Source of the DNA: Deltaproteobacteria bacterium
Lineage (GTDB): Bacteria; Desulfobacterota; Desulfobulbia; Desulfobulbales; S012-135
Assembly: GCA_015488275.1 (NCBI GenBank)
Contig: WFOD01000287.1
Span: 1 to 48,902 of the forward strand
DNA: 48,902 nt
Direction of reading: 5' to 3'
A program made the translations under genes and the position numbers. The notes beneath the pieces are model-generated. The model saw nothing but the letters and a program-made list of their open reading frames with translations. It did no database searches and was not told the DNA's origin. Below are positions 1-48,902 of this stretch, in pieces (position 1 is the first letter of the stretch; every line of letters begins with the position of its first letter).

Positions 1-667
1 GCATGGCCGTGAGGGCGGCCAGGCGTTTTGTGAGATGGCGGCGCAAGGCCTTGTCCGTGGTTTGGGGTAAGATGCTTTTCAGGTAGAGGATGCCAAGATC
101 GGTCTCTCCGCCATAGTAGCTGAAGCGGGCGGCAAGCCCTTTGAGAAAATCCGGGCCGCCCGGCAGGGAGGCGGCCCGCCGCAGATAGGGTGCGGCCTTT
201 TTGGCGTTTTTTTCAAAAAAGAAGGCGTTGAAGCCAAGGAGGTACCAGGGGCGAAAGTCCTCGGGCCGGGCGCGAGTGGCCTTTTTGAGCAAGCGGTTGG
301 CCTCGTCGAGTTTACCCGCATCCCAGGGGAGCGTCATGGCGGCCAGGAGATAGGGATCCCAGAACTTGGGATCGAGATCAGTGATGCGGTCCAGCATGGC
401 GATCACCTGTTCCCATTCCTTCTCGTCGAGCCGTTCTTTTTCAAGGAGTTTGTAGCCGATGTAGGAAATTGTTTTGAGAAGGAGATAGTCGGCTGTCACG
501 CCTTTGAACTCGAGCGTTAAAAGCCGCACCAGGGGAGAAGGCAACAACCCGAAATGGCTGATCGTCTCCCGTTGGTAGCGGAGTTGCAACTGGTAGGCGA
601 GGGGGACGCAAAAAACGGTCGCTGTTGCCGCCAGCAGAAAGAGTGTCCAGGCTCCCTTGCTCTTCAT
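1..667 (-). CDS. TPR-like protein, 3' end truncated by window edge
   Basis: Reverse-strand reading from ATG at 667: MKSKGAWTLFLLAATATVFCVPLAYQLQLRYQRE... followed by TPR-like helices (DPKFWDPYLLAAMTLPWDAGKLDEANRLLKKATRARPEDFRPWYLLGF); open to the window edge. Confidence 0.7.
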   Translation of the reverse strand, partial: MKSKGAWTLFLLAATATVFCVPLAYQLQLRYQRETISHFGLLPSPLVRLLTLEFKGVTADYLLLKTISYIGYKLLEKERLDEKEWEQVIAMLDRITDLDPKFWDPYLLAAMTLPWDAGKLDEANRLLKKATRARPEDFRPWYLLGFNAFFFEKNAKKAAPYLRRAASLPGGPDFLKGLAARFSYYGGETDLGILYLKSILPQTTDKALRRHLTKRLAALTAM

Positions 668-1479
668 GTCAGATCACGTCGCTGAAAGATTGCTGTGGCG
701 AGGGCCAGGGTCGCGGCCGTATAGGCCACTCCATAGGCGAGAAGAAACAAGATGTCGGCCAGGGGCGCGAGCTGGCCGTGCGCTGCGGCCAATTTGAGGT
801 CAAAGGCGGCGAGATTGGGAAAGATGTACATGGCCGCTTTCACGGTCTGGGCGACTACAGGGGTGATGGTGACCCCTGGCACCTTGCTGGCGATGAAGTG
901 GACCATATCCCCCACGGTCTGGCCCACGCAGTAGGTGGCCACGGTCAGCAAGGTGGCGAGAAAGGAGCTCGTGGTCACTGTGGACCAGAGGACTACCGTG
1001 GCGATGAACACGGCGATGCCGAGAAAGCTGATCCCCACGGAGACGAAAACGGCGGGCCAGGAGAGGTCCTGAAAAAAGACCGCCGCATAGAGGTGCTTGC
1101 TGATGAGCAGGGCGATCACCGTTGCGCCGGTAAGGATGCCCATGATCGTGGCGCAGAGGAGCGCCAACCCGCAGAATTTGCCAAGAATATACCCTGGCCG
1201 GGAAACGGGCTTGGCGAGAATGGTAAAGACGGTGCGGCGTTCGAGGTCGCGGGCCAAGAGATGCACGGCGAGAAAGAACGGCACGAGCAGTCCTCCCAGG
1301 TTGACGGCTGTGAGGCAAAAGTCCAGCGTGATCTTGGCGATGTCGCGCATGAACAGGCCGGCGAGCAACACGGAGAAAAAGATGATCCCCACGGCGAGGA
1401 GCATGGCGCCGTAAAGGAGGCGCTGCCGTAATCCCTCCTTATAGCTGATGATGGCTACTGCGGCGGTTCCCTGGATCAT
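664..1479 (-). CDS. ABC-2 type transporter permease
   Basis: Reading from MIQGTAAVAIISYKEGLRQRLLYGAMLL; several hydrophobic segments; ends just before the ATPase-encoding gene's stop in the same orientation. Confidence 0.8.
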   Translation of the reverse strand: MIQGTAAVAIISYKEGLRQRLLYGAMLLAVGIIFFSVLLAGLFMRDIAKITLDFCLTAVNLGGLLVPFFLAVHLLARDLERRTVFTILAKPVSRPGYILGKFCGLALLCATIMGILTGATVIALLISKHLYAAVFFQDLSWPAVFVSVGISFLGIAVFIATVVLWSTVTTSSFLATLLTVATYCVGQTVGDMVHFIASKVPGVTITPVVAQTVKAAMYIFPNLAAFDLKLAAAHGQLAPLADILFLLAYGVAYTAATLALATAIFQRRDLT

Positions 1480-2237
1480 GGTTGCGGGGTGCCTTCTGTT
1501 TGGATGGTGGAAAGAAACAGGTGCTCCAGTGGGCTGAGGCGGCCCGCCGGATCGGCAATACCGGTCAGGTCGTCTGGCGTGACCGTGGTCTTGAGCTGTC
1601 CTTGGTCCAGGATGGCGATCCGGTCGCACATCCGTTCCACGTCGGTGAGGATATGGGAAGAAAAGAGGATGGTGTGGCCTTCGGCGTGATATTCCTGGAT
1701 CAGTTCCACGACCAGATGCCGTCCTAAAGGATCCAGCCCAGACATCGGCTCGTCGAGCACCAGAATATCCGGTTCATGCACCAGGGCGTAGGCCAGGGCG
1801 GCGCGCTGCACCATGCCCTTGGAATATTTCCGCACCGGCCGGTCGGCGGCCTCCAGCAGACTCACCCGGGCGAGGGCGCGATCGATACGGTCCCGTTCTC
1901 GCCGTGGCGACATGCCGGCCACCCGCAGGGCGAACTCCAGATGTTCTCTTGCCGTGAGATTGTCGTACAGGCAGGGATTTTCCGGCAAAAAGCCCACGAT
2001 GTTGCGGGCGGCGGGATCGGTTGGCGGCCGGTCGGCCAAAAGGACCTCGCCCTGGTCAGGACGAAGAAACCCCATGAGGATCTTGAGCGTTGTGGATTTC
2101 CCCGCCCCGTTGCGGCCAATAATGCCAAAGACTTCGCCCCGGCGGATTTCAAGGCAAAGGCCGGAGAGCGCCCGCACAGGACGCTGGCCGATGGAGGCTT
2201 TGAAGGTCTTGGAGACGTGGGTGAGGACGATATCCAT
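1476..2237 (-). CDS. ABC transporter ATP-binding protein
   Basis: Walker A GRNGAGKST, signature YSKGMVQRAALA, Walker B ILVLDEP; start at MDIVLTHVSKTFKAS; 4-nt overlap with the permease gene. Confidence 0.93.
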   Translation of the reverse strand: MDIVLTHVSKTFKASIGQRPVRALSGLCLEIRRGEVFGIIGRNGAGKSTTLKILMGFLRPDQGEVLLADRPPTDPAARNIVGFLPENPCLYDNLTAREHLEFALRVAGMSPRRERDRIDRALARVSLLEAADRPVRKYSKGMVQRAALAYALVHEPDILVLDEPMSGLDPLGRHLVVELIQEYHAEGHTILFSSHILTDVERMCDRIAILDQGQLKTTVTPDDLTGIADPAGRLSPLEHLFLSTIQTEGTPQP

Positions 2238-2340
2238 TGGCGAGAAAAGGTTGGGCCAAAGAGTTTTTGTTGCAAAGCGGGCCGTGAGAGCGGGATGGTG
2301 GTGCCGGCTCTGCTTCGCCCAGGGAGAAGATAGAAGATAA

Positions 2341-2378
2341 CAAAAAAAAGCCCCTGGCACGAGGGTGACAGGGGCTTT
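2341..2378. terminator. bidirectional hairpin terminator
   Basis: AAAAGCCCCTG ... CAGGGGCTTTT stem with A/T flanks, between the secreted protein gene and the ABC ATPase gene. Confidence 0.75.
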
Positions 2379-2398
2379 TGTCGGCAACGGCAAGAAGC

Positions 2399-2785
2399 TC
2401 AGGAGCTTGCGCCCATCCACTGCCAGGTTTCGCTGTCGAGAGTGGACTCGTCGGTTACGTCGCTGGGACCACTGTTGGCCTCTGCAGAGGTCTTTTGCCG
2501 CTGGGCGTAGCCGGGGTTGCCGGCCACCACCCCATACACCATGCCGTTGTCGGCGTCCGTGTTGGTGTTGGCGGACTTGGCGGCATAGGAGGTCGCCGAG
2601 GTCTTCGCCTTGATCTGGACGTTGGGGGATGTGGTGTAGGTGAAGCTGGAAGATGCGCCCGTGACGTTGCTCACGGTGATGGTGACGGTATTGCCTGATT
2701 GCGAGGAAGTCGTCGTCGCGGAAGCAGTGGTGGCAAAAATGCCGACCAGCAACGCGCAAGCGGCGATCGAGAGAATCTTCTTCAT
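2399..2785 (-). CDS. small secreted protein downstream of the short pilin (possible PilA-C/pilin-partner type)
   Basis: MKKILSIAACALLVGIFATTASA signal peptide; 128 aa; directly downstream of the short pilin gene, same strand. Confidence 0.65.
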   Translation of the reverse strand: MKKILSIAACALLVGIFATTASATTTSSQSGNTVTITVSNVTGASSSFTYTTSPNVQIKAKTSATSYAAKSANTNTDADNGMVYGVVAGNPGYAQRQKTSAEANSGPSDVTDESTLDSETWQWMGASS

Positions 2786-2835
2786 GGTGTCCTCCTTAGT
2801 AGGAAAAGAGAGTGGAAATCTTCGCCTCGTTGGGA

Positions 2836-3054
2836 TCAGTTGGGATACGCCTGCCATTCGGCATAGAAGCCTTCCAGGTCGGTCCTCATGTTGCGCAGGT
2901 CGGAAAGCGCCGCCGAGTTCTGCGCCCGGGCCCGGTATTTGGCGAACTGCGGAATAGCGATGGCGGCCAAGATGCCGATGATCGCCACCACGATCATCAG
3001 CTCCACCAGGGTAAAGCCCTTTTCGTTTTTTGCGGTTCTGATCCGTTGCAGCAT
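2836..3054 (-). CDS. pilA: short type IV pilin (PilA/GspG-type N-terminal domain)
   Basis: Class III leader and prepilin peptidase site [29 protein letters not shown]; only 72 aa in the precursor. Confidence 0.9.
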
Positions 3055-3127
3055 GATAACCTCCTTGGCTGTACTGAAGTTTTCGACCGGTTTTGCCTTC
3101 TCTGGCGTCTGATGCTCCAAAAAGAGA

Positions 3128-3143
3128 ATCAAATGGTGTGCCA
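3128..3143 (-). promoter_or_regulatory. candidate sigma54 (-24/-12) promoter of pilA
   Basis: Reverse strand TGGCAC-ACCAT-TTGAT, about 75 nt upstream of the pilA start; one mismatch in the -12 element. Confidence 0.4.
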
Positions 3144-3615
3144 GAAGAGGTCGGCTTGTGCTGCCGTTGAAAATTTCTTGTTTTTTCACTGCGTTGTTCG
3201 TAGCTCTCGCGTAAAGAGCCATGCGGGGATGCCGGTGTGGGGAAGGGGGGATGACAAAATACGGCAGTCTGGGTGACGATAAGGGGCAGGCCGGGACTGG
3301 TTGAAGGTGAAAAAAAGTTTAGGGGTGGGAGGCGTTCCGGCCGGGAGAAAATGGCGAGGAACCCTTGCTTGGTTTCCAGGCGAAGTATGATAGAATCATG
3401 ACACTCTCATCAGGCGCCGTTTCCATAGCTCGATGTCTAACTTGCTGAAGATACGTCGTTCGCGTGCGTTGTGTCGGGGGCGGCGGCCGCGCCTGCCGCC
3501 GTTGCGGCGGTTTGTTTCGGTGACCGCTTGGTGAAGATGGCGTGGGTGGTGTGATTTTTGCTGTTTTTGTTTAAGGTGGAACGCGGAAAAGCCAGGGGGC
3601 AGGAAGGTAGGCGGC

Positions 3616-4131
3616 TTGATGATGAAACGATCAGACAACGTGTGGGAGGAGGGTGGAGGGCGGAAAGACGAGACCGGATTTTCGTTGCTGGAACTCCTGG
3701 TGGTGCTCGGCGTGATGGCGGTGCTGGCGGCCACGGCCGTCCCTTTGCTCACCGACAATATTCCGCGCTTCCAGCTCAAGAGCGCTGCCCGGGTGCTGCT
3801 CGCCGATTTCCAGCGGGCCAAGGTGGAGGCGGTGAAGCGGAACTGCAACGTGGAGATCCGTTTTTCGCCAGGTGTTTATAATCCAGCAGGGGAAGTGGGG
3901 TCATACCAGATTGTGGAGATGTGCAACAACACCACCTTGCTGTCCCGCAACATGCCGCGGTGGGTAAGCCTGTATCAGACCAACTTTACGAGCAATACGA
4001 CCGGGTATCAGCCAGATGGCCTGCCCATCCGCACGGGCAGCGTCTGGTTGCGGAACAACAAATCGGTTTATTACCAATTGGCGCTGTCCGTGGCTGGCAA
4101 CGTTTCGCTCTCTATGGGGGAGTTGCCATGA
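3616..4131 (+). CDS. GspH/FimT-like pseudopilin
   Basis: Prepilin motif ETG|FSLLELLVVLGVMAVLAATAVPLLTDN; first gene of a minor pilin operon. Confidence 0.85.
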   Translation: MMMKRSDNVWEEGGGRKDETGFSLLELLVVLGVMAVLAATAVPLLTDNIPRFQLKSAARVLLADFQRAKVEAVKRNCNVEIRFSPGVYNPAGEVGSYQIVEMCNNTTLLSRNMPRWVSLYQTNFTSNTTGYQPDGLPIRTGSVWLRNNKSVYYQLALSVAGNVSLSMGELP

Positions 4132-4790
4132 GTAAGAGACGTAAGCCGGGTTGGGGGAAAACGGCCGGCTTTACGCTGGTCGAGATGTTGATCGCCGTCC
4201 TCATGGCGAGCATCATTGGCGTGGCGATCTTTAACACCACCCGGACGCAGCAGGATACGTTCGTCGCCCAGGACAGCGTGGCGGCCGCGCAGCAAAATTT
4301 GCGGGCAGCGTTGCTGTTGATGACGCGGGAGATCCGTATGGCGGGCTGCGATCCAACCGGCCGGGCGGGGGCTGGCATCACAGCCGCCTCCTCGAGTTCG
4401 CTTTCCTTCACCTCGGACCTCAACGGCGACGGCGACACGGCCGATAGCGGGGAGAACCTTACCTATACACTGTATACGCCGGCCGATGGGATCCAGAAAC
4501 TCGGGCGGCGGAATCCGACGGCAACCATGCCGGTGGCCGAATATATCGCCAATCTGGAGTTTTTATACCTGCTCGCCAATGGCAGCACCACCACTGCGCC
4601 GGCGAGCAGCCAGTACGATGATATCGTCGCCGTGCGGGTGACGGTGCTCGCCCGCGCTCCGACTGCCGACGCCAAGCTCCAGGACGCCTTGAGCTTCACC
4701 ACGCCGGGCGGCAGCACCTGGACCCTTCCGACGGGCGTGCGGGGGCGGCTGGCGTCGGTGACCATCCGGTGCCGGAACCTTGGCTTGTAG
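4128..4790 (+). CDS. PilW-like minor pilin
   Basis: KTAG|FTLVEMLIAVLMASIIGVAIF; ATGA overlap with the preceding gene. Confidence 0.85.
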   Translation: MSKRRKPGWGKTAGFTLVEMLIAVLMASIIGVAIFNTTRTQQDTFVAQDSVAAAQQNLRAALLLMTREIRMAGCDPTGRAGAGITAASSSSLSFTSDLNGDGDTADSGENLTYTLYTPADGIQKLGRRNPTATMPVAEYIANLEFLYLLANGSTTTAPASSQYDDIVAVRVTVLARAPTADAKLQDALSFTTPGGSTWTLPTGVRGRLASVTIRCRNLGL

Positions 4791-4868
4791 GGATGATGGC
4801 CTCGTAAAAAGGCCGTCATCCGCGCCCCGGAACGGCTTTTTCGATGGACCGATTATGGAGGAGGTAGT

Positions 4869-5387
4869 GTGAGACGGTCGTTGCCGCAGCGAAACGGCTT
4901 CACCTTGATCGAAGCGCTGGTCGCCTTGAGCGTGTTCGCCGTGGGCGTGCTGGCCGTTATTTCCATGCAGGAGAGCGCCATGTCTGGCAGCGCCAAGGGG
5001 AGGTGGCTCACCGGCGCGTCAACCGCCGCGATGGACCGGCTCGAGTATGTGCTTTCGCTCGATCCTTCCACGAGCACCTTGCTCGAGGATCCTCCGGCAA
5101 GCGGCCCTGGCACCAACGCCCGGAGCGACGGCGTGGACAACGATGGTGATGGCTCGGTGGACGAAGCGGATGAGAACTACACCGTGTATTCCACCGCCTC
5201 GGATGGGATCGACAACGATGGCGACGGCTCGGTGGACGAGGACGGCGAGGCCGATGGTTATACGGTGCAGTGGTGGGTGACCTCTGGCTCGCCGGTGGCC
5301 AGCGCCAAGAGCGTGCAGGTCGTTATTTCCCACCCGCAGTTGAACAATACGGTGACCTTTTCCCTTGTGTTGGCGAGTTCGCTATGA
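4869..5387 (+). CDS. PilV-like minor pilin (GTG start) with two DNDGDGSVDE loops
   Basis: RNG|FTLIEALVALSVFAVGVLAVISMQ; internal duplicated Asp-rich loop. Confidence 0.85.
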   Translation: MRRSLPQRNGFTLIEALVALSVFAVGVLAVISMQESAMSGSAKGRWLTGASTAAMDRLEYVLSLDPSTSTLLEDPPASGPGTNARSDGVDNDGDGSVDEADENYTVYSTASDGIDNDGDGSVDEDGEADGYTVQWWVTSGSPVASAKSVQVVISHPQLNNTVTFSLVLASSL

Positions 5388-5977
5388 GCGCTGCTTCTTT
5401 CCGGTCCGAGCGCGGTTTTGTCTTGGTGATGGTCCTTGTCACCCTGATGTTGTTGGTCGTTTTGGGGGTTTCCACCACGACCCAGACATCGATCGAGCTG
5501 CAGATCGCTGGCAACGACAAGGTGGCGAAGCAGACGTTCTATACGGCGGAGAGTGCGGTTTATCACGCGGCGCAGCTCATTGAAAACGCATCGTCCACCA
5601 GCCTGGAGCAGCGGAGCTCGCTGGACTCTGCCTCCTTTGCCCCCACATCAAGCATGACGGCCAGGCCCTATCGGATGTCGGATCTGTTGTCCCTTTCCAC
5701 GGGCCCTTCTTCGCTTTTCCCTGATACGGACGGCGATGGCTCGTTGTCCGATGCCGAGATCGTGGCGGCGTTGACTGCCATGACCAACGGTGGCGTGCAG
5801 ACAGGCGCGCCGTATTCCTTTGTGATCATCGACCGTGGGATCGCCACTGGCGCCTCGCAGCGGATGGAAGGCTCCAGCGGCAGCCGGTTGCATGAGTACA
5901 CGTTGTATGGCCGGGCGGTTGTGAGCAACGCCGGCGCGGCCACCACCATAAAAATTGGATACAAACGGCGGTTTTAA
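5384..5977 (+). CDS. PilX-like minor pilin
   Basis: MSAASFRSERGFVLVMVLVTLMLLVVLGV; ATGA overlap with the PilV-like gene; EF-hand-like DTDGDGSLSDAE. Confidence 0.8.
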   Translation: MSAASFRSERGFVLVMVLVTLMLLVVLGVSTTTQTSIELQIAGNDKVAKQTFYTAESAVYHAAQLIENASSTSLEQRSSLDSASFAPTSSMTARPYRMSDLLSLSTGPSSLFPDTDGDGSLSDAEIVAALTAMTNGGVQTGAPYSFVIIDRGIATGASQRMEGSSGSRLHEYTLYGRAVVSNAGAATTIKIGYKRRF

Positions 5978-6004
5978 TAGTCCGCAGAAAGCGGACGGCT
6001 AAAG

Positions 6005-9000
6005 ATGGGAGCCCCTGAGGGGGCGAGGGCTTGCGGCTCCTTGGGGGCCGGGAGGTGCTGTATGGCAGGTCGTGGTAGGCGCATGGCGGGAAGAAAGGAG
6101 GGGGCGTTGCGCGTGCGGTTGGCCAAGGCTGGGCGCTGCGGCCCTGTGATGCTAGCGCTGCAGACTCTGTTGGCCTTTCTTTTTTTCGGAAGCGGGCCCT
6201 TGGCCGCCGCCACCATAGAGGTCATCGTGGACAACGATACCCCTGGGGTGATGGACGCCTGGACCGGCTCGTGGAGTACGTCGGGCGGCCCAAATCCGTA
6301 CGGCTCCACCTCTAAGTACACCACCCAGATCGGCGCCACCGCGGTGTGGACGCCCACCTTGCCCCAAGCGGGGCTGTATCAGGTATACGTGTGGTACACC
6401 ACTATTGGCAATCGGGACGAGCAGGCGCCGTACACCATCACCCATGCCTATGGCACCTCTGAGGTGACGCAGAACCAAAAGGCGAACGGCGGTCAGTGGA
6501 ATCTGTTGGGAACCTTTTGCTTCGAGGCGGGCACGGCGGGCAAGGTGACCCTCACCCGCCGGAGCGGCACGGTGCATGGCGGCCACACCAACGCCGATGC
6601 GGTGAAGTTCGTCTATGTGCCGCCCACAGCCCTGTCGCTGGCCGATTCGCCCCTGGACGCCAAGCTCCAGCCGGCGCCGGCGAATATCATGTTCGTACTC
6701 GACGATTCGGGCAGTATGGACTGGGAGTTCATGACGCCACAAGCCGATGGGCTGTTCAACAGCCGGCGCTACGTGTTCGACAATCCGGGCGACAACGTGT
6801 ACTCCGGCGTGCTCACCGGCCAGTACCGGGGCTGGTGGAAATCCCAGTGGTGGGGCTACAATCGTATCTACTATAATCCAACGGTCACCTATACCCCCTG
6901 GCCATCAACGACCACCTACCCGATGGGCGACGCCGACCCGGACACGCCTCGCTCCCACCCGGCCCATTCCTCTCCCACCTTTAACCTGAACGCCACCTAT
7001 CATACGATCACCGTGACGCCGCCCGGCGCGGTGGTCGTGGACAACAAGGATTCTGGTTTTAGCCGCTCTTCTTACTGGAGCGAGTCCGGGGCGGTGCCTG
7101 AGTACAATGGCAGCTCGTACTATACCTATAAAACCGGCATGTGGGCCCGCTGGACGCCCAACCTGTCGCTGAGCGGCAACTACGACGTGTATGCGTTTTG
7201 GACCTGCGGCTGGAACGAGAGCGGAAAGTGCAGTTGGTCGCGGGACGAAAGCGCGCCGTACCTGATCGCTTACGATGGCGGCTCGACCACGGTTTCCGTC
7301 AACCAGCGGTACAACTATGGGCAGTGGAATCTGCTGGCCGCGAGGCTGCCTTTTCGGGCGGGGACCAGCGGCTATGTAACGTTGGAGCATAAAAGCGGTC
7401 ATGCGACGACCAGCGCCGATGCGGTGATGTTCGTGCCGTCGGGCGTCTCCATCGCCTCAGGCGTGATCATCAACGCGCATTACTATACCTTTGACGATAA
7501 GGACGGCGATGGAGAATTGGATACCGGCGAAAACGTGTATCTCGTCAACCTGACCAATCCGATCGAATATTATTTGGTGAACGACAGTGATGGCGACGAG
7601 ATGATCGAGTCGGGCGAGTTGGTGGCGGTGGCCGCCGCCGCGGTGCCGAGCACGGTCAAGACGTATGCTTCGCCCACGGCGGCGGACGCCTATACGCAAG
7701 AGCGGCAGAACTTTGCCAACTGGTATTCGTATTACCGGCGGCGGGAGTTGAGCGCCACCGCCGCGGTGGCCAGCGTGATCGACGGCGTGAGCGGCGTGCG
7801 GATCGGCATCCGGAGCATCAACGGCAAGATCGTCCAGCCGGTGCTCGATATCGACACCTCGTCTGGCGACTATACCGAGCAGTTGCTCGACATCCTTTAT
7901 TCCTACTCCATTTCCGCGCAAGGCACGCCGTTGCGGCGCGGCTTGCAGATGGTGGGCCAGTACTTTCATGCCGCGGACGGCAAGACCGGCGGGCTTGGCT
8001 CGTCACCCATCGCCACGGCGGCGGATGGTGGCGAGTGCCAGCAGAACTTCGCCATTGTCATGACCGATGGGTACTATAACGGTCCCTCGCCTGGGGTGGG
8101 CAACGTCGATGGCGACAACGGCGCGCCCTATGCCGATCTCTACGGTGAGACACTGGCCGATGTGGCGATGTACTACTACGAGAACGACCTTGCGCCGACC
8201 TTGAGCAACCAGGTGCCAGCCACCGACGAGGACCCCGCCACCCATCAGCACATGGTGACCTACGGCATTTCCTTTGGCGTGATCGGCACCCTCAATCCGG
8301 CGGACTATGATTTTGCCAACGGGATCTATCCCACCTGGCCCAATCCCTACGCCCCGCCTGCCTCTCATCGGATCGACGACCTCTGGCACGCCACGGTCAA
8401 CGGCCGGGGCACCTTTGTCAGCGCCGGCAATCCCACGGAGCTCACCAACGCCATTTTGGCCGTGTTGGAGAACATCGAGTCCCGTTCCGGTTCGTCGGCC
8501 GCCGTGGCGGTGAACGGCGATGAACTGTACGAAAGCATTGATGAGGAGATCCGCATGTTCCAGTCGGTGTACAATACAGACGGCTGGTGGGGAGACCTGA
8601 TCGCCTACGAGTTGGATTCCGACACCGGCGCGGTGGTGACCGATTCGCCGTTGTGGGCCGCGGCCACGGTGTTGGAAAACTTTCTCGACACCAATGGCCA
8701 CGATCAGCGCCTCATCGCCACCATGCTCCCCAATGGCACGGGGACGCCCTTCCGCTACGCCAGTCTGGACGCCAGCCAGCAGACGCTCCTCTCCGCCGAT
8801 CCGGCAACGGCCCAGGACATCCTCGCCTTCATCAGGGGCGATAATTCGCAGGAACAGGCAAACGGCGGGTCGTTCCGCGACCGGGTCAAGCGGCTTGGCG
8901 ATATCGTGCACTCCATGGCCGCCTACGATGAGGCCAACGATCTGTTGTTCGTCGGCGCCAACGACGGTATGCTGCACGCCTTCGATCCCGCCACGGGCGC

Positions 9001-11137
9001 AGAACGGTTCGCCTACGTGCCCAATCTCGTGTTTTCCAACCTTGCCGCCCTTTCCTCCCCCACCTATGGCCACAAGTACTACGTGGACTTGACCCCCACC
9101 GTGGCCCAGATGGGCTCCACCACCTATGTGATCGGCGGCCTCGGCAAGGGAGGCAAGGGTTACTACTGCCTGGATGTCTCCAATGCCGCGGAGATCACCG
9201 ATGAAACCAAGCTGGCGGCGCGGGTGAAGTGGGAGTTCCCGGCCTCGCTCGATCCCCTGCTGCCCACCACCACGCCGGCCAAGCAAAACATGGGCTACAG
9301 TTTCAGCCAGCCCTACGTGCTCAAGTCCAACTACTCGTCGCTGAACAGCGGCACCGACCTGGAGAGCTATGTGGTCATTTTTGGCAACGGCTACGGCAGC
9401 GCCAACGGCCATGCGGTGCTCTACGTGGTCAACCCGGCGGATGGTTCGCTGGTGGCGATGATCGATACCGGGGTAGGCGGGGACAACGGTCTTTCCAGTC
9501 CAGCGGCCATTGACGTGGATAACGACTTTGACGTTGACTTTGTGTACGCCGGCGACCTCAAAGGCAATCTCTGGAAGTTCGACCTGCGGGATCCTGATCC
9601 GAGTAACTGGGGCGTGGCGCATCAGTCCGGCGGCGCGCCGGCGCCGCTCTTTACGGTGAAGAACGCGGTGGGCGAATGCGGCACGCCGGCCATTACCTCC
9701 CGGCCGGATATCATGGCCATGTCGGCGTGTGTGGCGGAAGATGGGACCAGCCTACCCGGCTACATGGTGGTGTTCGGCACGGGCCGCTATCTCGGTGATG
9801 CGGATTTGACCGACACCACGCAGCAGACGATTTACGGCATTTGGGACTACGGTGACAGCGACGACGCAAGCGAGTTTTTGGGCACGTTCGATCCATCGGC
9901 CTCCCAGCCCCTTTCCAACCTGACCGCGCCGATTACCTTGTTGCAACAAACCGATATCTTCAACGGCGAGACCGTGGTGGCCGACTTCACCGCCACGGAG
10001 ACCGATACGCCCAACTCGGCCAAGGTGGCCTTTTCCGACCAGTCCAGCGGCACGATCACCTCCCGGTACTGGGATCTTAATGGCGACGGCATAGTGGACA
10101 GCTATGCCAGTGATCCTGTTTATACCTATTCCACGCCCGGCACCTATCAGGTGACCCTGGTCGTGGTGCGTTCCTATCCGCTGCCCTATGTGGCCAACGC
10201 CAAGACCGCTGTTGTCACGGTGTCGCAGCCGTGGGAGGTCAGCGTGGCCACTGACCTTGACGAGGACACTGTCCTCATCGACACGACCTTGGCGGCCAAC
10301 TTCAAAGTGGACGGGGTGAACACTGCGTCGGACGCCAAGGTGGAGTTTGGGGATATGTCGGAGACCTCGGCCGCTGATATCGTCTCGTGGTATTGGGACT
10401 TTGGCGACGGCACGACCAGCACCGAACAATCGCCCACCCATGTCTATGCCTCGCCCGGCACCTTTACCGTGTCGCTGACCGTAACGGACGCCGACGGCCT
10501 GACATCCACCAAGACCAAGACCGACTATATTACGGTGAGCCATCCCTGGCGGGTGAACATCGAGCTGGCGAGTGGCACGGCCAGTTACCAGGATATTCGG
10601 GTGTTGTCCGACAACACCATCCGCTACTGTCCAGTGGCGGATACCGATGCGGGCCAAGACGCCAATCCAGGCGTGTGCAGCACTGACCCCTCTTCTTCCC
10701 ATGCCGGTTGGTACTTCGACCTGCCGGATGCGGGCGAGAGGGTCATTTCCGACGTGTTCATCCGCGACGGCCGGGCCATCGTGGTGTCGTTCGTGCCCCA
10801 GGCGACCCAGTGTAGCACGGGCGGCTATTCGTACGTCCATGAGCTGGACGCCTGCTCCGGGGCGCGGTTGAGTTCTGCGGTGTTCGATATCAATGCCGAT
10901 AAACTGATCAACGAGAGCGACATGGTGACGATCGCTGACCCGGACAATTACGGCGAATATATTTCCGTGGCGCCAACGGCCATTCGTTTCGAAGGGCGCT
11001 TGCAGCCGCCGGCCATTCTCATGGCGCCGCCCACCAAGACCGAGATCAAGTACTTCAGCACTTCGGCGGGGAATATTGTCACGCAGCGGGAAAAGGGCGA
11101 ACAGCGAGGCATGTTTTATTGGTTGCAGGCAGACTGA
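6005..11137 (+). CDS. pilY1: PilY1-type pilus tip adhesin, multidomain (golvesin-like x2, VWA, propeller, PKD x2)
   Basis: VWA start MFVLDDSGSMDWEF, FAIVMTDGY; propeller motifs NDGMLHAFDPATGAE, VIGGLGKGGKGYYCLDV, FGTGRYLGDAD; two PKD-type WDFGDG/WDLNGDG...YSTPGTY repeats. The true start may be internal (e.g. MAGRGRRMAG). Confidence 0.92.
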   Translation: MGAPEGARACGSLGAGRCCMAGRGRRMAGRKEGALRVRLAKAGRCGPVMLALQTLLAFLFFGSGPLAAATIEVIVDNDTPGVMDAWTGSWSTSGGPNPYGSTSKYTTQIGATAVWTPTLPQAGLYQVYVWYTTIGNRDEQAPYTITHAYGTSEVTQNQKANGGQWNLLGTFCFEAGTAGKVTLTRRSGTVHGGHTNADAVKFVYVPPTALSLADSPLDAKLQPAPANIMFVLDDSGSMDWEFMTPQADGLFNSRRYVFDNPGDNVYSGVLTGQYRGWWKSQWWGYNRIYYNPTVTYTPWPSTTTYPMGDADPDTPRSHPAHSSPTFNLNATYHTITVTPPGAVVVDNKDSGFSRSSYWSESGAVPEYNGSSYYTYKTGMWARWTPNLSLSGNYDVYAFWTCGWNESGKCSWSRDESAPYLIAYDGGSTTVSVNQRYNYGQWNLLAARLPFRAGTSGYVTLEHKSGHATTSADAVMFVPSGVSIASGVIINAHYYTFDDKDGDGELDTGENVYLVNLTNPIEYYLVNDSDGDEMIESGELVAVAAAAVPSTVKTYASPTAADAYTQERQNFANWYSYYRRRELSATAAVASVIDGVSGVRIGIRSINGKIVQPVLDIDTSSGDYTEQLLDILYSYSISAQGTPLRRGLQMVGQYFHAADGKTGGLGSSPIATAADGGECQQNFAIVMTDGYYNGPSPGVGNVDGDNGAPYADLYGETLADVAMYYYENDLAPTLSNQVPATDEDPATHQHMVTYGISFGVIGTLNPADYDFANGIYPTWPNPYAPPASHRIDDLWHATVNGRGTFVSAGNPTELTNAILAVLENIESRSGSSAAVAVNGDELYESIDEEIRMFQSVYNTDGWWGDLIAYELDSDTGAVVTDSPLWAAATVLENFLDTNGHDQRLIATMLPNGTGTPFRYASLDASQQTLLSADPATAQDILAFIRGDNSQEQANGGSFRDRVKRLGDIVHSMAAYDEANDLLFVGANDGMLHAFDPATGAERFAYVPNLVFSNLAALSSPTYGHKYYVDLTPTVAQMGSTTYVIGGLGKGGKGYYCLDVSNAAEITDETKLAARVKWEFPASLDPLLPTTTPAKQNMGYSFSQPYVLKSNYSSLNSGTDLESYVVIFGNGYGSANGHAVLYVVNPADGSLVAMIDTGVGGDNGLSSPAAIDVDNDFDVDFVYAGDLKGNLWKFDLRDPDPSNWGVAHQSGGAPAPLFTVKNAVGECGTPAITSRPDIMAMSACVAEDGTSLPGYMVVFGTGRYLGDADLTDTTQQTIYGIWDYGDSDDASEFLGTFDPSASQPLSNLTAPITLLQQTDIFNGETVVADFTATETDTPNSAKVAFSDQSSGTITSRYWDLNGDGIVDSYASDPVYTYSTPGTYQVTLVVVRSYPLPYVANAKTAVVTVSQPWEVSVATDLDEDTVLIDTTLAANFKVDGVNTASDAKVEFGDMSETSAADIVSWYWDFGDGTTSTEQSPTHVYASPGTFTVSLTVTDADGLTSTKTKTDYITVSHPWRVNIELASGTASYQDIRVLSDNTIRYCPVADTDAGQDANPGVCSTDPSSSHAGWYFDLPDAGERVISDVFIRDGRAIVVSFVPQATQCSTGGYSYVHELDACSGARLSSAVFDINADKLINESDMVTIADPDNYGEYISVAPTAIRFEGRLQPPAILMAPPTKTEIKYFSTSAGNIVTQREKGEQRGMFYWLQAD

Positions 11138-11159
11138 CGGGTAACAAGGAGGTTGACGG

Positions 11160-11492
11160 ATGCGAAATATGCGGTGGTTGCTCGCAACAGGGATGGTCGT
11201 GCTGGCCATGACCGCCGGAGGCGGCAGGGCGGCGGCGCAAGATGTTGATGAGTTCGGCCTGCCCATCGTCCCTGGCCGCACGGTTGTCATTGAGCGGATG
11301 GGCACGGTAAACCGGATCGAGGAGGCCGGGATGGTGGTCGATGACGCCTGGGTGGGCTTTTCGGCCCGCACCCGGTTTTTTTCGCGCAAGAATCAGCCGA
11401 TACAGCGGGATGCGCTGCAGGAGGGCGACAAGGTGGGTTTTGCAATGGAGGCGGACGGGACTACGGCGAAGGCGGTGTGGAAGCTGCCGTGA
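11160..11492 (+). CDS. small periplasmic protein, PilY2-like
   Basis: Signal peptide, then VNRIEEAGMVVDDAWVGFSARTRFFSRKNQPIQRDALQEGDKVGF; position directly after pilY1. Confidence 0.6.
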   Translation: MRNMRWLLATGMVVLAMTAGGGRAAAQDVDEFGLPIVPGRTVVIERMGTVNRIEEAGMVVDDAWVGFSARTRFFSRKNQPIQRDALQEGDKVGFAMEADGTTAKAVWKLP

Positions 11493-11629
11493 AGTATCTG
11501 GTCTCAGGGGCGTCGGCGCTGATTCCCCGCAAAGCCTTGCCCGGTAAGGGGCCGCGCCGCAAGGACGACGGCGTGGCAGTTTAACATATCCGAACAAAAA
11601 AAGAACGCCGGCAAAGGCCGGCTGGATGA

Positions 11630-13429
11630 ATGTACAACGACAACCGTTTGCTTGAGCTGCTGGTGCGCCAGGGGCTCTTGACCGCCAAGCAGCGCTCCCT
11701 TGTGGAGCTGAAAAAACGTCAAGTCCGGCAAGAACTGCTGCGCCGCCGGGAGCAGCGCAAGGGCGGGCAAGGCAAGGAAGGGGCGGATATTTCTCAGGGC
11801 GCCCCCGATCTTATCGATGTGATTTTGGCCCTGCGCCTGGAACATGCGCAGACCGGCAGGCCCCTCACAGAAGAGGATCTTTTTCAGGCCATCGCACGGG
11901 AGAGTGGCCTGCCCTTTGTCAAGCTCGATCCCCTCGACCTGGATATCGAGGTCGTTACCAAGACCTTGCCCCGCTCTTTTGCCCTCCGTCACCTCATTTT
12001 GCCGTTCAAGGTGGCGGACGGCGTGCTTTCGGTGGCCGTGTGCGACCCTGACAGCCGGGAGGTGCTGGAAGAGGTCGAACGGGCCAGCCAGCGCCCCATC
12101 AGGCCCCATATCACCAGCCGGAGCGATATCCGTAAGCTGCTCGGCGAGTTTCACGGCTTTCAGTCCTCCATCTCGGCGGCTGAGAGCCACCTCGGCGGGC
12201 CAGCGGTGGATATCGCCAACCTTGAGCAGTACGTGCGCATCGCCTCCTCAGATGAGGCGGCAATGAGCGACCGCCATATCCAGCGGGCCGTGGACCATTT
12301 GTTCGCCTACGCCTTTGAGCAGCGGGCAAGCGATATCCACCTGGAGCCCAAACGGGAGCACTGTCTGGTGCGGCTGCGGATCGATGGCCGCCTGCACACC
12401 GTCTATTCCTTGCCCAAAGTGGTGCATCCCGCCATCGTCTCCCGCATCAAGGCCATGAGCCGGCTGAACATTGCGGAAAAGCGGCGGCCCCAAGATGGCC
12501 GGATCAAGGTGGATAGGGATGGCAAACAGTCCGAGATTCGCGTCTCCACTGTTCCCGTGGCCTTTGGCGAGAAAGTGGTGCTGCGGATCCTCGATCCAGA
12601 CGTGCTCTTCCGTGATCTTGGCGATCTTGGTTTTTCCGAACGCGACTTGCGCGTTTTCCGCTCGCTGATCGCCAAGCCCTATGGGATTTTTCTCGTCACC
12701 GGTCCTACTGGCAGTGGCAAGTCCACGACTCTGTATTCAACCCTCAAGCAGGTGGCGCGGCCCGAGCTTAATATCGTCACCGTGGAAGATCCGGTGGAGA
12801 TGGTGTGCGAAGAGTTCAACCAGATCTCAGTGCAACCCCAGGTGGATGTCACCTTTTCGTCGATCTTGCGCAACATCCTGCGGCAAGACCCTGATATCAT
12901 TATGATTGGTGAGATTCGGGACGGCGAAACCGCAGCCCACGCGGTGCAGGCGGCCCTGACCGGCCATCTCGTTTTCTCCACGCTCCATACCAACGACGCG
13001 GTCTCTGCCATTACCCGTTTGCTGGACTTGGGCGTTCAGCCTTTTTTGATTGCCTCCACGTTGATTGGCGCGATGGCCCAGCGTTTGGTGCGGATGATCG
13101 ACCGCCGGTGCAAGGTTTCCCGGCCCACGCCAGCGCAAACGATCACAGGTTTTGGTTTTCCTGCTGACCAGGATATGGTCCTCTACGAAGGAAAGGGGTG
13201 CCGCGAGTGCCGGCAGACCGGCTATTTCGGCCGCTGCGGCATCTTTGAGATCTTTGCCGTGTCTGACAAGTTGCAGAGCCTGATCAGCGCTGGCGCATCA
13301 GAGGCGGAGCTCCGCGCCGCCGCCCAAGCGGAAGGGATGACCACCTTGCGCCAGGACGCCTGGCGTAAGGTGGCGGCTGGCGTCACCACCCTGGGGGAGG
13401 CGGTGCGGGTCGTGGGCACCGCTGGTTAA
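11630..13429 (+). CDS. pilB: GspE/PilB family pilus assembly ATPase
   Basis: GPTGSGKSTTLYS, DPDIIMIGEIRDGETA, zinc motif CRECRQTGYFGRCGIFE, N-terminal MshEN-type domain. Confidence 0.92.
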   Translation: MYNDNRLLELLVRQGLLTAKQRSLVELKKRQVRQELLRRREQRKGGQGKEGADISQGAPDLIDVILALRLEHAQTGRPLTEEDLFQAIARESGLPFVKLDPLDLDIEVVTKTLPRSFALRHLILPFKVADGVLSVAVCDPDSREVLEEVERASQRPIRPHITSRSDIRKLLGEFHGFQSSISAAESHLGGPAVDIANLEQYVRIASSDEAAMSDRHIQRAVDHLFAYAFEQRASDIHLEPKREHCLVRLRIDGRLHTVYSLPKVVHPAIVSRIKAMSRLNIAEKRRPQDGRIKVDRDGKQSEIRVSTVPVAFGEKVVLRILDPDVLFRDLGDLGFSERDLRVFRSLIAKPYGIFLVTGPTGSGKSTTLYSTLKQVARPELNIVTVEDPVEMVCEEFNQISVQPQVDVTFSSILRNILRQDPDIIMIGEIRDGETAAHAVQAALTGHLVFSTLHTNDAVSAITRLLDLGVQPFLIASTLIGAMAQRLVRMIDRRCKVSRPTPAQTITGFGFPADQDMVLYEGKGCRECRQTGYFGRCGIFEIFAVSDKLQSLISAGASEAELRAAAQAEGMTTLRQDAWRKVAAGVTTLGEAVRVVGTAG

Positions 13430-13451
13430 CAGCCCGTTGAAAAGCAGGCTG
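13430..13451. repeat. CAGCCCGTTGAAAAGC[A/G]GGCTG hairpin repeat
   Basis: Same motif at 33657-33678, 34529-34550 and (reverse complement) 32480-32503. Confidence 0.7.
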
Positions 13452-13597
13452 TGTGCGCCAAGGATCTGCCGCGCCGAATTTTGTTTTTGTTGGAAGCGCT
13501 TGCCTTTTTTCGTGCTTCTCCCTATAGTTTTCTTTTCTCCCATACCGTCACCATGTCCTGATTTGGCTGCCGGCCCGCCTGCCGGGGATGCACCTCT

Positions 13598-14059
13598 ATG
13601 TCGCGCAAAGTCGTTGCTACCAACAAAAAGGCCTTCCACGATTTCCATATAGAGGAGACCGTGGAGGCGGGAATCGTGCTCAAAGGCTCGGAGGTCAAGT
13701 CGCTCCGCGCCGGCAAGGTGAATCTGCGCGATAGCTACGGCAAGATCAAAGGCGGCGAGGTCTTTCTCGTCAACGTCCATATTTCGCCCTATTCCCATGC
13801 CACCTACGATCGGCAGGACCCGTTGCGGCTCCGTAAACTCCTGTTGCATCGCCGCGAGATCCGCAAGCTGATCGGCAAGGTGCAAGAGCGTGGTTTTTCT
13901 CTCGTGCCGTTGCGCTTGTACTTCAACGAGCGGGGCAAGGTTAAGGTGGAGTTGGCCCTTGCCCGCGGCAAAAAGCTTTACGACAAACGGGCCGCGCTCA
14001 AGAAAAAGCAGCTCGACCGGGAAACGGAACGCGCGGTGCGTGACTACCGCCGTTATTGA
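13598..14059 (+). CDS. smpB: SsrA-binding protein
   Basis: VATNKKAFHDFHIEETVEAGIVLKGSEVKSLRAGKVNLRDSY; next to ssrA. Confidence 0.98.
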   Translation: MSRKVVATNKKAFHDFHIEETVEAGIVLKGSEVKSLRAGKVNLRDSYGKIKGGEVFLVNVHISPYSHATYDRQDPLRLRKLLLHRREIRKLIGKVQERGFSLVPLRLYFNERGKVKVELALARGKKLYDKRAALKKKQLDRETERAVRDYRRY

Positions 14060-14167
14060 GGCGTTGCCTTGTCCTCTGCCTGCCCCTTGAAAAAAAGAAA
14101 GAGCAGGGGGTTTACGAAAGGATGGGGGCGTACTATGGTATGAAGTATACGCTTGTTCTTTGACAGT

Positions 14168-14528
<361 letters not shown>

Positions 14529-14538
14529 TGAAAAAGAC

Positions 14539-14579
14539 AACCCGTCTCTCCGCAGGTCTTCTCCGGGACGACGGGTTTT
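14539..14579 (+). terminator. rho-independent terminator after ssrA
   Basis: AACCCGTC ... GACGGGTTTTCTG. Confidence 0.7.
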
Positions 14580-14689
14580 CTGTTTCTTCCCAGATTCTTT
14601 GGCCTCGAAGTCCGAAGTCCGTCCGGTTGGCAACCCATTTTGTATCAATTAAAGCAATGTATTAGGGTGAGAGTTGTTTGCGCGGAAAA

Positions 14690-14705
14690 GAATGAGTCCT
14701 CATTC
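14690..14705. promoter_or_regulatory. inverted-repeat operator candidate
   Basis: GAATGAG-TC-CTCATTC, perfect 7-bp arms, 145 bp upstream of the CXXCH protein gene. Confidence 0.45.
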
Positions 14706-14849
14706 ATTTTTTGGTTGCGACAAATTGCCGCAGGTTGTAAGCTTTTTGCGCCGGAACCACCACAGTGCCCGGGTAACGGGGGCCGGGCGCCGTGATCCGG
14801 CAGAAAGGGGGAAACGGCAACTGCTAACCAAAGAGAAGGAGGAACCATT

Positions 14850-16004
14850 ATGCGCAAACGGATACGGATCGCCACCGGACTCGCCGCCGCTGCTTTCGGG
14901 ATCACGGCCCTTGCCGCAACGGCCCTGGCCAAGCAGTACCGGGCCACCTTCTACGTGGCCACCATGGGCGGACATTTCGCGGTCGCCGATGTGACCATCG
15001 ACCCGTCGGATCCGCAGCCGATCAAGCTCGACAAGCTCGACCGGATCGTGATCGGCGACTACGAGACCCACGCCACCCATGACCCACGGATCGACGTCAC
15101 CAACCGGGACGTGATGTTCTGGTCCACCTATCACATCGATCCCAACACCAACCAGACCCACGTGGGCAAGAGCGACCTGCGCACCGGCAAAAAGCTGATG
15201 GACATCAATGTGCCCACTCCGCGCGAGGCGACCCACACCCACCACATGTACTGCGCCTCGGCCCAGACCAAGGATTACTATCTGCCGATCTCTATGGCCA
15301 ACCTGGCCTACATCGACGTGTTCCGCAAATCCGATCTCTACCATGTCCGCACCGTGTTCCTCGAGGGGACCGAGGCGGACATCGGCAAACCCTACCTCTT
15401 CTACCACGGCATCAACACGCCAGATATGACCAAGCTGCTCATCACGATCAACGAGGCCGAACGGCCCCAGGGGCCGCCAGTGGGCCGGCTGCACCTCGAG
15501 TTGCTCGACATGGAGGAGCTGATCCACGGCAAGGTGAAACTCCTGGCCAAGAACGTGGTCCCAGGCAAGCCGGGACGCACCATGAGTTTCCGGCAGTACT
15601 TCTCGCCCGACGGCAAGTATCTCGCCAACTCGGGCGCGGACCGTATGTACCTGCTCGACGGCCAGACCCTGGAACTGCTCGACGTGGAGATGCTGGCGCC
15701 CAACGAGGAGAACCACGACGACATCTTCACCCCGGACAGCCGCTACGTGATCGCCACCTCGCGCACCAAGCTTCCCGAGGACACAGCCGCCTCCCTGAGC
15801 CTCAAGAACCCGTTCTGCCAAACCGAGGTTTCAGGCAAGGATCTGGGGCCGGACAACTTCATCATGGACGGCCAGCTCAAGCTCTACGATGTCCAGGCCA
15901 GGAAGTTCATCGGCCAGCCGACCTCGGTGTGCATGCCTTGCCATAACGAGGAGGGGGTCGAGGAACACGCCGTGCTTTGTGGCATCGACGCCAACTGGAA
16001 GTAG
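14850..16004 (+). CDS. secreted propeller-like protein with C-terminal CXXCH (putative monoheme c-type)
   Basis: Signal peptide MRKRIRIATGLAAAAFGITALAATALA; YFSPDGKYLANSGADRMYLLDGQTLELL repeats; CMPCH at 15930-15944. Confidence 0.75.
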   Translation: MRKRIRIATGLAAAAFGITALAATALAKQYRATFYVATMGGHFAVADVTIDPSDPQPIKLDKLDRIVIGDYETHATHDPRIDVTNRDVMFWSTYHIDPNTNQTHVGKSDLRTGKKLMDINVPTPREATHTHHMYCASAQTKDYYLPISMANLAYIDVFRKSDLYHVRTVFLEGTEADIGKPYLFYHGINTPDMTKLLITINEAERPQGPPVGRLHLELLDMEELIHGKVKLLAKNVVPGKPGRTMSFRQYFSPDGKYLANSGADRMYLLDGQTLELLDVEMLAPNEENHDDIFTPDSRYVIATSRTKLPEDTAASLSLKNPFCQTEVSGKDLGPDNFIMDGQLKLYDVQARKFIGQPTSVCMPCHNEEGVEEHAVLCGIDANWK

Positions 16005-16070
16005 CCTCCTCGCTCGTTTCTCAAGCCTTGATGCCGGCGGCCGGTCGCGGCCGCCGGCCCGCACTCTCCT

Positions 16071-17273
16071 TTGCCCCCCAACGCATCCGCCGTCATGGGC
16101 CCATTGCCGCCGATCATCTGGAAGAACCTTGTCCGCACGCCCTACCGGACCACCGTCCTCTTGGTGGCCGTGGCCGCGCTTTCAGCCTTGCTCGCCTTCG
16201 CCCTGCTCTTCAACCACGCGGTGCAGAGCGATCTCGACACCACGACCCGCAAGCTGGGGGCCGATATCGTTATGGTGCCGGTGGAGGCTATGGGGCCGGC
16301 CCAGGAGTTCATCCTGGAATCCAAGGAGAAGACCTTTTACATGGACGCCGCGGTCTTCGGCAAGGTCAAGGACCTGCCGGAGATCGAGGCCGCCACCTAC
16401 CAGATCTACCTGAATACCCTGGCCTCGGGCTGCTGCTCAATCATCGACGGCCAGGTCGTGGCCATTGATCAGAAGACGGATTTCATCGTCCGGCCGTGGC
16501 TTGATCATCCGCCCCCCCTTGGCCGTGGCGAGGTATACGTGGGCAGCTACGTGTACGAGTATCTCGGGCTCATCCAGACCCCGTCGCTCTTTGGCCGCAA
16601 GGTCAAGGTGGTCGCCCATCTGCCGCCCACTGGCACCGGCTTGGACCACGCGCTTTTCATGCGGGTCGAGGACCTGGACCTAGTGTCCGAGGAGGCGCGG
16701 GGCGCTTACCGGCCCGGCAGGATCTCCATCGTGTTCCTCAAGGTGCGCAAAGGCTACGACGTTGAGCGGGTGGCCGACAAGATCCAGGAGATCACGCCCA
16801 CCATCGGTATCCTGACCCGCGGCACCCTGGGCGGTTCGATCCGCGAGATCCTGGCCGACATCATGGGTATCTTCACCGTGACCATCGGTTGCTCCACCAC
16901 CTTGGCTGTGCTCCTGGTTTGGTCCGCCTTCACCGCGATCAGCAACGAGCGGCGGCGCGAGGTGGGCATCCTGCGCGCCATCGGGGCCCGGCGGCGCCAC
17001 ATCTTCCTGCTCTTTCTCGGTGAGGCGGCTGTGATCGGCGCGGTCGGCGGCACGGTGGGCGTGGGGGCCGGCGTCGTTCTCCTGCGTCTGGTGGGCGGTC
17101 GGTTCCACGTCTTGGCCAATATCGGGGCCATGATCGGCTGGTCTGCGGCCACGGCGGCCTACGCCGGCGTGGCCCTGGCCTGCGGCATCCTGGTCTGTCT
17201 GCTCGGCGCCCTGCCGCCGGTCTGGCGGTTGGCCCACATGGAGCCGATGGTGGCCGTGCACGGGATCTCTTGA
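16071..17273 (+). CDS. FtsX/MacB-like ABC transporter permease
   Basis: IWKNLVRTPYRTTVLLVAVAALSALLAF, ISNERRREVGILRAIGARRRHIFLLFLGEA typical of the FtsX domain. Confidence 0.88.
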   Translation: MPPNASAVMGPLPPIIWKNLVRTPYRTTVLLVAVAALSALLAFALLFNHAVQSDLDTTTRKLGADIVMVPVEAMGPAQEFILESKEKTFYMDAAVFGKVKDLPEIEAATYQIYLNTLASGCCSIIDGQVVAIDQKTDFIVRPWLDHPPPLGRGEVYVGSYVYEYLGLIQTPSLFGRKVKVVAHLPPTGTGLDHALFMRVEDLDLVSEEARGAYRPGRISIVFLKVRKGYDVERVADKIQEITPTIGILTRGTLGGSIREILADIMGIFTVTIGCSTTLAVLLVWSAFTAISNERRREVGILRAIGARRRHIFLLFLGEAAVIGAVGGTVGVGAGVVLLRLVGGRFHVLANIGAMIGWSAATAAYAGVALACGILVCLLGALPPVWRLAHMEPMVAVHGIS

Positions 17274-17343
17274 TCACGGGAGCGGCCCTGTACAGCGGCC
17301 CGGCGGTTTCTCCCCTGTAATCTTGGCCACCCTGTAACTAGAC

Positions 17344-17399
17344 TCCCGGTCTGTGAGGTCGCGACTTCGGCATACAGAGGAGTAGGCCCCTGACCAGTT
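17344..17399 (+). repeat. partial (right-end) copy of the ~162-bp dispersed repeat
   Basis: tcccggtctgtgaggtcgcgacttcggcatac...ctgaccag matches the right third of the copies at 28519 and 40013. Confidence 0.7.
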
Positions 17400-17518
17400 G
17401 CTCTCCCCTCACTCCAGAGTTTTCTTGGACATCGAATTGAATTGGGATAATGTGGGGGTGATCAACCAAGACCGAGTGCTCGAAACCCTGGGGCGTGCGG
17501 CCCCTGGCAGGATGCGTC

Positions 17519-18682
17519 ATGGAGCGGATTGTTACGGTCGAAGGCGGCGTTCCCCTGAAGTTGTGGCTTGACCGGCTGGACGCGGGGACGATGGAGCAGG
17601 CTGAACATTTGAGCCGGCTGCCCTTTGTCTTTCAGCATGTGGCGATCATGCCTGACGCTCATGTGGGCTACGGCATGCCCATCGGCGGCGTGATGGCCCT
17701 GCGTGATACGGTGATTCCCAATGCCGTGGGCGTGGATATCGGCTGTGGGATGTGCGCTCAGCGCACTTCGTTGTCGCGCCTTTCGCGGGAACAGTTGACG
17801 CGGATTATGACCGAGGTGCGGCGTCGCATTCCTTTGGGCTTCAAGCACCACCGCCGGCCGCAACCCCGCGATCTCATGCCAGCGGCCACGGGCCCCTTGC
17901 GCGTTGTTGAGCAGGAGTATGAGCGGGCCTTGCACCAGCTTGGCACGCTTGGCGGGGGCAACCACTTTATCGAGATCCAGCAGGGATCGGATGGCCGGAT
18001 CTGGCTGATGATCCATTCTGGGAGCCGCAATCTCGGCTACCGCGTGGCCAACTACTACAACAAGGTGGCAGCCAACCTGAATCAGCGCTGGAAAGAGGCG
18101 GCCCCTGCCGCATGGCAACTCGCCCATTTACCGTTGGAGCATGAAGTGGGCCAGGCGTATCTGGCCGAAATGCAGTTCTGCGTTGCGTTCGCTTTGGCAA
18201 ACCGGATGTTGATGATGGAGCGCCTGAAAGAGGCGGTGTTTTCTGTGGTTCCAGGCGTGACCTTTGACACGTTCATCAACATTGCTCATAATTACGCTGC
18301 GGTGGAGGAACATTTCGGCGTGCCGGTGGTGGTGCATCGCAAAGGGGCCACCCGGGCTGAGTCCGGCGAATTGGGCATCATTCCTGGCTCGCAAGGGACA
18401 CCGAGTTATATCGTCCGCGGCCGCGGCAATCCGGAAAGCTTTCGCTCGTGCTCCCACGGCGCTGGCCGTCGGCTGGGCCGTAAACAGGCGCAACGCCAGC
18501 TTTCCCTGGCGGCAGAGAAGAAGCGCCTCGACGCCCAGGGCATTCTTCATGCCATTCGTGGCGTGCGTGATCTGGACGAGGCTGCGGGCGCGTATAAAGA
18601 TATCGGCCGGGTGATCGCCTGTCAGCGCGACTTGGTGGAAGTGGTGGTGGAGTTGCGTCCCCTGGCCGTGATCAAGGGATAA
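17519..18682 (+). CDS. rtcB: RtcB-family RNA ligase
   Basis: MPDAHVGYGMPIGGVMAL, VGVDIGCGMCAQRT, LGTLGGGNHFIEIQ, MIHSGSRNLG, RSCSHGAGR. Confidence 0.95.
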   Translation: MERIVTVEGGVPLKLWLDRLDAGTMEQAEHLSRLPFVFQHVAIMPDAHVGYGMPIGGVMALRDTVIPNAVGVDIGCGMCAQRTSLSRLSREQLTRIMTEVRRRIPLGFKHHRRPQPRDLMPAATGPLRVVEQEYERALHQLGTLGGGNHFIEIQQGSDGRIWLMIHSGSRNLGYRVANYYNKVAANLNQRWKEAAPAAWQLAHLPLEHEVGQAYLAEMQFCVAFALANRMLMMERLKEAVFSVVPGVTFDTFINIAHNYAAVEEHFGVPVVVHRKGATRAESGELGIIPGSQGTPSYIVRGRGNPESFRSCSHGAGRRLGRKQAQRQLSLAAEKKRLDAQGILHAIRGVRDLDEAAGAYKDIGRVIACQRDLVEVVVELRPLAVIKG

Positions 18683-19823
18683 GCGCCTCTGCCAGCGCGG
18701 CCGCTGCTTCCTCTAGCCGCGAAGCGGTATGATGGAGCGTGATGGTGAAACGGAGCCGGGCCGTTCCTGGCGGCACGGTGGGCGGCCGCACGGCGGTCAC
18801 ATAGAAACCGCGTTGACAAAGGGTTTGGGCGGCAGCAACGGCCGCATCGTCCCGGCCGACGATCACGGGAACGATCTGGGACGGGCTGGAGGTCTCGATA
18901 CCGTGCCGCGAGAGGGCCTGTTTAAACCATTGGCTGCGGCCGGCGAGTTCTGAGCGCAGGGAGGGGTCGGCGCGCACCACTTCGATGGCTGCCTGCGAGG
19001 CGGCCGCAGTGGCCGGCGGCAGGGCGGTGGAAAAGATAAAGGTGCGGGCCCGGTTGATGAGCACATCGATGAGCATTGGACCGGCGGCGACAAAGGCGCC
19101 GTAACTTCCTAGCGCCTTGCCAAAGGTGCCCAGCACGAGATCCACCTCGGCCGACAGGCCCATCTCTCTTACCCGCCCTCCTCCTTCAGGACCATAGAGG
19201 CCCACAGCGTGCGCCTCGTCCACCATGAGGAGAAATCCGTAGCGCTTTTTGAGGGCGACGATATCGGCCAATGGGGCGAAGTCGCCGTCCATGGAGTAAA
19301 CCGACTCCACAACGACCAATGCCGGGCGGCCGGAATGTTGGCGGAGGAGCGCCTCCAGGTGGTCGCAGTCGTTATGGCGGAAACGGAGCATCCGGGCCCC
19401 GGCCAGCCGGCAACCGTCGTAAATAGAGGCGTGGTTCAGGCGATCGGTGAGCACCACCCCATGCCGGCCGATCAAGGCGGGGATGATGCCGGTGTTGGCC
19501 AGATAGCCGCTGCCGAACACGAGGGCCCGCTCCTTGGCGACCAGTGCCGCTGCCGCCTGTTCGAGACAGCGGTGCGGCGGCAGGTCGCCGCTCATGAGGC
19601 GAGCCGCTCCCGCGCCGGTTCCATACCGTTCGATGGCGGCTTGCGCGGCGGCCGCCAGCCTGGGGTCATGGGCCAGGGCGAGATAGTCGTTGGAGGCAAA
19701 GTCGTGAAGTTGCCGGCCCTGCTGTTCTGTGACCCGTCCAGGGGCGGGACGATCGATAACGGGCAAACGCCGAAAGCGGCCCGCTGTGCGCAACCCTTTT
19801 AGCCAAGCTGCGAATGACTCCAT
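18672..19823 (-). CDS. bioF: 8-amino-7-oxononanoate synthase
   Basis: FASNDYLALAHDPRL, DRLNHASIYDGCRL, MVDEAHAVGLYGPEGGG, GTFGKALGSYGAFVA. Confidence 0.92.
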   Translation of the reverse strand: MESFAAWLKGLRTAGRFRRLPVIDRPAPGRVTEQQGRQLHDFASNDYLALAHDPRLAAAAQAAIERYGTGAGAARLMSGDLPPHRCLEQAAAALVAKERALVFGSGYLANTGIIPALIGRHGVVLTDRLNHASIYDGCRLAGARMLRFRHNDCDHLEALLRQHSGRPALVVVESVYSMDGDFAPLADIVALKKRYGFLLMVDEAHAVGLYGPEGGGRVREMGLSAEVDLVLGTFGKALGSYGAFVAAGPMLIDVLINRARTFIFSTALPPATAAASQAAIEVVRADPSLRSELAGRSQWFKQALSRHGIETSSPSQIVPVIVGRDDAAVAAAQTLCQRGFYVTAVRPPTVPPGTARLRFTITLHHTASRLEEAAAALAEALIP

Positions 19824-20749
19824 AGTTCTTGCACTGCGGCCACCAAGCGGTGGTCGGCTTCGGGCATGCGGCCGCGTTGGGTGAGATAGCCGCCAATCAT
19901 CATTGCGTCGGCGCCGGCCATGCACGCCATGCCGAGGAGGTCGGTAAGGGCGGTCTCCCGGCCGGCGCAGAGGCGCAGGGGCGTTGAAGGGTTGATGAGC
20001 CGCCACAAAGCGATGGCGCGCAGGATCTCCGTGGCTGTCAGCGGCGGCCGCTTGGCAAGCGGGGTGCCGGGAAGCGGAATGAGGATGTTGAAGGGGACGG
20101 AATCCACCTGTAGTTCCCGTAACGTACAGGCCAGGGATATGCGGTCCTCTTCGCTTTCTCCCAAGCCGATGATGCCGCCGGCGCAAACCTCGAGCCCCGC
20201 ATCCTGGGCTGCGCGAATGGTGGCGATCCGTTCCTCAAAGGTATGGGTGGAGACGATCTGCGGGAAAAACTCCCGGGATGTTTCCAGGTTGTGGTGGTAG
20301 CGGTTGACGCCAGCCTCCTTGAGGATGAGGAGCTGATCGCGGTTCATGATGCCCAGTGAAGCGCACAGGGTGATGTCCACCTCCCGCCGGATGGCGGTGA
20401 ACGCCTCGGCAATGCGCTCCACTTCCCGGTCCGTGGGGCCGCGGCCGCTGGTGACGATGGAAAAGCGATGCGCGCCGATCCGCTTGGCCTCCCGGGCGGC
20501 GGCCACGATCTCCTCCGTTGTTTTGAGGGGGTAGACCGGCGCGTCGGTGGCGAAATGGGCCGACTGCACGCAAAAGGCGCAGTCTTCGCTGCACTTGCCA
20601 GATTTTGCGTTGATGATCGAGCAGAGGGAAAAGCGCCGGCCCCGGTTGTTCAGTTTGGCGGCCAGCGCCTCCTCCATGAGCTTAGGCAGGGGAAGACGGC
20701 GCCAAGCTTCGATGGTGTCGCGGCTGGGAACAGCGTTGTTGGTCGTCAT
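19799..20749 (-). CDS. bioB: biotin synthase
   Basis: INAKSGKCSEDCAFCVQSAHF radical SAM motif; NLETSREFFPQIVSTHTFEERI; overlaps bioF. Confidence 0.96.
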   Translation of the reverse strand: MTTNNAVPSRDTIEAWRRLPLPKLMEEALAAKLNNRGRRFSLCSIINAKSGKCSEDCAFCVQSAHFATDAPVYPLKTTEEIVAAAREAKRIGAHRFSIVTSGRGPTDREVERIAEAFTAIRREVDITLCASLGIMNRDQLLILKEAGVNRYHHNLETSREFFPQIVSTHTFEERIATIRAAQDAGLEVCAGGIIGLGESEEDRISLACTLRELQVDSVPFNILIPLPGTPLAKRPPLTATEILRAIALWRLINPSTPLRLCAGRETALTDLLGMACMAGADAMMIGGYLTQRGRMPEADHRLVAAVQELWSHSQLG

Positions 20750-20926
20750 GGGGAGGCTCCTTGCAACACATTTTCGTTGTGATGGTTGCCGGACGGCTCG
20801 GCGAAAGAGGCGAGCAGCGTCCGAGTACGGGCAAGCACGGCGGTCAAGCCGCTGCCTTTTGGTTGCCGCGCGGATTTGCGCGACGTGAGCGCATGGACCA
20901 GGAGCAAGCGGCTTTTCCGCCGCCGC

Positions 20927-22282
20927 TCACCGTCGCTTGAGCCCAAAGACCCCCCCCTTGGTCTTGCGGGCAAAGGCCGGCGTCCGTCCGCCGGGCCGGT
21001 ATTTACGGCCGGTTTTGGCCGGTTTTTTTGCTTCTTGCGGTGTGGTGGATTGCTGTTTCTTGCGGCGCGCCTTTTTGGCGGGCAGCGGGATCACCTCGGC
21101 CTTTTGTCCGCCGGCGCCTTCCCGGTAAAGCTGAAAGAACTGGAGCCCTTGCTCAAAGTAGCTCTTGCGCTGGAGTTTTTTCGGCCAAGAGCCGCGGTGG
21201 CTGTGTTTTTCAAAGGTGATCACGTTCACGAGCAGGCCGGTGATCACTTCTTTGTCCATCCGTTTGATGTTGAGCCGGACGAGGAGATCATCGAGCGCGG
21301 CGCGGACCTGCCGGGAATAGGCGAAGAACTCCGCCCCCTTGCGCTCGGTCAAAAGGTCGAGCCGTTTGATGGCGTACGGCAAGAGGATAAGGGCGAGGAG
21401 CATGGGCTCAGGCAGGGATTCCGGCTGTTGCCGGTGAAAACGGTCGATAATTGCTCCGAGACGAAGCAAGAGACGCATGCTCTGCCCATCGGCCGGCAAC
21501 ATGTCGCGATAGCAGGGAAAGAGGCGGTGAAAGACGCCGCTGTCCACGGCGAGGCGCAGCCAACGCTCCACGGTGGTGCCTTTGAGGTCTTTGAAGAGTT
21601 CGTCCCGCAGGCGGGACACAGGGCAAAGATCGAGAAGATGGCACAGCTCCTTGGTGGCCGCCCAGGTTTCCGTTTCTATGGAGAAGTCGTTGCGGGCCGC
21701 ATGGCGGATCACCCGCATGGTGCGCACCGGATCGTGGGTAATGCGCAGCCTGGGGTTGCCTATCAGGCGGATGACGCCGTTGCGCAGATCCTCCATGCCG
21801 CCGGTGTAGTCGATGACCGTAAAGTTTTCGATTTCATAGAACAAGGCGTTGATGGTCAGGTCGCGGCGGAAGGCGTCTTCCGCAGGCGTGCCAAAGGTGT
21901 TGTTGGAAGGGAGCACCGCGGTGTCCTCGGTCTTGTCGTCGTATTCGCTGCGGGTACGGAAGGTGGACACCTCGATGACCTTGCCGCCTTTGAAGAACAC
22001 CTGCACCAACCGGAAGCGGCGGCCGATGATGCGGCTGTTGCGAAAGATCTTGCGGAGTTGGCCAGGGCGGGCATCGGTGCTGATATCAAAGTCTTTGGGC
22101 CTATTGCCCAACAGCAGGTCGCGCACGCCGCCGCCCACCAGGTAGGCGATATGGCCGGCGTCGCGCAGGCGGTACATAACTTTGAGGGCCTCGCGGTCGA
22201 TATCCTTGCGGGAGATCGGGTGTTCGCTGCGTGGAATGATCGTTGGCTCGGGCAGCGGCTCCGATGAGGTGGATGTGTGCAT
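20927..22282 (-). CDS. pcnB: poly(A) polymerase / tRNA nucleotidyltransferase family
   Basis: AYLVGGGVRDLLLGNRPKDFDISTDA, RRDLTINALFYE, basic C-terminus. Confidence 0.88.
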   Translation of the reverse strand: MHTSTSSEPLPEPTIIPRSEHPISRKDIDREALKVMYRLRDAGHIAYLVGGGVRDLLLGNRPKDFDISTDARPGQLRKIFRNSRIIGRRFRLVQVFFKGGKVIEVSTFRTRSEYDDKTEDTAVLPSNNTFGTPAEDAFRRDLTINALFYEIENFTVIDYTGGMEDLRNGVIRLIGNPRLRITHDPVRTMRVIRHAARNDFSIETETWAATKELCHLLDLCPVSRLRDELFKDLKGTTVERWLRLAVDSGVFHRLFPCYRDMLPADGQSMRLLLRLGAIIDRFHRQQPESLPEPMLLALILLPYAIKRLDLLTERKGAEFFAYSRQVRAALDDLLVRLNIKRMDKEVITGLLVNVITFEKHSHRGSWPKKLQRKSYFEQGLQFFQLYREGAGGQKAEVIPLPAKKARRKKQQSTTPQEAKKPAKTGRKYRPGGRTPAFARKTKGGVFGLKRR

Positions 22283-22366
22283 AAGCGATTTTGCCGTGCG
22301 AAGCGGCGCTGTTTTTTGGTATGGTTGAGGGGTCGTCTGAACCGGCAACTGTAAAGGGGAAGGTCC

Positions 22367-23521
22367 GTGGAGCCAGCAATGAAGCAAAAAGACGTGGAGA
22401 GAGCCAGCGCGCCTCCCAAGTTTCAGGGACGGGAGTACATTGTGGTCCTTTTCCTGGTCACTTTGCTGCTTTTGGGCCGTCTCCTGTGGCCGTTCCTTTC
22501 CATCCTGGTGCTCGCCTTCTTGCTCGCCGGCATCTTTCAGCCGGTGTACACGTTTTTCCGCCGGTGGCTGTCGCCTAACGTGGCGTCGCTCGTTACCTGC
22601 GTGCTCATCGTGCTGGTGGTGTTCGTGCCGCTCACCTTTTTTGTGGCCTCGTTGTCTTCCGAGGCGTATGGGTTGTACCAGAGCGGGAAAAACGTCAATC
22701 TCGGGGTGAAACTCAAAGAGTTGATGCAGGAGAACGAGCTTCTCGCCCGGATACGCGCTGTGCTCGACGGATACGGCGTGTCGATTGCTCCGGAAGACAT
22801 GAGCGCCTGGATCGCCGACGCCACCCGTTTTGTCGGGCTGTTTCTCTACAATAAGGCGAGTTCCTGGGCCGCCAATATTATGACCTTTCTCCTTGATTTT
22901 TTCATCATGATCTTAACGATCTTTTTTCTGCTCATCGATCACCGGCAACTCCTCGACTATTTGTTGCGGCTCCTGCCCCTTCCCTCTGCCCAGGGGCAGC
23001 GCCTGCTCGACAAGTTTCAGGAGATCGCCGGCGCGGTGCTGATTGGCAACGGCGTGTGCGGCCTGATCCAAGGCACGTTGGGAGGGGTGCTTTTCGCCCT
23101 GTTTGACCTCGGCCCTCCCATCCTCTGGGGAGGGGTGATGGCTATTCTCGCTTTTTTGCCCATCTTTGGCATTGGCTTGGTCCTCATCCCCGTGAGCGTG
23201 ATCATGCTGCTCAAAGGCCGGTTGGGTCTGGCGATTGGCGTATTCGTTTTTTATCTGCTGCTCTCGTTTTCTGTGGAGTACGTGCTCAAGCCGAAAATGG
23301 TCGGCGAGCGGGTACAGATGCATACCTTGCTTGTTTTTCTCGCCATCATGGGCGGGTTGTCTGTTTTCGGCTTTTTGGGCATCATCTACGGCCCGCTCAT
23401 TGTCACCGCCTTCCTGACAATGGCCGAAATGTTCATGATGACTAAAGAGGCAACGGCCTCCAGTGAGGTAGGTGGTGGCGGTGAGTTCGCCTGCGATGAG
23501 GGAGATTGCTGCTCCGGATGA
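22367..23521 (+). CDS. AI-2E/PerM family transporter
   Basis: Multispanning; LGPPILWGGVMAILAFLPIFGIGLVLIPVSV, FGFLGIIYGPLIVTAFLTM. Confidence 0.88.
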   Translation: MEPAMKQKDVERASAPPKFQGREYIVVLFLVTLLLLGRLLWPFLSILVLAFLLAGIFQPVYTFFRRWLSPNVASLVTCVLIVLVVFVPLTFFVASLSSEAYGLYQSGKNVNLGVKLKELMQENELLARIRAVLDGYGVSIAPEDMSAWIADATRFVGLFLYNKASSWAANIMTFLLDFFIMILTIFFLLIDHRQLLDYLLRLLPLPSAQGQRLLDKFQEIAGAVLIGNGVCGLIQGTLGGVLFALFDLGPPILWGGVMAILAFLPIFGIGLVLIPVSVIMLLKGRLGLAIGVFVFYLLLSFSVEYVLKPKMVGERVQMHTLLVFLAIMGGLSVFGFLGIIYGPLIVTAFLTMAEMFMMTKEATASSEVGGGGEFACDEGDCCSG

Positions 23522-23535
23522 CGGGCAGAAGATAA

Positions 23536-23612
<77 letters not shown>

Positions 23613-23782
23613 ACCCGAGTGGCTGGCGGAACTTCAGGCCAGCATCAGTGTTTCGTTCGTAATTTGATAGCATTAGCATGGAGGCTTGGCGCCGTCAAGC
23701 GAAAAGGGCTTTGCCGGGTAAAACCCTTGACGCCTGCTTCACCTTTTGTTATAGTAGGGATCGCCTTTAACGGAATGAGTGC

Positions 23783-23858
23783 TCCTCGGTAGCTCAGTTG
23801 GTAGAGCAGGTGGCTGTTAACCACCCTGTCGCTGGTTCGAGTCCGGCCCGGGGAGCCA
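23783..23858 (+). tRNA. tRNA-Asn (GTT)
   Basis: TCCTCGGTAGCTCAGTTGGTAGAGC...CTGTTAA...GGTTCGAGTCCGGCCCGGGGAGCCA. Confidence 0.97.
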
Positions 23859-23901
23859 GATTTCAATCCGCCAACTTGAGGCGGTTCTTTAGTTAACGCA
23901 G

Positions 23902-23933
23902 AACCCCGACGGCTGACCCGCTCGGGGTTTTGT
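23902..23933 (+). terminator. rho-independent terminator
   Basis: AACCCCGA-N12-TCGGGGTTTTG. Confidence 0.75.
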
Positions 23934-24080
23934 TTTGCCCCGTGTCAACGTTTTGCCTGCCCTCACCCCTCACCCTTTCGTGTTTTTTTGCCGGCCTTGC
24001 CAGGCCCTTTTTGCGGCTATGGCTAGGCGCTGCGGTTTTTCTGTCCGGTGACCGTTGCATAGCCTGCTCTGGAAAGCGTC

Positions 24081-25214
24081 ATGCTCAAAATCATCAGTGT
24101 TGTGGGGGCCCGTCCCAATTTCATGAAGATCGCCCCTATCGTGGCGGTCATGGATCGTTATCCCATGGCGATCGATCATCTTCTCGTCCATACCGGGCAG
24201 CACTACGACGAGAAGATGAGCAGGGCCTTTTTCCATGCTTTGCGCTTGCCCAAGCCGGATATTGATCTGGGCGTGGGCAGTGGCAGCCATGCCGAGCAAA
24301 CGGGCAGGATCATGATCGAGTTCGAAAAGGTCTGTTTGCGGGAGCGGCCGGATCTTGTCCTCGTGGTCGGCGATGTCAACTCCACGATGGCCTGCGCCAT
24401 CACCGCTAAAAAATTAGGGATCAAGGTGGCGCACGTCGAGGCTGGCCTGCGGTCGCGCGACATGGCCATGCCGGAAGAGATCAACAGGCTGTGCACAGAC
24501 GTGCTGTGCGACTTTCTTTTCACCACCGACCGCTTTGCCAATGAAAATTTGCAGAATGAGGGGGTGCCGGCAGACAAGATATTTTTTGTTGGTAACGTGA
24601 TGATCGACACGTTGCTCAGACACAAAGAGGCCGCCAAGAAGCTCTCGCTTCGCCGCGAACTTGGCCTCAAGCCCAAGCAGTACGCCACCCTCACCTTGCA
24701 CCGGCCGTCCAATGTGGATGACAAACAGACCCTTGAGGGCATTCTCCAAGCGCTGACCGCCATCGCCAAGGAACTGCCCATTGTTTTTCCCATGCATCCC
24801 CGCACGAAGAGCAGGGTGGAAGGGTTCGGCCTGGGCGGTTATCTCAACTTTGGCCAAGAGGTTCGCGGTATTTGGTGTACCGAACCGCTGGGCTATTTGG
24901 AACTGCTTCATCTGAACATGGAGGCCCGCATGGTGTTGACCGATAGCGGCGGGCTCCAGGAGGAGGCCACAGTGCTCGGTGTGCCGTGCATCACGTTGCG
25001 CCACAATACAGAGCGGCCGATCACGTGCACGGAAGGGACTAACAGGATCGTGGGCAACGCCCCCCAAAGTATTGTCAGCGCGGCCCGCGCGGTCGCCGTC
25101 CAGCCGCCGCGGAAAGCGCGCATCCCAGAAAAATGGGATGGCCGGGCTGCGGAGCGGATTGTTAGGATCTTGCTGGATAGGCTCGGAAAAGCCTCTTCAT
25201 CCTCCTGCGCTTGA
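24081..25214 (+). CDS. wecB: UDP-N-acetylglucosamine 2-epimerase
   Basis: VVGARPNFMKIAPI, HVEAGLRSRDMAMPEEINR, LTDSGGLQEEATVLGVPCITLRHNTERP. Confidence 0.95.
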   Translation: MLKIISVVGARPNFMKIAPIVAVMDRYPMAIDHLLVHTGQHYDEKMSRAFFHALRLPKPDIDLGVGSGSHAEQTGRIMIEFEKVCLRERPDLVLVVGDVNSTMACAITAKKLGIKVAHVEAGLRSRDMAMPEEINRLCTDVLCDFLFTTDRFANENLQNEGVPADKIFFVGNVMIDTLLRHKEAAKKLSLRRELGLKPKQYATLTLHRPSNVDDKQTLEGILQALTAIAKELPIVFPMHPRTKSRVEGFGLGGYLNFGQEVRGIWCTEPLGYLELLHLNMEARMVLTDSGGLQEEATVLGVPCITLRHNTERPITCTEGTNRIVGNAPQSIVSAARAVAVQPPRKARIPEKWDGRAAERIVRILLDRLGKASSSSCA

Positions 25215-25661
25215 AAAGCGCAAAAGGATCCAAAGGCAGCCAGCCGCATACGCGCCTGCGGCCAAGTCGTCGGCCATGATGCCGAGGCCGCCGTGCAGCC
25301 GCGTGTCGAGCCAGCCCACGGGAAAGGGCTTTACGATATCGAACAGCCGGAAAAGGAGAAAGCCTGCCGTCCAGGTGACAAGGCTGGGCTCAAAGGGCGC
25401 CAAGGCGACCAGCATTCCAGCGATCTCGTCGATCACCACGAGCCCAGGATCAGGCCGGTCGAGGATTTTTTCAGCTGCGCCGGCGCTCGCCACGCCCAGG
25501 GCAACGGTTACCGCCAGGGCGATCCCATAGCCGGTTGGGGAGAGACGGCTGAAGAGCCAATGGAGGGGCAAGGCGGCAAGCGATCCCCAGGTGCCCGGCG
25601 CCACCGGCAGGTAGCCAGCGCCAAAGCCCGAGGCGAGAAACAAAAAGGCGCGTGGCGTCAT
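25197..25661 (-). CDS. pgpA: phosphatidylglycerophosphatase A
   Basis: PGTWGSLAALPL, VIDEIAGMLVAL, FRLFDIVKPFPVGWLD, GIMADDLAAG. Confidence 0.93.
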   Translation of the reverse strand: MTPRAFLFLASGFGAGYLPVAPGTWGSLAALPLHWLFSRLSPTGYGIALAVTVALGVASAGAAEKILDRPDPGLVVIDEIAGMLVALAPFEPSLVTWTAGFLLFRLFDIVKPFPVGWLDTRLHGGLGIMADDLAAGAYAAGCLWILLRFSSAGG

Positions 25662-26854
25662 GTTTCTTCTTCCTGCATATTCTCACGGTTGGCCGCAAGC
25701 CGTGTCACCTCGTCGTAAATCCGGCGCAGCGGCACGTTGTGACGCCTGGCAAGATGTTGGCACGAGTCGAATTCCGGCCGCCACTCGATACCGTTTGGGG
25801 TCTCCACCTCCTTGACCTCCACTTCCCCCCAGGCGCAGCACACCGTGCGTTTCCGGCGCGGCAGGGTCCACCGCTGCGCGCGACGGCGGCACAGGCCAAT
25901 GGCCGTGGTCTCCCCTAGGATCAGACGGCAAAGATCAGTGGCGCTGGCTGGATCGGCCAAGACCCGTAACAGCCAGCCAGGCCGGCCTTTTTTCATGGTC
26001 GCGGGGAGCCAGGCCACATCCAGTGCCCCTGCCGCCAGGAGCTGTTGGCCGACATGGCCGCAGATCTCGGCCGGGCAGTCGTCAATAGTGGTTTCAATGA
26101 TCTCTACGGTTTGCGCTTCTTTGGTTTCGCTGCGGGCCTCGCCCAGGAGCAGCCGCAGGATATTGGGCCGACCGTCTGGCCGCTGTTGGCTTCCGGCGCC
26201 GCAGCCCCAGCGCGCCAGACGCATGGGGGGAATGGGGCCGAACGCCGCGGCCAGTTGCCGCGCCAGGGCCGCGCCAGTGGGGGTCACCACTTCCATGCGC
26301 ACGCCGCTGTCTTCCACAGGCACGCCGTCGAGCAAGGCGAGCACCGCTGGCGCGGGCAGGGGCAGGGGGCCGTGCGCGCTGCTGATCCAGCCGCGGCCGA
26401 GGGGCAGGGGACTGCACACGACTTTCTCGACACCCAAGTGGTCAAGGCCGGCTATGACGCCGGCAATATCCACCAGGGTATCGACCGCGCCGACTTCGTG
26501 AAAGTGCACTTCGTCGATCCCACACCCATGTACTTGGGACTCGGCTGCGGCCAGCCGATGGAACACAGCGAGCATCTGCTCTTTGATAGTGTTGGCGAAC
26601 GCGGCCCGGCCGATCTGCTCCCTGATCGCCGCTAAGGTGCGCAGTGGTTGGCCGTGCGGGGCCTCGACCACGATGCGGGTGGCGGCCAGAGCGCCCACGT
26701 TGCCCCTGGTGATGGCCAGGCGTACGTGATCGAGCCCGAGCCGGGCGGGAATCTCGCGGACAAAACCGGCCTCCAGGCCGGCATCCACCAGGGCTGCGAG
26801 CAACATGTCGCCAGCTACCCCGGAGCAGCAATCGAGATAGGCGAGCAGGCCCAT
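25658..26854 (-). CDS. larC: LarC family nickel insertion protein
   Basis: YLDCCSGVAGDMLLAALVDAGL, DEVHFHEVGAVDTLVDIAG, VVTPTGAALAR, IETTIDDCPAE. Confidence 0.93.
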   Translation of the reverse strand: MGLLAYLDCCSGVAGDMLLAALVDAGLEAGFVREIPARLGLDHVRLAITRGNVGALAATRIVVEAPHGQPLRTLAAIREQIGRAAFANTIKEQMLAVFHRLAAAESQVHGCGIDEVHFHEVGAVDTLVDIAGVIAGLDHLGVEKVVCSPLPLGRGWISSAHGPLPLPAPAVLALLDGVPVEDSGVRMEVVTPTGAALARQLAAAFGPIPPMRLARWGCGAGSQQRPDGRPNILRLLLGEARSETKEAQTVEIIETTIDDCPAEICGHVGQQLLAAGALDVAWLPATMKKGRPGWLLRVLADPASATDLCRLILGETTAIGLCRRRAQRWTLPRRKRTVCCAWGEVEVKEVETPNGIEWRPEFDSCQHLARRHNVPLRRIYDEVTRLAANRENMQEEET

Positions 26855-26857
26855 GCG

Positions 26858-27562
26858 TTAATCCTCCTCCACGTGATAACGGCCGAGGAGACGGCGGCGC
26901 AGCAAGTAGCAGGGCACGAAGATCACGGCGCACAAGAGCAAGAGGAGCCCAAGCTCGGCAAAGTTGCGTTCGTACACCTTGGCGCCGTTCAGGGAGAGGA
27001 GCAGGGTGCCCGGCATCCGGCCTACTGCGGAGATGAACAAAAACACCGGCAGGGGCATCCGGCTCATGCCAAGTATATACGAAAAAATATCCTTGGGCAG
27101 GCCGGGCAAGAGAAAGAAGACAAAGGGCCAAACAAAATCGTTGCGGTGTACCAGGCGGTCGAACTGTTCATAGCCCTTCATCCGCTGCAAGCGGGGGCCA
27201 ATGAGGTCGGCGAAGGAGCGGCCGATGGCAAAGGCGATCCATGATCCCAGGGCCAGGCCGATGGTCGAGTACCAGAAGCCCGGCCACAGGCCGAAGAGAT
27301 AGCCGCCCAGGATGCCGGTGGCCTCTCCTGGCATGGGGGCGAGCAGGATCTGCAGCACCTGCAGGCCGATAAAAACGAGTGGCGCTGCCGCGCCGTAGTC
27401 GAGCACCTTGGCGCGCAGGGTTTCGCCGTTGTCGAGCAAGGCGTCCACCCGCGCCAATAGGCGCACCGTGTCGAGATCGGCGAGCCAAAAGAACGCTGTC
27501 GTCCCGGCAACGACGAAAAGAAGCAGAACAGCAAGACGGATGGCGTGTTTGGCGTTAGGCAA
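26858..27562 (-). CDS. VTT-domain (DedA/TVP38-like) membrane protein
   Basis: LLAPMPGEATGILGGYLFGLWPGFWYSTIGLALGSWIAFAIGR, FVFFLLPGLPKDIFSYILG; likely TTG start overlapping the fmt stop (uncertain). Confidence 0.82.
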   Translation of the reverse strand: MPNAKHAIRLAVLLLFVVAGTTAFFWLADLDTVRLLARVDALLDNGETLRAKVLDYGAAAPLVFIGLQVLQILLAPMPGEATGILGGYLFGLWPGFWYSTIGLALGSWIAFAIGRSFADLIGPRLQRMKGYEQFDRLVHRNDFVWPFVFFLLPGLPKDIFSYILGMSRMPLPVFLFISAVGRMPGTLLLSLNGAKVYERNFAELGLLLLLCAVIFVPCYLLRRRLLGRYHVEED

Positions 27563-28505
27563 GGCAGGTCCCTGGCGGCAGGGGATGGCCCTGGAGAAAG
27601 GCCGCCACGGGCATCCGGCGGCCGCCTTCCCGCTGGACTTCCCGGATGAGCAGTAATCGGCCATCGCCGGCCGCCACGGCCAGCCCCTGGCGACCGGCGC
27701 GCACCACCGTCCCTGGCGCGGTTCCGTTTGCCGTCTCTTCCAGGGGGCAGGGGGCGAACAGGCGCAACCGCTTGCCCGCCACAAAGGAATAGGCCGAAGG
27801 CCAGGGATCGAGTCCGCGGATCAAGCAGCCGATTTCAGCCGCTGGCCGTTGCCAGTCGATGTGGCCGTCCTCTTTTTTGAGCGGCGGGGCAAAGGTGGCC
27901 TGGGCGTCGTCCTGGGGAGTAGGGGAGAGGGTGCCGGCCCGCAGGCGGTCAAGGGCCTCCACCAGAAGTTGGCCGCCGAGTTTGGCCATTTTGACCGCCA
28001 AGGTTCCGGCCGTATCGTCCGGCTCGATGGGAAGCGAGCCAGGCAAAAGGATATCGCCGGTATCCAGCCCTTCATCCATTTGCATAATGGTGATGCCGGT
28101 CTCGGTTTCGCCGCGGATGATCGCCCACTGGATCGGGGCCGCGCCGCGATATTTGGGGAGAAGCGAGCCGTGAACGTTGATCGTGCCTAACGGCGGCAGA
28201 CGCAAGAGCGGGCCCGGCAGGATGCGGCCATAGGCGCAGACCACGATCAGATCCGGGGCAAAGGCGGCGATCTCCTGCTGGAAGGCGTCGGTCTTGATCG
28301 CTGTAGGCTGCAGCACCGGCAAGCCGGCCTCCAGGGCCACTTCCTTGACCGGCGGCGGCGCGGGTTTGCGGCCCCGGCCCCGGGGCCGGTCCGGCTGGGT
28401 GACCACTGCCACTACCTGCTCGCCGTGGTCGAGCATGGCGGTGAGGGACGGCACGGCAAAGGCCGGCGTGCCCATGAATACGATGCGGGGATATTCGAAA
28501 GACAT
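27555..28505 (-). CDS. fmt: methionyl-tRNA formyltransferase
   Basis: RIVFMGTPAFAVPSL, NVHGSLLPKYRGAAPIQWAII, MDEGLDTGDIL. Confidence 0.97.
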   Translation of the reverse strand: MSFEYPRIVFMGTPAFAVPSLTAMLDHGEQVVAVVTQPDRPRGRGRKPAPPPVKEVALEAGLPVLQPTAIKTDAFQQEIAAFAPDLIVVCAYGRILPGPLLRLPPLGTINVHGSLLPKYRGAAPIQWAIIRGETETGITIMQMDEGLDTGDILLPGSLPIEPDDTAGTLAVKMAKLGGQLLVEALDRLRAGTLSPTPQDDAQATFAPPLKKEDGHIDWQRPAAEIGCLIRGLDPWPSAYSFVAGKRLRLFAPCPLEETANGTAPGTVVRAGRQGLAVAAGDGRLLLIREVQREGGRRMPVAAFLQGHPLPPGTCLA

Positions 28506-28518
28506 GGCTTGTTTCCCG

Positions 28519-28680
28519 TATCTGGTTGCAGGGGACCCCATACTGTGGCGTCATCGGCACCCTTGCGTAGCTCCAAGCACGCGGCGCGTGCTTCTTCCCT
28601 GCATCTGGGGCGCCCTGCAGCCAGATATCCGGTCCGCAGGTCCGCAGCCCCGGCATACGAAGGAGCGATCCCGTGACCAG
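28519..28680 (+). repeat. ~162-bp dispersed structured repeat, copy A
   Basis: tatctggttgcagggg...gcacgcggcgcgtgc...ccctgcagccagata...gtgaccag; closely similar to 40013-40173. Confidence 0.85.
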
Positions 28681-28701
28681 TCAGTTTTTTCCTGGTCACG
28701 G

Positions 28702-29226
28702 TCAGCGGCTGCCGGCCCGTTCTTGCTCCCGCAGGATTTTTTTGAGTTTTTTTTCATACATCGACCGTTTGAGGCGACTGATCCGGTCAATGTACAGAAT
28801 GCCGTCCAGGTGATCAACTTCGTGTTGCACCACGCGGGCGAACCATTCCTCGGCCACAAAGGAAAACGGCCGGCCCTCGAGATCCTGAGCCTCCACCCTG
28901 ATTTTAGCGGCCCGTTTCACCTTGGCCGAGTATTCGATCACGGAGAGGCATCCCTCGGTGTCGATGATTTCGCCTTCAGGATCGAGGATGCGGGGATTGA
29001 CGAGCACTTTGAGATCGCGGCCTTCTTCTTTTGGCGTAATATCGATGACCACCACCCGCAGGGAGACGCCGATCTGCGGCGCGGCCAGGCCCACGCCTGG
29101 CGCAGCGTACATGGTGTCGGCCATGTCCGCCACCAGGCGGGCAAGCTCAGGGCCAAATTCACGCACCGGCTGGGCCTTTTTGCGGAGCCGGGGGTCAGGA
29201 TATGTCAAGATCGCGCGCACGGTCAT
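28702..29226 (-). CDS. def: peptide deformylase
   Basis: GVGLAAPQIGVSLRVVVID, EGCLSVIEYSAKV, QHEVDHLDGILYIDRIS. Confidence 0.97.
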   Translation of the reverse strand: MTVRAILTYPDPRLRKKAQPVREFGPELARLVADMADTMYAAPGVGLAAPQIGVSLRVVVIDITPKEEGRDLKVLVNPRILDPEGEIIDTEGCLSVIEYSAKVKRAAKIRVEAQDLEGRPFSFVAEEWFARVVQHEVDHLDGILYIDRISRLKRSMYEKKLKKILREQERAGSR

Positions 29227-31448
29227 AACAGGTTTTCCGGATCGATATCCACGGCCAGGCGCACCCGCCGGGAACGGCAGGCGGCCGGCGGCCGGTGTTG
29301 GACGAGGCGGCAGGCGCGGTGCAGGGCCGCCACTGTACCGGCCTGCACCACGAGCTGCCAGCGGTAACGGCTCCGCAGGCGGGCGAGCGGCGCCGGGGCT
29401 GGGCCGAGCACCCGCACGCCGTCGAGTCCTTGCAGCTTTGCACAGACCTCCCGGGCCGCGCCAGCCGTTGCCCCTTCGTCCACGCCTTCGAACGCCAAGC
29501 AGGCCATGCGGGCAAAGGGCGGATAGCCGAGCGCTTTGCGGAACGCCGCCTCTTGGGAATAGAAACCGTTATAATCGTGTCGGCGGGCACATTCAAGGGC
29601 GTAGTGGTCGGGCCGAATGGTTTGCACTACTACCCGGCCTGGTTGCGCGCCCCTGCCTGCCCGTCCCATTACCTGGGCCAGAAGCTGGAATGTGCGCTCG
29701 CCGGCGCGAAAATCGGGTAAGCCCAGGCCCGCATCGGCCCAGACCACGCCTACCAGAGTAACGCCGGGAAAATGGTGCCCCTTGGTGATCATCTGGGTGC
29801 CGACCAGGATATCGATTTCGCCTTCCCGGACCCGTTGCAAAAGGGTGTGGAACTTGCGACGGTCGCGGCTGGTGTCGCGGTCGAGGCGGCCGATGGCGGC
29901 GGTGGGAAACCGGTGGCGCAGCTCTTCTTCCAACCGTTCGGTGCCAAAACCCACAGCGGCAAGACCGGTGCCGTTGCAGGCGGGGCAGAGCGTGGCCGCA
30001 GGCAGGAAGTAGCCGCAGTAGTGGCAGATCAGCCGGCCGGCGCCCTTGTGAAGCGTGAGGGAGACCTGGCAGTGCCGGCAGCTCACCACGGTGCCGCAGT
30101 CGCGGCACACCATGAAGTTGGCAAAGCCCCGCCGGTTGAGAAAGAGCAAGATCTGCTCGTTTCTTTTCAGGGTCGCGGCAATGGCGTCTTGCAAGCGGTG
30201 GCTGAACAGGGGCGGATCGCCATTGGCGGATCGCAGCTCCTGCCGCATGTCCACGATCTCCACCTCTGGCAGGGGGCGGTCTTCGATGCGGTGACGCATG
30301 ACGAGGAGGCGATACTTGCCCCGTTCCGCGTTGCGGAAACTCGCCAGGGAAGGGGTGGCGGTGCCGAGAAGCACCACTGCCCCTTCCCGGCTGCCCCGCA
30401 CCAAGGCTGCATCGCGGGCGTGGTAGCGCAGCCCGTCTTCTTGTTTGTAGGCTGGATCGTGCTCTTCGTCCACGATGATGAGCCGCAGGTTGGCCAGCGG
30501 CGCAAAGAGAGCGGAACGGGCGCCGATAACGATTGGCCGCTGGCCGGCGGCCACTAGCCGCCACTGGTCGTAGCGTTCGCCAGGCGGCAGACCGCTGTGC
30601 AGCAGGGCGACGCGGCCAGGAAACCGGGAGTGGAAATGGGCCTCGACCTGGCCGGCCAGGGCGATTTCGGGCACCAGCACGAGCACGCCGCCGCCTTGCG
30701 CCACCACCTGGGCCGCGGCCCGGAGATATACCTCGGTTTTGCCGCTTCCTGTGACGCCGTGCAGAAGAAAGGGCGCAAAGCCGCCCTGGCGCAAAGCGGT
30801 GGAGATCTGGGTCAGGACCTGTTGCTGTTCATCGGTCAGCGCAGGAGGGATCTCCTCTTTGTGCGGCGTCAGATCGAAAGGATCGCGCTGGATTTCGACC
30901 TCCTCGATCGTCACAAGCCCTGCTTCGGCCAAGGCGGGAAGGGCGCGCCGGGCCGAGGGATAGCGGCGGCAGAGTTCTGGCCGCGCCACCGGCCGTTGAT
31001 CGGCCGCCAACTCGCGCAATATCTCTATGGTGCGCTGGGCGCTGGGTTTGAGGGAGGCGGGAGGATCAGCGCCAGGGGAAAGGAGCAGGCGCACGCCGGC
31101 CACCCGCTTGACGCGCACCCGTTCCAGACCGCCGGGCAGGGCCTCGCGGATCACCTCGCCAATGGGATGGCAGTAGTAATCGGCAAGCCATTGGAAAAAT
31201 CCAAGCAAGGAGGGGGGAAAGAGCGGTTCTTCGTCGAGGATCGCGAGGACCTCCTTGAACTCTTTTGTCGGACAGTCCTCTGGCGGCCGGGCGAGCAGGT
31301 CGGTGCAGTAGCCGGTTACCTGCCGGTGGCCGAGGGGCACCCGGCAGCGCATGCCCACCGCTATCCGGCCGGCAAGCGGCCCTGGCACCAGATAGGTAAG
31401 GGGCTGGGAAAGTGGCGCGGGGACCGCTATCTGGGCGTAACGGCTCAC
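29223..31448 (-). CDS. priA: primosomal protein N' (replication restart helicase)
   Basis: LLHGVTGSGKTEVYLRA, LIIVDEEHDPAYKQEDGLRYHARD, CRDCGTVVSCRHCQ...CHYCGYFLPAATLCPAC zinc motifs. Confidence 0.97.
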   Translation of the reverse strand: MSRYAQIAVPAPLSQPLTYLVPGPLAGRIAVGMRCRVPLGHRQVTGYCTDLLARPPEDCPTKEFKEVLAILDEEPLFPPSLLGFFQWLADYYCHPIGEVIREALPGGLERVRVKRVAGVRLLLSPGADPPASLKPSAQRTIEILRELAADQRPVARPELCRRYPSARRALPALAEAGLVTIEEVEIQRDPFDLTPHKEEIPPALTDEQQQVLTQISTALRQGGFAPFLLHGVTGSGKTEVYLRAAAQVVAQGGGVLVLVPEIALAGQVEAHFHSRFPGRVALLHSGLPPGERYDQWRLVAAGQRPIVIGARSALFAPLANLRLIIVDEEHDPAYKQEDGLRYHARDAALVRGSREGAVVLLGTATPSLASFRNAERGKYRLLVMRHRIEDRPLPEVEIVDMRQELRSANGDPPLFSHRLQDAIAATLKRNEQILLFLNRRGFANFMVCRDCGTVVSCRHCQVSLTLHKGAGRLICHYCGYFLPAATLCPACNGTGLAAVGFGTERLEEELRHRFPTAAIGRLDRDTSRDRRKFHTLLQRVREGEIDILVGTQMITKGHHFPGVTLVGVVWADAGLGLPDFRAGERTFQLLAQVMGRAGRGAQPGRVVVQTIRPDHYALECARRHDYNGFYSQEAAFRKALGYPPFARMACLAFEGVDEGATAGAAREVCAKLQGLDGVRVLGPAPAPLARLRSRYRWQLVVQAGTVAALHRACRLVQHRPPAACRSRRVRLAVDIDPENLL

Positions 31449-32323
31449 ACCACCTCGGCTACTTCCTTGATATAGGCGCGAAACGCGTCTTTCAACTCTG
31501 GATGGCGCAAGGCGTAAGCGACCACGGCCTTGAGATAGCCGAGCTTGTCGCCTGCGTCGAACCGGGTGCCCTGGAATTCGTAGGCATACATCCCCCGCTT
31601 TTTGGCCAGGGCCTGGAGGGCGTCGGTGAGCTGGATTTCGCCGCCGTGGCCTGGTGTGGTGTGCTCGAGCAGGCCAAAGATTTCGGGCATGAGAAGGTAA
31701 CGGCCAATGATCGCCATGTCCGAATCCGTGGTGCCGGGCGCTGGCTTTTCCACCATCCGCTCCACGCGCAACACCCCGTCCCGCACTTGCTCGCCCTCCA
31801 CAATGCCGTATTGGTGCGTTTCCTCCATTGGCACCCGCTGCACGGCCACGATGGCCTCTCCCACATCTTCGTACAGATCGAGCATCTGACGGCAGCAGGG
31901 CGTGGTGGAGAGTACGAGGTCGTCACCGAGCAGAACGAGAAAGGGTTCGTTGCCCACCACATTGCGGGTGGTCCAGATGGCGTGTCCCAGGCCCAGCGGC
32001 TTTTTTTGGCGCACGGCAACGATGTCAATAAGCTCGGAGATGTGGCGGACTTCTTCGAGGAGCTTTTTTTTGTTTTTGCGGGAGAGAATGGTGTCCAGCT
32101 CAAAGTCGTAGTCAAAGTGGTTTTCTATGGCCTGTTTGCCTGCGCTGGTTACCAAGATAATTTCCTCGATGCCCGAGGCCACCACCTCCTCTACGATGTA
32201 CTGGATGGTGGGCCGGTCCACCACGGTGAGCATCTCTTTGGGAATCGCCTTGCTGGCCGGCAGAAAGCGGGTGCCCATACCGGCCACTGGGATCACGGCT
32301 TTACGAACTTTGGATGGCGCCAT
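31445..32323 (-). CDS. galU: UTP-glucose-1-phosphate uridylyltransferase
   Basis: KAVIPVAGMGTRFLPASKAIPKEMLTVVDRPTIQYIVEE. Confidence 0.96.
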   Translation of the reverse strand: MAPSKVRKAVIPVAGMGTRFLPASKAIPKEMLTVVDRPTIQYIVEEVVASGIEEIILVTSAGKQAIENHFDYDFELDTILSRKNKKKLLEEVRHISELIDIVAVRQKKPLGLGHAIWTTRNVVGNEPFLVLLGDDLVLSTTPCCRQMLDLYEDVGEAIVAVQRVPMEETHQYGIVEGEQVRDGVLRVERMVEKPAPGTTDSDMAIIGRYLLMPEIFGLLEHTTPGHGGEIQLTDALQALAKKRGMYAYEFQGTRFDAGDKLGYLKAVVAYALRHPELKDAFRAYIKEVAEVV

Positions 32324-32343
32324 TGCTCTGTTTCCTCCATGTT

Positions 32344-32503
32344 TTCCCTATCAGTCCGTGGAAAAGCCGTCTCTGGCTTTTTCAACTATCGGTTGGCCAA
32401 AACGAGTTTCGGCCAACCTCTCGAATTCCGCAGCCCTTTCAGAGCCACGGAATTCGGCGGCAGATCCATGTGCCGCGCGCAGCCCGTTTTTTTCAACGGG
32501 CTG
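32344..32503 (-). repeat. MITE-like element with CAGYCCGT-type inverted ends
   Basis: CAGTCCGTGGAAAAGCC at one end, reverse complement of CAGCCCGTTGAAAA at the other. Confidence 0.55.
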
Positions 32504-32559
32504 CTATGCTACGATACGGTCAAATACAAATACCCCATCATACTCGCAGGCCGTTATCG

Positions 32560-33588
32560 ATGCACCCCCTTGAGAAAAAATTCCAAGCCGTTGTTCGTGA
32601 CAACAACCTGTTCCTTCCTGGAGACCGGGTGCTGGTGGGGTTTTCCGGCGGGCCGGACTCCACAGCGCTCCTCCTGTTGCTCGCCGGTTTACGGTCGGTT
32701 TTTTCGATAAGTCTTGCCGCCCTTTATGTCAACCACGGCTTGCGGCCTGCGGCGGCTACCGCGGCCGACGAAGAACACGTGCGCAACGTGTGCCGCGCCC
32801 TTGATGTGCGCCTTACGATCCGGCGCCTCGATGTGGCGCGGGTGGCGCGGGCGCGGCGCACCGGCATCGAGGATGCGGCGAGAGTCTGCCGCCACGCCGC
32901 CCTGCGCACCACGGCTCAACGGCTCGCCGCCAGCCGTATTGCCCTGGGCCATACGGCCGACGATCAGGCCGAGGAGTTGCTGTTGCGGCTCGTGCGCGGC
33001 GCGGGACGCGGGGGGCTTGCCGGTATGCGGTTTATCCGAGACGGTCTGGTGGTGCGCCCCCTGTTGTCGTTCCGCAAGCAGGAGCTACTGGCCTTTCTCC
33101 GCGATCGGGGCGTTGGTTTTTGTCACGACGAGAGCAACAACGATCTCTGCTTTGTCCGCAACCGTATCCGGCGGCGGCTCTTGCCCTTTTTGGCGGCAGA
33201 GTTCAATCCCAATATCACCACCACCCTTGTTCATACCGCTGATATCCTGCGGCAAGAAGATGAGCTGCTCGCCCGCTTGGCCGGTCAGGCGGCCCAGGAG
33301 ATCGTGCTCCGCCCGGCGGATCGGCCGGAAATCCGCCTGCGCCGCCGGCGGCTGCTGGCCACGCCCGTGGCCCTTGGCCGCCGCGTGCTGGAGCAAGTAC
33401 TTATTGAGCTTGGTTGCCCGCCGCGCTTTGAGCACGTGGAGGCTGTCCGCCGGCTCGCCTTGGCGCCGCCGGGCAAGCGTCTTCATCTGCCTCGCGGCCT
33501 GCGGGTCCGTGGTGAGCGGGATGTGCTCGTTTTGCTGTATCCCCAGGGGCGCCGCCGTGTGCGCGGCGACCTGGAGACGGTTTTCTGA
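32560..33588 (+). CDS. tilS: tRNA(Ile)-lysidine synthase
   Basis: VLVGFSGGPDSTALLLLL (SGGxDS), LGHTADDQAEELLLRLVRGAGRGGLAGM. Confidence 0.95.
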   Translation: MHPLEKKFQAVVRDNNLFLPGDRVLVGFSGGPDSTALLLLLAGLRSVFSISLAALYVNHGLRPAAATAADEEHVRNVCRALDVRLTIRRLDVARVARARRTGIEDAARVCRHAALRTTAQRLAASRIALGHTADDQAEELLLRLVRGAGRGGLAGMRFIRDGLVVRPLLSFRKQELLAFLRDRGVGFCHDESNNDLCFVRNRIRRRLLPFLAAEFNPNITTTLVHTADILRQEDELLARLAGQAAQEIVLRPADRPEIRLRRRRLLATPVALGRRVLEQVLIELGCPPRFEHVEAVRRLALAPPGKRLHLPRGLRVRGERDVLVLLYPQGRRRVRGDLETVF

Positions 33589-33656
33589 GCCGCGTGCTGC
33601 GAGGTTTTCTCTTTACGTCATTGGCTTCCTGTGGTAAAAAGCTGGCTGTTGTCGAG

Positions 33657-33678
33657 CAGCCCGTTGAAAAGCGGGCTG
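33657..33678. repeat. CAGCCCGTTGAAAAGCGGGCTG hairpin repeat
   Basis: Perfect 7-bp stem; also found at 13430, 32480 (reverse) and 34529. Confidence 0.7.
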
Positions 33679-33682
33679 ATAA

Positions 33683-33759
<77 letters not shown>

Positions 33760-33768
33760 CGGAAGATC

Positions 33769-33803
33769 AAGGGGTTGTGTCACGCGGCACAACCCCCTTT
33801 TTG
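33769..33803 (+). terminator. rho-independent terminator after tRNA-Arg
   Basis: AAGGGGTTGTG...CACAACCCCCTTTTT. Confidence 0.75.
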
Positions 33804-33949
33804 TATATTGGTCACAGGGGTGCTCCTTCGGCTGTTAGCGGCAAATAGAGTTGTCCGTCTTAAAGCTTGCAAATTGTCTGGATCGATTCCTGTGAAGCCT
33901 CTTTGGTTCGAGCAGGGGAGGAAGAAGCGGCGTGCTTGGTGAAAGCTCT

Positions 33950-34330
33950 AGAGTTTTGTGCCGGTCGAGCAAACGTTCCCGAGCATTGTAGCATAGCGCG
34001 CCAGCAGCCTGGGACCGTGAAAGACCGCCAGGGCGCCGTCCGGATAGCGGTGCGCCCGGACCTTGACCTTCTGTAGCGCATGCGGTGCTCGCTCGTTCGG
34101 GGAGGTCTGGAGCCTCATCCGCTCGCATGAGACGCGGTTAGCGTTACCCACGCGCCGTTCATACTGCTCGTAGGGGAGGTCTGTAACATCCTGGTTGAGC
34201 AGCGGCACAAAGGCCCAGCCTGTTGCGCCGGTGGTTGGGTGGACTCCCGATTGAAGGCGGGATGTAGATCTCGTGGAGGTAGCGGTTGGCGCTTTCCAGC
34301 TCCTGCGTCAGCCGACCTCTGCGCTACTCC
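33950..34330 (-). pseudogene. decayed transposase C-terminus (ISNCY-like)
   Basis: Reverse strand RLTQELESANRYLHEIYIPP then, in another frame, PLLNQDVTD...MRLQTSPNERAPHALQKVKVRAHRYPDGALAVFHGPRLLARY, resembling ISNCY transposase C-termini (EANRYLREVYLPAHN / KVRVHRYPDGTLAVFHGPRxLA). Confidence 0.65.
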
Positions 34331-34528
34331 CCGTAAACTTCTTCGAATCGCGTATCATGCGGGTCTCCTGTAACCATTGTCTCCGGGTCTTTTGAGCCGC
34401 CTCCTGGCTACCCACTCAACCAAGACTTGTCGGCTTCAAGATGCCATCAAAAATCTTGCAGCCAGCCCGCGCACAGTGTACACTGTCGGCCGTCCGCAGC
34501 CAGTGCGGCGCGGGCACCCATTACATAA

Positions 34529-34588
34529 CAGCCCGTTGGGAAGCGGGCTGTGGTCGAAAAAAGCCTGGAACGGCTTTTTTGACGGACT
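34529..34588 (+). repeat. short MITE-like element
   Basis: CAGCCCGTTGGGAAGCGGGCTG...AAAAAAGCCTGGAACGGCTTTTTTGACGGACTG; ends are imperfect inverted repeats. Confidence 0.55.
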
Positions 34589-34599
34589 GCTAGAGGCTT

Positions 34600-34675
34600 G
34601 GGGCTGTAGCTCAGCTGGGAGAGCGACGCGTTCGCAACGCGTAGGTCGGCGGTTCGATCCCGCTCAGCTCCACCA
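34600..34675 (+). tRNA. tRNA-Ala (CGC)
   Basis: GGGGCTGTAGCTCAGCTGGGAGAGC...ACGCGTTCGCAACGCGT...GGTTCGATCCCGCTCAGCTCCACCA. Confidence 0.97.
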
Positions 34676-34687
34676 CTTCGATATGAC

Positions 34688-34713
34688 AAGGGCGCTTTTT
34701 TGCGCCCTTTTTC
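34688..34713 (+). terminator. rho-independent terminator after tRNA-Ala
   Basis: AAGGGCGCTTTTTTGCGCCCTTTTTC. Confidence 0.75.
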
Positions 34714-34851
34714 TTTTTTTGCCGGCGGGTTGCGTGATACAATGAATACCGTTTTTCGGAGGTCGTTCTTGCAGGCCGGGACCGCGGAGGGGAGAGACGC
34801 GGTATGCCGGCGATGCAGTGACTGCGGTTCGTGAGAGAGGGGGGAAACGGT

Positions 34852-36405
34852 ATGCTCGAACGGTTCAGCCTGGGCAAACGGCTTGTGGTCCTAGTGGTCT
34901 TTTTCGGTGTGGTGCTGGTGTTGGGCATGGTGGCCGGATTCGCCATGATCCGCCATGTGCAGATCGGCGGCCGGCTGTACGCTGGGATCGATCTGGTGCA
35001 GCGCCAGACCGATCAACTCGCCCGGCTCCGCATGAATCTGAATTTTATTAACGGCATGTTGTACGCCATGCTGGCTGAATACGACGAAGATGATGACGAA
35101 ACCGTGCGCCGGGTCCTCGCCCGGGGCGAGGAGCTTCTGAGGGCCCTGGAGGCCCAGTTTCAGGGCAAGGAGGGAGAACGCTTTACCTGTCTCTCCTGCC
35201 ACGGGCCAGAGTACTACGAGGAGCCGCACGAGCTCAACACCTCAGCCCTGGAAGCGTGGCGGCAGATGCGCGCCGTGATCGTCGATACCCTCTTGCCATT
35301 GCTGGCCGAGGAGGAGAGTGAAGAGGCGCTGGGCGTGCTGGAGGGCGAGTACTCCGACTGGTATGTGGAGATCATGGTCGCCACCAAGGAAGAGGTAGAG
35401 CAGCTCCGGGATTCGCTCGCCACCGTGCAAGAGGCGGCGAACGCCACCATTGCCTCGGTGCAGCGCCTTTTTCTCTACAGCGGGGTGGGCGTTATCCTCC
35501 TGGCCAGTGTGTTCGTCTTTTTCTTTATCCGCTCCCTGGTCCGCGGGGTAAAGGCAGTGACCGCAGAGCTTGGCGACAGCGCCGATCAATTCCAGCAGAC
35601 CTCTGAAGCCGCCGCGCAAGCATCTCGCAACATCGCTGGCATGGCGGCGGATTTGGCCGCCGGCTTGGAGAAGACGGCCACCTCCTTGGGGCAGATCAAC
35701 GCAATGGTACAGCAGAACGAAGAGGGGACCGGCAAGGCGCGGGACACGGTGCGTCACAACGAGGCCATTGTCCAGCGGGCCAACAGCGCCATGCAGGACC
35801 TGCTGATGACAATGGAAAAGATCAAAAAGGACAGCGACCGGATCGCCACGATTATCCAGGATATCGAGGGGATCGCCTCTCAGACCAATCTATTGGCCTT
35901 GAATGCCGCGGTGGAGGCGGCCCGGGCCGGCGAGCACGGTCAGGGGTTTGCTGTGGTGGCCGACGAGGTGCGCAACCTGGCCCAGCGGACCGCTGGTTCG
36001 GCCCAGAACTCTTCCGCCCTGCTCGTCGCATCCCTGGCCAATGTGGACGAGGGGCTCGCACAGGTCGAGGTGGTGGCCAGAGAGTTGTCGGCCATCACTG
36101 AGAGCACGGGCGAGACCTGTCGGGTCCTTGAGGAGATCGCTACCGCATCGCATGAGCAGGCGGTCGGGGTGGAGCAGATCAGCGGAGCCATCCAGCAGAT
36201 GGAGGGCGGCACCAAATCGCTGACCGGACACTCCGATCTGCTCGCCAGCACTGCCGAAATTCTGCTGCAACATACTGGCGTGCTGCGGCGCAACATCGGC
36301 CATCTCGTCGCCCTGGTCCAGGGGCGCGGCGCGGCTGCTGGGACCTCTGCCGTAAACGCGAACGATACCGCCGCCGGGTCTCCTATCCCAGCCCCTGCCT
36401 CTTGA
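34852..36405 (+). CDS. methyl-accepting chemotaxis protein with periplasmic CXXCH
   Basis: TM1, periplasmic region with [16 protein letters not shown]2, signalling hairpin [51 protein letters not shown]. Confidence 0.93.
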
Positions 36406-38260
36406 GGTGCACCTGGAGCACGGCGATAGCGGCCGGGGTCACACCTGAGATCCGCATGGCCTGGCCCAGGGATCTGGGCCGGACGCGGGAGAGCTTTTCC
36501 ACCACTTCGGCGGACAGGCCGGGCATGGCCGTGTAGTCGAGATCGTCGGGCAAGCGGCAGTCCTCCATCCGGCGGAAGCGGGCCACCTGTTCTTCCTGGC
36601 GGGCGATATAGCCCTGGTACTTGACCTGCACCTCGATCTCCCGCCGGGCCTCTGGGCTTGCGCCGAATCGCCGGCCAGCGAGCCGCTCCACGGTATCGAG
36701 ATCCACTCCCGGCCGCCGCAGGATGTCGGCCAGCGTGGCCGGTTGGCGCAAAGGGACCAGGCCGAGATCCTGGAGCCGCTGGTTGGTCTCCCGGTCCGGC
36801 CGTAGGGAGATGGCGGCGAGCGCTGCTGTGCCTTCCTCGATCTCCCGCCGTTTGGCGGTGAACCGCTCCCAGGTTGCGTCGTCCACCAGGCCGATCCGCC
36901 GGCCCAGATCCCGGAGCCGCAGGTCAGCGTTGTCTTCGCGCAAGAGCAAGCGGTACTCGGCCCGGGAGGTGAAAAGGCGATACGGCTCCTTGGTGCCACG
37001 GGTGACGAGATCGTCGATCAACACGCCGATATAGGCCTGCGAGCGGTCGATGACGATTGCCTCCTCGCCCCGGACCCGCCGGGCGGCGTTGACACCGGCC
37101 ACCAGACCCTGGGCCGCCGCCTCTTCATAACCCGAAGTGCCGTTGATCTGGCCGGCGAGAAACAGCCCGGCGAGGCGCTTGCTCTCCAAGGTGGGATAGA
37201 GCTCAAGGGGATCGACGTAATCGTACTCAATGGCGTAGCCCGGCCGGATGATCTCCACCCGCTCGAGACCAGGAATGCTCCGCAGCATGGCGCGTTGCAC
37301 GTCCAGCGGCAGGCTGGTGGACACGCCGTTGGGATAGACCTCCACCGTCTCCAACCCTTCGGGCTCCAAAAAGATCTGATGGCGTTCTTTGTCGGGAAAG
37401 CGCATCACCTTGTCTTCGATGGAGGGGCAGTACCGTGCGCCAATGCCGGTGATGACGCCGGCGTACATTGGCGAGCGGTTGGCCGCTTTGCGGATGATTT
37501 CGTGGGTCGCCGGCGTGGTGTAGGTGATGTGGCATGGCCGTTGGGGTAACTGCGGCCGGGGCGGACTGGAAAAGGAGAACACAGCCGGGGGATCGTCGCC
37601 CGGCTGGAGAGCAAGGCCCGCATAGTCAATGGTGGTGCCGTCCAGCCGCGGCGTGGTGCCCGTCTTCATTCTCCCCATCCGAAAGCCGATTTCCCGCAGG
37701 TGTTCGGGCAGTTGGAGGGAGGGGGCGTCGCCCATGCGGCCCGCGGGCCACGACTGCAGGCCAATGTGGATGCGGCCGTTGAGAAAGGTGCCGGTGGCGA
37801 TCACCACGGCCCGGGCGCCAATGGTCTCGCCCAAGGAGGTGCGCACCCCTACCACTTCCTGGCCGCGGAGTTCGAGCCGGTCCACCACCGCCTGCCGGAT
37901 GACGAGGTTGGCTTGGCGTTCGAGCACAGACTTCATCCGCAGGCGATAGCGCAGCCGGTCCGCTTGGGCGCGGGAGGACCAGACCGCCGGGCCCTTGCTC
38001 GTGTTGAGCCGGCGGAACTGGATGGCCGTGGCGTCGATGTTTTTGGCCATCTCGCCCCCCAGGGCGTCGATCTCGCGCACGAGATGGCCCTTGGCCAATC
38101 CCCCTACCGCTGGGTTGCACGACATGGCGCCGATGGTATCGGCGTTCATCACGCACGCCAGGGTGCGGCAACCAAGACGGGCCGCGGCCAAGGCCGCCTC
38201 GCAACCGGCGTGACCGGCGCCGATCACCACCACGTCGTAGGTCGTTGCATAACTGGTCAC
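36383..38260 (-). CDS. mnmG: tRNA uridine-5-carboxymethylaminomethyl modification enzyme
   Basis: [77 protein letters not shown]. Confidence 0.97.
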
Positions 38261-38317
38261 AGGATATCCCTCACATCTGCCGGCGTCGCGGCGTTTGCAG
38301 GCTGGGTATACGGGCTG

Positions 38318-39955
38318 TTATCGGGAGCGAGAACGGTTGAGGAGGCCGGCCGCGTCGAGCAGGTGGCGGGGCAGGTCATCGGCTGTTGGCGGAGCTTCCG
38401 CCTCTTGCCGCCGCTGCTGGGCAAAGATGTCGAGCAGCCGGTTGGCCAGGGCCTTGCCGAGCTGTACGCCTTCTTGGTCAAAGGAGTTGATGTTCCAGAC
38501 AAAGCCCTGAAAGGCGATCTTGGCCTCGTACAGGGCCAGGAGGGCTCCCATAGCGCGGGGCGTGAGGCGGTCGGCGATGAGGATACAGCTTGGCCGGTTG
38601 CCGGCGAACCGCTTGTTGGGGTTGTCGTGCGGCCGCCCGGTGGCCAGGGCCAGGGCCTGCGCCAGGATGTTGGCAAGGAGTTTTTCCTGCGATGTCGTGC
38701 CGTCCACCTCGGTGTCTTCGCCGTACTGGCTTTGCCGGAAGGCGATAAACTCGGCCGGGACCACGGTGGTTCCCTGGTGAAGGAGTTGGTAGAAGGCGTG
38801 CTGGCCGTTGGTGCCTGGTTCGCCCCAAACGATGGGGCCGGTTTGGAAGGACACGGTCTGGCCCAGCCGGTCGATGGACTTGCCGTTGCTTTCCATGTCG
38901 CATTGCTGGAGATGGGCGGGAAAGCGGTGCAGGGCCTGACTGTACGGCAGCACGGCCACGGTCTCCATACCGAGAAAGTTGCGGTTCCAGATACCGATGA
39001 GGGCGAGGAGCAGGGGAAGGTTGTCTGTGATCTGCGGCCGGGCCGCCACTTCGTCCATTTCGTGCGCGCCGCGCAGGATCTCGACAAAGGCGTCGTAGCC
39101 GAGCAGAAAGGCGAGCGGCACGCCGCCCACCATTGAAGTGGCCGAATAGCGGCCGCCGATGAAGTCGAACATGAAAAAGGAGCGCAGGTAGCGTTCGGGA
39201 TCGTCCATCGGACTTCCCTTGCCGGTCACGGCCAGGATGCGGCGGCGTGGATCGCAGCCGGCCTGGAGAAAGAACCGGCGGACCAACTCCTCGTTGGTGC
39301 GGGTCTCAAGCGTTGTGCCGCTTTTGGAAACCACGCAGGCCAAGGTTCGGGCCGGCTCCACCTTGCGCAGCACGGCGGCGGCGTCGTCGGGATCCACGTT
39401 GGCGATAAAGTGTACGCGGCGGCCCGGCAGGGCAAAGGGCTGCAAGGCCAGGGCCAGGGCCCGGGGGCCAAGATCCGAGCCGCCGATGCCGATGCAGACC
39501 AGATCGGTGAACGGCTCGCCCGCCTCGTTGAGCAGCGCGCCAGAGGCCAGGTCCTGGGTGAACTCGTGGAGCCTGGCCAACTGCTGTTTGGCCAGTTCCG
39601 TGGCCTGCGGATGCTTGGGCGTAGCAGAAAAGATATCGCGGCAGGCGGTGTGGAGCACGGCGCGGTTTTCACACTCGTATCCCACGATCCGGTTCATGAC
39701 CACGCCGCGCCGCATCATGTCGAACTGCTCCACGGCCCGGCGCTGGTCGGCAAGCTCCTGGAGGGCGGCGAGCGTCTGGTCGTCGAGCCGCGCAAAGGCG
39801 TAGAGCAGATCAAATCCTGCGCCTGAGGCGCGGTAGCGCTGCAACCGCTCCGGGGTGAGCAGACCTGGGGCGGTGAGATCGCATGGCCTGCTGGCCAGCT
39901 CCAGGAGGCGGCGGTATGCCGGGGTCGTTCGCCAGTCTTGCAGGTAGGTTTCCAT
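38318..39955 (-). CDS. pgi: glucose-6-phosphate isomerase
   Basis: VCIGIGGSDLGPRALALAL, GGRYSATSMVGGVPLAFLLG, GEPGTNGQHAFYQLLHQGT. Confidence 0.94.
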   Translation of the reverse strand: METYLQDWRTTPAYRRLLELASRPCDLTAPGLLTPERLQRYRASGAGFDLLYAFARLDDQTLAALQELADQRRAVEQFDMMRRGVVMNRIVGYECENRAVLHTACRDIFSATPKHPQATELAKQQLARLHEFTQDLASGALLNEAGEPFTDLVCIGIGGSDLGPRALALALQPFALPGRRVHFIANVDPDDAAAVLRKVEPARTLACVVSKSGTTLETRTNEELVRRFFLQAGCDPRRRILAVTGKGSPMDDPERYLRSFFMFDFIGGRYSATSMVGGVPLAFLLGYDAFVEILRGAHEMDEVAARPQITDNLPLLLALIGIWNRNFLGMETVAVLPYSQALHRFPAHLQQCDMESNGKSIDRLGQTVSFQTGPIVWGEPGTNGQHAFYQLLHQGTTVVPAEFIAFRQSQYGEDTEVDGTTSQEKLLANILAQALALATGRPHDNPNKRFAGNRPSCILIADRLTPRAMGALLALYEAKIAFQGFVWNINSFDQEGVQLGKALANRLLDIFAQQRRQEAEAPPTADDLPRHLLDAAGLLNRSRSR

Positions 39956-40012
39956 AAGGGTGAGAGGCCTTCGTTGGTTTTGTCCGCCGGGCGGCAAAAG
40001 GGGAAGCAAGAG

Positions 40013-40173
40013 TATCTGGTCACAGGGCACCCCATCTGCGGCGTCATCAGCACGCTTGCGTAGCTCCCAGCACGCGGCGCGTGCCTCTTCCTTGCATCTG
40101 GGGCGCCCTGCAACCAGATACCCGGTCCGCGAGATCGCGACTTCGGCATACGAAGGAGCAACTCCGTGACCAG
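40013..40173 (+). repeat. ~162-bp dispersed structured repeat, copy B
   Basis: tatctggtcacagggcaccccat...gcacgcggcgcgtgc...gcatctggggcgccctgcaaccagata...gtgaccag. Confidence 0.85.
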
Positions 40174-40372
40174 TTCCAAGCAAGACGGGTCAAGGCCCGC
40201 CGCCCGGCAAGGTTCCAGGGAAATAACGACAGTTTTGCCTTGACAACCGTAAGGTCTCGCAATACGCTCCTTGGATATATCTATTTGCACGCACTATTGC
40301 AGGAGCGGCAACGCCTGTCAAGCCGGTGGAACATTCCCTGTCCGGTTCCGGCTCCATCCTGGAGGTGACTTG

Positions 40373-41242
40373 ATGACGGCCGTGGTGGCGGAGCACCAAC
40401 TGTATCGCGCCTGCGAGATCCTGTTCGGCAGCGAGTTGCGCCTGTCGCGCGAGTTTCTCGAATACTTGCAGCCAGCAGGGGTCAAAAGCGCTTTCCGGCG
40501 GCGGGCGCGGGAGACCCATCCCGATACTGCGGCGGCTGGTGACCAGGAAGCGCAACAGCGCTGCTCTGTGCTGTTTCACGACGTCAAACAGGCCTACGAA
40601 GACCTGCTCGCCTATCTCGACGCCCGGGAGAAAGGCTACCGGCTCTGTGGCCCAGGCAACAACGGCCACTCTCGAGGGCCGGCTTGGGCGGCGGCCGAGC
40701 CGGGCGACGGCGCGACGCACCGGCACCGGCCGGAGCGTAACGGCAAGGGCCACGCCTGGAGCGGAGGGAGCGCGCGCCGTTTCAGGCGCGCCGGGGAAAA
40801 GGGCTGGCAGGAGCGCTTGCAGCGGCGTTACCAAGGACCTATGCCCCAGCGCCCCTTGTTGTTCGGTCATTTCTTGTACTACGCCGGTGAGGTCTCCTGG
40901 CGCCAGGTCATCCAGGCCCTGGTCTGGCAGCGGCAGCAGCGGCCGCGCCTGGGCGAGCTCGGCCGCCGTTTAGGTTGGCTCTCCGAGGCCGATATCCTCC
41001 AGGTGCTCGATCGGCGTCTTCCCCTGCGGCCGTTCGGCGAAGAAGCGGTCCGCCTGGGGCTGCTCGACGAGCCCCGTTTGCGCGTCCTCGTCTGGCAACA
41101 GCGCCGGCTCCAGCGGAGATTCGGCGATTATTTCGTTGAGCACGCCATCCTTTCCGGGCCGCGGGTGGAGACGCTTGCCGCCCGTCACCGGCAGCACAAC
41201 CTGCGCTACGCCCGTACGCGGCAGCAGAGCGGGAGCTGCTGA
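40373..41242 (+). CDS. J-domain-like protein with GspE-N/MshEN-like helical repeats
   Basis: VKSAFRRRARETHPDTAAAGDQEAQQRCSVLFHDVKQAYEDLLAYL (HPD); tandem FGHFLYYAGEVSWRQVIQAL.., LGELGRRLGWLSEADILQVL.., FGEEAVRLGLLDEPRLRVL.. units. Confidence 0.7.
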   Translation: MTAVVAEHQLYRACEILFGSELRLSREFLEYLQPAGVKSAFRRRARETHPDTAAAGDQEAQQRCSVLFHDVKQAYEDLLAYLDAREKGYRLCGPGNNGHSRGPAWAAAEPGDGATHRHRPERNGKGHAWSGGSARRFRRAGEKGWQERLQRRYQGPMPQRPLLFGHFLYYAGEVSWRQVIQALVWQRQQRPRLGELGRRLGWLSEADILQVLDRRLPLRPFGEEAVRLGLLDEPRLRVLVWQQRRLQRRFGDYFVEHAILSGPRVETLAARHRQHNLRYARTRQQSGSC

Positions 41243-41278
41243 GCGCAAGAAGGCCCGCCACTCCCCGTCGCCTCCCTC

Positions 41279-43108
41279 TTGCATTACTGGTGGAAGTCTG
41301 CCTTGTTTTACAACAATATCATCTACCTACTGGTCGTTATTCTCCTCTTTTCGGCCAGTACTGTGCCGGAAACGCCCCAACTCCCCCCTCTGTGGAGCCT
41401 GGCGCTGTTCGCCGCCAAGCTGTTCGCCTTTCGGGAGGTTTGCAGGGCCCTGTTTCGTCCTTTTCGCGCCACCTCACCGCCACGCTACTTTGCCGCTGAA
41501 CAACGTCTCTCCATACTGGCCATCGTCATGGTGGCGGTGGACATCTATCTGCTGGACTGCCAGTACTACATTGCCCGCTTGCCGTTCGTAGGCCTCCTGC
41601 CCTCTCTGGTGGACGGGGTGGGCATGGCGGTGTTTTTCTTTTATCTGGCGGTGATGTGGGCCGAGGCGGTGGACGCTTACGGCGTCGTTTTTGGCCGCCG
41701 CTATTCCCGCGGCCGGTTCGTGCTCAACAGCCTGAAGGCCAACGTGCCGGTCGTCCTGCCTTGGTTCCTCCTGTCGCTTTTATCCGATCTTTTGCGGTGG
41801 TTGCCCATCTCCTGGCTGGGCCGCTTTCTCGACACCGCTTGGGGCGAATGGGCGGTGCTCATGCTGTTCTTCCTCGTCCTTGCCGTGTTCTTTCCGGTCA
41901 TCGTCACCCGGATGTGGAACTGCACGCCGCTTCCCTCCGGCGAGACGCGGCAGCGGATCGAGCGTTTTTGCCGCCGCCAGGGGGTCCGCTACGCCGACAT
42001 TCTCCTTTGGCCGTTGTTCGAAGGGCAGGTGCTTACCGCCGGCGTGCTCGGCATTGTTGGGCGTTACCGGTATCTGCTCGTAACCCCCGCCCTGTTGCAT
42101 ACCGTGACCCCAGAAGAGGTGGAGGCGGTCATGGCCCACGAGCTGGGACATGTGAAGTACCGCCACATGTACCTCTACCTCTTTCTCTTTTTGGGGTTTG
42201 GTCTTCTTTCGCAGGTGGTGAGCTATCCAGCCCTGTCGCTCCTGTTGGATTCAGACCTGTTTTACTGGTTTGTGGATATTGCGGACAAAGAACCGAACTC
42301 GGCCCTGACCCTGGTGACCACTGTGTCGATGATGGGGCTGCTCGTGGTCTATTTCCGTTTTGTGTTCGGTTTTTTCATGCGCAACTTTGAGCGGCAGGCA
42401 GACCTGCACGCCTGGGAGGTGATGGGCAGTGGCCGTCCTCTGGCCTCGGTGCTCGAAAAGATCGCTGTGTTGAGCGGCGATATCCGTGATCTGCCGAGCT
42501 GGCACCATTTTGGCATCGGTCAGCGGGTCGCGTTTCTCGAGCGGTGCGACCGCGATCCCCGGGCAGCCGCCGGGCATCACCGGAAGGTACGGGCCGCCCT
42601 TTTCGCTTACTGCGCTGTGCTCGCCCTGGCCGGGGCGCTGCTCTTTCAGATGCCCAGCGATCTTTTGGAAGGCGCGCCACGGGAGAAGTTCGCCGCCGCT
42701 GTGCTCCAGCAGCGGATCGAACAGGAGCCGCAGAACTATGTCTGGCGTCTTTTGCTCGCCGATTTGGAGCAGAGCCGCCACCGCTACGCCGAGGCCATTG
42801 CCGCTTACGAGGAAGCGCGGCGGCTGGCTCCTGCCAATGCCGACATCATGAACAACCTTGCCTGGCTCTACCTGACGGCCGAGGACCCGCGTTTCCGTGA
42901 CTACGACATGGCCCTCATCCTGGCCCGTGAGGCCGCCCGCCTGAAGGCCGCAGGCTATATCTACGATACCTTGGCGCTCGCCTATTGGGAGAACGGCTAT
43001 CCCGAGTTGGCCATCAAGGCAGAGGAGCGGGCCCTGGCCCTGGACCCTGCCAACGCAGTGTACTACCGCCAGCAACTGGCAAAGTTTCGCCAGGGGGAAG
43101 AAGAGTGA
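41279..43108 (+). CDS. M48 family metalloprotease with C-terminal TPRs
   Basis: VMAHELGHVKYRH (HEXXH), multispanning N-terminus, TPR-like AIAAYEEARRLAPANADIMNNLAWLYL. Confidence 0.9.
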   Translation: MHYWWKSALFYNNIIYLLVVILLFSASTVPETPQLPPLWSLALFAAKLFAFREVCRALFRPFRATSPPRYFAAEQRLSILAIVMVAVDIYLLDCQYYIARLPFVGLLPSLVDGVGMAVFFFYLAVMWAEAVDAYGVVFGRRYSRGRFVLNSLKANVPVVLPWFLLSLLSDLLRWLPISWLGRFLDTAWGEWAVLMLFFLVLAVFFPVIVTRMWNCTPLPSGETRQRIERFCRRQGVRYADILLWPLFEGQVLTAGVLGIVGRYRYLLVTPALLHTVTPEEVEAVMAHELGHVKYRHMYLYLFLFLGFGLLSQVVSYPALSLLLDSDLFYWFVDIADKEPNSALTLVTTVSMMGLLVVYFRFVFGFFMRNFERQADLHAWEVMGSGRPLASVLEKIAVLSGDIRDLPSWHHFGIGQRVAFLERCDRDPRAAAGHHRKVRAALFAYCAVLALAGALLFQMPSDLLEGAPREKFAAAVLQQRIEQEPQNYVWRLLLADLEQSRHRYAEAIAAYEEARRLAPANADIMNNLAWLYLTAEDPRFRDYDMALILAREAARLKAAGYIYDTLALAYWENGYPELAIKAEERALALDPANAVYYRQQLAKFRQGEEE

Positions 43109-43173
43109 TGTCCTCCAAGAGGAGAAAAGGCCCTTGTCTTTTTGGCCGGCTCTGTTTATATATTAACCCGTGC

Positions 43174-43250
<77 letters not shown>

Positions 43251-43262
43251 TTTCGTCAGAAC

Positions 43263-43293
43263 AAGGAGCCGAACGGTCGGCTCCTTTTTTTTT
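43263..43293 (+). terminator. rho-independent terminator after tRNA-Val
   Basis: AAGGAGCCGAACGGTCGGCTCCTTTTTTTTT. Confidence 0.85.
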
Positions 43294-43344
43294 GGTACGC
43301 CAGGCATGGCGCGCAGCGCCGTGAGTGCGCACCAAATAAAAAAG

Positions 43345-43412
43345 CCCGCAAACCGTTGTGGCTTGCGGGTTTTGTGGACTTCCTTGGAAGCCCTTGGATG
43401 TAAACATGGTGC
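43345..43412. repeat. left direct repeat (att) of integrative element
   Basis: CCCGCAAACCGTTGTGGCTTGCGGGTTTTGTGGACTTCCTTGGAAGCCCTTGGATGTAAACATGGTGC, identical to 48835-48902. Confidence 0.93.
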
Positions 43413-43481
43413 GAAGGCCACACCCACTTTCGCATGTATCACCTTGAAATTGAATAGTTTTTATTTAGAAACCTTAAAAAT

Positions 43482-43501
43482 TGCCCCCAAAGTTGCCCCC
43501 A
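43482..43501 (+). promoter_or_regulatory. candidate integrase arm-type sites (left)
   Basis: TGCCCCCAAAGTTGCCCCCA, identical 20-mer at 48763-48782. Confidence 0.55.
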
Positions 43502-43803
43502 GATGATCGCCGCTGGGAGGCATTGGGGAGCGCAAAATACCTGTTCACCCCGCCGCGCCAGCATGGCATTTGAGGGATAGGGGGTGGCGTTTTCTGGGGC
43601 CGCAAAGGTCTAGACCGGCGGCCCACCCAATTTTTTTCCGGCGCAGGTTGGTCCCCAAGCGATGGCAAACTTGTCGAAAAAACATTAACTTTTGCTAAAA
43701 TCAGGCAAAGAATTGATTACAAACTTATTAAACTCCGGCTGGCCCCTTGGTCCCACCGATCACCGGGAAGACCATGCCGCACCGCTCACACCGCCAGCCG
43801 TCC

Positions 43804-44211
43804 TCAACGGCCGTGTATGTCGCGTTGCCGCCACCTACCGCACCCCGTTCCTTTCGCCCGCACCGTCCGTCGGTCAGGGGCCGCCTCTTGGCGTTCCCCG
43901 CACCGCTTCAGGTCCGCCGGCAGCCGCCGCCACCCCTCACGCCAGGGGCCGCCGGGCAACGGTCGGACACAACCGGCACCAACACCAGGGATGATCTCCA
44001 GAGCGTTGCAGCCATGACAGCAGGGCGGGACAGAGGCCGGCTCGTGCTGGTCTGGTACAGGTAATTTCCCTCCTTCGGGGGGCGAATCGGGCGAATTGGG
44101 CGAAAACGTTTTGATTTCAGCACGTTGCCTTGGGCGAATGCGGGGCGAATCGGGGCGAATTTCGGGCGAATCATCGAAAAGTTCGGCCAGCAATGCCATT
44201 ACCCTGCTCAT
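43804..44211 (-). CDS. small Cys-rich protein coupled to the PrimPol gene
   Basis: ATGA overlap with the PrimPol stop (ATG 44211-44209, TGA 44210-44208); CCHGCNALEIIPGVGAGCVRPLPGGPWREGWRRLPADLKRC. Confidence 0.6.
   Translation of the reverse strand: MSRVMALLAELFDDSPEIRPDSPRIRPRQRAEIKTFSPNSPDSPPEGGKLPVPDQHEPASVPPCCHGCNALEIIPGVGAGCVRPLPGGPWREGWRRLPADLKRCGERQEAAPDRRTVRAKGTGCGRWRQRDIHGR
44080..44171 (+). repeat. iteron array A, 7 x GGGCGAA(T/A)
   Basis: Copies start at 44080, 44089, 44098, 44132, 44143, 44153, 44164. Confidence 0.93.
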
Positions 44212-46646
44212 CTCTCCATCTCCCGCGTGACAGCGAAAACGATGCCTTCGTTTTCTTCCACCAGGCCCACCTCACCCAAGACTGCCAGCGCGGTATCACG
44301 CCGGGACTGGGATCGTAGATGCTTGGGCGTGACGAGTTTGAGCATGGCGCTCTTGGGGTATTGCAAGCCTGGCCGACGCAACAGCCATTCGTACAGTTGC
44401 AGCGCCCACACTCGTCCCTCGTCGTCATCCTTGCCGTCGAAGACGCGCAGCCATGAATCGAGGGAATACGTGGCTAAGGTGATACCGTTCCTCATTGCCC
44501 CTTCGTCGATTTCCCGTTGCCCGTCGAAAACGGACAACACGGCGGCAATGCGTAGTGCTTGTTCTGTAGCGCGAACCGCGAACGGTTTGATGAGTTTCAG
44601 TATCCCCTCCTCGGTTTTGGCCTGAACCTGCATCTTCTCGTAGAATCTGCACGCCAGCGCCAGCGCCTTCTCCGTGGGACGAATCACGGGAAGGCCAGAG
44701 CAGTCTTCTCCAAGCTCACGGGCCAAGAATTCACGGCACTGAGACCAAAATTCACGGATCGCTGAAAAGCTCTCAGGTTTAAATGGCCGCGCCTTGAGCG
44801 GCCCTGTTGGGGCCGGGCTAGCCAAAAGGAAGCGGGGCCAGAAGCCAACCGTTGTCAACAACGGGTCATGGATTGCCTGATGGGCGATGTCCGGCTGGAC
44901 AAGCCAATGGATCGACAATCGGCGGTCGTAAAGCTGGAGACGGCCGTCCTTGCCTCGCGCAACGGAAAGCTCGCCACCGTCCCATAGCGAGTTGAAATTA
45001 CCAGCCGTCTTCCCTCGCTGCTCCTCGCTCATGCCGTAGCCGGCCAGCATGACGGCAGCTTCACTCGTGAAAACGCCTTGTGACGGAAGCCCCTCTTTGA
45101 AGCCGCGTCGAATTCCCTCGACCGTGCCGTCTTTCAACACCCGGTAAGGTTCACGGGGGAAGACGATTGGCGAGTCGTCTTGCCGCCGGCCGTTGTTTCG
45201 CCGTTCTTGAAGGATCGCCCGATACCGGCGTCCGTCTTTCCGTTGCTGTTCCGTAATCGGCCGCAGGGCCGCTTCTTCTGCTGTACTTTTCCCTTCGCCG
45301 CTTTCAGCTACGGTCAGACAGTACAGCGACAACGGTTTGGTGCCGGCCAGCGTTTCTACGTTCGCCACGCTTTGCGTCAGGAGCGCCACCGTTGCAAGCA
45401 GGCATTGGCCCGCGATCTCCGCCGGCACCTGCCCATTGGTGACAAGCACCTTGCAAGCACCGGCAAGCGGTCCGAGGGCTTCGACTGGGTATGGGGGGCG
45501 ATCCTGGTCTGTGACGCCCCGGAAGAGAAGCCGCCGCGCCTGCTTGAGCATAACGACAACTTCATTTTCGCCCAAAATTCGCCCCCTTTCGCCCGTGTTT
45601 CGCCCGCCAGAATTCCTTGCCCTGCTTGGGTTTTCGCCCAATTCGCCCCTTTCGCCCCTACGCCGGCCAAAACCGGCCTCCTGCAACGCCTTGGCCGCCG
45701 CCTGAAAGTCGCCGCCGTGCTCCAGGTACGAATACACCGAAAAGGCGGAGTGCGGGCCGGTCGGTATGCTGGCGTTCGTGGAGAAGACGAAGAACCAGCC
45801 ATCCTTTAGCGTGGCGCTCGTTCCCTTTTCCTTTCCTGGCCGTGTCCAATGAGCGCCGCCCGGTCCATGCCTGCCGGTGGGCTTCCACCCGTGTCGTTTC
45901 AGCAAGGCCGGCAGCACGTCGCGCCATCTGGCGTTGTACTCGTCGCCAGGCCGGCCGTGAGGGGTGGCGCTCACTGGTTGTCCGGCAGCTTCCACTGGCT
46001 CCTCGGTGAAGGATTGCGCCAGGACGTGGAGTAGCCGCCGTTCTTCAGCCGTAATGACGGGGCACTTTGTCAACTCCCCAGAGATGGCGCGGTAGCCGGC
46101 CGTCGGGACAGTCAAAAAGTAGCCGCCCTCGCCCCTGGTCTCGATTAGGGTCCGCTTTCCGTCCTGGTCGCGGCCAACGGCTAGTTTCAGGTTGCCGTCC
46201 ACCGGTTTCGCGCATCTGTACACCAGATGGTAGCCACCGGACGGTGTTCCCACCTTGACGGTCAGCTTGGCCGCCAAGTCGGGGTCGATCTGCTCCAGGG
46301 CCTCCAGGAAGGGCTGGAACAGGGTAGGCTCGTCAAAATCGAGGCATTCCAGGTTGCCGGAGACCTTGCCCCCGATCACGGCAAGGCCGCAGCCGTCACG
46401 AAATAGGCGGGCTACCTCCCAGAGAGCCATCGGCTCGGACTGATATTGTCGCCATGAGCGGACCGCCGGGGCCTTCGGCTTGTCGTGATGGGTGGGCGGA
46501 AAGACGGGGAGGACCGAAAAATCAGCCTCTAGCAGCCTAGAGGCCGCCTGTTGGACCAAAGGCGCACTTCGCCTGTTCCCCCCCGGTCCGGGGGCCTGTT
46601 GCCGCAGGCATGGGGATACCTCCTCACGCCTTGCGGGCTTCGGCAA
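44208..46646 (-). CDS. bifunctional DNA primase/polymerase (AEP PrimPol) fused to DUF3987 helicase-like domain
   Basis: N-terminal GLAVIGGKVSGNLECLDFDEP, TPSGGYHLVYRC; C-terminal CLTVAESGEGKST P-loop, GVFTSEAAVMLAGYGMSEEQRGKTAGNFNSLWDGGELSVAR. Confidence 0.88.
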   Translation of the reverse strand: MPKPARREEVSPCLRQQAPGPGGNRRSAPLVQQAASRLLEADFSVLPVFPPTHHDKPKAPAVRSWRQYQSEPMALWEVARLFRDGCGLAVIGGKVSGNLECLDFDEPTLFQPFLEALEQIDPDLAAKLTVKVGTPSGGYHLVYRCAKPVDGNLKLAVGRDQDGKRTLIETRGEGGYFLTVPTAGYRAISGELTKCPVITAEERRLLHVLAQSFTEEPVEAAGQPVSATPHGRPGDEYNARWRDVLPALLKRHGWKPTGRHGPGGAHWTRPGKEKGTSATLKDGWFFVFSTNASIPTGPHSAFSVYSYLEHGGDFQAAAKALQEAGFGRRRGERGELGENPSRARNSGGRNTGERGRILGENEVVVMLKQARRLLFRGVTDQDRPPYPVEALGPLAGACKVLVTNGQVPAEIAGQCLLATVALLTQSVANVETLAGTKPLSLYCLTVAESGEGKSTAEEAALRPITEQQRKDGRRYRAILQERRNNGRRQDDSPIVFPREPYRVLKDGTVEGIRRGFKEGLPSQGVFTSEAAVMLAGYGMSEEQRGKTAGNFNSLWDGGELSVARGKDGRLQLYDRRLSIHWLVQPDIAHQAIHDPLLTTVGFWPRFLLASPAPTGPLKARPFKPESFSAIREFWSQCREFLARELGEDCSGLPVIRPTEKALALACRFYEKMQVQAKTEEGILKLIKPFAVRATEQALRIAAVLSVFDGQREIDEGAMRNGITLATYSLDSWLRVFDGKDDDEGRVWALQLYEWLLRRPGLQYPKSAMLKLVTPKHLRSQSRRDTALAVLGEVGLVEENEGIVFAVTREMER
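45566..45657 (-). repeat. iteron array B, 7 x GGGCGAA(T/A) on the - strand
   Basis: Reverse-strand copies begin at 45657, 45648, 45639, 45605, 45594, 45584, 45573; same spacing as array A. Confidence 0.93.
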
Positions 46647-46857
46647 TGGTCTGGTCCATCCATGCCTGGATCTCGCTTTCCAGCCAGACGACAGTGCGGG
46701 GGCCGATAGTGATGGACTTCGGGAAGAGGCCGCGCTTCATGCGTTCATAGATAGTGGTGCGGGCCAGGCCAGTGATGACCATCACGTCCTTGATTCGCAG
46801 GAAGCGACCGGTAGAGGTGGGAGGATGATGTCGGAGAGAATTTGTGTTTGTGGGCAT
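46624..46857 (-). CDS. AlpA-like helix-turn-helix regulator/excisionase
   Basis: RFLRIKDVMVITGLARTTIYERMKRGLFPKSITIGPRTVVWLESEIQAWMDQTIAEARKA. Confidence 0.92.
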   Translation of the reverse strand: MPTNTNSLRHHPPTSTGRFLRIKDVMVITGLARTTIYERMKRGLFPKSITIGPRTVVWLESEIQAWMDQTIAEARKA

Positions 46858-46928
46858 AAGTCACCTCTTGTTGGAGTTGACGGTTTTGCCCACGTGGAAG
46901 GGAACGCTCCACACCACTACCGTCAAAT

Positions 46929-46946
46929 CTTTGTCAATTGACAAAG
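46929..46946. promoter_or_regulatory. 18-bp perfect palindrome, candidate operator
   Basis: CTTTGTCAATTGACAAAG, 72 bp upstream of the AlpA-like start codon. Confidence 0.6.
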
Positions 46947-47000
46947 CAACGATGGCATCGTAGTGTGATAGTGTTGGCATTGGCCCTCCACATGGGCCAC

Positions 47001-47058
47001 TAGCCCCGCCCGCCCGGAAGTTGCAGCTTCCAGGGGTAAACTGGACGGGGCTTTTTTT
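47001..47058 (+). terminator. structured terminator-like hairpin
   Basis: AGCCCCG...GGAAG-TTGCAG-CTTCC...CGGGGCTTTTTTT. Confidence 0.5.
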
Positions 47059-47312
47059 ATGCTGTATCCGCATAGATACTCTAGTATTCTGTTTTTAGCA
47101 AGGCAAAATCTGTTGCGGGAAAGCGACCGTGGCCCAGGAAAATATTACATTTTTGCAAGAATACGAAGTAGGGAAAGTTTTTCGCGCCCGGCCAACGCTT
47201 GCGCCTCTGGGACCCGCATTACCCCCACGCCTAGCAAGGACCCGCTTCGGCACGTCCGTTGCTTGCGCTTGTGGTGTCAAGCAGGTGACACACAATTGAC
47301 GCCGCCAGGCAC

Positions 47313-47384
47313 AAAAAAACCCCGCTTGGTTACAGGCAACACGCTCAGTTCTGAGCCCGTTACCTGTCAATTGCCAAGAGGGGG
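47313..47384 (-). terminator. long multi-stem terminator downstream of integrase
   Basis: Nested arms CCCC/GGGG, CTTGG/CCAAG, ACAGG/CCTGT, GCTCAG/CTGAGC; on the - strand it ends in GCGGGGTTTTTTTG. Confidence 0.6.
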
Positions 47385-47451
47385 CTGGTACGCCGGCCGG
47401 CAGTGAAACTGTATAGTCCCCGCCTGAAACATGAAATCTATGGGCAGGGGG

Positions 47452-48681
47452 TCAGCCGGCCGCTCTGAAGGGGACTACCTTTGGGGGCTTGCTGGCCGCC
47501 AGCTGGTCTAGGTAGTCGGCCCAGGTCTGCATCATCTTCCGTCGGTCTGCCAGATACTCGGATCGGTGATAGGCGGCCCGCACCTTGTTCCGTTCGGCAT
47601 GGGCAAGCTGGCGTTCGATCACGTCCGGCCGCCAGCCCATTTCATTCAGGATGGTGGATGCCGTGGCCCGGAAGCCGTGCGGGGTTGCCCGCTGGTGGTA
47701 ACCCATGCGGTACATGGCGTAGAGCAGGGTATTCTCGCTCATGGGCTTTTCGGGCTTGTTCTGCTGGGGGAAGACCAGCCGGCCATTGCCGGTCAAGGCA
47801 TGGATTTCCTGGAGCACTGCAACGGCCTGTCGGCTCAAGGGAACGATGTGCTCTTTTCTCATCTTCATCCGTTCGGCCGGAATCCGCCAGGTGGGGGCAT
47901 CTCCCTCAAGCTGGAATTCCTGCCATTCGGCGGCCCGTAATTCGCCGGGCCGGACAAAGGTCAGCAACAGCAAGCGCAGGGCCAGCTTGGTGAGAAGATG
48001 CCCGTCATAGGCGTCCAGCCTGGTCAAGAATTCGGGAAGATCGGCTTCTTTCAGGGCCGGCCGGTGGGTCACCTTTCGGGTCTTGAGAGCGCCTTGCAGG
48101 TCGGCCGCCGGGTTGCGGTCGCAGTAGCCGGCGGCAATGCCATAACGGAACACCGCGCCGCTACGCTGTAACAGACGGCTTGCAACGTCCAAGGCTCCAC
48201 GGGCCTCCACCGCCCGCAGCGCCTGGAGCAGTTCCTTGGGGGAGATTTCTGCAAGCGGTCGATGCCCGAGAACCGGGAACAGGTCTTTCTCCAGGGATTG
48301 CAGAACCCGCTTGCCGTGCTCTTCGGTCCAGCGTCCAACCTGCTTGTCGATCCATTCCCTGGCGACACGCTCAAAGGTTGTGCTGGCGCGCTTTTCCTCG
48401 GCCAGCTTGCGGGCCTTTCGTTCTTCGGCCGGGTCGATGCCGGCCTTGAGCAAGTCCTTGGCCTTGTCACGCTCCTTCCTTGCCTCGGCCAGGGAAACCT
48501 TGGGGAAGACGCCCAGACTGATTCGCTTCTCCTTGGGGCCGATCCGATACTTCAGCCGCCACCATTTGCTCCCGCTGGGGGCGACTTCGATGTACAGGCC
48601 GCCACCGTCGAACATCTTGTAGGGCTTTTCTCGTGGTTTCGCGGCCTTGATCTCAACGACAGTCAGCTTTCCGGTACTCAT
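47452..48681 (-). CDS. int: tyrosine recombinase/integrase (P4-type, DUF4102 N-terminus)
   Basis: LTVVEIKAAKPREKPYKMFDGGGLYIEVAPSGSKWWRLKYRIGPKEKRISLGVFPKVSLAEAR; catalytic LTFVRPGELRAAEWQEF, TPHGFRATASTILNE, QLAHAERNKVRAAYHRSEYLADRRKMMQTWADYL. Confidence 0.97.
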   Translation of the reverse strand: MSTGKLTVVEIKAAKPREKPYKMFDGGGLYIEVAPSGSKWWRLKYRIGPKEKRISLGVFPKVSLAEARKERDKAKDLLKAGIDPAEERKARKLAEEKRASTTFERVAREWIDKQVGRWTEEHGKRVLQSLEKDLFPVLGHRPLAEISPKELLQALRAVEARGALDVASRLLQRSGAVFRYGIAAGYCDRNPAADLQGALKTRKVTHRPALKEADLPEFLTRLDAYDGHLLTKLALRLLLLTFVRPGELRAAEWQEFQLEGDAPTWRIPAERMKMRKEHIVPLSRQAVAVLQEIHALTGNGRLVFPQQNKPEKPMSENTLLYAMYRMGYHQRATPHGFRATASTILNEMGWRPDVIERQLAHAERNKVRAAYHRSEYLADRRKMMQTWADYLDQLAASKPPKVVPFRAAG

Positions 48682-48740
48682 TGGGGCAGCTCCAGGGGGT
48701 AAGATTCCCGGTTATACACTGCGATGATTCCCAGGAATTG

Positions 48741-48782
48741 TTGCCCCCATTTTTGAATCTACTGCCCCCAAAGTTGCCCCCA
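48741..48782 (+). promoter_or_regulatory. candidate integrase arm-type sites (right)
   Basis: TTGCCCCCA at 48741, TGCCCCCA at 48763, TTGCCCCCA at 48774. Confidence 0.55.
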
Positions 48783-48834
48783 TTTGTCCCCGGATGTCAA
48801 GGGGTTTTTTTGGACGTTCTCGGACAAGAAAAAA

Positions 48835-48902
48835 CCCGCAAACCGTTGTGGCTTGCGGGTTTTGTGGACTTCCTTGGAAGCCCTTGGATGTAAACATGGT
48901 GC
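48835..48902. repeat. right direct repeat (att), runs into window end
   Basis: 68-bp identity to 43345-43412. Confidence 0.93.

Follow-up and report, generated by a model that had tools for sequence, protein, structure and literature searches.

Mirrored iteron arrays on either side of a DUF3987 helicase-coding segment: a candidate split replication origin in a Desulfobulbales mobile element

The window analysed here (the whole stretch of 48,902 nt, from a Deltaproteobacteria bacterium of the order Desulfobulbales) contains an element of ~5.49 kb, bounded by 74-nt direct repeats that are 99% identical, lie 5490 bp apart and are located 89 bp beyond a tRNA-Val gene. The ORFs between the 74-nt repeats are int, alpA, rep (the primase-helicase gene) and small ORFs, and a genome search found the element to be single-copy in its own genome. 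The 74-nt repeat contains a terminator-like hairpin; separately, an AT-rich stretch at 43668-43738 stands out in the otherwise GC-rich element. The features are, from left to right:

43339-43412, + strand: left 74-nt direct repeat (attachment-site repeat), 99% identical to 48829-48902
43482-43501, + strand: left copy of a 20-nt repeat internal to the element ends, possible arm site for the integrase
43668-43738, no strand: AT-rich stretch (73% A+T) between array A and the left attachment repeat, possible melting region
43804-44211, - strand: downstream ORF of 135 aa, overlapping rep by ATGA
44080-44171, + strand: array A, seven GGGCGAA(T/A) iterons with motif positions 44080, 44089, 44098, 44132, 44143, 44153 and 44164
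44208-46646, - strand: PrimPol-DUF3987 primase-helicase of 812 aa (Pfam Prim-Pol and DUF3987), proposed initiator
44232-44432, - strand: C-terminal winged-helix-like domain, residues 739-805 (AlphaFold secondary structure), candidate iteron reader
44436-45431, - strand: DUF3987 helicase domain with predicted MCM-like AAA+ fold (AlphaFold model, fold match)
45566-45657, - strand: array B, seven GGGCGAA(A/T) iterons with motif positions 45657, 45648, 45639, 45605, 45594, 45584 and 45573
45588-45659, - strand: linker residues 330-353, predicted to be disordered (pLDDT below 50) and encoded by array B
46083-46538, - strand: Prim-Pol domain, residues 37-188 (Pfam)
46624-46857, - strand: AlpA-like HTH protein (Pfam Phage_AlpA, 3.8e-20)
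47452-48681, - strand: tyrosine integrase of the P4/CP4-57 type (Pfam; 48% identity to P4 Int)
48763-48782, + strand: right copy of the 20-nt repeat, likewise a possible arm site for the integrase
48829-48902, + strand: right copy of the 74-nt direct repeat, coinciding exactly with the contig end

Arrays A and B have a spacing of 9-9-34-11-10-11 and a span of 92 bp in common, with iteron offsets of 0, 9, 18, 52, 63, 73 and 84 in both, and are mirrored in orientation, so that array A reads TTCGCCC on the gene strand. The pair had been noticed in an initial, sequence-only reading of the window, and on recount all 14 octamer coordinates, the strands, the copy number and the spacing proved correct, as did the remark that offsets 52, 63, 73 and 84 fall near multiples of 10.5 (they do so within 0.5 bp). 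The octamer GGGCGAAW occurs 21 times in the window versus 6.4 expected, and 14 of the 21 occurrences make up the two arrays. That reading had also called for a comparison with shuffled sequence. In a motif-free geometry scan (the consensus score of seven 7-mers placed at the array offsets, with a maximum of 49) both arrays scored 49/49, whereas the maxima for 60 shuffles of the whole window ranged from 32 to 36. Between A and B the iterons are identical at 49/49 positions and the non-iteron positions at 14/42, which bears out the earlier statement that the spacers match at chance level and argues against a recent inverted duplication.

Both arrays lie in coding sequence, separated by ~1.4 kb of helicase-coding DNA. 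Array A begins 37 nt past the rep stop codon, a PICI-like position 3' of the initiator gene, and falls within the start of the next ORF, where it encodes an SPxSP-type N-terminal linker; the N-terminus of this ORF is conserved as LLAE(V/L)FDDSPEI. Array B is located within the PrimPol-DUF3987 ORF itself, between the two enzymatic domains. The iterons of any one array occupy two or more codon phases.

The AlphaFold model of the helicase half has a mean pLDDT of 85.6, and in Foldseek its core resembles MCM helicases with a probability of 1.0, at TM-scores of only about 0.3-0.4. At the C-terminus of the model helices and strands follow one another as in a winged helix, which makes this predicted DNA-binding domain a candidate for the part of the protein that reads the iterons. 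The Prim-Pol and helicase halves are homologous to different sets of proteins: the primase half matches PrimPol-DUF3987 proteins elsewhere, mostly at 42-49% over ~300 aa, and this homology stops at residues 321-329, while homology to the closest helicase relative (G205, see below) begins at about residue 327. Judged by these alignments, the PrimPol-DUF3987 gene looks chimeric (45588-46646 and the remainder), with primase and helicase halves from separate lineages. Since the homology breaks at residues 327-331, which mark the domain-swap junction, and the first iteron of array B begins in codon 330, the exchange of the primase half falls at array B. The coincidence is suggestive only, as a disordered linker is a natural junction site anyway.

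Two loci that share the helicase half only were found among 258 genomes of the order (a search of the class gave the same 258): G205, from a Deltaproteobacteria MAG (63% identity), and G169, from a Desulfobulbaceae MAG (55%). Their primase half is different, with weak Toprim-like matches below the Pfam cut-offs and no Prim-Pol. Both loci keep the mirrored pair, and both arrays of each carry GGGCTAA where the window has GGGCGAA. The downstream arrays retain 11-10-11-34-9-9, unchanged from the window, and the linker arrays read 9-9-35-11-10-11; one copy per downstream array and three per linker array are imperfect. Thus the motif changed jointly in both arrays with the geometry nearly unchanged, as looked for in an iteron origin recognised by its initiator. 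In G205 and G169 both arrays are shifted by one reading frame against those of the window and the motif has stayed, which points to selection acting on the DNA. In a tree of 29 helicase halves, which has long branches and leaves several deep forks open, the window, G205 and G169 form one clade with 100/100 support, and a single origin of the split is therefore enough. The proposal that a protein-DNA geometry has been selected, as opposed to a recent duplication, is supported by these relatives, which keep the spacing with a changed motif. The claim of exact spacing stands for the two arrays of the window and has to be relaxed elsewhere, where the 34 becomes 35 (linker arrays of G205 and G169) or 33 (other loci). 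An AT-rich melting region adjoining the arrays is not a conserved feature of the three loci: the highest-ranking AT windows of G205 and G169 include none at the matching place.

To place the arrays in the wider family, we compiled DUF3987 loci from plasmids and viral contigs as well as from the order and the phylum. Of 73 such loci, 18 have an exact inverted pair of 9-9 triplets; among 1460 shuffles there was none, and among 90 control regions taken from the same contigs there was 1. One of these 18 pairs, at L104, is palindromic (CGATCG), lies within the ORF and may be due to chance. Single 9-9 triplets between -300 and +700 of the gene end were found at 26/72 loci versus 2/511 control regions of 1 kb; 24 of the 26 have a GCKA core. 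Many relatives have direct triplets with no detected mirrored partner. By these tests about two thirds of the DUF3987 loci lack a 9-9 triplet, so not every member of the family has the system; the loci of E. coli K-12 yfjI and of Legionella likewise gave no array by these tests. The fuller geometry recurs at a distance: a DUF3987 locus on a Pseudomonas putida plasmid has 9-9-34-11, the viral contig L106 has an adjacent palindrome of 9-9-34-11-10 / 10-11-34-9-9, and L051 to L053 have the fuller geometry with a gap of 33 bp. The P. putida plasmid and L106 have GGCGAC iterons and a GPRFARKS segment in common, and inspection of recognition-helix letters against motif over the whole set gave no clear code.

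At nearly all paired loci the two sets lie close together (roughly 10-140 bp) directly after the helicase gene, often facing inward. Only in the window, G205 and G169 is the pair split across helicase-coding DNA, and these three have no second downstream array. Two other loci have additional GTAGCA arrays: L058 (G135), ~1.5 kb before the ORF end at the primase-helicase junction, and L102, near the ORF start. Both of these arrays lie at the 5' edge of the DUF3987 domain and are oriented oppositely to array B, and both loci have paired arrays downstream as well. The comparison of homologous elements suggested at the outset thus came out in favour of the arrays: in G205 and G169 the pair and its spacing persist with a different motif, and paired arrays also follow the gene in distant DUF3987 replicons.

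Several observations from the same survey are recorded here. Small ORFs after DUF3987 genes (L079 8495-8854, L101 and L125) encode the tripeptide repeats VASVAAVA, AIPAIPAI and TLATLATLA, which are iterons in frame, and origins of this sort might be searched for by such peptide repeats. The Psychrobacter plasmids pA52P5 and pA37P2 (L080 and L081) carry TTAAGC/GCTTAA paired arrays just 3' of the DUF3987 gene together with repM, and possibly possess two replicons each. A different layout is seen at L050 (G107), where mirrored four-copy GTGACA arrays with 8-bp spacing (1287-1311 and 1742-1766) lie upstream of the DUF3987 gene, and at L062 (G049:C91) paired CCATCG/CGATGG arrays with spacing 11-11-35-9 (7858-7962) are found near a gene that matches residues 224-356 of the window protein. 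Viral contigs searched with the single protein and with a three-sequence alignment gave no close relatives, and a phage collection gave matches to the PrimPol half only. The one viral-contig match to a GGGCKAA array pattern, L100, was rejected as an unrelated phage locus with a GEE-encoding repeat.

Taken with the pairs in relatives and in distant DUF3987 replicons, the arrangement argues that arrays A and B are probably two half-sites of a single iteron origin, bound by the DUF3987 helicase of the element. A bipartite iteron origin, as first suggested, thus remains the likeliest reading, with the amendment that the widely separated pair is the exception among paired relatives. The helicase, probably through its C-terminal winged helix, would bind the seven sites of each inward-facing half, and helicases would be assembled at each half-origin. 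In what would be the usual form, both halves adjoin just 3' of the helicase gene; in the split clade one half would have been placed, or retained, in the primase-helicase linker. A combined complex could then arise only if the ~1.4 kb of helicase-coding DNA between the halves were bridged, by looping or oligomerisation, probably in the way that DnaA bridges the origin halves of Helicobacter pylori and Bacillus subtilis (PMC8235120).

The main competing explanation is that array A alone is the working origin and that B is a control site, serving rep autoregulation or, by pairing with A, handcuffing and copy control, and dispensable for initiation. Array A does occupy the standard PICI-type position directly 3' of rep, and the additional arrays of G135 (at the primase-helicase junction) and L102 (at the start of the DUF3987 ORF) exist despite downstream pairs. 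Moreover, B is more degenerate than A in both G205 and G169, so it may be accessory or regulatory. However, array B of the window keeps seven copies and the helical phasing of A and is oriented as the missing upstream half would be, and no second downstream array is seen at the three split loci. We regard an origin consisting of A alone as unlikely. The split form is known from three loci only. A still less credible option is that the arrays serve excision or transcription as sites for another protein of the element. The candidates would be AlpA, which is of the HTH type, and the Cys-rich protein of the small downstream ORF, which carries array A. However, arrays lie beside DUF3987 genes at loci with no AlpA homologue by tblastn (the P. 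putida plasmid, G429 and L101), and the downstream ORFs share little besides their iteron-coded N-terminus. Finally, we give almost no credence to the repeats acting as RNA (a long-range duplex in one transcript) or as functional tripeptide linkers: while A and B on the gene strand are antiparallel complements in register and the encoded peptides look repetitive (GERGELGEN; FSPNSPDSP), 5 of the 14 iteron pairs in G205 and G169 are non-complementary with the motif still recognisable, the spacers match at chance (14/42), the iterons fall in several codon phases with frame shifts between relatives, and many relatives have the direct triplets with no detected mirrored partner.

Of known systems, the PICI/SaPI pri-rep-ori unit, exemplified by EcCICFT073, is the closest to the two-half-site arrangement, and the DUF3987 arrays fit this kind of origin by analogy. 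PICI origins consist of two iteron sets directly 3' of rep with an AT-rich region between them, and rep plus ori of EcCICFT073 support plasmid replication, as tested in E. coli (PMC6092414); its ori sequence has inverted TCTACC/GGTAGA repeats at 9-11 bp in both orientations. The two systems share two sets of short iterons, an initiator with primase and helicase, and an ori 3' of rep. The window differs in that its sets are ~1.4 kb apart around helicase-coding DNA, are both in coding sequence and have an identical seven-site geometry, and in that the AT-rich stretch (43668-43738) lies outside the halves, with none between them. Satellite phage P4, the analogy drawn in the sequence-only reading, does have two separated cis-acting iteron sites, needed for its replication and one of them (crr) directly after the alpha gene, as well as relatives of the integrase and AlpA and a primase-helicase fusion. 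The likeness is looser than to the PICI ori, though: P4 ori and crr differ in geometry from each other, neither is inside alpha, the iterons are of the GGTGAA type and alpha is not annotated as DUF3987. In gene content, too, the element departs from P4-like satellites, its protein being PrimPol-DUF3987 and there being no room for late genes (sid, psu, delta).

By its genes the element resembles the PICMIs, elements of 5-6 kb with int, alpA and a DUF3987-type primase and no capsid genes (PMC10803314): the ~5.49-kb unit has the integrase, AlpA and DUF3987/DUF5906-class primase of such a small element. As published, PICMIs are Vibrionaceae elements located at fis, and iterons are not mentioned in PMC10803314; a virulent helper phage mobilises PICMIs. 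In contrast, the repeats of the window are near tRNA-Val, and its closest helicase relatives are from Deltaproteobacteria and Desulfobulbaceae MAGs. B. subtilis and H. pylori have a bipartite oriC in which dnaA lies between two clusters of initiator boxes, and DnaA bridges the halves with the intervening DNA looped out (PMC8235120). These are chromosomal origins served by DnaA, whereas one of the clusters in the window falls within the gene of the proposed initiator, between the primase and helicase domains. A further comparison is with the lambdoid phages, whose O protein is not a helicase. Their ori has its iterons inside the coding sequence of the initiator gene O (PMC7466680); unlike the window, it is a single cluster of four to six palindromic iterons beside an AT-rich region, with no second mirrored cluster.

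Paired iteron sets after a primase-helicase gene and intragenic iterons as such are therefore already known, and the earlier surmise that the arrangement was possibly undescribed for PrimPol-DUF3987 elements has to be narrowed: paired sets 3' of rep have been published as the PICI ori (PMC6092414), and of the paired layout it is the split form that appears new. DUF3987 (YfjI) helicases are present in satellites, islands and plasmids. In open PMC papers we found no origin for them, and there they figure only as predicted helicases or primases. Within that literature, it appears to be new that DUF3987 replicons carry iteron arrays with a common core motif and geometry, and the split, partly intragenic form likewise appears new.

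The place of the junction allows a more speculative extension of the two-half-site reading, which we offer tentatively and with some doubt: the segment [array B - DUF3987 - array A] may move as one cassette, with the helicase domain bracketed by its half-origins. Primase halves (PrimPol here, Toprim-like in G205 and G169) would be swapped at B, the specificity of the initiator would never be parted from its complete cognate origin, and initiation would loop out the helicase-coding DNA. The arrays give a handle on DUF3987 replicons, with a readable GCKA core, a defined geometry and natural motif swaps between relatives. The split form is a compact system for asking whether two half-sites across their own initiator gene can serve as an origin, and how an origin lying within genes limits or steers the exchange of domains in mobile elements.
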